Positions 1 through 64,000 of a DNA stretch of 64,000 bases are shown here, one piece after another. Position 1 is the first letter of the stretch. Each line of letters starts with the position of its first letter. The notes beneath the pieces are model-generated. The model ran no database searches, had not been told where the DNA came from, and worked only from the letters and a program-made list of their open reading frames with translations. The translations under genes were made by a program, and so were the position numbers. Source of the stretch: Bacteroidales bacterium. GTDB taxonomy: Bacteria > Bacteroidota > Bacteroidia > Bacteroidales > UBA12077. Where the stretch lies: NCBI GenBank assembly GCA_018334675.1, contig JAGXLL010000009.1:1-64000 (forward strand), written 5' to 3'.

Positions 1-81
1 AACGTAGCCAACGTGCTGGTCGATAAGTTCGGCATCAACGGCATCAATACCGTAGAAGAAGATATAAAAGCCATGGCATAA
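1..81 (+). CDS. hcp: Hybrid-cluster protein (hydroxylamine reductase), C-terminal end only
   Basis: Only the last 26 codons and the stop are in the window; the rest lies upstream. The readable end, NVANVLVDKFGINGINTVEE followed by DIKAMA, resembles the C-terminus of hybrid-cluster proteins of anaerobes. These carry a 4Fe-2S-2O hybrid cluster and reduce hydroxylamine or nitric oxide in the cytoplasm. That family assignment rests on recall of this short tail only; no cluster-binding cysteine is visible. A cupin gene follows on the same strand after a 100-base gap that contains a palindromic repeat. A stress role for the pair is an inference. Confidence 0.55.
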   Translation, partial: NVANVLVDKFGINGINTVEEDIKAMA

Positions 82-99
82 TCGGGCATAAAATAATCA

Positions 100-168
100 A
101 GCGCTTAGCGCTGCGCTAAGCGGTCCCAAAACCGGACACTTTTAGTGCTAAGCGCTGCGCTAAGCGCT
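100..168. repeat. Composite palindromic repeat, copy 1
   Basis: Three parts in a row. First, a palindrome at 100-122 with 10-base arms (102-111 and 113-122) around a central T. Second, an imperfect inverted repeat GTCCCAAAACCGGAC at 123-137. Third, a second 25-base palindrome at 144-168 that differs from the consensus at two positions. The element lies between the hcp end and the cupin start, and its right two thirds (123-168) recur as a direct repeat at 548-593. Confidence 0.85.
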
Positions 169-181
169 AAAATTTTTTACT

Positions 182-520
182 ATGAAAACCACACACATCT
201 CAGAAGCGGAACCCCGCAAGAATCCCCATGGTGTTGATGCACGCAAGCTTTATGACTCGGAGCATGCCATGGTCACCCATATCACACTGCAGCCGGGTGA
301 GCAGTTGAAACGCCACATCACCCCGGTGGATGTATATTTTTATGTGCTGGAAGGAAAGGGCGTCATTGAGATCGGAGAGGAAACAAGCGAGGTGACTGCC
401 GATACCCTTATTGACAGCCCCGCAAAAATCCCTCATTGCTGGTACAATAAGTCCGACCAGGTATTGCGGGTGCTGGTCAACAAGGTTCCCAAACCCCAAA
501 AGCAAACGCAGATCCTCTAA
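182..520 (+). CDS. Small single-domain cupin protein
   Basis: A 112-residue protein with one conserved-barrel cupin domain. The first cupin motif is seen as PGEQLKRHITPVDVYFYVLEG, which has one clear His and the usual Glu; the second is PAKIPHCWYN, with the P-x-x-x-P-H spacing of the G(X)5PXG(X)2H(X)3N motif. Stand-alone cupins of this size bind a metal and act as small-molecule binding proteins, isomerases or dioxygenases; the sequence does not tell which. It follows the likely hcp gene and is bracketed by 46-base direct repeats (123-168 and 548-593). There is no signal peptide. The ATG is preceded by an A/T-rich leader without a Shine-Dalgarno sequence, as is usual in Bacteroidota. Confidence 0.8.
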   Translation: MKTTHISEAEPRKNPHGVDARKLYDSEHAMVTHITLQPGEQLKRHITPVDVYFYVLEGKGVIEIGEETSEVTADTLIDSPAKIPHCWYNKSDQVLRVLVNKVPKPQKQTQIL

Positions 521-547
521 GCAACTTTTTGCCCTTGGCACAGCACA

Positions 548-593
548 GTCCCAAAACCGGACACTTTCAGCGCTTAGCGCAGCGCTAAGCGCT
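548..593. repeat. Composite palindromic repeat, copy 2 (half element)
   Basis: GTCCCAAAACCGGAC at 548-562 is followed by a perfect 25-base palindrome at 569-593 (12-base arms AGCGCTTAGCGC / GCGCTAAGCGCT around a central A). The 46 bases match 123-168 with four differences. It lies between the convergent ends of the cupin gene and zupT and could fold as a strong hairpin in either transcript. Confidence 0.85.
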
Positions 594-613
594 GAAAATG
601 TCTGAGGGTGTTT

Positions 614-1426
614 TTAGGCGAACAGGAGCAAGCTGGCGGCCATCACGGCCATGCCGGCGACCATGCCGTATATGGCCCAGTGGTGTTTGCCGTATTCCCG
701 GGCTGCCGGCAGCAGTTCATCCAGGGAGATAAAAACCATGATGCCGGCCACACCGGCAAAGAGGATGCCGAAGGTCAGCGGCGAGAGGAAAGGCATCAGG
801 ATCAGGTAGCCGATGACGGCTCCCACGGGTTCAGAAAGGCCTGAAAGAAAGGAGTACCAGAACGCCTTCTTTTTGTCTCCGCTGGCGTAGTAGATGGGAA
901 CAGACACGGCGATACCCTCGGGTATGTTGTGTATGGCGATGGCCACGGCTATGGCTACCCCCAGTCCGGGATCGCTGAGGGCTGCCGTGAAGGTAGCCAG
1001 ACCTTCCGGGAAGTTGTGTATGGCAATGGCCAGGGCAGTGAAAAGGCCCATTTTCATTAGCTTCACATCCTTGACGATTTTGGATCCATTAGCTCTCAGC
1101 TGTTCCACTTTCCTTATTTCGTGGGGGTTCTCACCTGAAGGGATCAGGTAATCGATCAGCCCGATGAAAAGGATGCCCCCAAAAAACGACAAAACGGTCA
1201 GGTTGTATCCTGCTTGAGCGCCCAACTCTTCCACCAGCGCTTCCTTGGCCTTGAAGAAGATCTCTATCATCGATACATAGATCATTACCCCGGCTGAAAA
1301 ACCCAGGGCAAGGGAAAGAAACCGGGTGTTGGTGGTTTTTGTGAAAAAAGCCAGCACGCTTCCGATGCCGGTTGATAATCCGGCAAAAGCCGTAAGTGCG
1401 AATGCCAGGAGTAAATTTTCACTCAT
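614..1426 (-). CDS. zupT: ZIP-family zinc transporter ZupT
   Basis: A 270-residue polytopic inner-membrane protein of the ZIP family, which imports zinc and other divalent metals into the cytoplasm. The two family signatures are visible: HNFPEG at about residues 137-142 and HNIPEG at 166-171, whose His, Asn and Glu residues form the binuclear metal site in TM4 and TM5. Hydrophobic segments span the whole length and the short loop at about 95-125 is charged. The length fits E. coli ZupT (257). It is convergent with the cupin gene and separated from it by a palindromic repeat. No Zur-type operator was recognised upstream. Confidence 0.93.
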
Positions 1427-1520
1427 TTTATCTTTTGTTTTGCGCCGTCTCCTGTAATGGGGTCATACACTGCTCCTGTATGAACCATGGTTATCCTTGC
1501 TTCACCGGTGGGACGGTCAT

Positions 1521-1988
1521 TTAATCGTCACCTGCCGCCTCATATTCATGGTCGATGGAAAGGTTAACCTGTTTAGAGGCTTCTACGGCCAACTCGTCGC
1601 AACGCTCATTTTCCGTTATGTTGGCGTGCCCCTGCACCCAGTAAAGCCTGACATGATGCTTGCGGTAGAGTTCCAGCAGCCTCTTCCAAAGATCGGGATT
1701 TTTTTTCTTTTTAAAATCTTTTTTCTCCCAGTTGAAGACCCATCCTTTTTCGATGGCGTCGGCCACATATTTCGAATCGGTATAGATGGTGACCGTTGAG
1801 CCTTCTTTTTTCAGGGCCTCCAGGGCTTTTATCACTGCCAGCAGCTCCATCCTGTTGTTGGTGGTTTTGCGAAAGCCCTCCGAGAGCTCTTTGCGGTGCC
1901 TGCCGCTCATCAGTACCACCCCATATCCTCCCGGCCCCGGGTTACCCCTGGATGCTCCGTCGGTGTATACTATAATGTTGTGTGCCAT
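1521..1988 (-). CDS. rnhA: Ribonuclease HI
   Basis: A 155-residue enzyme that cleaves the RNA strand of RNA-DNA hybrids, for example R-loops and Okazaki primers. The catalytic carboxylates of the RNase H fold can be placed at D10 (IVYTDGASRGNPGPGG), E48 (NNRMELLAV), D71 (IYTDSKYVADAI) and D131 (ERCDELAVEA). The basic handle (WEKKDFKKKKNPDLWKRL) is present and resembles the E. coli type. The frame stays open to 2057, but the start at 1988 (MAHNIIVYTDG) gives the normal length and excludes 23 residues that do not match the family. It lies downstream of the S46 peptidase, beyond a strong terminator. Confidence 0.95.
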   Translation of the reverse strand: MAHNIIVYTDGASRGNPGPGGYGVVLMSGRHRKELSEGFRKTTNNRMELLAVIKALEALKKEGSTVTIYTDSKYVADAIEKGWVFNWEKKDFKKKKNPDLWKRLLELYRKHHVRLYWVQGHANITENERCDELAVEASKQVNLSIDHEYEAAGDD

Positions 1989-2003
1989 AATGCAGTCAAG
2001 TCG

Positions 2004-2095
2004 AAAAAACCACCAAGGTTCCCGGGCCCGCGCCGAAGGAACACCTCTCCACTGCACTATGGGAATGGTTGGTAAGGTGTTCCTTCGGTTGGTGG
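2004..2095 (-). terminator. Large intrinsic terminator after the S46 peptidase gene
   Basis: There is a perfect 14-base inverted repeat (CCGAAGGAACACCT at 2033-2046 with 2075-2088) and an outer 7-base pair (CCACCAA at 2010-2016 with 2089-2095). Between the two stems is a one-sided 16-base GC-rich bulge (2017-2032). In the minus direction the outer stem is directly followed by six T residues (A run at 2004-2009), and the minus-strand peptidase gene ends at 2143 just upstream. Confidence 0.72.
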
Positions 2096-2142
2096 CCTGT
2101 GGCTTAGTGGTTCAAGCTTATTGTTTTAATCCCTGCGGGATG

Positions 2143-4299
2143 TTATTTTATGATGGTCATTTCCTCGATCAGGCGGTCGGCGCCAGCAAACTTGTCAATC
2201 ACGAACAAAACATAGCGAATGTCTACGCTGATGGTTCGCTGCAGACTGGGCTCAAACTGGATGTCGCCGGTCATGGCTTCCCAGTTGCCGTCGAAGGCTA
2301 TGCCCACCAGTTCACCTTCAGCATTCATCACCGGGCTGCCTGAGTTGCCGCCGGTGATGTCGTTGTCGGAGATGAAGCAAACATGGAGTTGTCCGTTTGT
2401 TCCGTAGGGGCCATAATCTTTTTCTTTATACAACTCGTTGAGCTTGTCCGACACAATGAACTCCTTGTCGGAGGGATCTTCTTTTTGCATGATCCCTTCC
2501 AGGGTAGTGTAATAGTCATAGTGTACGGCATCTCTGGGATAATAATCGTTGACATCACCATAGGTCAGTCGCATGGTGAAGTTGGCATCCGGATAGAATT
2601 TCTTGTCGGGTTGCATCTCCCGCAGGCCCTGCATGAAAAGCCGCTGGCTCTTGCTGAGTTGCTGGTCAAAACTCCGGAATTTGCCCATCATGCTGCGTAC
2701 CTTATCCTGGATGGATTGGGCTAACACGAATGCCGGGTCATTCTCCAGTGCTTCCAGGGAAGGGTCGTTCAGGAAGTCCTCCACCCGGTCCATAGAGACA
2801 AACATGGAATGATCAAACACCATACCGGCATATTCATTATAGTTGCCGTCATATAATTTTTCAACCCGCTGGAAGATGTCGGGCTTCATATTATCGGAAA
2901 CATTCTCGTGGAAGATATCCATCATCTCGCTCATCAGCTTGCGGTCGGTAGGGGCATGGTAATCCTTGTAGAAGTCTTTCAGCCGCCCGCGAATACCTTT
3001 TATCTCGGCTTGTACAGCTTCGGTGCTGTCGGGATAGTTCTTCAGAACCTGGTAGAGCCCCTGGAAGCGGGAGGTGAAGCGGCCGATCTCAAATCCTCCG
3101 TAGAGGGCTTCATTGAGGTAAAGCACCGTCTTATAGTAATCTTTGCGGTTTTTGTAAGCTTCTTTGATGTTTTGCAGGGTATTGCCATATTTTTTCTGGC
3201 GTTCTTCATCCTGAGCCACCCATTTTCTGAAGCGGTCTTCCAGCTGTTGGCGGTCTTTGATCACATCCAGCCTGGTAAGGCCTTCGTTCTGGCCGATGCT
3301 GTATTTGTAATAATTGCTGACCCGGGATTGCTTGGAGGAATATTTGAGTTCCAGCTCCTCGCTTGAGTTCATGGATTTTTCCATGATGTCGAGGATCTTT
3401 TCTCTTACCTGGATGCGGGTGGGATTCACCAGGTTCCTGGCTTCCTTCACGCCATAGGAGGTCATATAGCGGTCGGTGCCACCCGGATAACCCAAGATCA
3501 TGGTGAAGTCACCGTCCTTAAGTCCTTCCAGGGAGATGGGCAGGTGGTGGTCGGGTTTCAGCGGCTCATTCTCCCCGGAATAGGGAGCAGGCTTGCCGTC
3601 GGGGCCGGCATAAACCCTGAATACGCTGAAGTCACCTGTATGACGTGGCCACATCCAGTTGTCGGTGTCTCCGCCAAAATTGCCGATTGATTTGGGGGGA
3701 GCACCCACCAGGCGTACATCCTGATAGGTTTCGTATACCATCAGGTAAAACTCGTTGCCGGAGAAGAAAGGCTTCACATTGGCATTATAGTGGGTGTCTT
3801 TGGTTGCTTCTTGCTCGATTTGGGAAGTGACCTGCCGGATCTTAGCGGAGCGCTCAGCCTCGCTCATATCCCCTTCCAGGGCATCGTTCACCCGGCCGGT
3901 GACATCTTCCATGCGCACCAGGAAAGAGACGGTCAGGTCCTCGATCGGTTTTTCCTTTTCCATCGATTGGGCCCAGAAACCGTTTTTCAGGTAGTTGTGC
4001 TCCTGGGTGCTGACCTCATGTATGGCTCCTTCCCCACAGTGGTGGTTGGTGAAGATCAGACCCTTGTCGGAGACGATCTCGCCGGTGCAAAAACCGCCGA
4101 AATTGACCACCGCATCCTTGATACTGGATTGATTGATGTTGTAGATATCTTCTGCGGATAATTTAAGTCCCATTTCCTGCATGCGGTCCATGTTCATCTT
4201 TTCCAACATGGTCAATAGCCACAAGCCTTCATCGGCCTTTGCTGCAAAGCTGATGGTTATCAAAAAACCTAATAATAAACTTGTTACCTTCTTCATCAT
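2143..4299 (-). CDS. S46 family dipeptidyl-peptidase, DPP7-like
   Basis: A 718-residue exported serine peptidase that removes dipeptides from the N-terminus of oligopeptides in the periplasm, supporting growth on protein. A signal peptide covers about residues 1-22 (MMKKVTSLLLGFLITISFAA). Catalytic parts visible: the His in FTNHHCGEG (H86), an Asp-rich segment GGDTDNWMWPRHTGDFS, and the serine in GGNSGSPV (S653). The residue 18 positions after the Ser is Gly (G671, in AFDGNWE). In this family Gly at this position marks DPP7 (hydrophobic P1) and Arg marks DPP11 (Asp/Glu P1), so DPP7-like specificity is inferred. The frame is open to 4383; the start at 4299 puts the signal peptide at the N-terminus and follows an A-rich leader. 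Confidence 0.92.
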   Translation of the reverse strand: MMKKVTSLLLGFLITISFAAKADEGLWLLTMLEKMNMDRMQEMGLKLSAEDIYNINQSSIKDAVVNFGGFCTGEIVSDKGLIFTNHHCGEGAIHEVSTQEHNYLKNGFWAQSMEKEKPIEDLTVSFLVRMEDVTGRVNDALEGDMSEAERSAKIRQVTSQIEQEATKDTHYNANVKPFFSGNEFYLMVYETYQDVRLVGAPPKSIGNFGGDTDNWMWPRHTGDFSVFRVYAGPDGKPAPYSGENEPLKPDHHLPISLEGLKDGDFTMILGYPGGTDRYMTSYGVKEARNLVNPTRIQVREKILDIMEKSMNSSEELELKYSSKQSRVSNYYKYSIGQNEGLTRLDVIKDRQQLEDRFRKWVAQDEERQKKYGNTLQNIKEAYKNRKDYYKTVLYLNEALYGGFEIGRFTSRFQGLYQVLKNYPDSTEAVQAEIKGIRGRLKDFYKDYHAPTDRKLMSEMMDIFHENVSDNMKPDIFQRVEKLYDGNYNEYAGMVFDHSMFVSMDRVEDFLNDPSLEALENDPAFVLAQSIQDKVRSMMGKFRSFDQQLSKSQRLFMQGLREMQPDKKFYPDANFTMRLTYGDVNDYYPRDAVHYDYYTTLEGIMQKEDPSDKEFIVSDKLNELYKEKDYGPYGTNGQLHVCFISDNDITGGNSGSPVMNAEGELVGIAFDGNWEAMTGDIQFEPSLQRTISVDIRYVLFVIDKFAGADRLIEEMTIIK

Positions 4300-4422
4300 T
4301 TTTTTATTTGTTTTTGCATTGGACATAATGGATGAGCTTCGTGTGATGTTAGAAAGGCTTTGTTTTTGCCTAAGGGGAAACAATCAACGAATGTAAGCAT
4401 TTATATTCTAAATAAAAAGAAT

Positions 4423-4430
4423 TAGGTTTG
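4423..4430 (+). promoter_or_regulatory. Possible -7 element upstream of rlmN
   Basis: TAGGTTTG matches the Bacteroidota -7 consensus TAnnTTTG and lies 22 bases before the rlmN start. No good -33 TTTG is seen at the expected distance, so support is weak. Confidence 0.3.
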
Positions 4431-4452
4431 CAGATAAACAGCACTGGGGGCT

Positions 4453-5505
4453 ATGATGGAATCAAACAAAAGGGACATTCGGGCATTGACTGAAGAGGAG
4501 CTGAAGAGCTTCTTCACTGAGCACGGGTATAAGCCTTTTCATGGCAAGCAGGTTTACGAATGGCTATGGAAGAAGGCAGCCACGGAGTTTTCTGTCATGT
4601 CGAATCTTTCGAAGGAGGCCAGGCAGCTTCTGGACAACCGTTTCCGGATCGACCGGCTTACTCTTTATCAGGAGCAGACCAGCAGGGATGGCACTGTGAA
4701 GATGGCTTTTCAGACGGCAGACGGCGAACTGATTGAGAGCGTGCTGATCCCCGGCAAAGACAGGGCTACCGCATGCATCTCCTCGCAAATAGGCTGTAAG
4801 TTGGCTTGCACCTTTTGTGCCACCGGCAAGATCCCATTCAAGAGGAATCTGACTGTGGGTGAGATCTATGACCAGGTTATAGCTGTCAGGCAGAAAGCGC
4901 TTGATCTATACAACATATCGCTTTCCAACATTGTTTACATGGGGATGGGAGAGCCGCTGCTCAATTACGACGGGGTTAGCGGATCCATTGCCGTTCTTAC
5001 CGGTGAAAAAGGCCTGGGCATCTCCCCCCGCCGCATCACCGTTTCTACAGTTGGCATTCCCGATGTCATAAGGAAACTGGCCGACCAAGGTATCCGCTCT
5101 GAGCTGGCAGTCTCCCTGCACTCGGCTTTGGACGCAACACGCTCGCAGCTGGTTCCGATCAACAGACGATACGGGCTGGAAACGCTGAAAGAGGCTCTGC
5201 AGCATTTTAACAGGGTAACCGGCAAACGCATTACTTTTGAATATTTGCTGATGCGGGGCGTGAACGATCAGCTTTCCGAGGCCCGGGCGCTGGCTGATTA
5301 TTCCCGGAACTTTCCCGTAAAGATCAACCTGATCGAATACAATGAAGTAGAGGGAACCGGTTTTCAGAAATCCGATGCTGAGCAAACCCAGGCGTTCAAG
5401 GAATTGCTGGAGAGCCGCAACATGATCGTTAATCTGCGACGCAGCCGGGGCGAGGACATTGATGCGGCCTGCGGTCAACTGGCTGGCAAAGGGAAAAAGA
5501 GTTGA
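4453..5505 (+). CDS. rlmN: Dual-specificity 23S rRNA/tRNA methyltransferase RlmN
   Basis: A 350-residue radical-SAM enzyme that methylates C2 of A2503 in 23S rRNA and A37 in some tRNAs. The cluster motif CxxxCxxC is at C115, C119 and C122 (CKLACTFCATG). The glycine-rich SAM motif appears as VYMGMGEPL. The C-terminal Cys at about 340 (AACGQLAG) would resolve the methyl-adduct intermediate. The length is typical. The gene is divergent from the S46 peptidase and nearly touches the convergent small exported protein gene (12-base gap). It is not a Cfr homologue by any feature I can see, but RlmN and Cfr share these motifs. Confidence 0.95.
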   Translation: MMESNKRDIRALTEEELKSFFTEHGYKPFHGKQVYEWLWKKAATEFSVMSNLSKEARQLLDNRFRIDRLTLYQEQTSRDGTVKMAFQTADGELIESVLIPGKDRATACISSQIGCKLACTFCATGKIPFKRNLTVGEIYDQVIAVRQKALDLYNISLSNIVYMGMGEPLLNYDGVSGSIAVLTGEKGLGISPRRITVSTVGIPDVIRKLADQGIRSELAVSLHSALDATRSQLVPINRRYGLETLKEALQHFNRVTGKRITFEYLLMRGVNDQLSEARALADYSRNFPVKINLIEYNEVEGTGFQKSDAEQTQAFKELLESRNMIVNLRRSRGEDIDAACGQLAGKGKKS

Positions 5506-5517
5506 CCCGGCTGACTA

Positions 5518-6066
5518 TTACTCTTCCTCGTTTTCAGGCGGCTCGAAGCTGTAGGCAATGCCTTCAATATAAAAAGTGGGCACCTCTCCAAAACCACCCT
5601 GCGACTCTTCTTTGGTAACCAGGATCATCACGCCTCCCATATTAGCTGCACGTCTTTTCATCCGGATGGTGGCTGTGCGTTCTGCCGATTTGGTCGTGCG
5701 GTTGCGCGATGAGGATTTACCTTTCACCTCTCCAACCTTGTAGAGGTCTTTCACCGCACTTTTATCCCGGGTGAGCACCACATTCTTCCAGTCGTTTTGG
5801 TCTATGTTTTCTACCAAAGGTTTATTGAAGATTTCCTTACGGCCGGAATCAAAGATGATCTTTTGTATGTTTTTGGTCTTTAGTGTTTTGAGTTCACCGC
5901 TCTCGGGGTCTTCATATTTTACATCTGAATAAAAGATTCCTTTCACCTGTACGATCATCTTCCGTTGCCCCAACATATAAACGGTGTCCAATTTGGGTTT
6001 TTCCTGTGCAAATGCCGCAAAACAGCCCAAAATGGTAAGTGCCAGAAGAGTTATCTTTTTCATCAT
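5518..6066 (-). CDS. Exported protein of unknown function
   Basis: A 182-residue protein with a clear signal peptide (MMKKITLLALTILGCFAAFA, cleavage before QEKPK). The mature part begins with a short beta-rich segment around DTVYMLGQRKMIVQVKGIFY that could hold a small exported-protein domain. A basic, Ser/Arg-rich middle (SSSRNRTTKSAERTA) follows, and the tail is acidic. I do not recognise a family. It is convergent with rlmN. The frame is open to 6084; ATGs at 6066 and 6063 both put the signal peptide at the N-terminus. The basic middle could bind nucleic acid or an anionic surface, but nothing shows this directly. Confidence 0.7.
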   Translation of the reverse strand: MMKKITLLALTILGCFAAFAQEKPKLDTVYMLGQRKMIVQVKGIFYSDVKYEDPESGELKTLKTKNIQKIIFDSGRKEIFNKPLVENIDQNDWKNVVLTRDKSAVKDLYKVGEVKGKSSSRNRTTKSAERTATIRMKRRAANMGGVMILVTKEESQGGFGEVPTFYIEGIAYSFEPPENEEE

Positions 6067-6155
6067 AATTGCAAAATTATCCAATAATATAATAAGATGT
6101 ACAAAAATCTTGCTAAAAGAGTATTATTTTTGAATTCATTTTTCAACAAAAACCA

Positions 6156-7949
6156 ATGGAAGCCAAAGGGGTCGAGCAATATCAAAAGCGTTACAGTCAA
6201 TTTTCCTTTGATCATCAAAAGACCAGGAAGCAGTTGAATATTCTGGCCATTTTGAGGTTGGTAACTTTTGTGGCAGGGGCCTGGTGGGGGTACCGCTTGA
6301 CAGCCCTTTATCTCTGGCCCGGAATAGCATTTGTGGGTGCCATGTTGGCATTGTTCATTTACCTGATCATCCTTTTCATTCGTAAAAAGAGGCACCTGGC
6401 CTTGCTGTCCAACCTGATACGCATCAATGCCAATGAAATTGAGGCCCTGAGGGGGTATGTGGGCAGTTTTGACAGTGGGGCGGAGTTCCAGGATCATGCC
6501 CATGATTTTGTCACGGATCTGGAGCTTTTCGGCGAGGGGAGCCTTTTCCAGCATATCAACCGTACTTCTACCTATGCCGGGAAGAATCAGCTGGCACATT
6601 GGCTGACCCATCTGCTCAAGCGTGAATCCGATATCGTGACACGCCAGCAAGCCATTCATGAGTTAAAAGGAATGCTTTCCTGGCGTCAGCATTTCACTGC
6701 CACCGGCTATCATCTTCAACCCGATCAATACCGGGACACACAACTCATTGCCTGGAGCAAGGAGCACCCAGGCATCAGCAATCATCCTGTGTTTCGTATA
6801 GGAAGATGGATGCTGCCCCTGCTCACACTAACCATTGCCGGCTTCTCTATTGCCGGGGTGTTGCCGGTGGGCTATCTGCTGGTGATGGTGGCCGTCAACC
6901 TCATCGTCCTGAGAAGGGCTTCCGGTAGGATAACCGGGCAACATCAGCGGGTTACCAGGCAAATTTCTACCCTGAAGAATTACAGCCTGCTGTTTCGCCA
7001 TATCGAAAAGCAGGACTTTAAGGCGCAGGCCCTGCAGGATTTGAAGATGCACTTTTTCAGCAACCACCATGCGGCGAGCCGCCTTATCAAAAAACTCTCC
7101 CGCATCTCCGATGCCCTGGATAACCGTAATAACCTGATCATTGGCATTTTGCTCAACGTTTTTTTTCTTTGGGATATCCACCAGGTCACCCGGCTGGAGC
7201 ACTGGCACAGCCGCTATGCCCCTCATATTGAGCACTGGCTGGATGCCCTGGGAAGCTTAGATGCTTTCCTGAGCCTGGCTGGCTTCTCCTATAACAATGA
7301 AGATTTCAACTTCCCGCGCATCAGCCAGTCCACCCTTTTTGAAGCCAGTAACATGGGCCACCCGCTGATCCCTAAAAACACGAGGGTCACCAACGACCTG
7401 GCCCTCGACCGGCAGGGTTGCACCATGATCGTGACGGGAGCCAATATGGCCGGGAAAAGTACTTTTTTGCGCACCATCGGGGTGAACCTGGTCCTGGCTA
7501 TGGCCGGTTCGCCTGTTTGTGCCCGCGACATGAGCTTCCGGATCACCCATCTTTTCACCAGTATGAACATCACCGACTCGCTCACCCGCAACGAGTCCTA
7601 TTTTTATGCGGAGATCAAAAGGCTCAAACAACTTACCGACCAGGCCTTGCACCAGGAGAACATGCTGGTATTGCTCGATGAGATATTAACAGGTACCAAT
7701 ACCCGCGACAAAGAAAAAGCCTCCCGGGCATTTGTCAAGCGCCTGCTTAAAATGAACATTACCAGCATCATTGCTACCCACGACCTCTCGCTGACTTCCC
7801 TGGAGCAAGACCATCCCGGTGCCATACGCAATACCTGCTTCGAAGTGGAACTGGAAAACGGCCATATGAAATACGATTACAAACTTCGCGAGGGTGTGGC
7901 CCAAAACATGAATGCCCTCGCTCTGCTCAGGGACATGGGCCTGATTTAG
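6156..7949 (+). CDS. Membrane-anchored MutS-like ATPase
   Basis: A 597-residue protein with the MutS ATPase domain but without the mismatch-binding and connector domains. Two hydrophobic segments lie at about 29-48 and 52-75, and a second pair at about 218-253, so the protein is probably bound to the inner membrane. The C-terminal third has the MutS Walker A (TGANMAGKSTFLRTIG, near residue 430), Walker B (MLVLLDEILTGTNTRD) and the His switch (SIIATHDLSLT). The middle (280-400) looks like the MutS lever/clamp region. Such proteins are widespread in Bacteroidota and often annotated as mismatch repair, but lack of the reading domain makes canonical mismatch repair unlikely. It lies upstream of parE on the same strand, about 150 bases away. 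Confidence 0.85.
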   Translation: MEAKGVEQYQKRYSQFSFDHQKTRKQLNILAILRLVTFVAGAWWGYRLTALYLWPGIAFVGAMLALFIYLIILFIRKKRHLALLSNLIRINANEIEALRGYVGSFDSGAEFQDHAHDFVTDLELFGEGSLFQHINRTSTYAGKNQLAHWLTHLLKRESDIVTRQQAIHELKGMLSWRQHFTATGYHLQPDQYRDTQLIAWSKEHPGISNHPVFRIGRWMLPLLTLTIAGFSIAGVLPVGYLLVMVAVNLIVLRRASGRITGQHQRVTRQISTLKNYSLLFRHIEKQDFKAQALQDLKMHFFSNHHAASRLIKKLSRISDALDNRNNLIIGILLNVFFLWDIHQVTRLEHWHSRYAPHIEHWLDALGSLDAFLSLAGFSYNNEDFNFPRISQSTLFEASNMGHPLIPKNTRVTNDLALDRQGCTMIVTGANMAGKSTFLRTIGVNLVLAMAGSPVCARDMSFRITHLFTSMNITDSLTRNESYFYAEIKRLKQLTDQALHQENMLVLLDEILTGTNTRDKEKASRAFVKRLLKMNITSIIATHDLSLTSLEQDHPGAIRNTCFEVELENGHMKYDYKLREGVAQNMNALALLRDMGLI

Positions 7950-8099
7950 ACTTCTTCCCAGAGTTATCCACACAATCCTGTTAAAATCTTGATGTTATAT
8001 TTTTTTACAGGAAATAATTAACAATTTGCTCTGTCCTTGTTGAAAAATGCTTGATTGAAGAAGTATTCTTTTCTTTATTTTTACAAAAAATCAAAGGTT

Positions 8100-9938
8100 A
8101 TGGTTGCAAACTATTCTGAGGACAGCATCAGAACATTAGAGTGGAAAGAACACATCAGGAGACGTCCCGGAATGTACATCGGCAAGCTGGGCGACGGTAA
8201 CTCCCAGGATGATGGCATCTACGTGTTGCTGAAAGAGGTGATGGACAATTCCATCGATGAATATATGATGGGTTTTGGCAAGCGCATTGATGTGGAAGTC
8301 AAGGAACGCAGTCTTTCGGTACGCGATCATGGCCGGGGCATTCCATTGGGTAAAGTGCGGGAAGTGGTGTCCAAGATGAATACCGGTGCCAAGTATGACT
8401 CGAAGGTCTTCAAGAAATCCGTGGGGTTGAATGGGGTAGGTGTCAAGGCCGTCAATGCCCTGTCGGAGAAGTTCACCATCGAAGCCTACCGCGAAGGAAA
8501 GAAAACCACCGTGGTATTCTCCCGCGGGGAGTTGTTGGAGGAGCATCATGACCAGCCTACTGAGGAAGGCAATGGTACGATGGTGGCATTCACTCCCGAT
8601 CATGAGCTTTTTGGGGATTACCATTATATTGAGGAGTTTGTGGAGAACATGCTTCGCAATTATGTATACCTCAATTCCGGGTTGATCATACGTTTTAACG
8701 GTCATGCCTTGTATTCGGAGAACGGGCTGAAGGATCTGCTCGAGGAGAACATGAGTTCGGAAGGGTTATATCCGATCGTTCATCTCAAAGGCGAGGATAT
8801 TGAGATTGCCCTGACCCATGGCAATCAATACGGTGAGGAATATTACAGTTTTGTCAACGGCCAGCATACCACCCAGGGCGGCACCCATCTGAATGCTTTC
8901 CGGGAATCGTTGGTTAAGACCTTACGGGATTTTTACAAGAAGGATTATGAGGCCTCCGACATTCGTACTTCCATCATTGCGGCCGTGAGCATCAAGGTGG
9001 AAGAGCCGGTTTTTGAGTCGCAGACCAAGACTAAGCTGGGCTCCAAGGATGTTGAACCCAATGGTTCTTCCATCCGCAACTTCATCAATGATTTTGTCAA
9101 GACGCGTCTGGACAACTACCTCCATATGAATCAGCAAACGGCAGACATATTGCTTAAGAAGATCGTGGAGTCGGAGAAAGAGCGTAAAGAGATCAACAGT
9201 GTGAAGAAGCTGGCTAAGAAACGGGCGAAGAAGGCCAACCTGCACAACAGAAAGCTCCGCGATTGCCGGATCCATTATAACAGCACGCATGAGCGGAGGA
9301 TGGAATCCACCATCTTCATCACCGAGGGAGATTCGGCCAGCGGATCCATCACCAAGGCCCGGGATGTCAACACCCAGGCCGTCTTCAGCCTGAAGGGCAA
9401 GCCTTTGAATACCTTCGGGCTCACCAAGAAGATCGTCTATGAGAATGAGGAGTTTAACCTGCTGCAGGCGGCCCTGAACATTGAAGAAGGCCTGGAGAAC
9501 CTGCGTTACAACAATATTGTGATCGCCACCGATGCCGATGTCGACGGCATGCACATCCGCTTGCTGCTGATCACCTTTTTCCTGCAGTTTTTCCCGGACC
9601 TGGTCAAGAACGGCAACCTGTATATCCTGCAAACGCCTCTTTTTCGTGTCAGAGATAAGAAACAGACCCTGTATTGTTATAATCAGGAAGAGAAAGATCA
9701 GGCCGTAAAGAAGCTGGGCAGGAAGGCGGAAGTAACCCGTTTCAAGGGGCTGGGAGAGATCTCGCCCGACGAGTTCAAGCGTTTTATCCGCGAAGATATC
9801 CGCCTGGAGCCGGTACGCCTGCATAAGGAAGATGCCATCAAACACCTGCTTTCCTTCTATATGGGCAAAAACTCCCTCAAGAGGCAGGAATTCATTGTGG
9901 ATAACCTCAGAGTTGAAGAGCAACTCACAGAAGCCTGA
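8100..9938 (+). CDS. parE: DNA topoisomerase IV subunit B
   Basis: A 612-residue GHKL-type ATPase subunit of a type IIA topoisomerase. In order: the Bergerat-fold ATPase (ELxDNSID-like segment [35 protein letters not shown]), the transducer domain, the Toprim domain ([12 protein letters not shown], the DxD motif in [10 protein letters not shown]) and a C-terminal GyrB-like segment. With ParC it decatenates daughter chromosomes. The frame is open to 8055, but the ATG at 8100 (MVANYSEDS) fits the family; the 15 extra residues are F/Y/K-rich and not conserved. GyrB or ParE: the adjacency of an 865-residue ParC-like subunit with a diverged C-terminal domain favours topoisomerase IV. Confidence 0.92.
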
Positions 9939-9999
9939 TCCAGGCTTGCTCATTCAAGTACCGCACCGATTGACCATTTTTTGTTAAGGCAATAGGATT

Positions 10000-12597
10000 A
10001 TGAGTGATTATATAGACGATAACCATCACAACGAGGAATTTGACTCCGGTCCTCAACAAGAGGAGCCCGGCAGCAATGGAGAGCCTATGCACCGCATCAC
10101 CCATCTCTCCGGCATGTATAAGGATTGGTTCCTGGATTATGCTTCTTATGTGATCCTGGAAAGGGCTGTGCCCCATCTGAACGATGGGCTGAAGCCTGTT
10201 CAGCGCCGGATCCTGCATACCATGCGCCAGATGGATGACGGCCGGTACATCAAGGTAGCCAACATCATTGGTTATACCATGCAGTATCACCCCCATGGTG
10301 ATGCTTCCATCGGTGAGGCCCTCGTTCAGCTGGGACAGAAAGATCTGCTGGTCGATACCCAGGGTAACTGGGGCAATATGATGACGGGTGACAGCTCCGC
10401 TGCACCCCGGTACATCGAGGCCCGTCTATCAAATTTTGCCCGGGAGGTAGTTTTTAATCCCAAGACCACCCAATGGAAGACGTCCTACGACGGCCGCAAC
10501 CAGGAACCCATCACCCTGCCGGTGAAGTTCCCCCTTTTGCTGGCACAAGGCGTGGAGGGCATTGCCGTGGGTCTGGCTTCCAAGATCCTGCCCCACAACT
10601 TTAATGAGCTCATCGAGGCAGCCATCGCCTACCTCAAGGGCGAATCATTCACCCTCTGTCCCGATTTTCCCACCGGCGGCATTGCCGATTTTTCCAGATA
10701 CAACGATGGCAAACGCGGGGGCCAGGTGAAGATACGGGCCCGCATAGAAAAACGCGATAAAAAGGCTTTGGCCATTACCGAGATACCTTTTGGCAAAACC
10801 ACCAACTCCCTGATCGATTCCATCCTCAGGGCCAATGACAAAGGAAAGATCAAGGTCAAACGCATCGACGACAATACCGCCGAGGAAGTGGAGATCCTGA
10901 TCCACCTGTCCAATGGAACGTCCCCCGATAAGACCATCGATGCCCTGTATGCCTTCACCGATTGTGAAGTGGCTATATCTCCCAATGCCTGCGTAATAGA
11001 CGACTTCAAGCCCCGCTTCATGGGTGTCAGCAACATGCTGACCATCTCGGTGAACAATACCCGTGAGTTGCTCCGCCAGGAGCTGGAGATACGGAAAGGA
11101 GAGCTCCAGGAAAACTGGCATATGTCGTCCCTGGAGAAGATTTTTATCGAAAACCGCATTTATAATGACATTGAAGAATGTGAAACATGGAAGGACATCC
11201 TGGAAACCATCGATACGGGACTTGAACCATTCAAGGACCAGCTTATGCGAAAGGTCACCCATGATGACCTGGTGAAGCTCACCGAGATCAAGATCAAACG
11301 CATCTCCAAATACGATTCTAAAAAGGCCGACGAATACATCCGCAAAATTGAGAAGGAGATTAAAGACATCAACAGCAAGCTGGCTAAGCTAACTCAATAT
11401 ACCATTCAGTATTTTCAGCGGATCAGAAAGAAGTTCGGCAAGGGAAAGGGACGTAAGACCGAGATCAGGAACCTGGAAGCCATTGAAGCCACCACGGTGG
11501 TGGAAGCCAACGAGAAGCTCTATGTGCACCGGAAGGACGGGTTTGTCGGCACCGGACTGAAGAAGGCCGAGTATGTAGGGGAGTGCTCCGACATCGATGA
11601 GATCATTGTCTTCCGTAAGGATGGCCACTACCTCATCACCAAGGTCGAAGAAAAGATCTTTGTGGGCAAGGACATCCTGTATGTGAAGGTTTTTAAGCGT
11701 AATGACGAGCGCACCATATATAATATCATATACCGCGATGGGCTGAACGGCTCCATCATGATGAAACGATGCCCCATATCGGGTATCACCCGCGATAAGG
11801 AATACGATATCACCAAAGGTACCAGCGGGTCCAGGATATTGTATATGAGCGTCAACCCCGATGGGGAGGCCGAGAAGCTGAAGGTTTACCTGCAGCCTAA
11901 ACCCAGGTTGAAGAAGAAGATGCTGGAGATGGATTTCAGCGAACTGGCCATCAAGGGCAGAGGGGCCCAGGGCAATATCCTTACCAGGCATGCGGTCCAT
12001 AAGATCGTGCTCAAAGAGAAGGGCACACCTACCTTAGGAGGTAAGAAGATCTGGTTCGACGAGGAGGTGCTTCGGCTTAACACCGACGGCCAGGGCAAAT
12101 ACCTGGGAGAATTCGGCGGTGATGATAAGATCGCGGTGATCACCAACCGGGGAACCGTGAGATTTACTTCCTATGATCTGACCAATCATTATGAAGATGA
12201 GATCCGTGTGATTGAAAAATACAACCCGGATAAAGTATTCTCGGCCATATATTTTGATGCCGACCAGGGATACTTTTATGTGAAGCGTTTTCAGCTGGAA
12301 TATACGATCAAGGAAGCAAGCCTGATAGGAGAAAATAAGGACTCCTACCTGCTTCACCTCTTTGAGGATACATATCCCCGGGTGAAGCTTGAATTTGGCG
12401 GCAAGAACAAGAGAAAGGAAGATCAGGAAGTCCCAATATACGAATTCATAGGAGAGAAGAGTTACAAAGCCAGGGGCAAGCGCCTGACCCAGGCCGAGCT
12501 GAAGAAGATCCATGTTTTGGACCCCCTGCCTGAGGAAGAGGAGAAGGACGAGGGCGATGATGCGGACGAGAGGGATCAGATGAGCCTGCAATTTTAA
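10000..12597 (+). CDS. parC: DNA topoisomerase IV subunit A
   Basis: An 865-residue breakage-reunion subunit. The N-terminal winged-helix region has GLKPVQRRILHTM and the catalytic Tyr in SAAPRYIEARLS, which forms the covalent bond to DNA. A long helical tower and coiled coil (EYIRKIEKEIKDINSKLAKL) follow, then a beta-pinwheel-like C-terminal domain with variable blades, and an acidic tail rich in E and D. A full GyrA box (QRRGGRG) is not seen, which supports ParC over GyrA. It lies 61 bases after parE in the same direction and they are probably cotranscribed. Confidence 0.92.
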   Translation: MSDYIDDNHHNEEFDSGPQQEEPGSNGEPMHRITHLSGMYKDWFLDYASYVILERAVPHLNDGLKPVQRRILHTMRQMDDGRYIKVANIIGYTMQYHPHGDASIGEALVQLGQKDLLVDTQGNWGNMMTGDSSAAPRYIEARLSNFAREVVFNPKTTQWKTSYDGRNQEPITLPVKFPLLLAQGVEGIAVGLASKILPHNFNELIEAAIAYLKGESFTLCPDFPTGGIADFSRYNDGKRGGQVKIRARIEKRDKKALAITEIPFGKTTNSLIDSILRANDKGKIKVKRIDDNTAEEVEILIHLSNGTSPDKTIDALYAFTDCEVAISPNACVIDDFKPRFMGVSNMLTISVNNTRELLRQELEIRKGELQENWHMSSLEKIFIENRIYNDIEECETWKDILETIDTGLEPFKDQLMRKVTHDDLVKLTEIKIKRISKYDSKKADEYIRKIEKEIKDINSKLAKLTQYTIQYFQRIRKKFGKGKGRKTEIRNLEAIEATTVVEANEKLYVHRKDGFVGTGLKKAEYVGECSDIDEIIVFRKDGHYLITKVEEKIFVGKDILYVKVFKRNDERTIYNIIYRDGLNGSIMMKRCPISGITRDKEYDITKGTSGSRILYMSVNPDGEAEKLKVYLQPKPRLKKKMLEMDFSELAIKGRGAQGNILTRHAVHKIVLKEKGTPTLGGKKIWFDEEVLRLNTDGQGKYLGEFGGDDKIAVITNRGTVRFTSYDLTNHYEDEIRVIEKYNPDKVFSAIYFDADQGYFYVKRFQLEYTIKEASLIGENKDSYLLHLFEDTYPRVKLEFGGKNKRKEDQEVPIYEFIGEKSYKARGKRLTQAELKKIHVLDPLPEEEEKDEGDDADERDQMSLQF

Positions 12598-12612
12598 ATT
12601 CGTGCAGACACC

Positions 12613-13125
12613 ATGAAGGTTTTTTTAATTGGCTTTATGGGCAGTGGTAAAACTACAGCAGCCAGGAGGCTGGCAGCCAGGATGAATTGCGGATGGGAAG
12701 ATCTGGATCATATCATAGAGCAGGAAACGGGCATGTCCATTGCTCAGATTTTCAGGGATAAAGGGGAGCAAGCTTTCAGGGATCTGGAAAGTCGTTATTT
12801 GAAAGAAGGGGTATCCCGCCCGCTGGGTGTGCTGGCTACAGGAGGTGGTACCCCATGCTACCACGAAAATATGCAATGGATGAATCGGACGGGGATCACC
12901 GTCTACCTGAAAATGACTGCGGAGCAGTTGTTTTCCCGGTTGAAAGAGACCCGCAGCAACCGCCCCCTGCTGAAAGGATTAAATGATGAGGATCTTTTGC
13001 ATTATATCGTTCAAAAACTCAGGGATCGTGAGCCTTTTTACAATATGGCCCATATTCATATACCCGGTTTCAACCTGGATGTTAGATCGTTGGAAGATAA
13101 AATTTATGCCCGGCTGAAACAATAA
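12613..13125 (+). CDS. aroK: Shikimate kinase
   Basis: A 170-residue P-loop kinase that phosphorylates shikimate at O3 in aromatic amino-acid biosynthesis. The Walker A is at the N-terminus (GFMGSGKTTAARRLA), followed by the substrate-binding DLD segment (WEDLDHIIE), a shikimate-binding Arg (FRDLESRYL), the GGG motif (ATGGGTPCY) and the lid with Arg (ETRSNRPLL). The length is normal. It lies 15 bases after parC and probably shares its transcript, though the functions are unrelated. Confidence 0.95.
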   Translation: MKVFLIGFMGSGKTTAARRLAARMNCGWEDLDHIIEQETGMSIAQIFRDKGEQAFRDLESRYLKEGVSRPLGVLATGGGTPCYHENMQWMNRTGITVYLKMTAEQLFSRLKETRSNRPLLKGLNDEDLLHYIVQKLRDREPFYNMAHIHIPGFNLDVRSLEDKIYARLKQ

Positions 13126-13421
13126 TATGTCGCTCTCAAGAGTAATTATCTTGAAGAGGGGAGGTTTTGGAGGGCTGTGCATCAGTAATCAAGAATACTT
13201 GTTGATAAAAATATTTTTTCAATCTTAAATGGGGTTTATGAACATGCCAAAAGCATCAAAGAACACTCCGTCAGTGGTTAATTTTCTGCGTTGAAAACTT
13301 AAATTAAATGTTAATAAAAACAGGCTGATGGCTCTTTGCCGGTAGGGTTTCAATTCATAACTTGCGTAAGTCGTGTAAACACTCTGTGAATTTTAAATAG
13401 CATAAAAAAAATTATATATCC
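13126..13421. other. Intergenic region before the class II ribonucleotide reductase
   Basis: A 296-base AT-rich stretch. I looked for a cobalamin riboswitch (B12 box) and for NrdR-type repeats and saw neither. A weak imperfect hairpin lies near 13133-13155. No open frame of interest and no repeat of the local family. Confidence 0.5.
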
Positions 13422-15995
13422 ATGTACATTAAAGGCAAAGCAACGGAACAGGACACGAAAAAGACAGGATCCTCGATGGAGAAGTATAAGACATACACGT
13501 ACGACGAGGCTTTCAAGAGTTCACTGGAGTATTTCAATGGCGATGAACTGGCGGCCCGGGTATGGGCAAATAAATATGCCCTGAAAGACTCTTATGGTAA
13601 TTTATTTGAGAAGAATCCCGATGACATGCATCGGAGGCTGGCTAAAGAGATTGCCCGGATTGAGAACAAGTATCCCAATCCGATGGGCGAGGAGGAGATT
13701 TACGAGTTGTTGAGGGGGTTCAGGTACATTGTCCCTCAGGGAGGACCGATGGCTGGTATCGGCAATGACTATCAGATCGCCTCTTTGTCCAACTGTTTTG
13801 TGGTAGGCAGTGGTGCCGATTCATACGGAGGGATCATGAAAACCGATCAGGAGCAGGTTCAGTTGATGAAAAGGCGGGGAGGAGTAGGCCATGACCTGTC
13901 TCACATTCGTCCTTCAGGCAGTCCTGTCCTGAATAGTGCTTTGACCTCCACGGGTGTGGTGCCTTTCATGGAACGTTTCTCCAACTCCACCCGTGAGGTG
14001 GCCCAGGATGGAAGACGCGGTGCCCTGATGCTGACCATCTCCATTAAACATCCGGATGCCGAGAGCTTTATCGATGCCAAGCTGGAGACCGGGAAAGTCA
14101 CCGGCGCCAATGTCTCCGTTAAGATCGACAATGAGTTCATGGATGCGGTAATCAACAACAAACCTTATCAGCAGCAGTTTCCCATTGACGCTGATAATCC
14201 TGCATACAAACAAACCATTGACGCCCGCGAGCTGTGGCAGAAGATTGTCCATAATGCCTGGAAATCGGCCGAGCCCGGCATCCTCTTCTGGGATACCGTG
14301 ACCAACGAATCGGTGGCCGACAGCTATGCCGATAAAGGCTTCCAAACCGTATCCACCAATCCCTGCGGTGAGATACCCCTTTGTCCATACGATAGTTGCC
14401 GTTTGCTTGCCATTAATCTATACAGCTATGTGGATCAGCCTTTTACAGAGCAGGCCAAGTTCAATTTTGAGAAGTTCAAAAAGCATGTCGCCTATGCGCA
14501 GCGCATCATGGACGACATCATCGATATAGAGGTGGAAAAGGTAGATGCCATTATCCATAAGATTGAAGATGATCCCGAAGATTTCGAGATCAAGCGGGTG
14601 GAATACAATATGTGGCAAAACATCCGGAAGAAGGCCCGTGAAGGAAGGAGAACCGGGGTAGGCATCACCGCCGAAGGGGACATGCAGGCCGCTCTGGGTT
14701 TGACCTACGGAAGTGAGAACGGCATTGATTTTTCCGAAGAAGTGCACAAAACCATCGCTCTGGAAGCATACCGCTCCTCGGTCCAGCTGGCCAAAGAACG
14801 CGGACCCTTCGAGGTATATGATTCCGAGAAGGAAAAGCACAATCCCCTGATCAATAGGTTGAAGGGAGAAGATGAACAACTGTACAAGGACATGCTGCAA
14901 TACGGAAGGCGCAACATTTCCTTGCTCACCATTGCCCCCACCGGTACCACCAGCCTGATGACGCAAACCACCTCCGGCATTGAACCGGTCTTCATGCCGG
15001 CATATAAACGCCGTCGGAAGGTAAACCCCAGTGATACGCAAAGTAAAGTAACCTATGTCGATGAAGTAGGCGACTCCTGGGAAGAATACAATGTATTCCA
15101 CCATAAATTCATCGACTGGCTGCAGATCCATGGTTATGATCCTCAGGAGGTACGCAAATATAATGATGACCAGATCGACGAAGTGATCGCCAAGACACCT
15201 TATTATCAAGCCACATCCAACGATGTGGACTGGGTCAGCAAGGTGAAGATGCAGGGACGCATCCAGAAGTGGGTGGATCATTCCATCAGTGTGACCATCA
15301 ACCTGCCTGAGAAGACTCCGGAGGACCTGGTGGGTAAGCTCTATATCACCGGCTGGCAAAGTGGCTGCAAAGGCATCACCGTATACCGCGAAGGTTCGAG
15401 AAGCGGTGTTCTGATCAGCAACAAGGGTGATAAGAAAGAAGACACCGGCTCAATAAAAAGGCCCAGGGCGCTTGATGCCGAGATCATACGTTTCAAGAAC
15501 GAGGAGGAAGACTGGATCGCCTTTGTGGGGCTGAAAGATGACCGTCCCTATGAGATCTTCACCGGACTGGCCGACGAGGAAGTACTTCCCATCCCGAAAT
15601 CCGTGACCAAAGGCAAGATCATCAAGGTGAAGAAAGACAGCGGATCCAGCCGTTATGACTTCCAATACACCGATAAGTTTGGGTATGAAAATACCCTGGG
15701 GGGCATCTCCCATATGTTCAACACAGAATTCTGGAATTACGCCAAGCTTATCTCCGGTGTGCTGCGCCATGGCATGCCTCTGCCCGACGTGGTGAACCTG
15801 GTTTCTTCTCTGAGCCTGAACACCGAAACCATCAATACCTGGAAGAAAGGGGTGGAAAGGGCACTGAAACGCTACATCCCCGACGGAACCAAGGCAAGAA
15901 GGGGAACCAAATGCGAAAGCTGTGGATCGGAAAGCCTGATATACCAGGAAGGATGCCTGATATGTCAGAGCTGCGGATTTTCCAAGTGCGGATAA
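13422..15995 (+). CDS. nrdJ: Adenosylcobalamin-dependent (class II) ribonucleotide reductase
   Basis: An 857-residue enzyme that reduces ribonucleotides to deoxyribonucleotides with or without oxygen, using a radical from coenzyme B12. The redox Cys is in SLSNCFVVG, the thiyl-radical Cys and Glu in NPCGEIPL, and a second active-site region is PTGTTSLMTQTTSGIEP. The C-terminus carries a zinc-ribbon-like knuckle with CESCG and CLICQSCG plus a final CG, which probably delivers electrons to the active site. The ATG at 13422 is used here; an internal ATG at 13476 (MEKYKTYTYDEAF) is equally possible. A strong terminator follows directly. No class I or III enzyme is in the window. Confidence 0.93.
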   Translation: MYIKGKATEQDTKKTGSSMEKYKTYTYDEAFKSSLEYFNGDELAARVWANKYALKDSYGNLFEKNPDDMHRRLAKEIARIENKYPNPMGEEEIYELLRGFRYIVPQGGPMAGIGNDYQIASLSNCFVVGSGADSYGGIMKTDQEQVQLMKRRGGVGHDLSHIRPSGSPVLNSALTSTGVVPFMERFSNSTREVAQDGRRGALMLTISIKHPDAESFIDAKLETGKVTGANVSVKIDNEFMDAVINNKPYQQQFPIDADNPAYKQTIDARELWQKIVHNAWKSAEPGILFWDTVTNESVADSYADKGFQTVSTNPCGEIPLCPYDSCRLLAINLYSYVDQPFTEQAKFNFEKFKKHVAYAQRIMDDIIDIEVEKVDAIIHKIEDDPEDFEIKRVEYNMWQNIRKKAREGRRTGVGITAEGDMQAALGLTYGSENGIDFSEEVHKTIALEAYRSSVQLAKERGPFEVYDSEKEKHNPLINRLKGEDEQLYKDMLQYGRRNISLLTIAPTGTTSLMTQTTSGIEPVFMPAYKRRRKVNPSDTQSKVTYVDEVGDSWEEYNVFHHKFIDWLQIHGYDPQEVRKYNDDQIDEVIAKTPYYQATSNDVDWVSKVKMQGRIQKWVDHSISVTINLPEKTPEDLVGKLYITGWQSGCKGITVYREGSRSGVLISNKGDKKEDTGSIKRPRALDAEIIRFKNEEEDWIAFVGLKDDRPYEIFTGLADEEVLPIPKSVTKGKIIKVKKDSGSSRYDFQYTDKFGYENTLGGISHMFNTEFWNYAKLISGVLRHGMPLPDVVNLVSSLSLNTETINTWKKGVERALKRYIPDGTKARRGTKCESCGSESLIYQEGCLICQSCGFSKCG

Positions 15996-16020
15996 TTACC
16001 CCTGTACCTCTCCCTGTTGA

Positions 16021-16056
16021 AGCATCCCTCTGTTTCCCCGGTGGGATGCTTTTTTT
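16021..16056 (+). terminator. Intrinsic terminator of nrdJ
   Basis: Perfect 8-base stem AGCATCCC (16021-16028) with GGGATGCT (16043-16050), 14-base loop, then a run of seven T residues (16050-16056). It lies 26 bases after the nrdJ stop. Confidence 0.88.
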
Positions 16057-16070
16057 ATGATTGCAGGATT

Positions 16071-16104
16071 TTTGTTATATTTTACTTCTTTTTGGTTAAT
16101 ATTG
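16071..16104 (+). promoter_or_regulatory. Probable sigma-ABfr-type promoter of the flippase-like gene
   Basis: TTTG at 16071-16074 and TAATATTG at 16097-16104 match the Bacteroidota -33 TTTG and -7 TAnnTTTG boxes (one mismatch in the second) with a 22-base spacer. It lies 38 bases before the gene start and just after the nrdJ terminator. Confidence 0.42.
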
Positions 16105-16142
16105 CCGCACCAATGTGTTAATGTCACTTAACTTCAACAGGC

Positions 16143-17489
16143 ATGTGGTATACCCCGCGGCGTAATGTGAGCAATGTAACGGGGCTGCAGGTGGTCAACA
16201 TTTTGCGGTTCATCACCTTTCTGATCATTGCTATTGTTTTCACCAAGATTGGTGTCTCCAAGGAGCAGATCGGCCTGTTTGAGATGTCGCTGTTCATCGT
16301 GAGTGTGTCCAACTTCTTCTGGGTTACGGGGATCATCCAGGCTTTTTTGCCACTTTATAAAGGCAGCCGGACCTTTGGGGATCTGGCCAACGAGGATGAG
16401 CGCCGGTCGCCGGAGATCTTTAATACCTACCTGACGCTGATCGCTTTCAGCCTTTTTGTCTTCACAGTGGGGCTGGTGTTGCAGGACCATTTCTCCGTTT
16501 TCGGTCATAGCGGAAAGGTGCCCCTGCTCAATGTCACGCTCTGGTATTTGCTGCTCAGCAGTCCCGCCAACCTGGTGGAGTACATCTACATGGTGCGCAA
16601 CAAGTCGGGCAATACCCTCAGCTATGCCTACATCACCTACACCGTTCAGCTTGTCGCCGCTATAGTGCCTCCGATATTAGGCTACAATGTCATCTGGTCG
16701 CTGCGTGGCCTGGTGGTGGTAGCTGTGATACGTAATATATGGCTTTTAACCCTGATCTACAACTATGCCAGCATTCGCTTTTCCTTTTCCTTTGTCAAAG
16801 AGCTGCTTTATTTTGCCACCCCCTTGCTGGTAAGTGCCCTGATTAGTGGTTCGGCGCAGTATGTGGACGGATTGGTGGTTTCGATCCATTTCCCGGCCGA
16901 GAAATTTGCTGTTTTCCGTTTCGGCGCCAAGGAGCTGCCCTTTGTGATCATGCTGGCCACCGGGCTGAGCAACGCCATGCTCACGGAGTTCTCCACCAAG
17001 GAGAGCCTGCAAGATACCCTGGTCAAGATCCGGCGCAAGTCACTGCGCATCATGCATACTATGTATCCGCTCTCCCTGGTTTTGCTTTTGTTTGCCGATC
17101 CGCTGTACAAGTTTGTTTTCAGCCCTGAATTTACCCGGAGTGCCGATATCTTTGTGGTATACTTACTCACCATTCTGAGCCGGCTGCTGTTTCCCCACAC
17201 CATTTTGATGGGCATGAAGAAGACGCGCGCCGTGCTCAGGGTGTCGGTCATGGAAGTGCTGATCAATGTGGGCCTCAGCTTATGGCTGGTGAACCATTAC
17301 GGGGCGGTTGGCGTGGCACTGGCTACCATCATCGCCTATTTCCTGGCCAAGGTAGTCCTTATTATCTACAATTATGTGCGGTTGGGCATTGGCCCGCAGC
17401 AATACATTCCCATCAAGTGGTACCTGTTTTACAGCGTGGCCCTGGGCACGGTTTTCGTGCTGCTCGACCGGGGTATCATCGTTATATGA
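16143..17489 (+). CDS. Polysaccharide flippase-like membrane protein (MVF/MATE-like superfamily)
   Basis: A 448-residue protein with about 12 hydrophobic segments arranged as two halves, as in Wzx/RfbX flippases that move lipid-linked oligosaccharides across the inner membrane. N-terminal segment VNILRFITFLIIAIVFTKIG with the following EQIGLFEMSLFI is typical of the family start. The C-terminal half has the characteristic GVALATIIAYFLAKVVLIIY. There are no glycosyltransferases or other O-antigen genes next to it, so the substrate cannot be given; it sits alone between nrdJ and kbl. It is convergent with kbl. Confidence 0.75.
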   Translation: MWYTPRRNVSNVTGLQVVNILRFITFLIIAIVFTKIGVSKEQIGLFEMSLFIVSVSNFFWVTGIIQAFLPLYKGSRTFGDLANEDERRSPEIFNTYLTLIAFSLFVFTVGLVLQDHFSVFGHSGKVPLLNVTLWYLLLSSPANLVEYIYMVRNKSGNTLSYAYITYTVQLVAAIVPPILGYNVIWSLRGLVVVAVIRNIWLLTLIYNYASIRFSFSFVKELLYFATPLLVSALISGSAQYVDGLVVSIHFPAEKFAVFRFGAKELPFVIMLATGLSNAMLTEFSTKESLQDTLVKIRRKSLRIMHTMYPLSLVLLLFADPLYKFVFSPEFTRSADIFVVYLLTILSRLLFPHTILMGMKKTRAVLRVSVMEVLINVGLSLWLVNHYGAVGVALATIIAYFLAKVVLIIYNYVRLGIGPQQYIPIKWYLFYSVALGTVFVLLDRGIIVI

Positions 17490-17584
17490 TCCTGCCGTGC
17501 GTTCTCTTGCTGAATCAACACCGGAAAGCGGATTCGCCCGCTAAAATGATTCCATGAAAAAGGGGCGGTGCCTCCCCGAATCGG

Positions 17585-18808
17585 CTAGCCTTTATAGTTT
17601 TTCAATACATCCAGCACATAGTCGATGTCTTGCTCGGTGTGGTCGGCACAAACCTGGAAGCGGATCTCTTCATCCCCCTGTGGAACAACCGGATAACTTA
17701 ATCCTGTAGCAAGGATGCCCTTTTCGCTGAGGTATTCCACCATAGCCTTGGTCTTTTGGGTATCCCTTACCATGAGGGGAACAACCGGGTGAGCTCCTTC
17801 AATGGTCTCATAGCCCGCATCTTTGAGTCCATTCTGGAATCGCCCGGTCATGTTGCTCAAATGCTTGAGGATACCCCGTCCCTCTTCTGAATCAAGGATA
17901 TCAACGGCCCGGATGGCGGCCTCACATTCCGAGACGGTGATGGGGTTTGAATAAACATAGGTGGGAGCTGTTTCCCTTAGGTAAGTGATTACCTCGGAGG
18001 AAGAAACCACGTAACCGCCGTTCACACCAAAAGCCTTGCCCAGTGTTCCTATCAGCACATCAACCCTGGAGTTGGTGTATTCCTCGGTGCCCCTTCCTGT
18101 ATTGCCGATGGCACCCACACCGTGTGAGTCATCTACTATAGAGATGACCCCTTCCTCAAAATGATCGTTGTATTTCTCACAAATCTCAGTGAGCCGGTCC
18201 AGCGGGGCATGGTCGCCACGCATGCTGAAGATGCCGTCGGTGATGACCAAAGCCCTTTTGGCCTTGCCCACACTTTTTTTCAGTGCTGCCTCCAGCTCTT
18301 CCATGTTGTTGTGCTGGTAGATCTCTTTAGCAATGGGCTTGCCCAAACGAATGGCATTGATGATGCAGTTGTGGTTCAGCTCGTCGCTGATCAGAACCGT
18401 TTCTTTCGTGGTAAGCGGATAGACCACACCCAGGCTGGTGGCATAGGCCGAGCTGAAAATCATTCCTTCCTGACGGTCGTGAAAACGGGCCAGGCGGCTC
18501 TCCAAATTGATGTGGGGGGTATAGGTCCCGACAATGAACCTGACGGCACCCGGCCCTACTCCAAACTCCTTGGCACCCTTCTCTTCTGCATCGATCATGT
18601 CCTGGCGAAGCGACAGCCCCAGGTAAGAGTTGGCATTCATGCGGATGAATTCTTTATCGCCGTAACCTTCCAGCAGGTATCTCGGGCCACGGCCCTGACC
18701 GGGTGAGATGATTTTTCGGACGACTTTTTCTTTGCCTTTGGCTCTTCCGCTTTCTTCCAACTGCTGGACGTGGCTGGAGAGCGCCTGGTTCAATTTATCG
18801 AGTGCCAT
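17585..18808 (-). CDS. kbl: 2-amino-3-ketobutyrate CoA ligase-type alpha-oxoamine synthase
   Basis: A 407-residue PLP enzyme. The PLP-Lys is seen in LIGTLGKAFGVNGGYV, the cofactor Asp/His in SIVDDSHGVGAIGNTGRG, and the N-terminal substrate region in NANSYLGLS. Members make or split alpha-oxoamines: glycine plus acetyl-CoA to or from 2-amino-3-ketobutyrate (Kbl), or sphinganine-type products (Spt). The divergent neighbour at 19030 is an epimerase-type threonine dehydrogenase that makes 2-amino-3-ketobutyrate, so Kbl is the best call; serine palmitoyltransferase is the main alternative. The start has an unusually strong Shine-Dalgarno sequence (AAAGGAGG at 18813-18820). Confidence 0.87.
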   Translation of the reverse strand: MALDKLNQALSSHVQQLEESGRAKGKEKVVRKIISPGQGRGPRYLLEGYGDKEFIRMNANSYLGLSLRQDMIDAEEKGAKEFGVGPGAVRFIVGTYTPHINLESRLARFHDRQEGMIFSSAYATSLGVVYPLTTKETVLISDELNHNCIINAIRLGKPIAKEIYQHNNMEELEAALKKSVGKAKRALVITDGIFSMRGDHAPLDRLTEICEKYNDHFEEGVISIVDDSHGVGAIGNTGRGTEEYTNSRVDVLIGTLGKAFGVNGGYVVSSSEVITYLRETAPTYVYSNPITVSECEAAIRAVDILDSEEGRGILKHLSNMTGRFQNGLKDAGYETIEGAHPVVPLMVRDTQKTKAMVEYLSEKGILATGLSYPVVPQGDEEIRFQVCADHTEQDIDYVLDVLKNYKG

Positions 18809-18812
18809 AAAA

Positions 18813-18820
18813 CCTCCTTT
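18813..18820 (-). promoter_or_regulatory. Strong Shine-Dalgarno sequence of kbl
   Basis: AAAGGAGG four bases before the kbl ATG (minus strand). Such full SD sequences are uncommon in Bacteroidota, and it fixes the start at 18808. Confidence 0.7.
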
Positions 18821-19029
18821 TTTATTGAGATATGGATTATAATCCTTTAGTGTCTAGTAATTTATATGCCTTCACTTTGGGATGGTAAATTTATGAAATT
18901 CTGTGGAAACTAACGTGACTGCAAAGCGGAATTTTATTGCAGCCCGACCTGTTATAGATCACCTGTAAAGTTTTTGATTTATATTATATTAGTGAACAAA
19001 TTCTGCATGAATCACAAAACTCTTTGATA

Positions 19030-19980
19030 ATGAAAAAAATATTGGTTATAGGAGCAGCTGGTCAAATTGGTACCGATCTGACCAGTGAGCTCAGAAGCCG
19101 TTTGGGTGGGGATCAGGTTGTTGCCTCCGACATCAAGCTGGCCCCGCAGGATATCATGGAAGGTGGGCCCTTTGTCAAGCTGGATGCTATGGATAAGAAG
19201 AAACTCGAGGGGATCATTGATGAATATGGCATCACTGAAATTTATCATTTGGCCGCCATTCTTTCCGGCAATGCCGAGAAGAATCCCAAGTGGGCCTGGG
19301 ATTTGAACATGAACAGTTTGTTCAATGTTCTGGATGTGTCCAGGGCCAAGGGCATCACCAAAATATTCTGGCCCAGTTCGATGGGGGCTTTCGGGCCCAC
19401 CACCCCGGAATGGGATACCCCTCAAATCACGATTATGGAACCCACCACGGTTTATGGAATCAGTAAGCTGGCCGGTGAGCGTTGGGTAGAATATTATCAC
19501 CGCAAATACGGCATGGATATCCGGAGCCTTCGTTATCCCGGACTGATCAGTTATAAGACAGAAGCAGGCGGGGGTACCACCGACTATGCTGTGGAGATCT
19601 TCTATCAGGCTATCAAATGCGGCAAGTATGAATGTTTTCTTTCCGAGGACATGGCCCTTCCGATGATGTTCATGGATGATGCCGTAGAGGCGACTATACA
19701 GTTGATGGAGGCACCCGCCGGCCAGATTCGGGTACGTTCCAGCTACAACCTGGGAGGCATCAGTTTTACACCTAACCAACTGGTGGAGGAGATCCGTAAA
19801 TACATACCTGAACTGGAAGTGACTTACCAACCCGATTTTCGTCAGGAGATCGCTGAGTCATGGCCCCGCCGTATCAGCGATGAGGCTGCCCGCAAAGATT
19901 GGGGCTGGCAGCAACAATATGATCTGGAAAAGATGACCCGCGTGATGATCGAAAAGATCCGCGAGAAGATGCAAAAGTAA
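19030..19980 (+). CDS. L-threonine 3-dehydrogenase, epimerase (extended SDR) type
   Basis: A 316-residue NAD-dependent enzyme of the extended SDR family that oxidises threonine to 2-amino-3-ketobutyrate. The Rossmann motif is IGAAGQIGTDLTSEL at the N-terminus. The catalytic Ser and Tyr/Lys are in WPSSMGAFGP and TTVYGISKLAGERW, and RYPGLISYKTEAGGGTTDYA matches the epimerase-type threonine dehydrogenases rather than sugar epimerases. It is divergent from kbl with a shared 221-base regulatory region, which fits a two-step threonine-to-glycine route. The frame begins with a TTG at 19024, but the ATG at 19030 gives the conserved MKKILVIGAAG start. Confidence 0.87.
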   Translation: MKKILVIGAAGQIGTDLTSELRSRLGGDQVVASDIKLAPQDIMEGGPFVKLDAMDKKKLEGIIDEYGITEIYHLAAILSGNAEKNPKWAWDLNMNSLFNVLDVSRAKGITKIFWPSSMGAFGPTTPEWDTPQITIMEPTTVYGISKLAGERWVEYYHRKYGMDIRSLRYPGLISYKTEAGGGTTDYAVEIFYQAIKCGKYECFLSEDMALPMMFMDDAVEATIQLMEAPAGQIRVRSSYNLGGISFTPNQLVEEIRKYIPELEVTYQPDFRQEIAESWPRRISDEAARKDWGWQQQYDLEKMTRVMIEKIREKMQK

Positions 19981-19999
19981 TACGGGGGTCCGGCGCTAT

Positions 20000-21142
20000 T
20001 CAGGGTGAGCGGACCCATTTGGTATGATATCCGGCACTTTTGAAGGCTTTTCGGATCATCGCCTCATGTCTCCCTCCATAGAGCTGTTGGTCGGTGCGCA
20101 GCAGGGCATAGAAAAAATCAAACCAGGCAGGCTGATCCGCTCCTCCAGGGGCAGCATCCTTCAGGTACGTATTCCGGCTTTTCAGCACCTGACCCATCTT
20201 TTTCATGGAATGAACAACCAGGGAGTCGGCAACGCCGGCTCCTGCTTTTTCACGTAGCTTCCATAACGGGTGGGTGATGAGCATCCCCGTTTGGTGGGTC
20301 ATCAGGATCCGGGTAGTACAGCGGGAGGCCCGTTTTTTGTTGAGGGTATAAAGCTTCCGGAGTGCCTCGTGACAATCCGTGCTGTCGGAGAGCGACTGTT
20401 CCAGGTCGCGCAGGAAATCCTCATAGTAATATTTATCCCTCGGATACTGCACCGGTTTGGAGGCATCCCGAAGCAGGGGGCCCCGCAGCATTCCTTCACC
20501 CACCACCGGATGACCGGCCATGGTAACGGTAAAATACTCCATCAAGCCATTGTGCAGCATGGAAAAGACATTGCCAATGGCCAGGGTGTCATCGAGCTGG
20601 CAGAAGGCCCGGTGACCCACTTCATGATAAATGACCGTGGGTGATACACGGGCCCTGGGATTCAGAATATACTGGCTGGCACTGCAGTTGATGTAATCCC
20701 CCAGATAGAGCTCCAGTTCCCGGTACTGCTCTTTCTCCTTAAAGTTTAGCAGGTTGCCGAATCTTTCCCTGTAGTAGTCGATGGCGTAAAGGGTGTGGTA
20801 GGCTGAGAAGATGGCATAGAACTCGGGTGTATGGGGTTCGAGGATAATCCTGTTGTTGTCCCGGTTGAGATTCATCGCTACGGGTGTGCCATGCAATTCC
20901 TGCAGCTCCGGGATGTCTCCGGCGAAACTGACCGAGTCGAGCTGATAAACATGCAACGAATCGATATAGGAGTGGTGGATCTCACCCCGGTCATTCACAA
21001 AACCCACCTGAATGCTGTCCAGCACCAGTGTTCCGTTCTGGTGCACCAGGGTAACTGTTTGGCGGGGGGTCTGTGCTGAAAGCTGCTGAACCCCAAAGCA
21101 TAAAGCCATGCATACGACCACAACAATCCACCGCAGGAACAT
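20000..21142 (-). CDS. Exported putative zincin metallopeptidase, family unclear
   Basis: A 380-residue protein with a signal peptide (about residues 1-23, cleavage near SAQ). It has the zinc motif HEVGH at 173-177 and a downstream Glu in NGLMEYFT (E202), the layout of gluzincins, where the third ligand follows the HExxH helix. N-terminal to it (30-100) is a beta-rich region with repeated short strands. I cannot place it in a named peptidase family; a gluzincin-like fold is inferred from the motif only. It starts from a good SD (GGAGG ten bases before the ATG). Its upstream neighbour in the same direction is an M14 carboxypeptidase lipoprotein, so both may act on peptides outside the inner membrane. 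Confidence 0.72.
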   Translation of the reverse strand: MFLRWIVVVVCMALCFGVQQLSAQTPRQTVTLVHQNGTLVLDSIQVGFVNDRGEIHHSYIDSLHVYQLDSVSFAGDIPELQELHGTPVAMNLNRDNNRIILEPHTPEFYAIFSAYHTLYAIDYYRERFGNLLNFKEKEQYRELELYLGDYINCSASQYILNPRARVSPTVIYHEVGHRAFCQLDDTLAIGNVFSMLHNGLMEYFTVTMAGHPVVGEGMLRGPLLRDASKPVQYPRDKYYYEDFLRDLEQSLSDSTDCHEALRKLYTLNKKRASRCTTRILMTHQTGMLITHPLWKLREKAGAGVADSLVVHSMKKMGQVLKSRNTYLKDAAPGGADQPAWFDFFYALLRTDQQLYGGRHEAMIRKAFKSAGYHTKWVRSP

Positions 21143-21195
21143 GAGATACCTCCATTCAGATTAAACAGATTCAAATTTAGGTATTCTTTGCTGAT

Positions 21196-22986
21196 TTACC
21201 ACAGATGCTTCAGGTTATCGCCCTGTTCAAGACGGGCTACAGGATAGCGGCCGATGATGCTTTTTGACCATTGTGAATGGTTGAAGATGTATTCGAGCTG
21301 GGCCATATGATCCCGGGCAAACCCGGGATCCTGCTGTTTTTTTTGAAGGTATTGCTCTTTCAGCTCCGGATGAGTCTCCAGGTAGCGCTTGGCATTTGTC
21401 TCGAAGGTCACACCCGGATGGTTCCAGTCCCTTCGCTCCAGGCAGGGATCGAAGAAAGCCCAGCGGAAAAAGGAATCTTTTCCCTCTGGTTCAAGCATCT
21501 GCACAATGTATTCATTGCGGATCTGATTGACCGGCACCACATAATCTCCTTTGTAGAAAGACAACTCTTCCTGCTGCTTGCTTACTTCCACCTTGTTGTG
21601 GTAGTAGCGGCCCTGGTAGGAGCTCTTCAGATGGTCGTGGTTGGTGATGTAATAAGATTGGACCTTCAATAGCGTATCCTTGTTCAGCCGGTGCATCAGG
21701 GCACCGTTGATCTTCATCCTGTGGATGACATGTCGCCAGGCCTGTGGTATGATATAGTAATCGGGGGCTTTCACCTGGCTTACCGGATTATAATGGCTGT
21801 AGAAGGGTATGGTATCTTCAAAAGGCTTCGAATGGTCGTAACCCTTGTACTGCAGACCAGTCAGCTTACTGGTGATGGTCCCCTGTCGGTATCCCATGAA
21901 ATGCAGAGGTCTGGAACGGGAAGTATCCAGTTTATAATCCAATGTATAGGTCTGTTTCCTGCGGATGTTTTGCTGCGCTTTATGCCTGAGGCGGCTGATT
22001 TCTTCTCCATGGGTACTGGTGAATTCACTTAGCTTCGTGATGAAATGGTATACCGACCTGACCCGGTCAGGGTAAGGCTTATAAACGTGATTTTCGGTCA
22101 TAAAGCCCAGCACCTGGAACATCTGTGCATATCCGGTGGAGACCCGGGGTGATTGCAGGTAGGAGATGATGCCATTCTCGGGATTGCGGTTGTTGAACAT
22201 CACGTAAGGGATCATCTCGTAAGGGGTCTCCTTCATACCCTGGTAAAGGGCAGGCAGCATCTTTTCGCGCAAAAACCCCTCGAGTACCGTCGGTAAGGTG
22301 CTGGGCTGCACCGGTATCAGGGTGATGGTATGCTGATGGTCGGAGCCGTTGGTGGTATGGGTGTCCAGAAAAACATCGGGTTGCCAGATCTGGAAAATAG
22401 AAGCCAGGCTTTGGGCATTTTGGGAGTCCTGTTTGGAGTAGTCGCGGTTTAGATCCAGGTTTCTGCGGTTTCCCCTTCTGCCCCGTTCTTCGGGGGAGTT
22501 CTGGTTGGACCGTATATAAGGGGTCCGTTTCAGTGCCCCGCCAACCGAATATACAGGTACGATGCAAATCACGGTGTTCTCCAGATATCGGCCCATGCCA
22601 TCCTTGTTGAGCAGGATGTCGTTGGCGAACTGCAGGCTGGCATCGATGCCGCAGGGCTCGCCGGGATGTACCCCATTGTTGACGAGTATTACCCGCTTGT
22701 TTTTTTTATGAATCGAGTTGGGCTGGAAATCTTTGTCGCGCGAGATCACAAAAAGATGAAAAGGCTTGCCGGCATCGGTGGTACCCTGCTCGAGCAGCCT
22801 GGCCGTTTCAAAGGTATTATCCAACTTTTCATACTTATGGATGGCTTCCTGATAGGTTACCGTTTGGTTGGTTTCCCAGGAAAGCTGAATCACATCTTTT
22901 TCAGGATTGCCGGGGTTGCATGAAGTGATAACAAGTACAAGCAACATCACCGGGAGGAGCTGAGGGTTCCGGACCGATATTTTCAT
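21196..22986 (-). CDS. M14-family zinc carboxypeptidase lipoprotein
   Basis: A 596-residue lipoprotein: the signal ends with the lipobox VITSC at about residue 23. The M14 zinc site is visible as HPGEP (NNGVHPGEPCGIDA), with the second zinc His in the DTHTTNGSDHQHT region; NRDYSKQD may hold the substrate Arg/Asn. The C-terminal half (about 350-590) is long and not recognised; it may be a beta-rich accessory domain. It likely trims peptides or peptidoglycan-derived stems at the cell surface or in the periplasm; substrate unknown. It is followed on the same strand by the zincin-like gene. Confidence 0.85.
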   Translation of the reverse strand: MKISVRNPQLLPVMLLVLVITSCNPGNPEKDVIQLSWETNQTVTYQEAIHKYEKLDNTFETARLLEQGTTDAGKPFHLFVISRDKDFQPNSIHKKNKRVILVNNGVHPGEPCGIDASLQFANDILLNKDGMGRYLENTVICIVPVYSVGGALKRTPYIRSNQNSPEERGRRGNRRNLDLNRDYSKQDSQNAQSLASIFQIWQPDVFLDTHTTNGSDHQHTITLIPVQPSTLPTVLEGFLREKMLPALYQGMKETPYEMIPYVMFNNRNPENGIISYLQSPRVSTGYAQMFQVLGFMTENHVYKPYPDRVRSVYHFITKLSEFTSTHGEEISRLRHKAQQNIRRKQTYTLDYKLDTSRSRPLHFMGYRQGTITSKLTGLQYKGYDHSKPFEDTIPFYSHYNPVSQVKAPDYYIIPQAWRHVIHRMKINGALMHRLNKDTLLKVQSYYITNHDHLKSSYQGRYYHNKVEVSKQQEELSFYKGDYVVPVNQIRNEYIVQMLEPEGKDSFFRWAFFDPCLERRDWNHPGVTFETNAKRYLETHPELKEQYLQKKQQDPGFARDHMAQLEYIFNHSQWSKSIIGRYPVARLEQGDNLKHLW

Positions 22987-23041
22987 GTTGGGTGTTTTTA
23001 ATATAGACCCCTTGGACGATGGAGAAGGCTGAAGGTTTAGC

Positions 23042-23311
23042 CTACTGAAGCCGGAAGTCTTTTCGCTGGCGGGTGCTCTGTCCCCGGTGCTTGTTTTTGG
23101 CCTGGCCGTTGTTTGTTTTTCGTTTCCTGGCTTTTTTTTCTCCCTGGCCGGGATGGGGAAAATGATTGGCTTTTACCAGAACAGCGGGCGTCGCGGGTAT
23201 CCGGGGAGGTTTGTTTGGTACAGGGGGATAATGCACGGAGGCTGTTTTTTGCTGGGAGCTGCATCCCCAAAGCAAACCTGCAAATAATATGAGCATAAAG
23301 ATCTTTTTCAT
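23042..23311 (-). CDS. Small basic lipoprotein
   Basis: An 89-residue protein with a lipoprotein signal (MKKIFMLILFAGLLWGCSS, lipobox LLWGC). The mature part is Pro-rich (VHYPPVPNKPPRIPATPA) and then very basic (GEKKARKRKTNNGQAKNKHRG). No family recognised. It lies 55 bases upstream of the M14 lipoprotein on the same strand. A basic tail could bind peptidoglycan or nucleic acid, but this is a guess. A second open frame in the same region (23037-23327) starts differently and lacks a signal; I prefer this one because of the lipobox. Confidence 0.6.
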   Translation of the reverse strand: MKKIFMLILFAGLLWGCSSQQKTASVHYPPVPNKPPRIPATPAVLVKANHFPHPGQGEKKARKRKTNNGQAKNKHRGQSTRQRKDFRLQ

Positions 23312-23416
23312 AACAGGAATTATACATGCAAAAAATGTTCCAAAGCCCTTATATGGCCGCCTGTTTTTTGGTTTTAGTAATTTGGCGGTAAGGAAATTAA
23401 TTTCTTAGGTTTTTTC

Positions 23417-24301
23417 CTAAGGGGCATTGCCCGGAGAGGGGTTGATCTGTCGCTTGTACCATTGTTTCAGGTATTGCCCGATGGCGTGGGGATGATCTTC
23501 CTGGAGGAAATGTTTGCCTTCTCCGATATAGTATGTTTCGAGGTTTGACAAATGCCGGCGGCACCACGCTACAGCATGCCCGTCAATCATGGCACCGGGG
23601 TTTGCATAGAGCAGCAGCTTGGGGATAGAAGTATGCTGCAGCCATTGGCTGTAACGTGATAGGATGCGATAGGTTCTGGATGGTTTGCCGCTGATGGGGA
23701 TTTCCCGGGGCCATATCAGCATGGGCTTTCGATGGCGCCACTTGCGGAAAGGTTTCTTGTAGTTCCTTTTTTCTGAAGGTGTCAGTTTTCTGATGATCAG
23801 CCGGGGCATGATCACATTGAGGAAGGCATTAAAAGCATATATGGTCAATTCTCCCGTCAGGGGCCATCTAAGCAGGCAAAAGCCTATGCGGTAAAGCGGT
23901 TTCAGGCTACTCCACTGCCAGGGCCTGATAAGGGCTTCCATAAAGGCGATACCTCGAATGTTACCGGGATTTTCCAGGGCATAATGAAAGCCCAGGGCCG
24001 AGCCCCAGTCATGAAGCACCAGGGTGATGCGGCTCAGCTCCAGCTTTTCGATGAAGGCTTTCAGATAATAATAATGGTCCTCAAAGCGATAAGACAGATG
24101 GGGCTTATGGGAATGCCCCATACCTATAAGATCCGGAGCAAGGCATCTTCCCTGGTCTTTCAGATGGGGCATTACATTACGCCATAGATAGGACCAGGTG
24201 GGGTTACCATGAAGAAAGAGAATGGGATCGCCCCGCCCCTCTTCGATGTAACTCATAATGGCTCCATGGACCCGGAGGGTTTTTATTTTTTCTTCAGGCA
24301 T
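23417..24301 (-). CDS. Haloalkane dehalogenase-like alpha/beta hydrolase
   Basis: A 294-residue alpha/beta hydrolase closely resembling the HLD-II haloalkane dehalogenases (DhaA/LinB). All parts of the active site can be matched: oxyanion/halide Asn in LHGNPTWSYLWRN, nucleophile Asp with the adjacent halide-binding Trp in LHDWGSALGFH, the acid Glu in GIAFMEALIRP, and the catalytic His in GKHFLQEDHP. The cap domain also matches (RKLTPSEKRNYKKPF, IPISGKPSRT). Cleavage of carbon-halogen bonds is therefore plausible, but the family also has members of unknown substrate. The ATG at 24301 overlaps the methyltransferase stop by 8 bases (ATGCCTGA), which suggests coupled translation; an ATG at 24310 is also possible. 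Confidence 0.85.
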   Translation of the reverse strand: MPEEKIKTLRVHGAIMSYIEEGRGDPILFLHGNPTWSYLWRNVMPHLKDQGRCLAPDLIGMGHSHKPHLSYRFEDHYYYLKAFIEKLELSRITLVLHDWGSALGFHYALENPGNIRGIAFMEALIRPWQWSSLKPLYRIGFCLLRWPLTGELTIYAFNAFLNVIMPRLIIRKLTPSEKRNYKKPFRKWRHRKPMLIWPREIPISGKPSRTYRILSRYSQWLQHTSIPKLLLYANPGAMIDGHAVAWCRRHLSNLETYYIGEGKHFLQEDHPHAIGQYLKQWYKRQINPSPGNAP

Positions 24302-24920
24302 ATTGCCCATATTTGTTCATGGCATATACACGGATGGCGGTTGCATTGGCGTGAAAACGATATTCTTTTTTCAGAGCGGAAGCATCCATGAAGTGATCCA
24401 TTCCCCCGTAAATCAGATATTGCTTGAAATACTTGTAATGTTCCTTTCCGGCAATCCGCTCCACCATATGAATGGTCATTCGTGCGGGAAGCCTTACGTG
24501 CCCTTTAAACAGATAATCCACAAGGATCAGGTGCCCCCTGGGATGAACGACCCGCTGAGCTTCCGAGATGATCTGGCGGGCCACTTGCTCAGGTTTTTCG
24601 TGAAGGGCAAAACTGATAATGCCCACCTCAAAAGAGTTGTCTTTGAAATGCATCATGCTGGCATCCTGCTCATCGCAGGTGACCTTATCCCTTCCTTTGC
24701 GGGCTTGTCCCAGCATGGAACGGGAGATATCCACTCCGGTGATTTCGCTAAACCCCGCGCGTTTCAAATATTTGAGCTGATTGCCTGTGCCGCAGCATAT
24801 ATCAATGATGCTTTGGTGGGGAAGGTTTTCGACCACATCCACCACTTTCCTTCTTACCCGGTGCATCACCGCATGCAGCAAAGGGTCGTAAAGAGGAGCC
24901 AGAAATTTGTATTCATCCAT
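24294..24920 (-). CDS. Class I SAM-dependent methyltransferase
   Basis: A 208-residue methyltransferase with the SAM motif IDICCGTGNQLKYLKRAGF, the acidic loop TGVDISRSML and the post-motif region VTCDEQDASMMHFKDNSFE, as in UbiE/Methyltransf_11-type enzymes. The frame extends to 25028, but the extra 36 residues are F/I/K-rich and unlike the family, so the ATG at 24920 (MDEYKFLAPLYDPLL) is chosen. It is translationally coupled to the dehalogenase-like gene. Substrate unknown; a tail related to lipid or small-molecule methylation is likely but not shown. Confidence 0.82.
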   Translation of the reverse strand: MDEYKFLAPLYDPLLHAVMHRVRRKVVDVVENLPHQSIIDICCGTGNQLKYLKRAGFSEITGVDISRSMLGQARKGRDKVTCDEQDASMMHFKDNSFEVGIISFALHEKPEQVARQIISEAQRVVHPRGHLILVDYLFKGHVRLPARMTIHMVERIAGKEHYKYFKQYLIYGGMDHFMDASALKKEYRFHANATAIRVYAMNKYGQYA

Positions 24921-25044
24921 CAGCCCGGGGGATTTGCAATAAAACCTGCCCTTTTTCAACGAAAAGGTTAGGATTTTTGTTGAATAGATTAATTTTATAA
25001 ATTTAACATAAAAAGAGCTATTTACCATATCACTTTATTACGTG

Positions 25045-25052
25045 AAAGGAGG
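25045..25052 (+). promoter_or_regulatory. Strong Shine-Dalgarno sequence of the aldo/keto reductase
   Basis: AAAGGAGG, five bases before the ATG at 25058. It decides the start of the gene. Confidence 0.7.
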
Positions 25053-25057
25053 CAAAC

Positions 25058-26059
25058 ATGATTTACAGAGAATTAGGACAAAGCGGCATACAGGTGTCCG
25101 CCATAACCTTTGGAGCCTGGGCTATTGGTGGCTTTATGTGGGGCGGAAGTGATGAGAAGCAGGCCATTGGAGCTATCAGGCGAGGATATGATCTGGGTGT
25201 TACCACCATCGATACGGCGCCCATTTATGGCATGGGCCTGAGTGAGGAACTGGTTGGTAAAGCCGTCAAGGGCAACCGGGAAAACTATCAGATACTCACT
25301 AAGTTCGGTATGAGATGGAAAAAGACCGGTACGCAGAAAGACTTCAGTACTGATAAAGGATTCGAGAATTTGTGGAGCAATGTATACATGGATGGGACAA
25401 AAGAAAGTGTCATTCAGGAGGCTGAAGAAAGCCTGCGCCGTCTGGGAACCGATTACATCGATTATTATCAGATGCATTGGCCGGTGGACAATGCCCCTGT
25501 TGAAGAGACCATGGAGGCTCTGATACGGCTCAAAGAACAGGGTAAGATACGGGCAGCGGGGGTGTGCAATTTTTCTGCCGATCAACTCCGCGAAGCCGAA
25601 AAAACCGTGCGCATCGAAGCCGACCAGGTGCCCTACAGCATGGTCCGCCGGGAGATTGAAAAGGATGTGGTGCCTTATGTGCAGCAACATAGAAAGGGCA
25701 TCATCGCCTACAGTCCCATGCAGCGAGGTCTGTTGACGGGCAAGTATTACCCCGACGCCAGGCTTCCGGAAGGAGACAACCGCAAATATTCCCGATACTT
25801 TAAGCCGGAGAACATCCGGAAGGTAAATGAATTCCTGAAGAAGATCAAACCCATTGCCGAAGCACATGATGCCACACTGGCCCAATTGGCATTGAGTTGG
25901 ACCATCCATCAGCCCGGGGTGGTTGCAGCGCTGGCTGGTTCCAGATCGCCCCACCAGATTGAGGACAATGCCCGGGCCGCTGACTTGGAACTGAGCGATC
26001 AGCAATTGCAAACCATCCATCAGCACCTGGAGGAGCTCGATCTGGACCTGGAGTCATAA
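25058..26059 (+). CDS. Aldo/keto reductase
   Basis: A 333-residue TIM-barrel NADPH-dependent oxidoreductase. Catalytic tetrad parts are seen in DTAPIYGMG (Asp, Tyr), ILTKFG (Lys) and QMHWPVD (His). The C-terminal NADP-binding segment is ALAGSRSPHQIEDNARA. It belongs to the YajO/YghZ-like general stress group rather than to xylose reductases, judging from the N-terminal motif ITFGAWAIGG. Substrate unknown; typical ones are aldehydes. It is followed by an SDR gene in the same direction. Confidence 0.88.
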   Translation: MIYRELGQSGIQVSAITFGAWAIGGFMWGGSDEKQAIGAIRRGYDLGVTTIDTAPIYGMGLSEELVGKAVKGNRENYQILTKFGMRWKKTGTQKDFSTDKGFENLWSNVYMDGTKESVIQEAEESLRRLGTDYIDYYQMHWPVDNAPVEETMEALIRLKEQGKIRAAGVCNFSADQLREAEKTVRIEADQVPYSMVRREIEKDVVPYVQQHRKGIIAYSPMQRGLLTGKYYPDARLPEGDNRKYSRYFKPENIRKVNEFLKKIKPIAEAHDATLAQLALSWTIHQPGVVAALAGSRSPHQIEDNARAADLELSDQQLQTIHQHLEELDLDLES

Positions 26060-26119
26060 AAACCTTTTGCCGCCAATGGAGGAGTGAAAAGATTTTCTTA
26101 TTTTGCGGCAAACATTTGT

Positions 26120-26917
26120 ATGCATCATTTTCAGGATCGTGTTGTGTGGATAACCGGTGCCTCTTCAGGTATCGGAGCCGCCCTGGCCATAGAGATGGCC
26201 GGGGCGGATGCACGGCTTGCCCTTTCAGGCCGGAACCACCAGACCCTGGAAAAAATACAGCAACGATGTACCCGCCTCGGTGCTTCGGCGCAGATTTTCC
26301 CTTTTGATATAGCACAACCCGATCAGGTCCAGGAGGCCGCCCGCCATCTGCTGGACCATTTTGGCCGGCTGGACCTGCTGGTCAATAATGCCGGGATCAG
26401 CCAGCGTTCATTGGCACAAAACACCCGTTTGTCCGTCGACAGACGGATCATGGAGATTAACTATTTTGGGAATATTGCCCTGACCAAGGCTGTGCTTCCT
26501 TTCATGCTTCAACAGGGCCATGGCCACATAGCCGTCACCACCAGCATCGTCGGGCGGTTTGGATTCCCCCTTCGTTCGGCCTATTCAGCTTCCAAACACG
26601 CGCTTTATGGATTTTATGAAAGCCTGAGATCCGAACTCTCCGACAGCGGCATCCATGTCACTTTTATTACTCCCGGACGCATACAGACAGATATATCCCT
26701 CCATGCACTGAATGATCAGGGTGACGAGCAAGGTGTGATGGATCCCGGCCAGGCCCGTGGTATGCCGGTTGATCGTTCCGCCCGCCACATCATGAAAGGG
26801 CTGATCAAACAGAAGAAAGAAATTCTGGTGGGAGGTAGGGAACTGTGGATGGTTTTTATTTATAAATTTTTTCCGGCATGGTTTTATCGTATTGTGCGTA
26901 AAATCAGCCATGTATAA
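26120..26917 (+). CDS. Short-chain dehydrogenase/reductase
   Basis: A 265-residue classical SDR. NAD(P) motif TGASSGIGAALA, NNAGISQRS, and the active site YSASKHALYGFYESLRSEL are present. The C-terminal hydrophobic segment (WMVFIYKFFPAWFYRIVRK) suggests a membrane-attached enzyme of the DHRS7-like type. The frame opens with a GTG at 26084, but the ATG at 26120 lies directly before the conserved FQDRVVWITG strand. It follows the aldo/keto reductase by 60 bases; both are oxidoreductases and may share a transcript. The substrate is unknown. Confidence 0.85.
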   Translation: MHHFQDRVVWITGASSGIGAALAIEMAGADARLALSGRNHQTLEKIQQRCTRLGASAQIFPFDIAQPDQVQEAARHLLDHFGRLDLLVNNAGISQRSLAQNTRLSVDRRIMEINYFGNIALTKAVLPFMLQQGHGHIAVTTSIVGRFGFPLRSAYSASKHALYGFYESLRSELSDSGIHVTFITPGRIQTDISLHALNDQGDEQGVMDPGQARGMPVDRSARHIMKGLIKQKKEILVGGRELWMVFIYKFFPAWFYRIVRKISHV

Positions 26918-27019
26918 ACGGCCCCCCAGTCATTTGTTCCTTTATGACGTACTTTTTCATGGCCTTGTCTGATAGATTTTTTTTGTTATTTTTCGTTCTT
27001 GAATAAAGCTGCCTGAACG

Positions 27020-28099
27020 ATGGAGAAAAAGATTATCAGCGGAATACAACAGATTGGTATTGGTATCGATAATGTTAGGGAAGCCTGGAAATGGTACAAT
27101 AAGGTTTTTGGAACGGACATCCGGGTTTTTGAAGACAAAACCATTGCCAATCTTATGTTGCCCTATACGGGAGGAGTGCCGCAAAAACGTCACGCCGCTC
27201 TGGCTTTTAACCTGCAGGGCGGCGGCGGCTTTGAGTTCTGGCAGTATACCGACCGCCCGCCTAAAACAGCGGATTTTGATGTTCTCCTGGGAGATCTGGG
27301 AATATACGCCGCCAAGGTGAAGTGCCGGAACCTGCACGATACCTATTCCCGCTATCAGTCTATGGGGGTGGAGATGCTGGATGAACCCCGGAAAGGACCC
27401 GACGGTCATGATACTTTCTTTGTCCGCGATCCGTTCGGCAATCTTTTTCAGCTCATACAGGGCAATCACTGGTATAAAAACGAAAAGAAACCCACCGGAG
27501 GAGCTTATGGAGCCGTGATCGGTGTGAGTGATATCGATCAGTCGCTTAACATATACTCCGATATACTGGGGTATGACCAGGTGATTTATGACAAAAGAAG
27601 CCGGTTCGACGACCTGACGCCTTTGCCAGGAGGAGATCATGAATTTCGCCGGGTGTTGCTCGCCCATAGCCAACCCCGGGAAGGAGGCTTTTCACCCTTG
27701 CTCGGCGACTCCAGGATCGAACTGGTGGAAGTCAGAAACAGGGAACCCCAAAAGATCTACCGCAACCGCTACTGGGGCGACCCCGGTTTTATCCACCTGT
27801 GCTTTGACATCCATGGCATGGACCTGCTGAAAAAGGAGTGCGAAATCAAAGGTTACCATTTCACTGTCGACAGCAATGTGCATGAGGAAGACGTGCACAG
27901 CTTTGATATGGGTGAAGCTGCCGGCCATTTCTCTTACATAGAAGATCCGGACGGGACCCTGATCGAATTTGTAGAGACCCACCGGGTCCCCATCATCAAA
28001 AAGCTGGGGTGGTACATCAACCTGAAAAAGCGGGACCCCAGAAAACCCCTGCCCAACTGGCTGATCAAGGCTATGTCCTTTAACCGGGTCAAATTTTGA
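27020..28099 (+). CDS. Two-domain VOC (glyoxalase/dioxygenase-fold) protein
   Basis: A 359-residue protein with two vicinal-oxygen-chelate modules: about 1-150 (GIQQIGIGIDNVREAWKWYN, FFVRDPFGNLFQLIQG) and about 155-335 (VIGVSDIDQSLNIYSDILGY, FSYIEDPDGTLIEFVETHR). The layout resembles extradiol dioxygenases and 4-hydroxyphenylpyruvate dioxygenase, but lengths and motifs do not match either well. Likely metal-binding residues are His and Glu in the second module (GFIHLCFDI, LIEFVE). Function is not known; it may act on an aromatic or lipid-derived compound. It is preceded by a 102-base gap after the SDR. Confidence 0.72.
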   Translation: MEKKIISGIQQIGIGIDNVREAWKWYNKVFGTDIRVFEDKTIANLMLPYTGGVPQKRHAALAFNLQGGGGFEFWQYTDRPPKTADFDVLLGDLGIYAAKVKCRNLHDTYSRYQSMGVEMLDEPRKGPDGHDTFFVRDPFGNLFQLIQGNHWYKNEKKPTGGAYGAVIGVSDIDQSLNIYSDILGYDQVIYDKRSRFDDLTPLPGGDHEFRRVLLAHSQPREGGFSPLLGDSRIELVEVRNREPQKIYRNRYWGDPGFIHLCFDIHGMDLLKKECEIKGYHFTVDSNVHEEDVHSFDMGEAAGHFSYIEDPDGTLIEFVETHRVPIIKKLGWYINLKKRDPRKPLPNWLIKAMSFNRVKF

Positions 28100-28281
28100 C
28101 CTCCCGCTTTCCGGCCTGTCTTATTCGAGTGCCCCGCCCGGCCGACCCTATGCTGAATCAGCCGTGTGGCTGCATATCCCCTATTTTTATTTAAAGAAAA
28201 TATTTATCTTTATAGTCCGTTTTAAGAACCTTTCAAGGTTGAACTTTGTTTATCTTTATTGTCGAAAATAAATATACTTCG

Positions 28282-28806
28282 ATGAAAGACGAAGAAAAGG
28301 TAAAATCCAGGATATATAAGGAATACGCCGAGCAGGAAGGTGAAAAACTGGAGGAAGAACATGTGAATTTTGCGTATCGTTTCGCTAATGGAGCCAAGCA
28401 TTCAGTGGAAGATTTCCTCCAGGGAATGGGTGAGGAATACAATGAAACCGTCGAGATGTCCCGTTTTTTCTTTAAAATGCTGGAGGAGAAGCTGCAGCTC
28501 CGTGAACGGGAGTCCCCGCCTTCCAAGGAAGAAGTGAGGAAGGCCATTGAACAGCTAAAAGACATGGGAAGAGTAGGCGTATTTGCATCTGTATCTATCT
28601 TGCCCGGTGGGGGTTTGTCCCTCCTGGGCCTGGAAGTGCTGGCACGTAAATTTGGCATTAAGAATTTCTCCTTTCTTCCTTCTTCTTTTCGAAAGCGCCT
28701 GTATAAGAAACCTGAAGAAAAAGCCCCCAATGCCGGCCATGGTGAGCCTTCACCCGGTAATAGCGCTTCATCCCGTGATGATGATGCCCCGGACAACAAA
28801 AACTGA
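28282..28806 (+). CDS. LETM1-like small protein
   Basis: A 174-residue protein with a charged N-terminal half (KDEEKVKSRIYKEYAEQEGE, probably helical) and a hydrophobic patch VGVFASVSILPGGGLSLLGLE followed by KFGIKNFSFLPSSFRKR. The patch and the LPSSF end are like the LETM1 ribosome-binding-like region seen in Bacteroidota proteins. The acidic-basic C-terminal tail (about 145-174) is low complexity. The ATG at 28282 is preferred to the open start at 28246. In mitochondria LETM1 acts in cation/proton exchange; what this single-pass or peripheral version does is unknown. Confidence 0.55.
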   Translation: MKDEEKVKSRIYKEYAEQEGEKLEEEHVNFAYRFANGAKHSVEDFLQGMGEEYNETVEMSRFFFKMLEEKLQLRERESPPSKEEVRKAIEQLKDMGRVGVFASVSILPGGGLSLLGLEVLARKFGIKNFSFLPSSFRKRLYKKPEEKAPNAGHGEPSPGNSASSRDDDAPDNKN

Positions 28807-29230
28807 ATATTTTTCCATCTGTACTTTATTTCCTGATAACCACCATCCTCATTGCAATTCAACAAAAATTCCAATGGGTGGTTCTGCCAATCTGCACCCT
28901 TTTGCGTTTACCATCCAACAGGCAATATCAGCTTTCATCCACCCGTTTCGACATCCGTGGCAGGGACTTGCTTATGACCCGGGAAATAACTTCCTCCGGG
29001 TAAGGCTTCGATAGCCTTCAGCGGCACCTGCCATTAATTGTAAGGGCCGACGAATATTTTTATGAGATTTAGCTGTTTCCTATAAGCCAGGTTGTTACGA
29101 AGCCAAATAAGTATAATTACGGACGAATCAGTCCCTTTTTTTACTCAACAGTCCCTTTACTTTTGTGTATATTTTCAATACTTTTGTTTGTCATTCCACG
29201 TGATGAAAAATTCCCTCAGCCCCCGGAGTT
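28807..29230. other. Intergenic region, 424 bases
   Basis: No gene is supported. Near its right end are two direct copies of CAGTCCCTTT (29129-29138 and 29149-29158, period 20) and two TACTTTTG boxes (29158-29165 and 29179-29186) that match the TAnnTTTG promoter box. These lie 37-73 bases before the next gene. The left 300 bases show no clear RNA or repeat. Confidence 0.5.
29179..29186 (+). promoter_or_regulatory. Possible -7 box upstream of the 143-residue protein
   Basis: TACTTTTG fits TAnnTTTG; 44 bases before the ATG. The -33 box is not clear, but two direct CAGTCCCTTT repeats lie 20 to 50 bases upstream and could be activator sites. Confidence 0.32.
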
Positions 29231-29662
29231 ATGGAAAAGAGTAAATATTCAAAGGATATTATTCATGAGCTGTCCGAGCTTCTGGCCGCCCTGCTGATCA
29301 TGAAAAAGTCAGGAAAGTTTCAGCAGGCGATCAATATGATAGATGAAACCCTGGTGAAACATTTTGATTTTGATTCCCAAAACATCAACTCTGTTTCTGA
29401 GGATTTTCTGATCCGGGTTTATCAGGAGAAACAGGATCTATCCCCCGCGGTTAATGATTCACTTGCCCGTTTGCTTTCCGAAAAGGGAGATTTTTTATTT
29501 GCCCAGAACCGTTTTAAAGAAAGCCGGGATATACTAAACAATGCCCTCACCATCTATTTTCTGTCCAACGATCAGCAGGATCTTTTTTCCTTTGAACGCA
29601 TGAACAAGATGGTGATAATCAATGAGAAACTTTACAGGATTGATTTGAGAATGGGTCCCTGA
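29231..29662 (+). CDS. Helical protein resembling DUF6483
   Basis: A 143-residue, all-helical, cytoplasmic protein. Residues 7-40 (IIHELSELLAALLIMKKSGK) and 83-112 (LLSEKGDFLFAQNRFKESRD) resemble TPR-like helix pairs, and the overall layout recalls DUF6483 proteins of other phyla. No catalytic motif, signal peptide or membrane segment. It is convergent with pgi with no gap (its stop at 29662 touches the pgi stop at 29663). Likely an adaptor or protein-protein interaction module; function unknown. Confidence 0.6.
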   Translation: MEKSKYSKDIIHELSELLAALLIMKKSGKFQQAINMIDETLVKHFDFDSQNINSVSEDFLIRVYQEKQDLSPAVNDSLARLLSEKGDFLFAQNRFKESRDILNNALTIYFLSNDQQDLFSFERMNKMVIINEKLYRIDLRMGP

Positions 29663-31012
29663 TTATTTTTTACTTTTTCGTAGCTTTTCCGTCAGTCGCT
29701 GGCTTTCCTTTTCGTAGCCGGGCTTTCCCAGCAGTCCAAACATATTGGTTTTGTATGCCTCCACCCCTGGTTGGCTGAAAGGATTGACTCCCAGTATGTA
29801 ACCGCTTATGGCGCAGGCTTTCTCGAAGAAATAGATCAGCTGTCCCAGGTTGTATTCATCGATGCGGGGAATGCAGAGGGTCATGTTGGGCACATCACCG
29901 TCGCTATGTGCCAGCCGCGTTCCTTTTTCGGCCATGGCGTTGACTTGGTGCATGCGTTTTCCGGCCAGGTAGTTCAGGTTGTCGGTGTTGTCGGAGACTT
30001 TCGGCACGCTCAGCTGATGATTCGACTCTTCTACTGAAAGGATGGTTTCAAAGAGGATCCTTCTGCCTTCCTGGATATATTGACCCATCGAATGCAAGTC
30101 GGTGGTGAATTGGGCGATAGAGGGGAATATGCCTTTGTGGTCCTTGCCTTCACTTTCTCCATATAGTTGTTTCCACCATTCCATGAAGTAATAGAGCCGT
30201 GGCTGATAGGTGCCGAGGATCTCAATGGCTTTACCTTTGCTGTAGAGCGCGTTGCGCATTACAGCGTAGCGGGCTGCCGGGTTATCTTTGAAGGCCACGG
30301 AGGAAGTAGTTCTCTTCCTCATTGCTTCGGCCCCTTCCAGCAGCTGTTTCAGGTTGAAGCCCGCCATGGCAATGGGTACAAGCCCCACTGGGGTGAGCAC
30401 TGAGTATCTTCCTCCGATGTCGTCGGGAATAACATAGGTTTGATACCCTTGTTCATCGGCCAGTTTTCGGAGGGCCCCTTTCTCTTTATCGGTTACGGCT
30501 ATGATGCGTTGAGCCGCCTCACCGGCACCCACTTTTTGTTCAAGGTGCTGTTTGAAGATGCGGAAGGCAATACCCGGTTCGGTGGTAGTGCCCGATTTAG
30601 AGATGACAACAATGCCATATTCGCGATTTTCCAGCAGTTCTCTGAGTTCGTAGTGGTAATCCTCATCGATGTTCTGGCCGGCAAACAGGATCTCGCGACT
30701 GGAAGGAGAAGTGGAGAAATAAGGAGAAAGGGCTTCAATCACTGCTTTGGCACCCAGGTAGGAGCCGCCGATTCCAATGACCAGTACTGTGTCGAGGTTC
30801 TTCGAGAAGGAGCGGGCGGTTTGCTGTATGTCCTCCAGGTACTTCTCGGTGGTTTTTTCAGGAAGGTTGAGCCAGCCCAGAAATTCGGAGGGGTCATTCC
30901 TTTTATCTTCCAGTTTGGATAGGATATGCGGCACTTGCTGCCTGTAAGCTTCCAGATCTCTGGCTTCCAGGAAACTTTGTGTATCTCTTACCTTGATTTC
31001 CAATTGATTCAT
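29663..31012 (-). CDS. pgi: Glucose-6-phosphate isomerase
   Basis: A 449-residue enzyme that interconverts glucose-6-phosphate and fructose-6-phosphate. The phosphate-binding site is VIGIGGSYLGAKAVIEAL, the second motif VISKSGTTTEP, the signature DDIGGRYSVLTPVGLVP, and the catalytic Lys/His region NPFSQPGVEAYK. Length is that of the short bacterial type (about 450). It is the last gene of the lysS-gpsA-pgi run; only 6 bases separate it from gpsA. The pgi-gpsA-lysS order is common in Bacteroidota. Confidence 0.95.
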   Translation of the reverse strand: MNQLEIKVRDTQSFLEARDLEAYRQQVPHILSKLEDKRNDPSEFLGWLNLPEKTTEKYLEDIQQTARSFSKNLDTVLVIGIGGSYLGAKAVIEALSPYFSTSPSSREILFAGQNIDEDYHYELRELLENREYGIVVISKSGTTTEPGIAFRIFKQHLEQKVGAGEAAQRIIAVTDKEKGALRKLADEQGYQTYVIPDDIGGRYSVLTPVGLVPIAMAGFNLKQLLEGAEAMRKRTTSSVAFKDNPAARYAVMRNALYSKGKAIEILGTYQPRLYYFMEWWKQLYGESEGKDHKGIFPSIAQFTTDLHSMGQYIQEGRRILFETILSVEESNHQLSVPKVSDNTDNLNYLAGKRMHQVNAMAEKGTRLAHSDGDVPNMTLCIPRIDEYNLGQLIYFFEKACAISGYILGVNPFSQPGVEAYKTNMFGLLGKPGYEKESQRLTEKLRKSKK

Positions 31013-31018
31013 GTTGCG

Positions 31019-32014
31019 TCATTTTAATTTGTTCGATAGAAGCTTGATTTCTATAGCCGGAGAAATGTGCTCGTAGAGTATATGGTACACGGCTTCGCAT
31101 ATGGGGATCTCGGCCTGATAGGCCTTGTTGGTCTCTATGATGCTTTTGGCGGCATAGTAACCCTCAGCGATCATGTTCATCTCGAGTTGAGCTGATTTAA
31201 CGGAATAGCCTTTCCCGATCATATTACCGAAGGTGCGGTTGCGGCTGAACTGTGAGTAGGCCGTCACCAGCAGGTCGCCCAGATATGCCGAATGGTGCAG
31301 GTCCCTGGTGATAGGATGTACAGCATCTACAAATCGTTTGATCTCCTGCATACCATTGGATATGAGAACAGCCAGAAAATTATCGCCGTAGCCCAGTCCA
31401 TGGCATATGCCGGCAGCAATAGCAAAGATGTTCTTCAGGATGGCCGCATACTCGGTACCATAGATGTCATCGCTGATGTTGGTCTTCATGTAGTGGGTCT
31501 GCAAGTTCTTGCCCATTTCAATAGCCAGCTCCTCACTCTGCGAGGCCACCGTGAGGTAGGAAAGCCTCTCGAGCGCTACTTCCTCTGCGTGGCAGGGCCC
31601 GCTGATCACTACAAAGTTTTGCAGGTCCATACCCCACTGGTTTTTGAAGTATTCGCCAATGATCATGTTTTTGTCCGGGATGATCCCCTTGATGGCCGAA
31701 ACAATGGTTTTCCCGGAGAGGTCTTCGGTTAGTCCCTGCAAAGCCTCTTTCAGGAAGGCTGCCGGTATGACCAGTACCAACACATCGGAGTCCCTGACGA
31801 TGGCATTGAGGTCATTGTAGAATCGGATCCGGCGGGTGTCGAAGCTGATGGAGCTGATATAGTTCTTGTTGTGGTGGAACTCCTTGAGATATTCAATGTT
31901 CGAGGCATCTCTCAGATACCAGTTCACCTGGTCCTGGTTCTCGTGGAGGATCTTAACCAATGCTGTGGCCCAGCTTCCTCCGCCGAGCACGCCTATTTTC
32001 CCGGAGCTTGACAT
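31019..32014 (-). CDS. gpsA: NAD(P)-dependent glycerol-3-phosphate dehydrogenase
   Basis: A 331-residue enzyme that reduces dihydroxyacetone phosphate to sn-glycerol-3-phosphate for phospholipid synthesis. Rossmann motif GVLGGGSWATALVKIL, the NAD-binding VLVIPAAFL, and the catalytic Lys region EYAAILKNIFAIAAGIC are present. The frame is open to 32113 but the ATG at 32014 gives a normal N-terminus. Between lysS (stop 32028) and pgi (start 31012); the three are probably one operon. Confidence 0.93.
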   Translation of the reverse strand: MSSSGKIGVLGGGSWATALVKILHENQDQVNWYLRDASNIEYLKEFHHNKNYISSISFDTRRIRFYNDLNAIVRDSDVLVLVIPAAFLKEALQGLTEDLSGKTIVSAIKGIIPDKNMIIGEYFKNQWGMDLQNFVVISGPCHAEEVALERLSYLTVASQSEELAIEMGKNLQTHYMKTNISDDIYGTEYAAILKNIFAIAAGICHGLGYGDNFLAVLISNGMQEIKRFVDAVHPITRDLHHSAYLGDLLVTAYSQFSRNRTFGNMIGKGYSVKSAQLEMNMIAEGYYAAKSIIETNKAYQAEIPICEAVYHILYEHISPAIEIKLLSNKLK

Positions 32015-32027
32015 ATCTGAAGGCTTT

Positions 32028-33749
32028 TTATGATTCAAGCCATTGTTTGACTTCTTCGAGTGTTGGATTTTGCAGTCCCAGCTTGTGTTTCTTGTTGATG
32101 CCGCATATCTCATTATGCAGCTTGCCTGCTTTAGCCTCTCTTAGTGCGTCAACCGTGGTGTAACCCGACTTTTGGATCACCGGGATCCATTCTTCCGGTA
32201 TACCCAGCTCTTTAAATCTTTCGTAGCTCTGGTGCGAGGGTTTTTTTTCCGGTTTCATCTGGGGGAAGAACAGCACATCCTGGATGGAGTGCGCATTGGT
32301 CATGATCATGGTCAGCCTGTCGATACCAATGCCCAGGCCTGCTGTGGGAGGCATGCCATGCTCGATGGCTTTGAGAAAATCCTCGTCCATCATCATGGCT
32401 TCTTCATCTCCCCTCTGTCCGAGCATGAGCTGTTGCTCAAATCTTTCCCTCTGGTCCAGGGGGTCGTTCAGCTCAGAATAAGCATTGCAGATCTCTTTCC
32501 CGTTGACAATGGCCTCAAAGCGTTCGACCAGCCCTTCCCGGGAACGGTGTTTCTTGGCCAGCGGGGACATCTCGATGGGATAGTCGGTGATGAAAGTAGG
32601 CTGGATAAGGCGGGGCTCACATTTCTCCCCGAAGATCTCATCGATCAGCTTGCCTTTGCCCATGCTTTCATCCACCTCCACATCCAACTCCCGGGCCGTA
32701 TTGAAAAGCTGCTGCTCATCCATTGCGGAGATGTCGATGCCGGTGAAGGCTTCGATGGCTTCGAACATGGTATAACGCTTCCAGGGCCGCCTGAAATCAA
32801 CCCTGTTTTCACCCACCTGTATTTTGGTCGTCCCGTGCAGGTCGAGGGTGATCCTTTCAATCATCTGTTCCACGGCATCCATCATCCAGTTGTAATCCTT
32901 ATAGGCCACATACAGCTCCATCTGCGTAAACTCGGGATTGTGATAGCGGTCCATGCCCTCATTGCGGAAGTCCTTTGCAAACTCGAAGACACCATCAAAG
33001 CCCCCTACGATAAGACGTTTGAGGTAAAGCTCATTGGCAATACGCAGATAAAGCGTCTGGTTTAGCTTGTTGTGATGCGTCTTGAAAGGCCGGGCGGCGG
33101 CCCCGCCATATATGGGCTGAAGGATGGGCGTCTCAACTTCCAGGTAACCCTGCTCATTCAAAAAAGAACGCATCGACTGGATCAGCCGGCTGCGCTGAAT
33201 GAATACATCCTTGCTGCTCTGGTTGACGATCAGATCCAGGTAACGCTGCCGGTACCGCTGTTCAGGATCGGTGAAGGCATCGTATATCCGGCCATCCTTC
33301 TCCTTAACTACCGGCAAAGGCTTCAGTGATTTGCTCAATATCTTGAACTCCTGTACATTGATGGAGACCTCGCCTACCTTTGTCTTGAACACATTGCCCC
33401 TGACCCCGATGATGTCACCGATGTCAAGCAGCTTCTTGAAAACCTGGTTGTAATAAGTCTTGTCCGTATCGGGGCAAATGTTGTCGCGTTTGACATATAT
33501 CTGTATCCGGCCCTTTTCATCCTGTAACTCCGCAAAAGAAGCATTGCCCATCACGCGCCTGTTCATCATGCGGCCCGCCAGGCTTACCTCCTGAAAATTG
33601 CCTTTCTCCTCGTTATAATTTTCCAGTATCTCGGTGGAAGTGGTGTTGACGTCGTATCCCGAAGCCGGATAAGGATCAATATTGAGCTTTCTTAATTCTT
33701 CCAGTGAACTTCTCCTTTGTCGTTCTTGCTCAGTTAATTCTAACAACAT
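32028..33749 (-). CDS. lysS: Lysyl-tRNA synthetase, class II
   Basis: A 573-residue enzyme that charges tRNA-Lys. The OB-fold anticodon-binding domain is N-terminal ([21 protein letters not shown]). The class II core has motif 2 ([20 protein letters not shown]) and motif 3 ([14 protein letters not shown]). The C-terminus has about 65 residues beyond the core ([20 protein letters not shown] and on), an extension common in Bacteroidota; it may add tRNA contacts. The length fits that group (about 575). First gene of the lysS-gpsA-pgi set. Confidence 0.95.
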
Positions 33750-33815
33750 AATGTCCTGTTTTTTTCACAAGTTTTTGCAAAGATAGAATTTTTCATGCAA
33801 TCCGCATAGAACTGT

Positions 33816-34619
33816 TTAGCCCATGAGATTTTTCTTCAGTACCTGTTTTTTCATGTTCCCAAAGCCATCAAAAACAAAACGGTTGGCCAGGGTAATGGTT
33901 ATTACCACGCTCAGAAGCGTGGCTACAAAGATGGTAAGCATCAGCATGATCTGGTATTTGATGGCCACCTCGGGGCTGGAGCCTCCCAGGATCTGTCCGG
34001 TCATCATTCCGGGAAGGGAAATGAGGCCAATCACGGTTATGCTGGCAATCAGCGGGTTGAAGGCTGTTTTGAGGGCTTCGCGCATAAAAGGGCGAAGGGC
34101 TTCACTGCGGCTGGCCCCGTTGGCCAGGTAATACCGGTAGCGGATCTTTTCCTGGTTAAGTTTCTGATAAAATGTGTTCAGCCCCAGTATATTTGTTTTC
34201 AGGCAATTGCCAAGAAGGATTCCGCTGATGGGGATAAAATAGCGGGCATCAAAGAACTCATCCAGCCGGATGATGATACCGAGGAAATAGGCATCGATCA
34301 GGGCCAGGCTGATGATCAGAGAGATGATCAGGGGGATCAGAAAAAAACGCAGCGATAAATAGGCCCGTCTGACAATGGTAAAGGCGGCGATCAGCACCAT
34401 AATGATCCACCACAGCGCGTTGATCCAGGCATTGTTGTATTCGAACAGCAATTCCAGGTACAGGCCTACCACGAAAAGCTGCAGGGTCATTCTGCCTACG
34501 GCGATCAGGCTGTCGCGTATCAACCCGGTTTTGAAATGGTAGAAGATGATCACCGGTACTGCCAGCAGCAGGTAACCCAGGAAGAGGTTCAGGTAGCTGA
34601 TGTCAAGCGTTTGCTCCAT
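33816..34619 (-). CDS. FetB-like (UPF0014) ABC transporter permease
   Basis: A 268-residue inner-membrane protein with about seven hydrophobic segments. The UPF0014/YbbM signature region is NGASRSEALRPFMREALKTAF followed by SITVIGLISLPGMMTGQILGG. In E. coli FetAB, this permease pairs with a small ATPase and limits iron-dependent peroxide stress. Its start overlaps the ATPase gene by 17 bases; ATG at 34619 and at 34625 are both possible, and the earlier 46 residues of the open frame are out-of-frame ATPase sequence. Transport direction and substrate are not shown. Confidence 0.85.
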   Translation of the reverse strand: MEQTLDISYLNLFLGYLLLAVPVIIFYHFKTGLIRDSLIAVGRMTLQLFVVGLYLELLFEYNNAWINALWWIIMVLIAAFTIVRRAYLSLRFFLIPLIISLIISLALIDAYFLGIIIRLDEFFDARYFIPISGILLGNCLKTNILGLNTFYQKLNQEKIRYRYYLANGASRSEALRPFMREALKTAFNPLIASITVIGLISLPGMMTGQILGGSSPEVAIKYQIMLMLTIFVATLLSVVITITLANRFVFDGFGNMKKQVLKKNLMG

Positions 34620-35238
34620 GGTCATCCAGGTTGTAGGTTCGGTCGGCGTGTTTTGCCCAGAGGGGGTTATGGGAAGTGGACAGGACGGTGCGTTTCTCCT
34701 GGTTGAAAACCAGATTTGCCAGGCGTTCAATGGATCTGCTGTCCAGTGAAGAAGTGGGTTCATCCAGGATCAACAAAGGCTTTTCAAGTAAAAGTGCCGA
34801 GGCAATGGCGATACGTTGTTTCTGGCCTCCGGAGACCTCATCCAGGTTCTTGCCCAGCAGTGCGGTAGACAGCCCCAGGGCATCGAAAATCTTTTGGATG
34901 GCTTTTTTACCCGGATGCCGGGCCCGGTTCTGGCGAAACGAAAAAGGCATGTAAAATAATTCACCGGCTGTGGTCATGGGCAAGTGTAGTTCCTGGGGTA
35001 CATAGGCTGTGCTGGAACGGATCTGCTCGATGTTGTCCGCATGCAAGGGTTGACCCATGATCTGTATCTCGCCCTTCTCAAAAGGCACAAACCCAAGAAG
35101 CAGGTGGATAAAGGTGGTCTTACCCGTTCCCGATTCGCCGGCCAGGGTGACTTTTTCTCCTTTCCGGATGCTCATCCCGAAGCGGTCATACAGCTTATGT
35201 CCGTCGAACTCAAGGGTCAGGTCCTTTATTTCTATCAT
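34603..35238 (-). CDS. FetA-like ABC transporter ATP-binding protein
   Basis: A 211-residue ATPase. Walker A GESGTGKTTFIHLLL, ABC signature VSGGQKQR, Walker B LLILDEPTSSLD, and the H-loop TSHNP are visible. It is short, as in the FetA/YbbL group, and pairs with the UPF0014 permease next to it (overlap of 17 bases, probable translational coupling). The ATG at 35247 (MYTMIEIKD) gives three more residues; I chose 35238. It is divergent from the acyltransferase gene. Confidence 0.88.
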   Translation of the reverse strand: MIEIKDLTLEFDGHKLYDRFGMSIRKGEKVTLAGESGTGKTTFIHLLLGFVPFEKGEIQIMGQPLHADNIEQIRSSTAYVPQELHLPMTTAGELFYMPFSFRQNRARHPGKKAIQKIFDALGLSTALLGKNLDEVSGGQKQRIAIASALLLEKPLLILDEPTSSLDSRSIERLANLVFNQEKRTVLSTSHNPLWAKHADRTYNLDDHGANA

Positions 35239-35381
35239 CGTATACATTCCTGGAGCGTTTTCCGGGATTTGAACATTTCTTTTGTTAATTTGCAGATCAA
35301 TATGTAATCCATAGAGTTAACCATTCAAAGCTAAAGATAATATCTTGTTATTAGGATACAACCACAGTGAAATTCGTGTTT

Positions 35382-36092
35382 ATGATAAGGAATATTTTAT
35401 TGGGAGGGTATTTTTGGATCATGATGGTGCTAACGCTGATTGTTTATCCGCCGTATCTTATTTTGAGGGTGCTTTCTGAGCGGGCAACCGGGAAATATCT
35501 ACATTTTTGGATCCGGGGATGGGCGAAGCATATTTTATGGGTAGCCGGGATAAAACTGGAGGTACATGGTTCGGAGAATATTCCTGCCACCCGCAAACTG
35601 GCCCTTGTCAGCAATCATCAGAGTTACTTAGATATACCTGTTTTGATTGCGGTGACCCCTTATTTATTGGGATTTGTTGCCAAGAAGGAACTGGGCCGCA
35701 TACCCATCATCAATCTATGGATGGTTGCCATGGGATGTGTGATGATTGACCGCAAGCAGCCTTCCCGTTCACTGGATAAGATCCGCAAGCGAATGGAGAA
35801 GGCACACCGGGGTTATCCGGTGGTTTTGTTCCCGGAAGGTACGCGCAGCCGGGGAGCCTGCATGGGCCGTTTCAAGACAGGAAGCCTGCAGATGCTTTTT
35901 AATTCCAACCTCCAGATCTTGCCTGTTTCCATCTCCGGCAGCTACCGTTTGCTGGAAGAAAACAACCGCCTGGAAAAAGGTACCATCCGGATCACGTTCC
36001 ATCCAGCCATCACAGCGCATCATGATGATAAGCCAAACACAAAGGAGTTGGTGGAAGACCTGCGCCAAACCATCCGAAGCGGTCTGGGTTAG
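35382..36092 (+). CDS. plsC: 1-acyl-sn-glycerol-3-phosphate acyltransferase
   Basis: A 236-residue membrane-associated acyltransferase of phosphatidic-acid synthesis. Two N-terminal hydrophobic segments (ILLGGYFWIMMVLTLIVY) anchor it. Motif I is NHQSYLDIP (the H-x4-D charge relay), motif III is FPEGTRSRG, and motif II lies around GCVMIDRKQPSRSL. The GTG at 35367 would add five residues; the ATG at 35382 fits the family start better. Its neighbour on the other strand ends 14 bases later. Confidence 0.9.
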   Translation: MIRNILLGGYFWIMMVLTLIVYPPYLILRVLSERATGKYLHFWIRGWAKHILWVAGIKLEVHGSENIPATRKLALVSNHQSYLDIPVLIAVTPYLLGFVAKKELGRIPIINLWMVAMGCVMIDRKQPSRSLDKIRKRMEKAHRGYPVVLFPEGTRSRGACMGRFKTGSLQMLFNSNLQILPVSISGSYRLLEENNRLEKGTIRITFHPAITAHHDDKPNTKELVEDLRQTIRSGLG

Positions 36093-36106
36093 GCCGCAGG
36101 CGGGTA

Positions 36107-39100
36107 TCAGAAGCTGGCCCGCAGTTCCACCTGACCGGTATGGATGGCCCGGTGGCCCTGTGAAGACCGTCCGGAATAATTCAGGTTCAGATCCAGGTTC
36201 TGATAGATCTCCTTTTGAAGGATCAGGCTCCAGGTGGCGTTTCTGCCGCGCTTCAGCCCTTGCAGCATCTGGTAGGCTACCGGTGTGTTCTGTGGGGCTC
36301 CGTAATCAAAATGGATCAGGCTGGTTTTGCCCTGCACCCGGAACTGCTTGACCCGGCTTATGTGAAACTCCAGGTTTATCTTGTGCTGGAGGGCCTTTTC
36401 CGGGCCCTGCAGGTTGTTCATATCTGCAAATTCATACCCCAGCTCGAAACGCATGGCGGAGGAAGGGTGATAACGCAGAGCGAAAAATTCCTTCAGGTTT
36501 TTGAGCCGGTAATTCTTGTTATCAAAAAACGCACTTTGATATCGTTCCTTGCCAATGGAGGAGCGGTTTAGCAGGGTGAGGGCCTCGTTGATATTCCAGG
36601 TCAGGTGCAGCCCGTGTTTATGATCTTCCTGTAATTCCGTGCCGTTCATCAGCAATGATTTGTTCTGGCTGATCAGAAAGATATAATCGATGCGGTAATG
36701 GGAACGGCCCTTGTTGAATGACAGGGTGTTTCTCAGGTTTGAGCTTTGAGACAGCACATCCGGGTTTTCGATGTGGTAGGCAAAAGGGTTGAGGTTTTTC
36801 CAGAACCGGTCCTGCTGGTTTTTTCTTCGGATCCGGTAAGCCAGTTGATCGGAGAAGCGGGAGGCCAGCCGGGCCAAAAAACCGGTGTCGCTTATGGCCC
36901 GGGCGGGATTCAGGTGAAGGGTGTGGTTGAATTCGTGGGTGTGGGTCTTGAAATACTCGCCTGAGGGGCGGTACACCCTGAGGTAATCGGCCTGGTCCTG
37001 AAAACGGGCTTTCTCGAACTCATCGAGCTCCTTAACGCCGTTATCATTATAATCGGACCAGTTGTAGACGCCCTGTCCATCGGGTACCTCGATATAAGTG
37101 AATTCTTTTCTGGGCTCCAATCCCGAGCCCACCTCAAAACGCGTGGAGGTCCGCAGCAGGTTCTGGAATAGATGCATGCTGTGTTCCACTCTCCCGATCA
37201 GGTGGTCTTCGGGCCGCGAAGCAGTCAGGCTGGTATCGGCGATGTTGAGTCGACGATAAGTGATGCGGGCTGTCAGCCGGTTGTTTGTTAAAGAATGGAT
37301 CTTCACGCCTATGTTCAGGTCCTGCCCCCGGGTGAGGGGTCTGAGCTCACCCCTTTGAGGCTTCCGGTCATTGCGGATCTGATAATTGATGAAGTATTGA
37401 TTGGTCAGGGAATCGGGGCTTCGCAGGTAGAACTGCCATTCGTTGAATGAAAAACTCTGATTCATCAGGGTATCAGCTTGCCAGCGGTTGTATTCCGCGT
37501 TGTTTCTTATGCCTGCGACAAGGAGGGGGAAGTGTTTGCTGGCATGGGCCTGATACCTGACAAAATCTGTTTGTGAGCCCGGACCTTTTGTTTTCAAAAG
37601 GTTTCCCTTGAAATCCAGCTGGTAGGAATCGTATTGAAGACGGGTATTTAGCTGATTTCTGTATCCCCGGTATCCGTTTTGATAGGAAAGGTATTCGAAG
37701 CGGTAACGCGATGTGCCGGCCTGCCGGTGCCAATAGCGTATGCTACCGGTGAAAAGATGCTCATTGCCTGAGACCGATCTGTGACGTAGGTTCCAATCCC
37801 TATCAAACTCCACGGCCCGGAAACGCTCTACCGGATTGAAATCTTTTTGAACACCCCGGTAGGAGAAGGAGGAGGAAATTTTGGACCGGCTGGTGTCGGT
37901 CAGGAGAAATTGTTTGTTAAGATTGAATTTCAGGGCATAGCCTTTGTTGTCACCCTGATCCAGGGTGGAGAAGGTGTTGAGGTCGTTGTTAGATAAAGCC
38001 AGTTCAAAGGAGGAATTTACAGTCGGCGTGATGCTGCCTGCACCGCCAAAGGTCAGCATCTGCTGCTTGCGGGGCGGGATGAGCTGCCGTTGAGGTGTGT
38101 AGGATCCCTGCGGAACACCGTTCTCAGGAGCTACCCACTGATAAACCCTGCCATTGGCTGCGCTTTTTTTCAATATATAATTCCCCTTATTCTTTCCGGC
38201 ATAGGAGAAGCCTACTTTGAGCCTGGCTTCATCCGGGTCGGTGGAATAGCTGTAGATGCTGTATCTTTTCCCCCTGACCACGGTGTCCTGTTGTATATAC
38301 AGGACCAGGTTGTTGTTTCCCCGGTAGCTTCCGGTATCCACATACGGTACCCTGGCCTGTTCCAGGTTATCTCCGGCCTGGGCAAGCAGGGTCTTTTCCT
38401 GGTCATTCAGATCCTGGGCCAGGGTTGAGGTTTTGCTGTCCTGCTGGGTGAACACGTTCAGCCAGAGGCTTCCCCCTTCTCCGCGGATGCTGTTGTGGGT
38501 ATAAGCCATAAAACGGGTATATTCGCGAAGAGAATATTCGAATTCCACCAGGATGCGTTTGTCTTTGGTGATGGGTTGGTTCGTGGTGAAGGTGATCTCG
38601 GCGGTATTGTAGTTGATCAGATAATCATTGTTTTTGCCCCTTTTCATCAGCTGTCCGTCAATGTAAACCTTTTCGCTGCCTGAAAGGATGATGATGTGGG
38701 TTTCATCATCGCATCCACTCAACCGGTACGGGCCCTGGTTGCCTTCTTCGCCCCTGAAGTTTTGAGTACAATGTTTGCCCCGGGAGATGGCCCCGCTGAA
38801 GGATGTTACCCCCCGAGCCCTGCCCGGAGCCTGGTAGCGGTGCCTGACCCTGGCCCCCTGTACCTTCTTGTTCACTTTCATGAAATGGCCCTGTCCTTCA
38901 GATATCTTAAAATCTCCGCCCGTAACATGGGTCTGATCATTATATACCTGTATGTACACCCGGTCCAGTTCGTTGATCTTTTGAGTGGTGCCATCGGGCT
39001 GGATGGGCACATTCTTGTCCGACAGCACCCCGGTGATGTTCAGATTGTTGCCCAGGGAGCCGGATAGCTGCACATCAAGACCCGAGTTGACAACGGCATC

Positions 39101-39577
39101 CTGGTTGTTGCCCAGGGTGATGGCCCGCGAGATGCTGCCCGACTGGATGATGTCGGCCGATGGAAAACCCCGCCCGGACGAACCCTTGTTCCGGGAAAGT
39201 TTTTGCCAGGTGAATACCTGCTCGGGGATCTGTTGTGTTTTTTGGATGTCCTTGTGGAAACGCCGTTGGGTGAGGGAAGGTGGGAAAACCCGGTATTTTA
39301 GCCAAAGCCGCCGGTGTTTGCGGGTCAGGGAAGGACTCAATATCAGCCTGCTGTGCCAGGCAATCAGGGTGTATGCGGTTTCATCTATGGCCTGGCCGGT
39401 GCTGTCGGTGATCATCATGCTGCCCTCAACAGTGGCCAGGGTATCATAAACCACCGTGTCCGGAACGGTGGAGATGGCGGTGGTGCGGATGTTGTCCAGA
39501 TCCTGCGCAAGGGTGAGCGCTTGAGAAAAAAGGATCAGGGAAGCCATCATGCTTATGAAAAGGAAATTTCGAACCAT
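36107..39577 (-). CDS. Large exported protein, probable outer-membrane beta-barrel
   Basis: A 1156-residue protein with a signal peptide (about 1-24). It ends in Phe after an alternating strand pattern (VELRASF), as outer-membrane barrels do. Most of the C-terminal 700 residues has the pattern of barrel strands with aromatic girdles (RFEYLSYQNGYRGYRNQL). The N-terminal part has ITGVLSDKNVPIQPDGTTQK followed by a DRVYIQVYN / TGGDFKISEGQGHF segment, similar to a region seen in SprA-type large Bacteroidota outer-membrane proteins, although this protein is half as long. An EF-hand-like loop DYNDNGVKELDEFE lies near residue 835. Function is unknown. It is divergent from waaA. Confidence 0.72.
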   Translation of the reverse strand: MVRNFLFISMMASLILFSQALTLAQDLDNIRTTAISTVPDTVVYDTLATVEGSMMITDSTGQAIDETAYTLIAWHSRLILSPSLTRKHRRLWLKYRVFPPSLTQRRFHKDIQKTQQIPEQVFTWQKLSRNKGSSGRGFPSADIIQSGSISRAITLGNNQDAVVNSGLDVQLSGSLGNNLNITGVLSDKNVPIQPDGTTQKINELDRVYIQVYNDQTHVTGGDFKISEGQGHFMKVNKKVQGARVRHRYQAPGRARGVTSFSGAISRGKHCTQNFRGEEGNQGPYRLSGCDDETHIIILSGSEKVYIDGQLMKRGKNNDYLINYNTAEITFTTNQPITKDKRILVEFEYSLREYTRFMAYTHNSIRGEGGSLWLNVFTQQDSKTSTLAQDLNDQEKTLLAQAGDNLEQARVPYVDTGSYRGNNNLVLYIQQDTVVRGKRYSIYSYSTDPDEARLKVGFSYAGKNKGNYILKKSAANGRVYQWVAPENGVPQGSYTPQRQLIPPRKQQMLTFGGAGSITPTVNSSFELALSNNDLNTFSTLDQGDNKGYALKFNLNKQFLLTDTSRSKISSSFSYRGVQKDFNPVERFRAVEFDRDWNLRHRSVSGNEHLFTGSIRYWHRQAGTSRYRFEYLSYQNGYRGYRNQLNTRLQYDSYQLDFKGNLLKTKGPGSQTDFVRYQAHASKHFPLLVAGIRNNAEYNRWQADTLMNQSFSFNEWQFYLRSPDSLTNQYFINYQIRNDRKPQRGELRPLTRGQDLNIGVKIHSLTNNRLTARITYRRLNIADTSLTASRPEDHLIGRVEHSMHLFQNLLRTSTRFEVGSGLEPRKEFTYIEVPDGQGVYNWSDYNDNGVKELDEFEKARFQDQADYLRVYRPSGEYFKTHTHEFNHTLHLNPARAISDTGFLARLASRFSDQLAYRIRRKNQQDRFWKNLNPFAYHIENPDVLSQSSNLRNTLSFNKGRSHYRIDYIFLISQNKSLLMNGTELQEDHKHGLHLTWNINEALTLLNRSSIGKERYQSAFFDNKNYRLKNLKEFFALRYHPSSAMRFELGYEFADMNNLQGPEKALQHKINLEFHISRVKQFRVQGKTSLIHFDYGAPQNTPVAYQMLQGLKRGRNATWSLILQKEIYQNLDLNLNYSGRSSQGHRAIHTGQVELRASF

Positions 39578-39874
39578 CAGAGCCGGTGTTGAAGAAGGCT
39601 AAATGTTATATTTACCAACGAAGGTAAACACAAATTATTTAAACCAAATAAAGTGGATCCATGATACCGGGCAAAAATAGTTGGCCCATCATTCATTTGT
39701 ATAAAGTTTTATTCACGTTCTGTATTTGAATTAACTAGTACTGTCTTCATTTGAGTTTTGAGGAACCCTCTGCCATGGAACCCGCATGTTTATTCATGTC
39801 CTTGTTGTGTAAGTTCGTGCATGCGGGTTTCACAAGATTATTTTTTATTTATTTAATTGGCCTTGTGTAACTTA

Positions 39875-39927
39875 CCATGACAAAATAATCATTAATATTA
39901 CAAAAGGAAATGATTATTTTGTCATGG
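39875..39927. other. Perfect 19-base inverted repeat upstream of waaA
   Basis: CCATGACAAAATAATCATT (39875-39893) and its exact reverse complement (39909-39927), with a 15-base loop. The right arm ends four bases before a possible -33 box of waaA. It could be a regulator binding site, a hairpin at the end of an unseen transcript, or a transcription pause; no T tract points to a terminator on the + strand. Confidence 0.75.
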
Positions 39928-39930
39928 ACG

Positions 39931-39964
39931 TTTCATATCTTTTATTTGTAAACCATTACTTTTG
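39931..39964 (+). promoter_or_regulatory. Possible promoter of waaA
   Basis: TTTC at 39931-39934 (one mismatch to TTTG) and TACTTTTG at 39957-39964 (full match to TAnnTTTG), 22-base spacer, 20 bases before the start. Confidence 0.4.
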
Positions 39965-39984
39965 CTGAAAAATGGATCTATCCC

Positions 39985-41217
39985 ATGCGTCTGATTTATT
40001 ATTTGGCCATGAACGCCTATCGCCTGATGGTTTGGCTGGCTTCTCCTTTTAATGGGAAGGCCAGGCTTTTCGTGACCGGCAGGAAAGGGCTGTTTAGGGA
40101 TTTGGAGGATGCCACCGCACACTGGCAAAGGGTGGTGTGGTTTCATTGTGCTTCGCTGGGAGAGTTTGAACAGGGGCGTCCCTTGATGGAGGCCTTCCGG
40201 GAAAGACATCCTGAAGTGAAGATCCTGCTGACTTTCTTTTCACCTTCGGGTTATCAGGTGCGGAAAAATTATCAAGGGGCCGATTATGTGACTTATCTGC
40301 CCATAGACACTCCGGCTCATGCCCGGCGTATGGCAGCCGTAGTAAGGCCGGAGCAGGCTTTCTTTATTAAATATGAGTATTGGTATTATCTCTTGCATGA
40401 GCTTCACCGGAGGAACATTCCTATCTATCTGGTTTCAGCCATTTTCAATAAAGAACAGGCTTTTTTCAAATGGTACGGTGGCTGGTTCAGGCGCATGCTG
40501 AGTTTCTACCTGAAGATTTTTGTTCAGGATGATGCTTCCCGCCACCTTTTAAATGATTATCATATTCATCATGTTTCGGTTTCAGGCGACACCAGGTTTG
40601 ACCGGGTGAAAAAGATTGCTCAGTCATCTCCATCGCTGCCCTTCATTGACAGGTTCAAGGGCGATGCCCCGCTGGTGGTCGCCGGAAGTACCTGGCCCCC
40701 GGATGAACAACTGTTAATAAGCTATTTCAAAGAATCAAAGCCATCCTTCAAGATGGTCTTCGCACCGCATGAGGTGAACAGACAAAATATTGAGCGGATC
40801 GTATCGCATTTTCCCGACGGGGAAACGCTTGTGTGGTCGGAGGCTTCCGGAGAAGAGGCCGGCCAGGCCAGGGTTTTGATCATTGATACCATAGGCATGT
40901 TGTCTTCCCTCTACGGCTATGGGCAGCTGGCTTATGTGGGAGGTGGATTTGGAAAAGGTTTGCACAATATACTGGAAGCTGCCACCTATGGCATACCGGT
41001 GATCTTCGGTCCCAATCATGGCAAGTTCAAAGAAGCCATGGACCTTAAAACCCGGGGAGGGGGCTTTGCCATCCATGATTATAAGGAGCTAAAACCCCTG
41101 ATGGATGATTTCATAACCCATCCCGGCCAGGCACAAGCCGCCGGAGAAATAGCCCGATCCTATGTGGATGCCCGGGCCGGTGCTACCCACCATATCCTTT
41201 CTGAGATTTTTAGCTGA
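39985..41217 (+). CDS. waaA: 3-deoxy-D-manno-octulosonic acid (Kdo) transferase
   Basis: A 410-residue GT30 glycosyltransferase that transfers Kdo from CMP-Kdo to lipid A precursor at the inner face of the cytoplasmic membrane. An N-terminal hydrophobic segment anchors it. Family motifs: HCASLGEFEQGRPL (with the catalytic Glu), FIKYEYWYYLL, VAGSTWPPDEQ, and the CMP-binding AYVGGGFGKGLHNILEAATY. Length is usual. It sits downstream of a divergent region with a strong inverted repeat. It shows that the organism makes Kdo-type LPS. Confidence 0.93.
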   Translation: MRLIYYLAMNAYRLMVWLASPFNGKARLFVTGRKGLFRDLEDATAHWQRVVWFHCASLGEFEQGRPLMEAFRERHPEVKILLTFFSPSGYQVRKNYQGADYVTYLPIDTPAHARRMAAVVRPEQAFFIKYEYWYYLLHELHRRNIPIYLVSAIFNKEQAFFKWYGGWFRRMLSFYLKIFVQDDASRHLLNDYHIHHVSVSGDTRFDRVKKIAQSSPSLPFIDRFKGDAPLVVAGSTWPPDEQLLISYFKESKPSFKMVFAPHEVNRQNIERIVSHFPDGETLVWSEASGEEAGQARVLIIDTIGMLSSLYGYGQLAYVGGGFGKGLHNILEAATYGIPVIFGPNHGKFKEAMDLKTRGGGFAIHDYKELKPLMDDFITHPGQAQAAGEIARSYVDARAGATHHILSEIFS

Positions 41218-41568
41218 TCAGCTGCTGAATTTACCTGTCTATCGAATCGATACACATCCGATCTGAAAAAGTGGAATCTTACCTGAACGGGAAAAAAATT
41301 AACAACCGTTCGCTCAGAGGGTTGATTTTTTATATCTCTGTTTCGACCGGGTAGCCTCGGGAATCCTGCAGGCAACAGCCATTACTGAAGTTTTAAACAG
41401 GGTGGTTCAAGTTCTTCAACTTACCCGGTTAAAGAAATTGTTGATTTTTTTTCTTCATAAATTTCAATTGTTTATAAGTAATGCTTAACTTTAAAACGAA
41501 GTATATTAGAATTTTAGTTAAAACATGATATAGATTCTCTATTGGGAAATTGTTGCCATAAAAATAGC
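41218..41568. other. Intergenic region, 351 bases
   Basis: Nothing clear. The waaA stop lies inside a 12-base palindrome AGCTGATCAGCT (41212-41223), with no T tract. The right half is AT-rich and probably holds the promoter of the next gene; no confident box. Confidence 0.4.
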
Positions 41569-42939
41569 ATGCGGAGCAGGTATCTACTCATAGGGGTGTT
41601 TTTTCTGATAAATGCCTTTATGGCAGAGGCGCAGCAAGATATTTTTCCTGAGCAACTGAATGCGCAGGACAGTACCCTGTGGTTTCGCGTGGAGAATCTG
41701 GATTATCAGGCCAGGGAATACCGGTATCTCCGGGATTCGATCATCATGGCGCATCGCCGGATAGAAGAGAATGAAAATTTCCCGGGCAAGCGCGATACCC
41801 TCAGGAATCTTCTTGACTATGCTTTGCAATATCATCTGAGGGCCCTTTCTAAACAACGAAACTCCAACGAGCTGCTGGGACTGATTTACCGGAACCATCT
41901 ACAGGAGCTGCAAACGGTGAGGTTCTGGTATGTAGGGGATAGAAGGCTGATGCATGCCCAGAAGTTATACTCGCGGGCCCGCGAGCTCCAGGAAGAGGCC
42001 GATTCCATACGGGAGAAGGCAAAGCGACCCTTTATAAACTCCGCTGAGAAGGCCAGCCGGCTTGACTATGCCTTGCGCAGAGAGGAGCAGGCACTGAGAA
42101 AGATGAACCAGGCCTGGCAAATCTATCACAATGTGACCGATGGTGTGAAAAGGGCGCTTCGCCAGTCGCTGGATCCCGATCCTACCATTGGTCAGCTGAA
42201 GGAGATCCCCGATGAAGCTTTGGCCATGGTTAATAACTCAAGTTCACCCGGGGTCCCCGGGCAACATGCGGGCAGGATCTCCTCCAGCGGGCGCGGGTCC
42301 GCTTCCGTAGCGAAAACTCCTGAAAAAACCCGGCCCGAGCGCAAGACACCCGCCGAACCCATTCCTCTTGAAAACCAGTCCGGCCTGCATTTTCGTGTAC
42401 AGATCGCCGCCTCTCCCAATCCTATATCACCGGTGAGGCTGGACAGCATTTATAAAGGCACCAAAAACATCCTGCTGCTGCAGGATGATGGGTGGTATCG
42501 CTACCTGATAGGGCGATGTCCTACCTACCATCATGCCGACAGCCTTCGTAAATACACAGGTCTGGGTGAGGCTTTTGTGGTAGCTTATGAAGATGGGAAA
42601 CGCCTGGAAGCCCGGCAACATATAAAGGACCCTTCTGAATGGCCGGATCTACAAGTGAAAGAAGGACTGCCTGCCGATTCGGGAGTAGTCTTCCGGGTCC
42701 AGTTGGCAGCTACCCCGTCACGACTGCCAACTGCCGAGCTGAGATCCATTTATTGCGGGAACCTTCCTGTGTATGTTTCATGGGAGAAACCCTTTTACAG
42801 GTATTTAATAGGCTCCTTCAACAATTATAACAAAGCTTCTGAGCTCCAGCGTGCCGTTTGCGTTCCCGGAGCTTTTGTAGTGGCGCACCAGAACGGGGAG
42901 AGAATAGATATGCGTGAGGCTTTGTCTATAACCCGCTGA
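41569..42939 (+). CDS. Exported protein with two tandem SPOR-like domains
   Basis: A 456-residue protein with a signal peptide (about 1-22, MRSRYLLIGVFFLINAFMAEA). The N-terminal 210 residues are helical (LYSRARELQEEADSIREKAK, possible coiled coil). The C-terminal half holds two copies of a SPOR-like unit: FRVQIAASPNPISP..YRYLIGRCPTYHHADSL..AFVVAYEDGKRLE and FRVQLAATPSRLPT..YRYLIGSFNNYNKASEL..AFVVAHQNGERID. SPOR domains bind denuded peptidoglycan at division sites, so a cell-wall role is likely. A Ser/Pro/Gly linker separates the halves. The TTG-start version at 41542 is rejected in favour of the ATG at 41569. Confidence 0.75.
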   Translation: MRSRYLLIGVFFLINAFMAEAQQDIFPEQLNAQDSTLWFRVENLDYQAREYRYLRDSIIMAHRRIEENENFPGKRDTLRNLLDYALQYHLRALSKQRNSNELLGLIYRNHLQELQTVRFWYVGDRRLMHAQKLYSRARELQEEADSIREKAKRPFINSAEKASRLDYALRREEQALRKMNQAWQIYHNVTDGVKRALRQSLDPDPTIGQLKEIPDEALAMVNNSSSPGVPGQHAGRISSSGRGSASVAKTPEKTRPERKTPAEPIPLENQSGLHFRVQIAASPNPISPVRLDSIYKGTKNILLLQDDGWYRYLIGRCPTYHHADSLRKYTGLGEAFVVAYEDGKRLEARQHIKDPSEWPDLQVKEGLPADSGVVFRVQLAATPSRLPTAELRSIYCGNLPVYVSWEKPFYRYLIGSFNNYNKASELQRAVCVPGAFVVAHQNGERIDMREALSITR

Positions 42940-43130
42940 TCCCGCTATTTTCGTTGTCCCTTGTTTTCCTTTTTATAAAAACAGCCTTTGTTTGCAGGGG
43001 TGCTGTTAACACGTGGAACCCCGTGCATATTCTGCACTATATGAGATTTTCACACCCCATTGTTAATAAATGTTAATAAATTGGTAACAATTTGATAATA
43101 CTTCCTGAGAGTCGGTTCAATCTTATCCAA

Positions 43131-43138
43131 TAAATTTG
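43131..43138 (+). promoter_or_regulatory. Possible -7 box of the TonB-receptor gene
   Basis: TAAATTTG fits TAnnTTTG, 82 bases before the ATG. No clear -33 box at the expected distance. A tandem TGTTAATAAA pair (43061-43080) lies within an ATTGTTA / TAACAAT inverted repeat (43059-43065, 43085-43091) upstream and may be a regulator site. Confidence 0.35.
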
Positions 43139-43219
43139 CCAGTCCGATATCTTTAGTAATAAAAACGTGCTACTTTTAACAGCCAATCTTAACTACTTGT
43201 AATACCAAAAACTAAAACC

Positions 43220-45775
43220 ATGAAGCACAGATTCTTAGTTCTACTCATCATGACTCTGGTTATTGCACAGAGTTCACTAGCTCAGAGTGTTTTAAAAGGA
43301 AAAGTGGTAGACGAGAACGACGGTTCGCCCCTGATTGGCGCTACCATTGTTGTTCAGGGTACCTCACAGGGTACAGCTACCAACCTTGACGGGACTTTCA
43401 CCCTCCAGGCCCCGACAGGAGATGTAACGATCAAAGTGAGTTATGTAGGATACATAGCCAAGACCTTTGATTATAGTCTTTCGGAGGGTCAGGAGAAAGA
43501 CATGGGCTCGGTTGCCCTTAAATCCAGCTCTATAGGCCTGGATGAAGTAAAGGTCGTGGCCAATTTTGCCAGAGACCGTGAGACACCGGTGGCTGTCTCC
43601 AAGGTACAGCCGATACAGATCGAGGAGAAACTGGGAACTCAGGAATTGCCCGAGTTGATGAAATCCACTCCCAGTGTTTATGCTACCAAACAGGGTGGGG
43701 GTTTTGGTGATTCGCGGATCAACATCCGTGGCTTCAGCCAGCAAAACGTAGCCGTTCTGATCAACGGTGTACCCGTCAACGATATGGAAGGCGGTGAGGT
43801 ATACTGGAGCAACTGGGCCAACCTGGCCGATGTAACCAAGACCATCCAGGTGCAAAGGGGACTGGGAGCTTCTAAACTGGCCATCTCTTCGGTAGGTGGA
43901 ACCATGAACATCATCACCCAGTCCACCGATGCCGAAAAAGGCGGTACCGTTTATCAGTCCATCGGAAATGATGCCTTCAGCAAAACCTCCTTCAGCCTCT
44001 CCACCGGTTTGATGGACAACGGATGGGCCGTTACCCTGCAGGGCAGCAAAAGCAGCGGCAATGGATTTGTCAAAGCTACCAACTTCGAGTCCTGGTCCTA
44101 TTTCTTTAACATATCCAAGCGCATCAACGAGAGTCACCGCATTTCCCTCACCGGTTTCGGCGCTCCTCAGTGGCACAACCAGAGAAGCTCCCCGCACCTG
44201 ATCAACCGTTACAGGGATCATGAGGATGGCATACGTTATAACAGCGACTATGGTTATTTGAATGGAGAGATTTATGCCTCCGGTTATGCCTATAACGAAT
44301 ACCATAAGCCTCAGTTCTACCTGAACCATTACTGGAAGATCAATAATAATACTTCTCTTCATACTTCCACTTACGCTTCCTTTGGCAGAGGAGGCGGCAG
44401 AAGGGTAGAAGGTGATAACGACAAATGGCTGGAATTCCAGTATCCCAGTGGTGAACCCTATCAGTCTACTAAACTGACCCCACAGGGACTGCTCGATTAT
44501 GACGCCGTGATCGATGCCAATGCCAGCTCAAATACCGGGTCCAGCGCCGTTATGGCCATGGCCAGGAACGAACACGACTGGTATGGCATCCTCTCTACCT
44601 TCAACACCAAATATGCCAACATCGATATTACTGCTGGTTTCGACGGCCGCTATTACAAAGGATATCACTACCGGCAGGTCACGGATCTGCTCGGCGGCGA
44701 TTACTATCTGGATGATGCCAACATCAACCGCGATCCGACCGAACCTTTAATGGAGGGAGCTAAGATTGGATATTACAACCTGGGTGAAGTGCTTAGAGAA
44801 GGTATTTTCCTTCAGGGTGAATATGTTACTTCTGATTATTCGGCCTTCCTCTCGGGAACCGTGTCCAATAAATCCTATCGCCGGGTCGATTATTTCCAGT
44901 ATGAGCCGGGCAATCAAAAATCAAAGTGGGAAAACTTCCTGGTTTATAGTATAAAGGGCGGTTTTAACTACAACATCAACGATCAACACAATGTGTTTGT
45001 CAATGGCGGTTACTTCACCCGTGCACCCTTCTTTGGGACCATTTTCAAGAACTATACCAACGAGATCAACCAAGAAGCCAAACTGCAGAAGATCCTCTCC
45101 AGTGAAGCAGGGTATGGTTACCGTTCTACCCGATTAAAAGTGGATTTGACTGGTTTTAGAACCGTTTGGATGGACAAAACCCTAACCCGGACTATTGGCC
45201 AGGAATTTGCCAACATCACCGGGTTGGATGCCGTTCACATGGGGGTGGAGTTGGAAGCTACTTACAAGCCCACCAAGAAGCTTAGCTTAAATGGCATGTT
45301 CTCAGTAGGTGATTATAAATGGGATAAGAACGTGATTGCCGATATCTTTAATGAAGATCAGGAATACGTGGGTACAGTTTCTGTTTTTGCCAAGGATGTG
45401 CGTCGGGGCAATACAGCTCTGACCACCGGTTACCTGGGCGCCAGCTATAGGGTGCTGCCCGACCTGAAGATCGGTGCCGATATGTATCATGCCGCCGATA
45501 TCTTTGCTGAGTTTGATATAGAAAGTCGCACCACTCCTGATTCGGAAGGCGTGGATTCCTGGAAGATGCCCAATTATACCCTGGTCAATGCCAATGTGCG
45601 CTACGATTTCGACTTAGGTGGATTTGAGGCTACTATTTATGGAAATGTCGATAATCTGCTTGACACGGAATATATCTCGGATGCCAAAGACGGCAGGAAT
45701 CATACGGCCATGAATGCCGCAGTATGGTATGGATGGGGCAGAACCTGGAACATGGGCCTCAAGTTCCGTTTTTAA
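43220..45775 (+). CDS. TonB-dependent outer-membrane receptor
   Basis: An 851-residue receptor. After a signal peptide (about 1-21) comes a CarboxypepD_reg-like Ig domain (VLKGKVVDENDGSPLIGATI), then the plug (DEVKVVANFARDRETPVAVS, INIRGFSQQNVAVLINGVPV) and a 22-strand-type barrel that ends WNMGLKFRF. It is not a full-length SusC: it is about 200 residues shorter and the next gene is not SusD-like. Substrate is unknown; the following lipoprotein (37-base gap) probably belongs with it. Energised uptake by TonB/ExbBD is expected, but those genes are not in the window. Confidence 0.9.
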   Translation: MKHRFLVLLIMTLVIAQSSLAQSVLKGKVVDENDGSPLIGATIVVQGTSQGTATNLDGTFTLQAPTGDVTIKVSYVGYIAKTFDYSLSEGQEKDMGSVALKSSSIGLDEVKVVANFARDRETPVAVSKVQPIQIEEKLGTQELPELMKSTPSVYATKQGGGFGDSRINIRGFSQQNVAVLINGVPVNDMEGGEVYWSNWANLADVTKTIQVQRGLGASKLAISSVGGTMNIITQSTDAEKGGTVYQSIGNDAFSKTSFSLSTGLMDNGWAVTLQGSKSSGNGFVKATNFESWSYFFNISKRINESHRISLTGFGAPQWHNQRSSPHLINRYRDHEDGIRYNSDYGYLNGEIYASGYAYNEYHKPQFYLNHYWKINNNTSLHTSTYASFGRGGGRRVEGDNDKWLEFQYPSGEPYQSTKLTPQGLLDYDAVIDANASSNTGSSAVMAMARNEHDWYGILSTFNTKYANIDITAGFDGRYYKGYHYRQVTDLLGGDYYLDDANINRDPTEPLMEGAKIGYYNLGEVLREGIFLQGEYVTSDYSAFLSGTVSNKSYRRVDYFQYEPGNQKSKWENFLVYSIKGGFNYNINDQHNVFVNGGYFTRAPFFGTIFKNYTNEINQEAKLQKILSSEAGYGYRSTRLKVDLTGFRTVWMDKTLTRTIGQEFANITGLDAVHMGVELEATYKPTKKLSLNGMFSVGDYKWDKNVIADIFNEDQEYVGTVSVFAKDVRRGNTALTTGYLGASYRVLPDLKIGADMYHAADIFAEFDIESRTTPDSEGVDSWKMPNYTLVNANVRYDFDLGGFEATIYGNVDNLLDTEYISDAKDGRNHTAMNAAVWYGWGRTWNMGLKFRF

Positions 45776-45811
45776 TCATTGATAATGCAATCTTAAAAAA
45801 CAACAATCACT

Positions 45812-47188
45812 ATGATGAAGAAATTTCTTTTTCTATCCATAATAGCAAGCATTTGGCTTGCCGGGTGTAATCCCAACGAAGAGCTTTACGATGAGCTCGA
45901 TGAAAAGACCTCCGATGCATATACCGATCAATTTTCCTATACGCTTACGGAGAAGGATTATTCCACCATCACCGATCTGGCCCTGGCAGATGCAACCACA
46001 GCCGAGGATTCCAATATGATTGGCATGATCGAGGAACATCATGCTTTTGCCGACGAATTCGGCGCTGCCGATTATATCCCCCAATTTTTGGGTGATAAAT
46101 ACGTTGCCCTGGACCAGGGTTCCTCGATCAATGTGACTTACAATTATATAGGGAGTGTAGAGACCCTGAACACATTGTCCCAGGCTACTTATTATACCCT
46201 TACCAGGAATGATTATGATTCGATGGGAGAGGGCGATGGTGAACCTGGAGAATATGACAATTTTGCTTACTATATGGATGTAGAAAGCTACTTGATTGAT
46301 TTTCTCGACGGTAAATATCCTGATGCCGAAGAAGGGGATTTGGTAGCAGTTACTTATGATTATTATGACAATGGTGTTTCAGAGATAACCGATTTCTACT
46401 CCTATGAAGATGGGACCTGGCAAGCAGGCGGGCTCTCTGTTTCAAACTTTTATGTTTTAAACAGCAGCGATTATAATTCTATCGGCGGAGCTGTTGCCAA
46501 CTATGGCAATTTCAGTGATGACAATCCTCCCGACAAATACCTGCCCACTTTCCTAAAGCAGAAATTTCCTTACGCAGAACAAGGAGATGAGAAATATGTG
46601 ATCTATAAATATTATATGGGTTATGTAGCAAACCAGGCTAAGAAGTATTATTACGACGGATCCAACTGGAAACCCCATCAGGAAGTTTCCAACCAGTTCA
46701 TTAAAGGCGACGATCAGTGGGTATTCGATCCAACTGTACGTTTTACTATGGGATCCTCCGATTATCAGCTCATCGTCGATGAAAGGGATTCCAAATATGT
46801 CAACAGCTATGGTACCGGTGAGTATTATTCAGGTGCCGACTCTTATTACAGCAACTTTAGCCTGGTGATCTCCGACCGCGTGGATTACGATCCGGAGACA
46901 TTTGATGGCTTGAGTGAGGCAGAGGCTACCGATATCATATGGGATCGCATCGTGAATATGGCCGATGAGCCCATGGCTACCCGTGGTGCCCTGTTCGTGA
47001 TGCTGCAAAATAAATTCCCCAACGCCCAGCCGCAAAAAAACGGTGTGGATGTCTATTATGAAGTGTCTTTTGATACCTACAACAACGACAGAAGCCGTTC
47101 CGTATACACGGTTACCTATCAGTGCACTGCCTCAGGCAGTCCGGCTGAATTCGAATATGTGGAAGGCAATACGCCTTATAGTGAATAA
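45812..47188 (+). CDS. Lipoprotein with four internal repeats, partner of the TonB receptor
   Basis: A 458-residue lipoprotein: lipobox WLAGC at residues 15-19. It holds about four repeats of 84-97 residues, starting at 43 (YTLTEKDY), 127 (YYTLTRNDY), 213 (FYVLNSSDY) and 310 (RFTMGSSDY). Each has an aromatic strand followed by DY, then a YLP-FL--KFP-A segment (YIPQFLGDKY, YLIDFLDGKY, YLPTFLKQKF, LFVMLQNKF) and an alternating V-Y-Y strand. It is very rich in Asp, Tyr and Ser, a composition common in surface ligand-binding proteins. It lies 36 bases after the TonB receptor and ends at a terminator, so the two likely form a receptor-lipoprotein pair. I do not recognise a named family. It is not SusD-like. 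Confidence 0.8.
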   Translation: MMKKFLFLSIIASIWLAGCNPNEELYDELDEKTSDAYTDQFSYTLTEKDYSTITDLALADATTAEDSNMIGMIEEHHAFADEFGAADYIPQFLGDKYVALDQGSSINVTYNYIGSVETLNTLSQATYYTLTRNDYDSMGEGDGEPGEYDNFAYYMDVESYLIDFLDGKYPDAEEGDLVAVTYDYYDNGVSEITDFYSYEDGTWQAGGLSVSNFYVLNSSDYNSIGGAVANYGNFSDDNPPDKYLPTFLKQKFPYAEQGDEKYVIYKYYMGYVANQAKKYYYDGSNWKPHQEVSNQFIKGDDQWVFDPTVRFTMGSSDYQLIVDERDSKYVNSYGTGEYYSGADSYYSNFSLVISDRVDYDPETFDGLSEAEATDIIWDRIVNMADEPMATRGALFVMLQNKFPNAQPQKNGVDVYYEVSFDTYNNDRSRSVYTVTYQCTASGSPAEFEYVEGNTPYSE

Positions 47189-47210
47189 TCTGTTAAAGGC
47201 CTGAACTTCA

Positions 47211-47245
47211 AAGGGTTCCCCCGCTTTGGCGGGGGCCCTTTTTTG
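47211..47245 (+). terminator. Intrinsic terminator after the receptor-lipoprotein pair
   Basis: AAGGG-TT-CCCCCGC (47211-47224) pairs with GCGGGGG-CCCTT with a TTTG loop and a two-base bulge; six T residues follow. It lies 22 bases after the lipoprotein stop. Confidence 0.88.
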
Positions 47246-47423
47246 ATGGCATCCTCCCTTACGAATCTGCTTGTTTTCTGAGTAGAACTTCCGGTAACCC
47301 TGTGGTCAGTTGAAAAGACCCCGCCCCTGCATCCCAGTGGGAATGATCCATATTTTTGATTTGTGTTTTTTTACTTCCGCAAAATCCCTTTAATTTGCAG
47401 TTGTATCCACACCATCCATCGGA

Positions 47424-49010
47424 ATGGAATTATTTACCACAACACATGTTGCTTTCTTTTTGATTGTAGCCGCAGGTATTGCTCTGGGGAAGTTGAAGAT
47501 CAAGGGCATATCGCTGGATATCTCGGCTGTCATATTTGTGGCCCTGATTTTTGGCCATTTTGGTATTAAGATGCCCCTGATCCTTCAAAAGCTCGGATTG
47601 ATCCTTTTTATGTTTTCGGTGGGTATACAGGCCGGCCCCGGTTTCTTTGAATCCTTCCGCCGGACCGGTAAGATCCTGATCGCTCTGGCCGTCCTGGTGA
47701 TCACCTCTGGTGCCGGGGTTACCATGCTGATGGCCTGGATATACGATATTGATTACCAAATGGCCGTGGGCTTGTTTACCGGTGCGTTGACCAGCACAAG
47801 CGGGCTGGCTGCAGCCATAGAAAGCACACAATCCCCGGCTGCTTCCATTGGCTTCGGTATTGCCTATCCGTTCGGGGTGATCGGTGTGATCCTTTTTGCC
47901 CGTTTGTCCCCCCAAATCTTCAGGGTGGATATCCGGGAGGAGGAACGCAAATTTGAGGCTGAGCTTCAAACCGATCATCCCCGGCTGATCAGCCGCAATT
48001 TTATCGTGGAAAACCCCAATATCTTTGGCATGACCCTGCACGAGCTCGACCTCAGAGGTCTTACCAGCACCAACATTTCCCGGATCGTAAAAAAAGGAGA
48101 GGTAGTGAGGGCAGAGGCCGATACCCGGCTGGAGAAATGGGATTTGGTCCGGGCCGTGGGTACACAAGACAACCTGAAACGACTCCGTTACCTGGTAGGA
48201 AGAGAGACGGACCAGGAGATACCTATGCGGGGCAAGAATACCGTGCGCAGTTTCCTGGTGACCAACAAACAGGTGATCAATAAATCGCTCCAACATCTGG
48301 GTCTGCTTCAGAACTACAATGCCACGGTCACCACCATCCGTCGAAGTGGCATTGACATTACACCCCGTGCCACCAGTAAATTGCGTTTTGGGGATAAGCT
48401 TACCATTACCCTGCCTCAGGACAATGCTGGAAGGGTGGGAGAGATCCTGGGCGACAGCCGGAAAAAAATGGATGAGCTGAATTTTCTGCCCATTGCCCTG
48501 GGCATCCTCCTGGGTATCCTGTTGGGAGAATTGTCCATTCCCTTGTTCGGAGACGTACATTTCAGGCTCGGGCTCACCGGTGGTGTGCTCGTATCTGCCT
48601 TGGTACTGAGTAAAATAGGGAAAACAGGCTCCATCATATGGAATATCTCCGGAACGGTCAACATGTTCCTGCGTAAACTGGGACTGATCATGTTTCTTTC
48701 GGTGGTAGGTACCCATGCGGGTGAACATCTGGTGGAAACCATTATGACCAATGGAATCCGGTATTTTGTCTCAGGCATCGCCATCACCCTGGTGCCCATG
48801 GTCCTGACCATAAGCCTGGGCTATTACGTGTTGAGGATGAATTTCCTTTCCCTGATCGGGTCGCTTACCGGGAGCATGACCAGCACACCGGCGCTCAGTG
48901 CGGTAGAGCCCATGACCGACACCAATGCCCCCCAAATTGCCTATGCCACCGTTTACCCCTTTGCACTCGTGCTTCTGATCATTGTTAGCCAGCTTTTGGG
49001 CGGGCTGTAA
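47424..49010 (+). CDS. AspT/YidE-like transporter with two RCK_C domains
   Basis: A 528-residue membrane protein of the aspartate-alanine exchanger family. It has two membrane halves of about five segments each, with the repeat motif GALTSTSGLAAAIE (first half) and GSLTGSMTSTPALSAV (second half). Between them lie two TrkA-C-like cytosolic domains (IFGMTLHELDLRGLTSTNIS and on; TNKQVINKSLQHLGLLQNYN and on), as in YidE/YbjL. Members exchange or export amino acids or dicarboxylates. Substrate is unknown. Convergent with the DUF429 gene. Confidence 0.85.
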   Translation: MELFTTTHVAFFLIVAAGIALGKLKIKGISLDISAVIFVALIFGHFGIKMPLILQKLGLILFMFSVGIQAGPGFFESFRRTGKILIALAVLVITSGAGVTMLMAWIYDIDYQMAVGLFTGALTSTSGLAAAIESTQSPAASIGFGIAYPFGVIGVILFARLSPQIFRVDIREEERKFEAELQTDHPRLISRNFIVENPNIFGMTLHELDLRGLTSTNISRIVKKGEVVRAEADTRLEKWDLVRAVGTQDNLKRLRYLVGRETDQEIPMRGKNTVRSFLVTNKQVINKSLQHLGLLQNYNATVTTIRRSGIDITPRATSKLRFGDKLTITLPQDNAGRVGEILGDSRKKMDELNFLPIALGILLGILLGELSIPLFGDVHFRLGLTGGVLVSALVLSKIGKTGSIIWNISGTVNMFLRKLGLIMFLSVVGTHAGEHLVETIMTNGIRYFVSGIAITLVPMVLTISLGYYVLRMNFLSLIGSLTGSMTSTPALSAVEPMTDTNAPQIAYATVYPFALVLLIIVSQLLGGL

Positions 49011-49027
49011 TCATCTTTTTTCGAGCT

Positions 49028-49615
49028 TCAGATGTGAATTTGGCCTTCGCCGGGATCGCCAAAAGTATAGGAGAGTTTCTGTTCGTGTCGAAAGGCGCTT
49101 ATCAGGGCCAGCAATGCGTCCAGGTGATGCCAGGAAATCACGGATGTTTTGTCAAAGTAGAGATCGGAACTTTCCATGATCCTCTCGCAGCAATGATCCA
49201 GGTTCTCCTTTCCCCGCCGGTAACCGCATTTTTTGAGCCTGAGTTGACTGGCCAGAGCCTTGGGATAGGTCTCCCTCAGCTCAATGTTCATGGCCGAGAG
49301 CAGGTTCTTCAGGCGAATGGCCCTGGCTGTCAGGCCTCCGAGAAACATAGGCGACATAGCCCCCAGCTGTTGGTCACATTGGCGGAAGAAGAAATCATCA
49401 TAGGCCTGGTTGTCATAATAGGCCCCTGGCAATGTAAGGGGTGCATCGATAAAAATGCGCCTGGGTGTATGGTGCTCGATCTGTTCCAAAATGAAACGAT
49501 CCGCATCCTGGTCTTTTTCAGCCTTCAGGAATTCAATGCCCGATCCTTTTTTGATGCAAATCACCGTATTGCCGGATAGTTTCTTTCCATAATCAATGCC
49601 CCAGAGTGTCGCCAT
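49028..49615 (-). CDS. DUF429 protein, predicted RNase H-like fold
   Basis: A 195-residue cytoplasmic protein. The N-terminus GIDYGKKLSGNTVICI and the following IFIDAPLTLPG have the pattern of the first and fourth strands of RNase H-like folds with carboxylates, as in DUF429. RETYPKALASQLRLKK and SVISWHHLDALLALISAF match the later family motifs, where an Asp completes the site. A nuclease role is predicted for the family, not shown. Start by ATG at 49615. It ends 17 bases from the transporter stop. Confidence 0.75.
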   Translation of the reverse strand: MATLWGIDYGKKLSGNTVICIKKGSGIEFLKAEKDQDADRFILEQIEHHTPRRIFIDAPLTLPGAYYDNQAYDDFFFRQCDQQLGAMSPMFLGGLTARAIRLKNLLSAMNIELRETYPKALASQLRLKKCGYRRGKENLDHCCERIMESSDLYFDKTSVISWHHLDALLALISAFRHEQKLSYTFGDPGEGQIHI

Positions 49616-49829
49616 TTGTTAGATCGGATTGAAGATTGGGTTACAGCCGGTAAAGGCAAACCCTTCCCGTACCACTGTCATCAGTATGTATACTACTCGC
49701 TTGCTCACGAGGATCTGTGTTTTTGGTGTTGGAATATGAATTCAATTTATTGAGATGCTCCTGCCAAAGGTCAGAATTATTTCCCTATTGATCAGGGGGT
49801 TGCATCTATCCGGATCAGGGCAAAACACA

Positions 49830-50543
49830 TTAGTCTCTCAGGTCCATCAAGGTTTTGGGGTAGCTCGCGGGATGCTCCATGATGTCCACAAACTTTTTCC
49901 CAACGGCCTGGGGATCTACCAGCATGCCTTCTTTTTTCAGTTGTACAAATCGATCCAGTTCCCGGAAATTTTCGGGCTCCACTTCACGGATCTCATCCTG
50001 CATCTCCGTATCTACCACACCCGGTGCCACCGAGTAAATCTTGAACGGATAGGGGAAGTCCTTCTGTTCATCTTCAATCACCCGAAGAAACATTTCAATA
50101 CCCGATTTGGTGGAACAATAGGTGCTCCAGGAGGGGATGGTGTGGCGGGCGGCTCCTGAACTCGTATTAAGCAACATCTTATCGATGTCCCGGTCCTGAT
50201 ACTGTCCGATGAATGAGTTGATCAGGATCGAGGGACTTACCAGGTTCACGTTGTAACTCTGTATGATCTTGTCATGATACATCCGCCCCACCTGGGCGAC
50301 ATGACCCAATACGCCGGCATTGTTCACCAAAACGATTTTTTCAGCATCCGGATGCTCCCCAAACTGAAACTCCCTGACCTTGTCCAGGTTATTAAGATCC
50401 AGGGTTATGGGGGTGTAATGGCTGTGTTCAATGGTGTGGTTCCTGGATATACCCAGGACCTGATGGTTTTCATCCTCCAGAAGCGCCTCTGCAACGGCCT
50501 TGCCTATACCACGGCTCGTACCTGTAATGTAGTAATATTTCAT
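49830..50543 (-). CDS. Short-chain dehydrogenase (benzil/sepiapterin reductase-like)
   Basis: A 237-residue SDR with TGTSRGIGKAVAEALL, NNAGVLGHVAQVG, and the active site SSGAARHTIPSWSTYCSTKSGIE (Tyr and Lys spaced YxxxK). The layout is like YueD-type benzil reductases and sepiapterin reductases, with VAPGVVDTEMQDEIR at the substrate end. NADPH use is likely. Substrate unknown. A good SD (AGGAG eight bases before the ATG) marks the start. Divergent from the nitroreductase. Confidence 0.85.
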   Translation of the reverse strand: MKYYYITGTSRGIGKAVAEALLEDENHQVLGISRNHTIEHSHYTPITLDLNNLDKVREFQFGEHPDAEKIVLVNNAGVLGHVAQVGRMYHDKIIQSYNVNLVSPSILINSFIGQYQDRDIDKMLLNTSSGAARHTIPSWSTYCSTKSGIEMFLRVIEDEQKDFPYPFKIYSVAPGVVDTEMQDEIREVEPENFRELDRFVQLKKEGMLVDPQAVGKKFVDIMEHPASYPKTLMDLRD

Positions 50544-50709
50544 AATTTGCTCCTTTTTTATGTTGGGAAAAATTAATAATTATTTGTGGTTTAACCTGAA
50601 GGTTGATTGATAATTTGTCCCCAACGATTGTCCATTTTATTTCTACACATTAAGAAGTTTTATTTATCTTGCAGGAAACTCTGTTCTTCACATTAAAAAT
50701 GACGTGCAT

Positions 50710-51327
50710 ATGGAATTAAAAACGGCAATAGAGAAACGTACCAGCATTCGTTCGTTCAAGGATCAGCCCATACCGGCAGATGACCTCAAAGAGCTAGTGA
50801 GAAGGGGAGGACAGGCCCCAAGCGTGAACAATTACCAACCCTGGAAGTTTTATGCCATTACCAGGAAGAAGATGCTGGAGGATATGGCCGATGTGGTCAA
50901 ACAAAAAATAGAAGAGTTACCGGCCAATCAATCGATTGCTTCCAATAACATTAAGGCCCAGGTAGAGTGGTTTGCCACCTTCTTTCAGGATGCACCTGCT
51001 GTGATCGCCCTGGCGATGGAGGATTATGAATCGGTCCTGGAGAAGGGCGTGGCCGTCTCCCATCAGGATATCAATATATTGCGCAACTATCCGGATATAC
51101 AGAGTGCCGGGGCTGCTATTCAGAACATACTGCTCTCGGCTGTCGATATGGGTTATGGAGCCTGCTGGCTCAGCGCTCCCATGATGGCCAAGGAAGATCT
51201 GGAAAAGATCATCGGCATCGGGGAGCCTTCCCACCTGATGGCTTTTGTAGCTGTGGGCCTGCCTTCAAAGGATATCCGGCCTAAGGGCAAAAAAAGCCTG
51301 GATGAGATTTTTCAGCTTCTGGACTGA
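50710..51327 (+). CDS. Nitroreductase family FMN protein
   Basis: A 205-residue FMN-dependent oxidoreductase. The N-terminal FMN motif is RTSIRSFKDQPI, the second APSVNNYQPWKFYAI, and the C-terminal GYGACWLSAPMM / LMAFVAVGLP are typical of the group. It reduces nitroaromatics, quinones or a more specific substrate. The frame begins with GTG at 50704, but the ATG at 50710 (MELKTAIEKR) is the usual start. It is followed by a peptidase after 172 bases. Confidence 0.88.
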   Translation: MELKTAIEKRTSIRSFKDQPIPADDLKELVRRGGQAPSVNNYQPWKFYAITRKKMLEDMADVVKQKIEELPANQSIASNNIKAQVEWFATFFQDAPAVIALAMEDYESVLEKGVAVSHQDINILRNYPDIQSAGAAIQNILLSAVDMGYGACWLSAPMMAKEDLEKIIGIGEPSHLMAFVAVGLPSKDIRPKGKKSLDEIFQLLD

Positions 51328-51499
51328 TAACAGACCAAGCCATATGGTGAGGGGATCATCAGATGGTTTTGGGTTTTATTTAAACGATGAAATGATTATT
51401 TTTAATCCATATAATCAGAAAATAATCGTACGGTAACCGGGAGTCATTTGCTTTCACTTTCCGGCCGCACCGGGATTATTTGCCAAAAACCCCTTCAAA

Positions 51500-53155
51500 A
51501 TGAAAAGATTTCAATTATTTACCTTGTTGTTTTTAATATTCCTGTGTTTCTCCTGTACAAAAAATGAGCCAATGGATCAGGCCCTGCAAACCATTCAAAC
51601 CACGGACATCGAGAATCAGGTGAAAACCCTTGGCTCCGATGCTTTTTTGGGCCGGAAACCCTTTACCCGGGGGGAGGATATTACGCTCGAATACCTGGAG
51701 AAGGAATTTAAAGACATAGGCTTGCAGCCGGTTCAGGGGAGTTATTATCAGAAGGTGCCCATGGTGCAGGTTGCTGTTAAGCCCGATGAGCAGATGCATT
51801 TTGACATCCCTGGTGGCGTTCTGAATTTGGATTATAAGGATGAATTTGTAGCTTTTTCCCGGCGTCTGACCGACCGGATCGAGCTGAAAGATTCGGATTT
51901 GGTTTTTGCCGGTTACGGCATCGTGGCCCCTGAGTACAACTGGAATGATTATGCAGATATCGATGTGAAGGGAAAAACCGTGGTTGTGCTGGTCAATGAT
52001 CCCGGCTATGGGACCGACCGGCAAGATTTCTTCACGGGCCATGCCATGACTTACTATGGGCGGTGGACGTATAAATATGAAGAGGCAGCCAGGCAGGGGG
52101 CCAGTGGCTTGCTGATCGTTCATGAGACCGGACCGGCGGGTTATCCCTGGAATGTTGTGCTCAACGGAGCGGTCATTCCTAAGTTGTATTTGGAGCCGGA
52201 CGATCGTTATATGTCGCGGTGTGCCCTGGAAGGATGGATTACTTCGGATGCCGCCCGCAAGTTGATGGACAGCTATGGTTACGATTTGGATGAGCTGAAA
52301 GAGCAGGCACGGCAACGCCACTTCCAGGCCGTGGAGCTGGATGGCAGTGTGCAATTTGCCATGCAGAGTTCGCGCCAGTTTGCTACCTCCAGAAACATCA
52401 TGGGATACCTGCCTGGAAAAGAGCGAGAAGATGAGGTGATCATTTATTCGGCCCATTGGGATCACCTGGGTGTGGATCCCACCCTGGAGGGCGACACCAT
52501 CTACAACGGGGCCGTGGATAACGGCACCTCGCTGGCCTGGATGATGGAGATCGCTGAAGCCTTTGCCAGCCTGGAGGATAAACCCAGTCGTTCGGTGATG
52601 TTCTTCGCCCCTACAGCGGAAGAACAAGGATTGCTGGGCTCCAAATATTATGCTGAGAATCCCCTTTTCCCACTTGAGAAGACGGTGGCCAACATCAACA
52701 ATGACCTGATGTTGCCTTATGGACGCTATAAGGATGTGATGGTCACCGGGTACGGAAAATCCGGACTCGACGACCTGCTGGCTGAAGTGGCCCCGGAGCA
52801 TGACCGTTATATCTTCCCTGATCCCAACCCACATACCGGTATGTATTACCGGAGCGATCATTTTAGTTTTGCCCGGGTAGGGGTACCCGCTCTTTTTGCC
52901 AGGGGCAACTGCGATTCGAGAGAACACGGCAAAGAATGGGCCCGCAAAAAAGAGCAGTTTTGGCTGGAGAACCGCTACCACGACCCCAGCGATGAATACA
53001 ACCCCGAGACATGGGATCTGTCCGGCATACGCGATGACGCCCGCCTGTTCTTCGAAGTGGGCTACCGCCTTGCCAACCAAAACAACTTCCCCGGCTGGAA
53101 AGAGGGAGCGGAATTTAAAAAGATAAGGGAACGGATGATGGAGGAACAAAAATAA
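51500..53155 (+). CDS. M28-family peptidase lipoprotein
   Basis: A 551-residue lipoprotein: lipobox FLCFSC near residues 14-19. A PA-like insert lies at about 140-270 (VFAGYGIVAPEYNWNDYADI). The M28 zinc peptidase core has SAHWDHLG (His), GAVDNGTSLAWMMEI (bridging Asp), TAEEQGLLGSKYY (catalytic Glu) and NINNDLM (second-zinc Asp), with YYRSDHFSF as the last His. It likely removes N-terminal residues from peptides in the periplasm or at the cell surface. It is followed 7 bases later by the propeller-like protein. Confidence 0.92.
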   Translation: MKRFQLFTLLFLIFLCFSCTKNEPMDQALQTIQTTDIENQVKTLGSDAFLGRKPFTRGEDITLEYLEKEFKDIGLQPVQGSYYQKVPMVQVAVKPDEQMHFDIPGGVLNLDYKDEFVAFSRRLTDRIELKDSDLVFAGYGIVAPEYNWNDYADIDVKGKTVVVLVNDPGYGTDRQDFFTGHAMTYYGRWTYKYEEAARQGASGLLIVHETGPAGYPWNVVLNGAVIPKLYLEPDDRYMSRCALEGWITSDAARKLMDSYGYDLDELKEQARQRHFQAVELDGSVQFAMQSSRQFATSRNIMGYLPGKEREDEVIIYSAHWDHLGVDPTLEGDTIYNGAVDNGTSLAWMMEIAEAFASLEDKPSRSVMFFAPTAEEQGLLGSKYYAENPLFPLEKTVANINNDLMLPYGRYKDVMVTGYGKSGLDDLLAEVAPEHDRYIFPDPNPHTGMYYRSDHFSFARVGVPALFARGNCDSREHGKEWARKKEQFWLENRYHDPSDEYNPETWDLSGIRDDARLFFEVGYRLANQNNFPGWKEGAEFKKIRERMMEEQK

Positions 53156-53162
53156 CGCATTC

Positions 53163-54263
53163 ATGCCCGAAAAAAGGATATTCTCCTGGATAGGTTTTTT
53201 GTTGTGTCTGATGTTGACGATGCCGGGTATAACACGTAGCCAGGGGCATGCAGCTTTCACCAATTTTCGCAGCCATTTCTATGTTTTTGATAAAGGCCAT
53301 TTCAGACAACTGGAACACCTTCCCATCCTGTCTAATCAGGTGGCTAAATGGGGTGTGGCTTACCAGCGCAACGACGGGGCCCTGATGGTCTACCACAACG
53401 GGGTGAAAAACAAATTGTCTGAGATCGTCGAGGATTATCAAATTACCGATGGATTGCTGGTTTATACCTATAACAATACCCTTTTTGTCTATGAAGGCAG
53501 GGACAAGACCATCCTATCCATGAATGCCCCCCGCTATGAGGCCGATGAAAACCTGGTGGCCTATTATGATGAGATCGATAAGATGTTCAAGGTCTATTAC
53601 AAAGGCAAGATCTTCGATGTGGAAAGCGCCCTCTCCAATCCGCCTGTCTCTGATTTCAAAACAGGCGACAACATGGTGGCTTACCTCGACCCCAACAACT
53701 ACCTCCAGGCCTTTTTTGAAGGGGCTACCCGCCGGCTAATGCTGGCCCAGGGCAGGCCTTCCTATGAGGTCGACCGCAACCTGGTGGTGTATTATGATGT
53801 CACCCGGTCTACCCTTCAGCTGTTCCACCTTTATGGACAAAGGCAGCTGTCCACTTTCCGCCCGATATCATACAAAGTAGCCGATGAGCGCGTGGCTTTC
53901 GTCGATAACGAGGGTAGTTTCCGGTTGTATGAAAATGATCAGATCAAAACCCTCAGCACTTTGACTCCCGATTTTTATGCGCTGCGCGACAGCTTGCTGA
54001 TATACGGCCAGCAGAATGAACTGATGGCCTATTACGACGGCGAGATCCGGCGGCTGGAAAACTTTATCCCTGCTAAGATGGAGTATGGCTTCAATACCAT
54101 GGCTTACCTGAATGAGCGCAATCACCTGCGGGTATTTCAGGGAGGTGAGCTGAAAACCGTCTCCTATGAACCGGTCAACCGCTTCGAGGTGTTCTGGGAT
54201 GTGGTGTGGTTCAACGTCGGGGTCAACAGCAACAAGGTCTACTACAACGGGAAGATTTACTAA
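53163..54263 (+). CDS. Exported protein with nine tandem propeller-like repeats
   Basis: A 366-residue protein with a signal peptide (about 1-26). The rest is eight to nine repeats of 38-45 residues with the pattern (V/L)(A/V)YxD...(L/F)xVYYxGxxxxL: for example LVYTYNNTLFVYEGRD, VAYYDEIDKMFKVYYKGK, VAYLDPNNYLQAFFEG, VVYYDVTRSTLQLFHL, VAFVDNEGSFRLYEND, MAYLNERNHLRVFQGG and a last partial copy VNSNKVYYNGKIY. It would fold as a beta-propeller or solenoid. I do not recognise a named family. The start is 7 bases from the peptidase stop, so the pair is likely cotranscribed and the protein may guide or inhibit the peptidase. Confidence 0.7.
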   Translation: MPEKRIFSWIGFLLCLMLTMPGITRSQGHAAFTNFRSHFYVFDKGHFRQLEHLPILSNQVAKWGVAYQRNDGALMVYHNGVKNKLSEIVEDYQITDGLLVYTYNNTLFVYEGRDKTILSMNAPRYEADENLVAYYDEIDKMFKVYYKGKIFDVESALSNPPVSDFKTGDNMVAYLDPNNYLQAFFEGATRRLMLAQGRPSYEVDRNLVVYYDVTRSTLQLFHLYGQRQLSTFRPISYKVADERVAFVDNEGSFRLYENDQIKTLSTLTPDFYALRDSLLIYGQQNELMAYYDGEIRRLENFIPAKMEYGFNTMAYLNERNHLRVFQGGELKTVSYEPVNRFEVFWDVVWFNVGVNSNKVYYNGKIY

Positions 54264-54280
54264 TAACCAGCGGATTATCC

Positions 54281-54356
54281 AGCGCTTAGCGCAGCGCTAA
54301 GCGCTGAAAATGTACGAAAACGAACAATCCAGGCGCTTAGCGCTGCGCTAAGCGCT
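54281..54356. repeat. Composite palindromic repeat, copy 3 (full element)
   Basis: A perfect palindrome with a central A at 54281-54305 (12-base arms), then TGTACGAAAACGAACA (54311-54326), then a palindrome with a central T and 11-base arms (54333-54343 and 54345-54355). The A-type and T-type palindromes are reverse complements, so the whole element is also one long inverted repeat. It lies between the convergent ends of the propeller-like gene and lplA. Confidence 0.88.
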
Positions 54357-54364
54357 GAAAATTA

Positions 54365-55348
54365 TTAAAACATTCCGGCGATGAATTCCTCCTTATCCAC
54401 CGAGTGGAAATATTTATTAAAGTCGATGCCGTTAAGCTTTTCTTTTATTTTTTGATGCTCGTGGGGAACATCTTTGAGCATTTCTTCTATCTCGCCGGTA
54501 TCCAGGGTATTGAAGAAATCCCCGTAGATCTTTACATCTTGCATGATCCCATTTTGAACGTCGATGTGGAACTCAATGTTACCCCCGTTGGTTTTCACCA
54601 TTTTCTCAAAGTTATACTTGGGGGAGCTGCCGAAATTCCATTCCCAGGTATCGTATTTTTCTTCCTTCAGGCGGTTGATGTTGCGGCGGTCTTCTTCGGT
54701 ATATTGATACAGGCGGGCGTCTTCATGGGTCTCCAGGATGTGTTCCATGATCCGGTCACGAAATTCCAGCACATCCATCTCTTCTTCCATGAAGTCCTTG
54801 ATGTTGCCTACCCGGCTTTTTACCGATTTTACGGCTTTGTCCCTGAACTTGAGGGGGTTTACCTTTAGGGCGTTGGAAAGATCCGACATCACGGAGGAGT
54901 ACAACAGGGTGCCGTGATGCTGAACCCGGTTGCCATGAATATTTTGGGCGTTGCCCGATACCTTCCTGCCATCGATAACAATATCGTTGCGGCCTTCGAA
55001 GTTCGCATTCAGGCCCATGGTTCTGAGCACATCAATAATGGGTTGGGTATACTGGCTGAAATCCACTTTGCTTTCTTTTTTGTCGACATTTTTGATGAAG
55101 GTGAAATTCAGATTACCCAGGTCGTGGAAGACGGCACCACCGCCTGAAAGTCTCCTGACCACGTCGATGTTGTTCTGCTTGATGTAGGGGTAGTTGATCT
55201 CCGCCAGGGTATTCTGATGGTTGCCCACGATAATCGAAGGCCGGTTCCTCCAAAGCATGAAGCAATTGTCGGAAAAGTTCCTGACTACATACTCTTCAGC
55301 TGCGAGGTTGAAATGGGGGTCGGTATCAGGATTCTTAATGCAGAGCAT
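54365..55348 (-). CDS. lplA: Lipoate-protein ligase A
   Basis: A 327-residue ligase that attaches lipoate to 2-oxoacid dehydrogenases and the glycine cleavage H protein. The lipoate pocket is RRLSGGGAVFHDLGNLNFTF and the catalytic Lys is in GRKVSGNAQNIHG. A C-terminal accessory domain follows. A TTG at 55372 would extend the frame; the ATG at 55348 (MLCIKNPDTDP) is chosen. It follows the PAP2 gene (49-base gap) in a minus-strand set hpt-obg-PAP2-lplA. Confidence 0.92.
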   Translation of the reverse strand: MLCIKNPDTDPHFNLAAEEYVVRNFSDNCFMLWRNRPSIIVGNHQNTLAEINYPYIKQNNIDVVRRLSGGGAVFHDLGNLNFTFIKNVDKKESKVDFSQYTQPIIDVLRTMGLNANFEGRNDIVIDGRKVSGNAQNIHGNRVQHHGTLLYSSVMSDLSNALKVNPLKFRDKAVKSVKSRVGNIKDFMEEEMDVLEFRDRIMEHILETHEDARLYQYTEEDRRNINRLKEEKYDTWEWNFGSSPKYNFEKMVKTNGGNIEFHIDVQNGIMQDVKIYGDFFNTLDTGEIEEMLKDVPHEHQKIKEKLNGIDFNKYFHSVDKEEFIAGMF

Positions 55349-55397
55349 AACAGAAAGGTTTGGATTTGTCAATGAATGTTAGAAGATATCAACAAAT

Positions 55398-55976
55398 TCA
55401 ACCATAAAATGTTTTTTTTAGATAGCGGTTTCCCAGACAGAAATAGAGCTGGAAAACCGGATATCCCAGTACAATTCCCAACAGGGCGCCCCCGATAATG
55501 TCCAGGGGATAGTGAACGCCCAGGTAGATGCGGCTATAGGAAACGACGGCCGCCCAGATGAAGATCGCCCAGCTGTAGTAGCGGTTCTTGAAGAGTTTGC
55601 TGGTGAAGAAGGCCATGGCAAAAGTATTGGCTGCATGGGAAGAAACAAAGCCAAAATCCCCGCCCCGGTATCCGCTCACGGTATGAACGAGGTCTTTGAT
55701 CTGAGGATTGTGGGTAGGGCGAAATCTTTCAAACACTTCCTTAAATGCCTTCACTGAGATCTGATCGGAGAGGGTGATAAGCAGAGCGATAAAAAGCAGG
55801 GTGGCGAGTGCGTTCCATTGGTAACGCCATACCATCACCAGTATGAGTACCCCATAGAAAGGATACCAGAATTCTTTTTCACTGACTTCGTACATGATGA
55901 TGTCCCAGGTAGGTGCATGCAGCCCGTTAAGAAAAAGCAACAGTTTGGTGTCCAGTTCCAGTAAAAATTCAAGCAT
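55398..55976 (-). CDS. PAP2-family membrane phosphatase
   Basis: A 192-residue polytopic protein. The three PAP2 motifs are seen as KEVFERFRP (K-x6-R-P form), GFVSSHAANTFAM (SSHA in place of the common PSGH) and YSRIYLGVHYPLDIIGG (SR-x5-H-x3-D). It likely removes phosphate from undecaprenyl diphosphate, phosphatidylglycerol phosphate or a similar lipid on the outer side of the inner membrane. The substrate cannot be told. It overlaps no other gene; 13 bases follow obg. Confidence 0.85.
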   Translation of the reverse strand: MLEFLLELDTKLLLFLNGLHAPTWDIIMYEVSEKEFWYPFYGVLILVMVWRYQWNALATLLFIALLITLSDQISVKAFKEVFERFRPTHNPQIKDLVHTVSGYRGGDFGFVSSHAANTFAMAFFTSKLFKNRYYSWAIFIWAAVVSYSRIYLGVHYPLDIIGGALLGIVLGYPVFQLYFCLGNRYLKKTFYG

Positions 55977-55989
55977 ACCAAAAGAAAAA

Positions 55990-56979
55990 TTATTTATTGA
56001 GCTCCTCCCATATCAGATCTTTCATTTGGGCAATACCTTCCTGGGTGATGGAAGAGATGAAGACCCAGGGGATATCGGGCAGATCCTGCTGCAGGAGCTC
56101 TTTGAGTTCCGCATCGAGCAGGTCGCTTTTGCTTATGGCCAGCATTCTTCGTTTGTCGAGTAATTCCGGGTTGTATTGTTTGAGTTCGTTGAGCAGGGTC
56201 CGGTATTCCTTGTGAATATCCTCGCTGTCGGCCGGGACCATGAACAACAGCAGGGCATTTCTTTCGATGTGCCGGAGGAACCTTAGTCCCAGGCCTTTGC
56301 CTTTGTGGGCGTTTTCAATGATACCCGGTATATCGGCCATCACGAAGGATTTAAGATCGCGGTATTCGATCATCCCCAGGTTAGGTTCCATGGTGGTGAA
56401 GGGGTAGTCAGCTATCTTAGGCCTGGCAGCGGATATGGCCGAGAGCAGGGTGGACTTGCCGGCATTGGGGTAACCTACCAGGCCAACATCGGCAAGTACT
56501 TTGAGTTCCAGAACATACCAATCCTCTCCGCCTTCCTCGCCGGGCTGGGCATGTCGCGGTGACTGGTTGGTGGAGGATTTGAAATGGACGTTGCCCAGTC
56601 CGCCCCTTCCGCCTTCCAGCAAAATCTTCTCTTCATCGTGGTGCAGGATCTCAAAGATCTTTTCTCCGCTCTCAGCCTTTTTGGCTACTGTGCCCAGGGG
56701 AACTTCCAGCACCCGGTCCTTCCCGCTCGCCCCGGTACTGCGCGACCCGCCGCCGGGCTTACCGTGCTCGGCGAGCACATGCTTGTTGTATTTCAGGTGT
56801 AAAAGGGTCCAGAGATTCTGGTTGCCCCGCAGGATGATGTGGCCCCCCCGGCCCCCGTCACCGCCATCGGGCCCGCCTTTGGGAACGAACTTCTCCCGGC
56901 GGAAATGTACGGACCCGGCACCGCCATTACCCGAGCGCATAAAAATCTTCACATAATCGACAAAATTTGTTTTCTCCAT
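55990..56979 (-). CDS. obg: GTPase Obg
   Basis: A 329-residue P-loop GTPase bound to the 50S ribosome, involved in ribosome maturation and the stringent response. The glycine-rich Obg fold is at 1-155 ([21 protein letters not shown]), then the G domain: G1 [16 protein letters not shown]3 [10 protein letters not shown]4 SKSD. There is no C-terminal OCT domain, as usual in Bacteroidota. It lies 20 bases after hpt. Confidence 0.95.
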
Positions 56980-56999
56980 GTTGGCAAGCTTCCCGGGAT

Positions 57000-57539
57000 T
57001 TATTCAATCACCTGATAGATGTCTTTTAAGTTTCTGCCCAAACCGTCGTAGTCCAGGCCATATCCCACGATGAAGTCATTGGGTATCTCCATCCCTACAT
57101 AATCCAGGGGGATATATCCCTTGTATACATCGGGCTTGAGTAGAAGGCTGGCTATCTTGAGTTGCCGGGGATTGTACTTATGGATTTGTTCATGGAGCAT
57201 GCGGATGGTCAGGCCCGAGTCAACAATATCTTCCAGCACGATCACATTCCGCCCCGAAAGATCTTCATTCAGTCCGATCAGCTCCTGGACATCGCCCGAT
57301 GAGGTCATACCCTGATAGGAGGCAAACTTGACGAAGGAAAGGTGGGTGTTGATCTGCAATTCCTTGAACAGATCGCTGGTGAACATAAAAGCTCCGTTGA
57401 GGATGCTCAGGAAGACCGGGGTTTCTTCCTCCTTGAAATCACGGCTGATCTCTGCCGCTATTTGTTTGATGCTCTGGTATATGTCTTCGTAGTGGATGTA
57501 AACCTGGAATTGTTTATCCTTCAGCCTGATTTTATTCAT
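57000..57539 (-). CDS. hpt: Hypoxanthine phosphoribosyltransferase
   Basis: A 179-residue purine salvage enzyme. The PRPP motif is [14 protein letters not shown]; the other segments are [11 protein letters not shown] and a C-terminal [17 protein letters not shown]. It makes IMP or GMP from the base and PRPP. It is the first gene of a minus-strand set (hpt-obg-PAP2-lplA) and divergent from purE, so salvage and de novo genes sit back to back with an 89-base gap. Confidence 0.93.
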
Positions 57540-57628
57540 AACACAAAATATATTAAATTTGGGAGTTCAGATAATGCAAATTAAGCAATTAACTCTTTTA
57601 TTAAAAAATTAAAAATTAAAAATTTGAC

Positions 57629-58141
57629 ATGGAGCCACAAGTAAGTATTATCATGGGCAGCACTTCTGACCTGGAAGTCATGGAGAAGGCTGCCAAGATC
57701 CTGGATGAGTTTAAGATTCCATTTGAGTTACAGGCACTATCGGCCCACCGTACACCCGATAAGGTGATGGATTATGCCAAGAATGCACACAAAAGGGGAG
57801 TTAAGGTGATCATTGCCGGAGCAGGAGGAGCTGCGCATTTACCCGGTGTAATCGCATCGATGACCCCGTTGCCGGTCGTTGGCGTGCCCATTCGTTCTTC
57901 TATCTCCATGGATGGCTGGGATTCCATTCTCTCCATTCTGCAAATGCCTCCCGGTATACCGGTGGCCACCGTGGGGATTGATGCAGCGCGCAATGCAGCC
58001 ATTCTGGCCACCCAGATCCTGGCTCCAACGGATCAGAAGATCCTGAATACCGTGGAAAATTTCAAGGCAGGCTTAAATCAGAAGATCGTCAAGGCCAACG
58101 AAGATCTGGCCGAGGTGAAGTACAAGCACAAAACGAACTAA
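57629..58141 (+). CDS. purE: N5-carboxyaminoimidazole ribonucleotide mutase
   Basis: A 170-residue class I PurE of de novo purine synthesis. The signature MGSTSDLEVMEKA, the SAHRTPDKVM region with the catalytic His, and GAGGAAHLPGVIASMTPLPV are all present. Length is normal. Nothing else of the pur pathway is in the window. It is convergent with trpS (10-base gap). Confidence 0.95.
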   Translation: MEPQVSIIMGSTSDLEVMEKAAKILDEFKIPFELQALSAHRTPDKVMDYAKNAHKRGVKVIIAGAGGAAHLPGVIASMTPLPVVGVPIRSSISMDGWDSILSILQMPPGIPVATVGIDAARNAAILATQILAPTDQKILNTVENFKAGLNQKIVKANEDLAEVKYKHKTN

Positions 58142-58151
58142 TAAGAAATTG

Positions 58152-59141
58152 TCAGAATGACTTGATGCCGATGATCTTTCGGACATCGCGGACGGTCCTG
58201 GCCGCTGAGGCGCGGGCTTTTTCCCTTCCCATGGCGGCCACCTTTTTCAGGTACTCCTGGTCGCCATAGATGGCCTTGATCTTTTCCCTCAATGGATCGG
58301 TGAATTCAATGATGTCGCCGGCCAGCTGTTTCTTCATGTCCCCATAGCGGATCCTGGTGGTATTGTATTGCTCCAGGAAATAATCGTAGGTTTCCTTCTC
58401 CGAGACGATCTCCATGAGCTTGAAGATGTTTTTGATGGCCTCGGCCATCTCCTGGTTGGGTTCGGTGGGACCAGCATCGGTGACGGCTTTCATCACCTTC
58501 TTTTTGATTACTTGGGGTTCATCCGACAGGTAAATGGCATTGCCCTCTGTTTTGCCCATTTTCCCTGAGCCGTCCAGTCCCGGCACCTTTACCAGGTCTT
58601 CCCCGAAGTTATAGGGCTCGGGCTCGGGGAAATACTCCTGATTGTACATGTTGTTGAACCTGCGGGCAAAGCGCCTTGTCATCTCCAGGTTCTGTTCCTG
58701 GTCCTTGCCTACCGGTACCTTGGAGGCATGATGAATGATGATGTCGGTGGCCATCAGAACAGGGTAGGTCAGCAAGCCGGCATTGACGTTGTTGGGTTGA
58801 CTGCGCACTTTTTCCTTGAAAGAAGTGGTGCGTTCCAGCTCCCCCACATAAGCGTTCATGTTCATCAGCAGATACAACTCCGGGATTTCAGGTATATCGC
58901 TTTGTATATAGAGGGTGGCCTTTTCCGGGTCGATGCCCGCAGCCAGATATTCCGAGAGGATTTGACGTACGTTTCCGTGCAGATCCTCGGGATTGGGATA
59001 TGTGGTCAAGGAATGATAATCGGCTATAAAAAAATAGCATTCATGTTCCTGCTGCATCCTCACAAAGTTCCTGAGTGCTCCGTAATAGTTCCCCAGATGC
59101 AGGTTCCCTGTTGACCGAATGCCACTGACTACTTTTTCCAT
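58152..59141 (-). CDS. trpS: Tryptophanyl-tRNA synthetase
   Basis: A 329-residue class I synthetase. The HIGH-like motif is GNLHLGNYYGAL and the KMSKS-like motif is GKMGKTEGN. The frame extends to 59216 but the extra 25 residues do not fit the family; ATG at 59141 (MEKVVSGIRSTG) is the normal start. The upstream region holds an 8-base hairpin around a partial copy of the local palindrome (59221-59261), so the leader may be structured. Confidence 0.95.
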   Translation of the reverse strand: MEKVVSGIRSTGNLHLGNYYGALRNFVRMQQEHECYFFIADYHSLTTYPNPEDLHGNVRQILSEYLAAGIDPEKATLYIQSDIPEIPELYLLMNMNAYVGELERTTSFKEKVRSQPNNVNAGLLTYPVLMATDIIIHHASKVPVGKDQEQNLEMTRRFARRFNNMYNQEYFPEPEPYNFGEDLVKVPGLDGSGKMGKTEGNAIYLSDEPQVIKKKVMKAVTDAGPTEPNQEMAEAIKNIFKLMEIVSEKETYDYFLEQYNTTRIRYGDMKKQLAGDIIEFTDPLREKIKAIYGDQEYLKKVAAMGREKARASAARTVRDVRKIIGIKSF

Positions 59142-59220
59142 AGGATTGATTAAGAGTTTAAGTTTGACTATTTTTGCAAAAATATAAAATGTAATTGAAA
59201 ATATGGCTTGCCGCAAAAAG

Positions 59221-59261
59221 AACCCAAAATAAACCCACCGCGCTGCGCTAAGCTTTGGGTT
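59221..59261. repeat. Hairpin enclosing a partial copy of the palindromic repeat
   Basis: AACCCAAA (59221-59228) pairs with TTTGGGTT (59254-59261). The loop holds GCGCTGCGCTAAGC (59240-59253), which matches the middle and right part of the T-type palindrome. It lies 80 bases upstream of trpS, between divergent genes. Confidence 0.6.
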
Positions 59262-59370
59262 TGACGGTTTGCCAGGTGATGGTAATGCATCTGCTTACCG
59301 GGTATGGCAGCCGGATCAATTTAGCGGATGATAAAATACAATAACAGGTTTATAAACGTTAATTTACAAT

Positions 59371-59622
59371 ATGATTACGTTAATTAAAATCTTTTTCTTT
59401 TTTGTTCTGCTGGTATTTGTAGGAGGAATGGTTGCCAGGTATTTCATGAGGCGTTTTTTCAGGAAGATGCAGAACAATATGAATCAGCATACGCAAGGCC
59501 AAACAGAGCGTAAGAAGGAGGGTAAGGTCACTATAGAATACGAGAAGGATAAGAAGGGAAAAAAACGCTATAAGGGGGACCAGGGTGACTATATCGACTA
59601 TGAAGAAGTGGATGACCAATGA
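59371..59622 (+). CDS. DUF4834-like small membrane protein
   Basis: An 83-residue protein with one N-terminal transmembrane segment (LIKIFFFFVLLVFVGGMVARYF) and a strongly basic then acidic soluble tail (ERKKEGKVTIEYEKDKKGKK, then YIDYEEVDD). The layout is that of the DUF4834 family, found in Bacteroidota, with the tail in the cytoplasm. Function is unknown. It ends at a palindromic repeat. Confidence 0.75.
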   Translation: MITLIKIFFFFVLLVFVGGMVARYFMRRFFRKMQNNMNQHTQGQTERKKEGKVTIEYEKDKKGKKRYKGDQGDYIDYEEVDDQ

Positions 59623-59636
59623 ATAAGGAAACAATC

Positions 59637-59713
59637 AGCGCTTAGCGCAGCGCTAAGCGCTGAAAGATGTTCGAAAACGAACAATACCCACGCTTAGCGC
59701 TGCGCTAAGCGCT
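59637..59713. repeat. Composite palindromic repeat, copy 4 (full element)
   Basis: A perfect 25-base palindrome with a central A (59637-59661), the exact inverted repeat TGTTCG-AAAA-CGAACA (59668-59683), and a second palindrome with a central T and 10-base arms (59691-59700 and 59702-59711). Same order and spacing as at 54281-54356. It lies between the convergent ends of the DUF4834 gene and the dsrE-like gene. Confidence 0.88.
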
Positions 59714-59738
59714 GGTTGTTTCCTGAATTTTTTTCCGG

Positions 59739-60242
59739 TCAGGTAAAGATGATTTGCGCCCCTTCACCGGCGGCTTTTTCATAGAATTCACCTACCGTAA
59801 GGATGCCGCTCACATGTTCGCTCAGATCTTCCTTTCCCACCTTGAACATATCCACGGCCAGCTGGCAGGCATAGACCTCACCGCCACCAGCTGTGATCAT
59901 GTCCATAAACTCATCTACCGGCGGCACGTCCAGCTCATCCATCTGCTTTTTCATCATGTTGGAAACCATCTTCTGGATGCCGGGGATCATACCCAGCAGC
60001 TTAGGCATGCGGGCCCCGTTGGGCATTCTCAGGGCCGGGTTTCCCACGGTGGCTGTTTGGAGTTTGTTCATGCGTTTTTTGATCACCGCATCCAGCCCGA
60101 AGAAGGTGAAAAAGACTTTGGCTTCCTTGCCATCCATCACAGCGCCGTTGGCCAGAACCAGTGCGGCATAGACGTCTTCCAGGTTGCCTTTGGAACAAAT
60201 GACGGATACTTTGTTTATCTTACCTTTTTCCTGATTTTCCAT
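59739..60242 (-). CDS. DsrE/DsrF-like (DrsE_2) sulfur-relay protein
   Basis: A 167-residue cytoplasmic protein with the DsrE fold start VSVICSKGNLEDVYAALVLA and a conserved Cys region VYACQLAVDMF (about 123-133). The long insert (MPKLLGMIPGIQKMV) is typical of the DrsE_2/DsrE2 group. These proteins carry persulfide sulfur between partners. It is the last gene of the sqr-DUF1641-tusE-dsrE run (18-base gap to tusE) and ends at a palindromic repeat. Confidence 0.85.
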   Translation of the reverse strand: MENQEKGKINKVSVICSKGNLEDVYAALVLANGAVMDGKEAKVFFTFFGLDAVIKKRMNKLQTATVGNPALRMPNGARMPKLLGMIPGIQKMVSNMMKKQMDELDVPPVDEFMDMITAGGGEVYACQLAVDMFKVGKEDLSEHVSGILTVGEFYEKAAGEGAQIIFT

Positions 60243-60260
60243 GATAATAGGTTTTATAGG

Positions 60261-60572
60261 TTAAACACAGCTGGTGGGTTTGGGAATACCGGCTATTTTG
60301 GAGGCCTTTTTCAGGGGTCCGCCGGGGAAGAGCTTGTAAAAGCCCTTGATGTCGGTAATGCCTGATTTACCCACCTTGCGGATGGTCAGGTTGGCTCCTT
60401 CCTGGTACTTTTCACGCAGAAAATTGAGCACCTGGAAGTGCTCATCGCCCAGCTCAATGCCTTCTTCCCGGGCAATCTCCCTGGCGATGTCCTCATTCCA
60501 TTGATTGAAGTCTTGCAGGTAACCTTCGTCGGTTACTTCTAAATTTTTTCCTGCTAATGTTTTCTGTGCCAT
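60261..60572 (-). CDS. TusE/DsrC-family sulfur-carrier protein
   Basis: A 103-residue protein. The N-terminal LEVTDEGYLQDFNQWNEDIA and the C-terminal end (GIPKPTSCV) match TusE/DsrC. The conserved penultimate Cys is present, but the upstream Cys used in a disulfide in DsrC (11 residues before) is a Ser (KKASKIAG). So only one sulfur-carrying Cys remains, as in TusE-like carriers. A frame extends to 60704 but the ATG at 60572 gives the family's length. Its gene lies between DUF1641 and dsrE. Confidence 0.9.
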   Translation of the reverse strand: MAQKTLAGKNLEVTDEGYLQDFNQWNEDIAREIAREEGIELGDEHFQVLNFLREKYQEGANLTIRKVGKSGITDIKGFYKLFPGGPLKKASKIAGIPKPTSCV

Positions 60573-60583
60573 AATATTGATTT

Positions 60584-61282
60584 TTATTGTTTGGTTGATT
60601 GATGTGATTTTGTTTGTTGATTTGAGAGTTTCTTCATAAAAGTGATCATGAAACCCATGCCTTTTTTCATTTCGGGAGAGCGCATCTCCTTGAATGTTTT
60701 CCACAGGGAATATTCCTTTATTTCGCTGAAGTCTGTTTCCTGATAGGTATTGACCGCATTGTTCAGGGCCCTGAGCATGTCGGGCTGGGTGATGTTGTGA
60801 ATGGTTTCCAGGATGACAGGGATATTTTCTGCCAGTTCCCGGAGCTCTTCAGGTGAATAGTTGCGCACGATGGTATCCATGATGCGGGTGGATTCCCTGA
60901 GAAAATCGAAATAGCCTTTCTGTTCCATCTCATGGAATTTGTGGATCACATCCACCCCTACTTCGTTCACAATAGGGCCGGCATCTTTGGTCAGATCCAC
61001 CATACTTTCAAAGGTCTCGAGCATCTGGTTGAAGTTGTCCACATTGCGAAGCATACGCAGGGACAGATTTTTCAGGTCATCAACATTGACCTCAATGTCC
61101 CTTTTGTCCAGTTCGTCCACCGTGCTTTGAAAGGCATCTTTTCCTATGATGGACAGATCATCGGCCAGATCGTTGAGACTTTCGCGCTGCAGGCGTTGTT
61201 CATTGACATGGTTCAGCACCTGGTCCAGCTTCTGGTTGATCTCGTTGATCTGCTTTTGTAAATCTTGATTGTTTTCAGCCAT
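60584..61282 (-). CDS. DUF1641 protein
   Basis: A 232-residue, largely helical protein with a coiled-coil start (LQKQINEINQKLDQVLNHVN). The central part (GPIVNEVGVDVIHKFHEMEQ, then RIMDTIVRNYSPEELRELAE) matches DUF1641. Such proteins are found beside formate dehydrogenases and SQR-like flavoproteins. No Cys or obvious catalytic residue is seen. It lies 11 bases after the SQR-like gene. A scaffolding or quinone-site role is only a suggestion. Confidence 0.85.
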   Translation of the reverse strand: MAENNQDLQKQINEINQKLDQVLNHVNEQRLQRESLNDLADDLSIIGKDAFQSTVDELDKRDIEVNVDDLKNLSLRMLRNVDNFNQMLETFESMVDLTKDAGPIVNEVGVDVIHKFHEMEQKGYFDFLRESTRIMDTIVRNYSPEELRELAENIPVILETIHNITQPDMLRALNNAVNTYQETDFSEIKEYSLWKTFKEMRSPEMKKGMGFMITFMKKLSNQQTKSHQSTKQ

Positions 61283-61293
61283 AGTGTATGCTT

Positions 61294-62526
61294 TTAGGAT
61301 TTTTTGCCCGCCATGGTCATTTGCGACTCGATGGGCATCTCTTTGCCTTTAAGCAGAATGTGCCAGTATATCCAGCGGAAAAGTACTTTTCCGTAATGGT
61401 TCATCTTGGTATTCTGTAACAGTCCGAAGGGTCCAACACCGGGTAAGGGGAAAGTGCCGGGCAGTGGTTCGGTGTCGTAGTTGAAGTCGATGATCGAGCC
61501 ATTGCCATATCCGGTTTCAATGTAGCAGTTGGAGTGTCCGTCGAATTGTGCCTTCAGGGGCCGGTTCTCGATGGCGCTGAGCAGGTTCTCATAAACCACC
61601 TCCGAGGCAAAATGGACGACCGATCCGGCTTTGGAAGTTGGGATGTCGGAAGCATCGCCCAGCACGAAAATGTTCTCGTGGTTTTTGGACTGCAGGGTGT
61701 ATTTGTCGGTGGGGATGAAATTCAGGTCATCTCCCATATCGCTGCGTTCTACCAAGGAGCTGCCGGTGTTCACCGGAACGATGGTCAGCACGTCAAAGGG
61801 GATCTCCTGTTCGTCGTAGGAGCGGATCACCTTCTTCTCATTGTCCACGCTCTCCAGGTAGAAATCGGGTACCACCCGGATGTTCTTCTCTTCAAGCAGG
61901 TCTCCCAACATCCTGGAGGCCTTGGGTTTGGTGAAGGCCCCGGACAGGGGGGTGACGAAGGTGATGTCCACCTTCTCGCGGATACCTGCCTCAGTGAAAT
62001 AGGCATCGGCCAGAAAGGAGAACTCCAGGGGAGCTACCGGGCATTTGAAGGGCAGCTCGGCGATGTTCACCACCAGCCTGCCACCTTCCCAGTCACGGAA
62101 AAATTCCCTCAGAGCAACAGCTCCGTCCAGGGTATAGAAATCGAATATCTCCTTACGCCACAGGCTACCATCCTTCAGTCCGGGTGTCTCCTCCGGACTG
62201 ATGTCGGTTCCCGTGGCTACGATCAGGTAATCATATTGCAGCACCTGACCGCCTTCCAGGAGGACCTGGGTGTTGTTGGGCTCGATCTTGTCGATGCCAT
62301 TATATATGACCTGTACCCCCGGTGGAAGAAAGTCGGATTTGGGTTTGATCACATCGTTTTTGTTGTAGATGCCAAATGGGATGAACAGAAAACCCGGCTG
62401 ATAGTAATGGGTTTTGTCTTTGTCCACAATGGTGATCTCCCATTGATCTCTTGAGAGGACCTTACGGAGTTTGTTGGCCATGATGGTTCCACCCGTGCCG
62501 GCTCCTAAAATGACAATCTTTTTCAT
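61294..62526 (-). CDS. Sulfide:quinone oxidoreductase-like flavoprotein
   Basis: A 410-residue FAD enzyme. FAD-binding GAGTGGTIMANKLR at the N-terminus and the second Rossmann region YLIVATGTDISPEETPG are present, with FVLGDASDIPTSKAGSV near the end. Two of the three Cys of SQRs can be placed: one in ELPFKCPVAPLE and one in GHSNCYIETGYG. The first classical Cys is not seen. A C-terminal amphipathic end (KVLFRWIYWHILLKG) fits membrane attachment. It would oxidise sulfide to persulfide or polysulfide and pass electrons to quinone. It heads an operon with DUF1641, TusE-like and DsrE-like genes and is divergent from a Crp/Fnr gene. Confidence 0.87.
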   Translation of the reverse strand: MKKIVILGAGTGGTIMANKLRKVLSRDQWEITIVDKDKTHYYQPGFLFIPFGIYNKNDVIKPKSDFLPPGVQVIYNGIDKIEPNNTQVLLEGGQVLQYDYLIVATGTDISPEETPGLKDGSLWRKEIFDFYTLDGAVALREFFRDWEGGRLVVNIAELPFKCPVAPLEFSFLADAYFTEAGIREKVDITFVTPLSGAFTKPKASRMLGDLLEEKNIRVVPDFYLESVDNEKKVIRSYDEQEIPFDVLTIVPVNTGSSLVERSDMGDDLNFIPTDKYTLQSKNHENIFVLGDASDIPTSKAGSVVHFASEVVYENLLSAIENRPLKAQFDGHSNCYIETGYGNGSIIDFNYDTEPLPGTFPLPGVGPFGLLQNTKMNHYGKVLFRWIYWHILLKGKEMPIESQMTMAGKKS

Positions 62527-62678
62527 ACGATTTATTTTTAAATTTTCAGGTTTTCGTTTTTTCCCGCAAGTGGCGGGGAAAATCCTTATGACCCCGTTGC
62601 TGTAATTTGGAATAAAGGGTCATGCGGTTTTCAGATTCGATAATTTTTGTTATAATTTTAAACTGTTGATCATCCTTT

Positions 62679-62694
62679 TGTTAATCAATTAACA
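62679..62694. promoter_or_regulatory. Palindrome 1 in the sqr-crp intergenic region
   Basis: TGTTAAT-CA-ATTAACA, arms 7 bases, perfect. It lies between the divergent SQR and Crp/Fnr genes; size and symmetry suit a dimeric regulator. Confidence 0.5.
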
Positions 62695-62721
62695 GAGATA
62701 TCACGAACAAAATTACATATT

Positions 62722-62737
62722 ATCTAAATATTTAGAT
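62722..62737. promoter_or_regulatory. Palindrome 2 in the sqr-crp intergenic region
   Basis: ATCTAAATATTTAGAT, a perfect 16-base palindrome, 55 bases before the Crp/Fnr start. Confidence 0.5.
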
Positions 62738-62766
62738 GTATTTATACGACTAATAAATATCATAAC

Positions 62767-62778
62767 TGATATATATCA
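62767..62778. promoter_or_regulatory. Palindrome 3 in the sqr-crp intergenic region
   Basis: TGATATATATCA, a perfect 12-base palindrome whose half-site TGAT resembles Fnr half-sites (TTGAT). It lies 14 bases before the Crp/Fnr start. Confidence 0.45.
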
Positions 62779-62791
62779 TAGGGAGCTGAAG

Positions 62792-63487
62792 ATGAGTAAA
62801 ATTTTGGATACCTCCAATTGCAAGCACTGCGCCTATCGATCCTGGGCTTTCAACAAACTGGATCAACAAGCCCTGGAGAAGATTGATTCCCATAAAACCG
62901 AGGTTTTCTATGAGAAAGGTGAAGTGATCTGCACCGAGGGCGAGGAGGTCAACAGTTTTCTATACTTGAGAAAAGGGCTTGTGAAACTGCTGACCACCGA
63001 GAAAAATGAAAAGGAACACATCATCAGCATTGGCAAGCCGCTGGATTTCATTGGGTTGCTCAGTATATTCTCCAACAGCAATCACATTTATACCATTACT
63101 GCTATAGAGGACTCGGTGGTGTGTTTTGTGGACCTGGAGGTCATTAAGGGTTTGATGCGACAAAACGGCAAATTTGCCCTGGATTTCCTGGAGAAATCGA
63201 GCCGGGTGGCAGACGATGTGATCAATACCCGCATCAGCATAAACACCAAGCAGTTGCGGGGCCGCATTGCTTATATTCTGCTGTTCTTTGCCAATCATAT
63301 ATATAACACAAGTGAATATGAATTGCCCATTAGCAGGAAAGAACTGGCTCAGTTGATCGATATGAGCACTGAGAATGTGATCCGGATCCTATCGGAATTT
63401 CGGAAGGACAAACTCATTGAGATAGAAGGCAAGCTCATCCGTATACTGGACGGGCAAAGGCTTCAGCGGATATATGATCTGGGATAG
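62792..63487 (+). CDS. Crp/Fnr-family transcriptional regulator
   Basis: A 231-residue regulator. A cyclic-nucleotide-like sensor domain (about 20-140, YEKGEVICTEGEEVNSFLYL) and a winged helix-turn-helix (LPISRKELAQLIDMSTENVI) are clear. The N-terminus has CKHC (C10, C13), as in Fnr-type Fe-S proteins, and two later Cys (VICTEG near 47 and VVCFVD near 110) could complete a cluster; the spacing is not that of E. coli FNR. It is divergent from the SQR operon with a 265-base gap that contains several palindromes, so it probably controls that operon in response to redox state, NO or sulfur species. A SD-like GGGAG precedes the ATG. Confidence 0.88.
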   Translation: MSKILDTSNCKHCAYRSWAFNKLDQQALEKIDSHKTEVFYEKGEVICTEGEEVNSFLYLRKGLVKLLTTEKNEKEHIISIGKPLDFIGLLSIFSNSNHIYTITAIEDSVVCFVDLEVIKGLMRQNGKFALDFLEKSSRVADDVINTRISINTKQLRGRIAYILLFFANHIYNTSEYELPISRKELAQLIDMSTENVIRILSEFRKDKLIEIEGKLIRILDGQRLQRIYDLG

Positions 63488-63562
63488 CATGGAGGAGAAG
63501 CCATTTTCAGGTGGCAATTCTGTATACACAGGCCCATTCACATAGGGCTTGGGTGGGTCTTT

Positions 63563-64000
63563 TCAGGAGTGTCCCGATTTTCTAAGATTCCGAACGGTTT
63601 TGGCCAGGTTGGTAGCAAAGACAAATTCATTGAGTTCGGGATTGTCGCTGTGCAAAATTTCCTCGCGCGATCCTTCCCACCATTTCTTTCCTTCATACAA
63701 AAAGATCACCTTGTCGCCGATTTCCATCACCGAATTCATGTCGTGGGTGTTGATGATGGTGGTGGTTTCTATATCCCGGGTCAGTTCTCCGATCAGCCGG
63801 TCGATGCGGATGGCGGTCTTGGGATCCAGTCCCGATATAGGTTCGTCGAAAAACAAGTATTTGGGGTAAAGGGCAATGGCCCGGGCAATGGCCACCCGTT
63901 TTTGCATACCCCCGCTGATCTCGGCAGGGTAAAGGCTGTTGGCATTGACGATATTGACCCGCTCCAGGCACTCATTAACCCGGTTCAGCTTCTGCTGCTC
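63563..64000 (-). CDS. MlaF-like ABC ATPase, 5' end missing
   Basis: The open frame runs off the window; 145 residues plus stop are visible. The ABC signature is EISGGMQKRVAIARAIAL, Walker B is YLFFDEPISGLDP, and the H-loop is NTHDMNSV. Walker A lies outside. The ISGGM form and GLDPKTAIRIDRLIGEL are typical of the MlaF/Mkl group, which drives phospholipid transport between membranes with MlaE and MCE proteins. Those should be upstream or downstream outside the window. It is convergent with the Crp/Fnr gene. Confidence 0.83.
   Translation of the reverse strand, partial: EQQKLNRVNECLERVNIVNANSLYPAEISGGMQKRVAIARAIALYPKYLFFDEPISGLDPKTAIRIDRLIGELTRDIETTTIINTHDMNSVMEIGDKVIFLYEGKKWWEGSREEILHSDNPELNEFVFATNLAKTVRNLRKSGHS

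Follow-up and report, generated by a model that had tools for sequence, protein, structure and literature searches.

Analysis of a 64,000-nucleotide stretch of a Bacteroidales genome (hereafter the window) indicates that four closely spaced genes, with a divergent regulator gene, probably encode a conserved cytoplasmic sulfide-oxidation module. In this module a sulfide:quinone oxidoreductase (SQR) would be coupled to the membrane or quinone by a DUF1641 protein and would feed a relay of DsrE- and TusE-like sulfur carriers under Crp/Fnr control, a reading to which we assign a probability of about 0.58. We regard the operon and its conservation as secure, and a sulfide-to-persulfide relay is plausible as the most likely reading of its gene content. 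All four genes lie on the minus strand in the order SQR, DUF1641, TusE/DsrC-like and DsrE, with gaps of 11, 11 and 18 bases in the open reading frame listing, as an earlier note on this DNA had described them (one direction, gaps of 11-18 bases); from this spacing they are probably co-transcribed. The families named in that note (SQR, DUF1641, TusE/DsrC-like and DsrE-like) agree with the NCBIfam and Pfam matches. The features are as follows, with gene coordinates that include the stop codons.

61294-62526, minus strand: SQR, type III sulfide:quinone oxidoreductase, 410 amino acids (NF049943, 648 bits; human SQOR match).
60584-61282, minus strand: DUF1641 protein, probable membrane/quinone-coupling subunit of SQR, 232 amino acids (Pfam DUF1641; ForE1 profile match).
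60261-60572, minus strand: TusE/DsrC-like protein, predicted single-cysteine sulfur carrier, 103 amino acids (TIGR03342; Pfam DsrC; cysteine pattern in relatives).
59739-60242, minus strand: DsrE-family (DrsE_2) predicted sulfurtransferase, 167 amino acids (Pfam DrsE_2; PDB relatives 2qs7 and 3pnx; alignment of 37).
62792-63487, plus strand: divergent Crp/Fnr-type regulator with a conserved CxxC and a third cysteine (cNMP_binding, HTH_Crp_2; conserved position).
62767-62778, no strand: FNR-like palindrome TGATATATATCA (TGATN4ATCA), probable operator, present between Crp and SQR at 36 of 45 loci.
62751-62762, no strand: second copy of the palindrome, TAATAAATATCA, with one mismatch, 16 bases from the first (read from the sequence).
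59626-59724, no strand: inverted pair of REP-like palindromes, terminator-like, downstream of dsrE.

The operon-like unit also includes the divergent Crp/Fnr-type gene and the conserved palindrome. The TusE-like gene starts at an ATG that matches its relatives, and a longer GTG frame reaching 60704 exists too; the starts of all four proteins, as read from the sequence, leave no room for a signal peptide. The transcript could end at the inverted palindrome pair downstream of dsrE. A perfect 21-base palindrome, CGCTTAGCGCWGCGCTAAGCG, is present in 66 copies in the genome and occurs in the window at positions 102, 146, 571, 54283, 54334, 59639 and 59691. The copies often lie behind genes and form inverted pairs with a spacing of about 30-50 bases. 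One congener has a single copy, the others searched have none, and the element looks like a recent species-specific expansion of the REP/REPIN type.

To describe the distribution of the module we examined 109 loci, which combine a phylum-wide set (296 genomes) with named genomes. The module was present at 103 of them, four were cut by contig ends and two, which have a distant SQR (47% identity) and probably belong to Chlorobiaceae, were without partners. The order SQR-(DUF1641)-TusE-DsrE was thus kept at every one of the 103 loci in this SQR clade whose flanking DNA was long enough to show it; the locus sets have some members in common, and genomes that are related do not count as independent. 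The earlier note had suggested looking at the gene order in other Bacteroidota, and this conservation across at least four phyla bears it out and excludes a chance adjacency of the four genes. The named hosts belong to Bacteroidota, Ignavibacteriota, Calditrichota and Neomarinimicrobiota and include one KSB1 bacterium, while Planctomycetota is represented by a single record, a metagenome bin that is possibly misassigned. Cultured carriers include Draconibacterium sediminis and Lutimonas halocynthiae. The partner genes were absent from all six outgroup loci with such a distant SQR, for which several kilobases were read on each side. Among 98 genomes of the same order, SQR and strong matches to the TusE-like protein coincide exactly, in 36 genomes, and the other 62 are without the module. 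Wherever the contig is long enough, these 36 genomes repeat the whole arrangement, with the Crp gene divergent from SQR-DUF1641-TusE-DsrE, except for one locus where DUF1641 is missing. At 22 loci SQR, TusE and DsrE are retained and DUF1641 is not, and it is therefore not essential to the module.

The SQR scores 648 bits against NCBIfam NF049943 (type III SQR, selenoprotein subtype; cut-off 525), and its top PDB match by sequence is human SQOR (165 bits). The predicted model (pTM 0.87) has the fold of a flavoprotein with two dinucleotide-binding domains when compared with the PDB, and its best match is again human SQOR (TM 0.87). Cys162 and Cys334 align with the redox cysteine pair of human SQOR, and neither varies among 17 diverse relatives. 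The description of the first gene product as an SQR-like flavoprotein is thus upheld in its fold and in both catalytic cysteines, and oxidation of sulfide by this protein would be the expected activity. We rejected a selenoprotein SQR in spite of the score above the NF049943 cut-off, since neither this gene nor the listed relatives contain an in-frame stop and cysteine occupies both positions. For the type III SQR of cable bacteria a periplasm-facing orientation has been proposed (PMC13293266), and such a face would cut the SQR off from cytoplasmic carriers.

The DUF1641 protein is the sole match to Pfam DUF1641 in the genome (24.8 bits, cut-off 21). A profile of 59 of its relatives matched ForE1 of Bacillus subtilis over about 120 residues (E=4.6e-6), and the C-terminal half of the profile did so at E=7.2e-7; this half also matched YjlC and a chain named 'NDH-2 membrane coupling protein' at E values of 0.05-0.1, which are not significant alone. 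Comparison of the predicted model (pTM 0.42) with solved structures by Foldseek gave no significant match and did not recover ForE1. YjlC is the partner of the NDH-2 YjlD according to a PDB entry title, the complex being taken from PDB entry and chain names, and NDH-2 and SQR have a common flavoprotein fold in the PDB matches. In B. subtilis, ForC depends on ForE to bind menaquinone and to reduce quinone (PMC8808070). In both the ForCE formate dehydrogenase and YjlC-YjlD of this species, a peripheral enzyme that reduces quinone has a DUF1641-type protein at its side, as here (PMC8808070), whereas the enzyme in our operon is SQR, the similarity lies mainly in the C-terminal half and the complex is a predicted one.

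The earlier note had proposed that DUF1641 docks SQR to the carriers, a scaffold role that fits the position of its gene between those of SQR and the carriers. We consider this role very unlikely, given the 22 loci in which SQR, TusE and DsrE occur without DUF1641, the three haloarchaeal plasmids in which DUF1641 directly follows SQR with no TusE or DsrE between them, and the quinone-coupling function of its relatives (PMC8808070). On the SQR tree, moreover, the presence of DUF1641 needs only about four changes. Taken with the ForE1 match, these data argue for a partner of SQR and not a carrier dock, and the protein is best read, from its sequence relationships, as the membrane/quinone-coupling subunit of SQR.

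SQR relatives with 31-36% identity occur in Haloarcula pHH400, Halobaculum, Natronorubrum and Ca. Chlorohelix. DUF1641 adjoins SQR in the first three, as in our operon, and is not listed in Chlorohelix; TusA adjoins SQR in Haloarcula, Halobaculum and Chlorohelix, where our module has the TusE-DsrE pair. DsrE lies nearby in the Haloarcula and Chlorohelix clusters, and no TusE-type protein is listed in the haloarchaeal or Chlorohelix clusters. In two of the three haloarchaeal plasmids TusA stands in front of the SQR-DUF1641 pair.

Both carrier proteins could be assigned to their families, and each has a single catalytic cysteine. The TusE-like protein scores 88.7 bits against TIGR03342 (TusE/DsrC/DsvC; cut-off 53.5) and 105 bits against Pfam DsrC; its Cys102 is the penultimate residue and is invariant in relatives, and the second C-terminal-arm cysteine of true DsrC is replaced by serine or alanine throughout the module clade. 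The DsrE protein scores 100 bits against Pfam DrsE_2 and 96.5 bits against the DsrE2 sulfur carrier model NF047629, below its cut-off of 210, and is related to PDB entries 2qs7 and 3pnx. Its Cys126 is invariant in an alignment of 37 sequences, while a second cysteine, Cys16, is common within the order only. One cysteine per carrier fits transpersulfidation. In Allochromatium vinosum the transfer of sulfur from DsrEFH to DsrC is established (PMC7596348), and by analogy this suggests that sulfur would pass through DsrE before TusE. The two systems are alike in bringing DsrE-family and DsrC-family sulfur carriers together (PMC7596348); our operon differs in the absence of DsrAB, DsrF and DsrH, in a DsrC-like protein without the second cysteine and in SQR as the would-be source of sulfur.

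An assignment to DsrC, the co-substrate of the Dsr pathway, was rejected because the second cysteine is missing and the draft genome gave no PF01077 match that could stand for DsrAB. A second type of DsrC, found at five loci of the order, has both C-terminal cysteines and adjoins a cysteine-desulfurase-like gene, in most cases together with a 210-residue membrane-like protein and an HdrD/DsrK-like CCG protein; sulfite reductase was looked for in these genomes and none was found.

TusE of E. coli serves MnmA, and the genome encodes MnmA, so that the TusE-like protein might deliver sulfur to this enzyme for tRNA thiolation with SQR replacing a desulfurase as the source. We give this reading scarcely any weight, since the match to the TusE equivalog reaches only 76.6 bits against a cut-off of 191, and PF02635 (TusC/TusD-type) has no match in the genome, results that also led us to reject an assignment as TusE proper. 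Furthermore, MnmA is to our knowledge general in bacteria, whereas 62 of the 98 relatives lack the module.

None of the operon genes encodes an acceptor enzyme for the sulfur. The earlier note had reported no sulfite reductase, TusA, TusBCD or MnmA. Searches for protein families in the draft assembly (listed as 94.8% complete) extended the first and third of these absences to the genome, with no match to PF01077 (sulfite-reductase family) and none to PF02635 (canonical DsrE/F and TusC/TusD types) at E <= 0.001; the other two hold for the window only, and two TusA genes and one MnmA gene are present in the genome. The Dsr pathway and a TusBCD relay were accordingly discarded as routes for the sulfur. 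A cluster elsewhere in the same genome (contig C99, about 110-124 kb) encodes TusA, a YedE-type transporter, rhodaneses, a porin-like protein, DsrE, a further TusA, FlpD, two HdrA-like proteins and an Fe-S membrane protein (Qmo-like). This cluster has a divergent Crp/Fnr gene of its own and is similar to the YTD clusters that have been considered in connection with sulfur disproportionation (PMC12998232). The relay might feed this cluster, so that sulfur would be oxidised or disproportionated through an Hdr/Qmo-type complex, a destination that we find improbable. Three congeners carry the SQR module and have no TusA match, and therefore the cluster is not a general acceptor. Over the 98 genomes TusA is only weakly associated with the module (20 of 36 genomes with it, 22 of 62 without it; p=0.06), and with the three congeners this also removed TusA as an obligate acceptor. 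Cytochrome bd was likewise rejected as a linked terminal oxidase: it occurs in 31 of the 36 genomes with the module and in 42 of the 62 without it, a weak association (p=0.06) for which genomes outside the family gave p=0.74.

Fe-S FNR proteins have four ligands. In the divergent regulator, which has cNMP_binding and HTH_Crp_2 domains, a CxxC pair and a third cysteine are conserved (33-34 of 34 copies), a pattern that is close to, yet short of, this full set. The motif TGATN4ATCA was detected in 36 of the 45 sequences between Crp and SQR, whereas dinucleotide shuffles gave 0.57 on average and 4 at most. Relatives commonly have tandem copies with a spacing of 16-17 bases, and the palindrome is a probable operator. 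In some lineages, exemplified by three loci, a MerR-family gene, in the same direction as SQR and in front of it, replaces the divergent Crp/Fnr gene, and at one of these loci its product is cysteine-rich.

The conserved cysteines of the regulator also bear on a reading as sulfide detoxification, in which SQR would release persulfide or polysulfide to small thiols and TusE and DsrE would mainly buffer or sense reactive sulfur. Human SQOR, the nearest PDB match of our SQR, donates sulfur to small molecules, and the operon is without an acceptor enzyme. There is also a precedent in the cst operon of Staphylococcus aureus (CstR; CstA, CstB and SQR), in which SQR and sulfurtransferases are under a persulfide sensor (PMC5480029). 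Our operon is similar in combining SQR, sulfurtransferases and a cysteine-bearing regulator, but it has TusE and DsrE in place of a persulfide dioxygenase (CstB) or a CstA homolog, and its regulator is of the Crp/Fnr type and not a CstR-type repressor (PMC5480029). We regard detoxification as rather unlikely, in view of the occurrence of both TusE and DsrE at every testable locus in several phyla and of their single catalytic cysteines, which are typical of carriers.

Under the preferred reading of a cytoplasmic relay, SQR would oxidise sulfide at the inner membrane face and pass the electrons to menaquinone, with DUF1641 as a subunit of the ForE/YjlC type that would join it to the membrane or to quinone. 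Sulfane sulfur remaining on an SQR cysteine would be transferred by transpersulfidation to Cys126 of DsrE and from there to Cys102 of the TusE-like protein, and the pair would convey it to a final acceptor encoded outside the operon. The Crp/Fnr-type regulator, with its conserved cysteines, may control the unit through the FNR-like palindrome. In a broader form, which we propose tentatively and at somewhat less than even odds, SQR persulfide would enter cytoplasmic DsrE and TusE directly by a Dsr-independent route, DUF1641 would be a general coupler common to SQR, NDH-2 and formate dehydrogenase, and the carriers would deliver the sulfur to a further acceptor.

No description of SQR, DUF1641, TusE and DsrE as a unit was found in the open-access literature searched, and the module brings known parts together in a new way. 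Proteins of the DsrC/TusE family occur in organisms without sulfite reductase. The TusE-like protein is tied to SQR at every testable locus of the clade, in at least four phyla, and this makes the role of such family members directly testable. For DUF1641 the module adds another likely partner enzyme, which accords with a general function as the link between peripheral dehydrogenases and quinone. As a whole, the data suggest that a route for handling sulfide is widespread among marine and sediment Bacteroidota.
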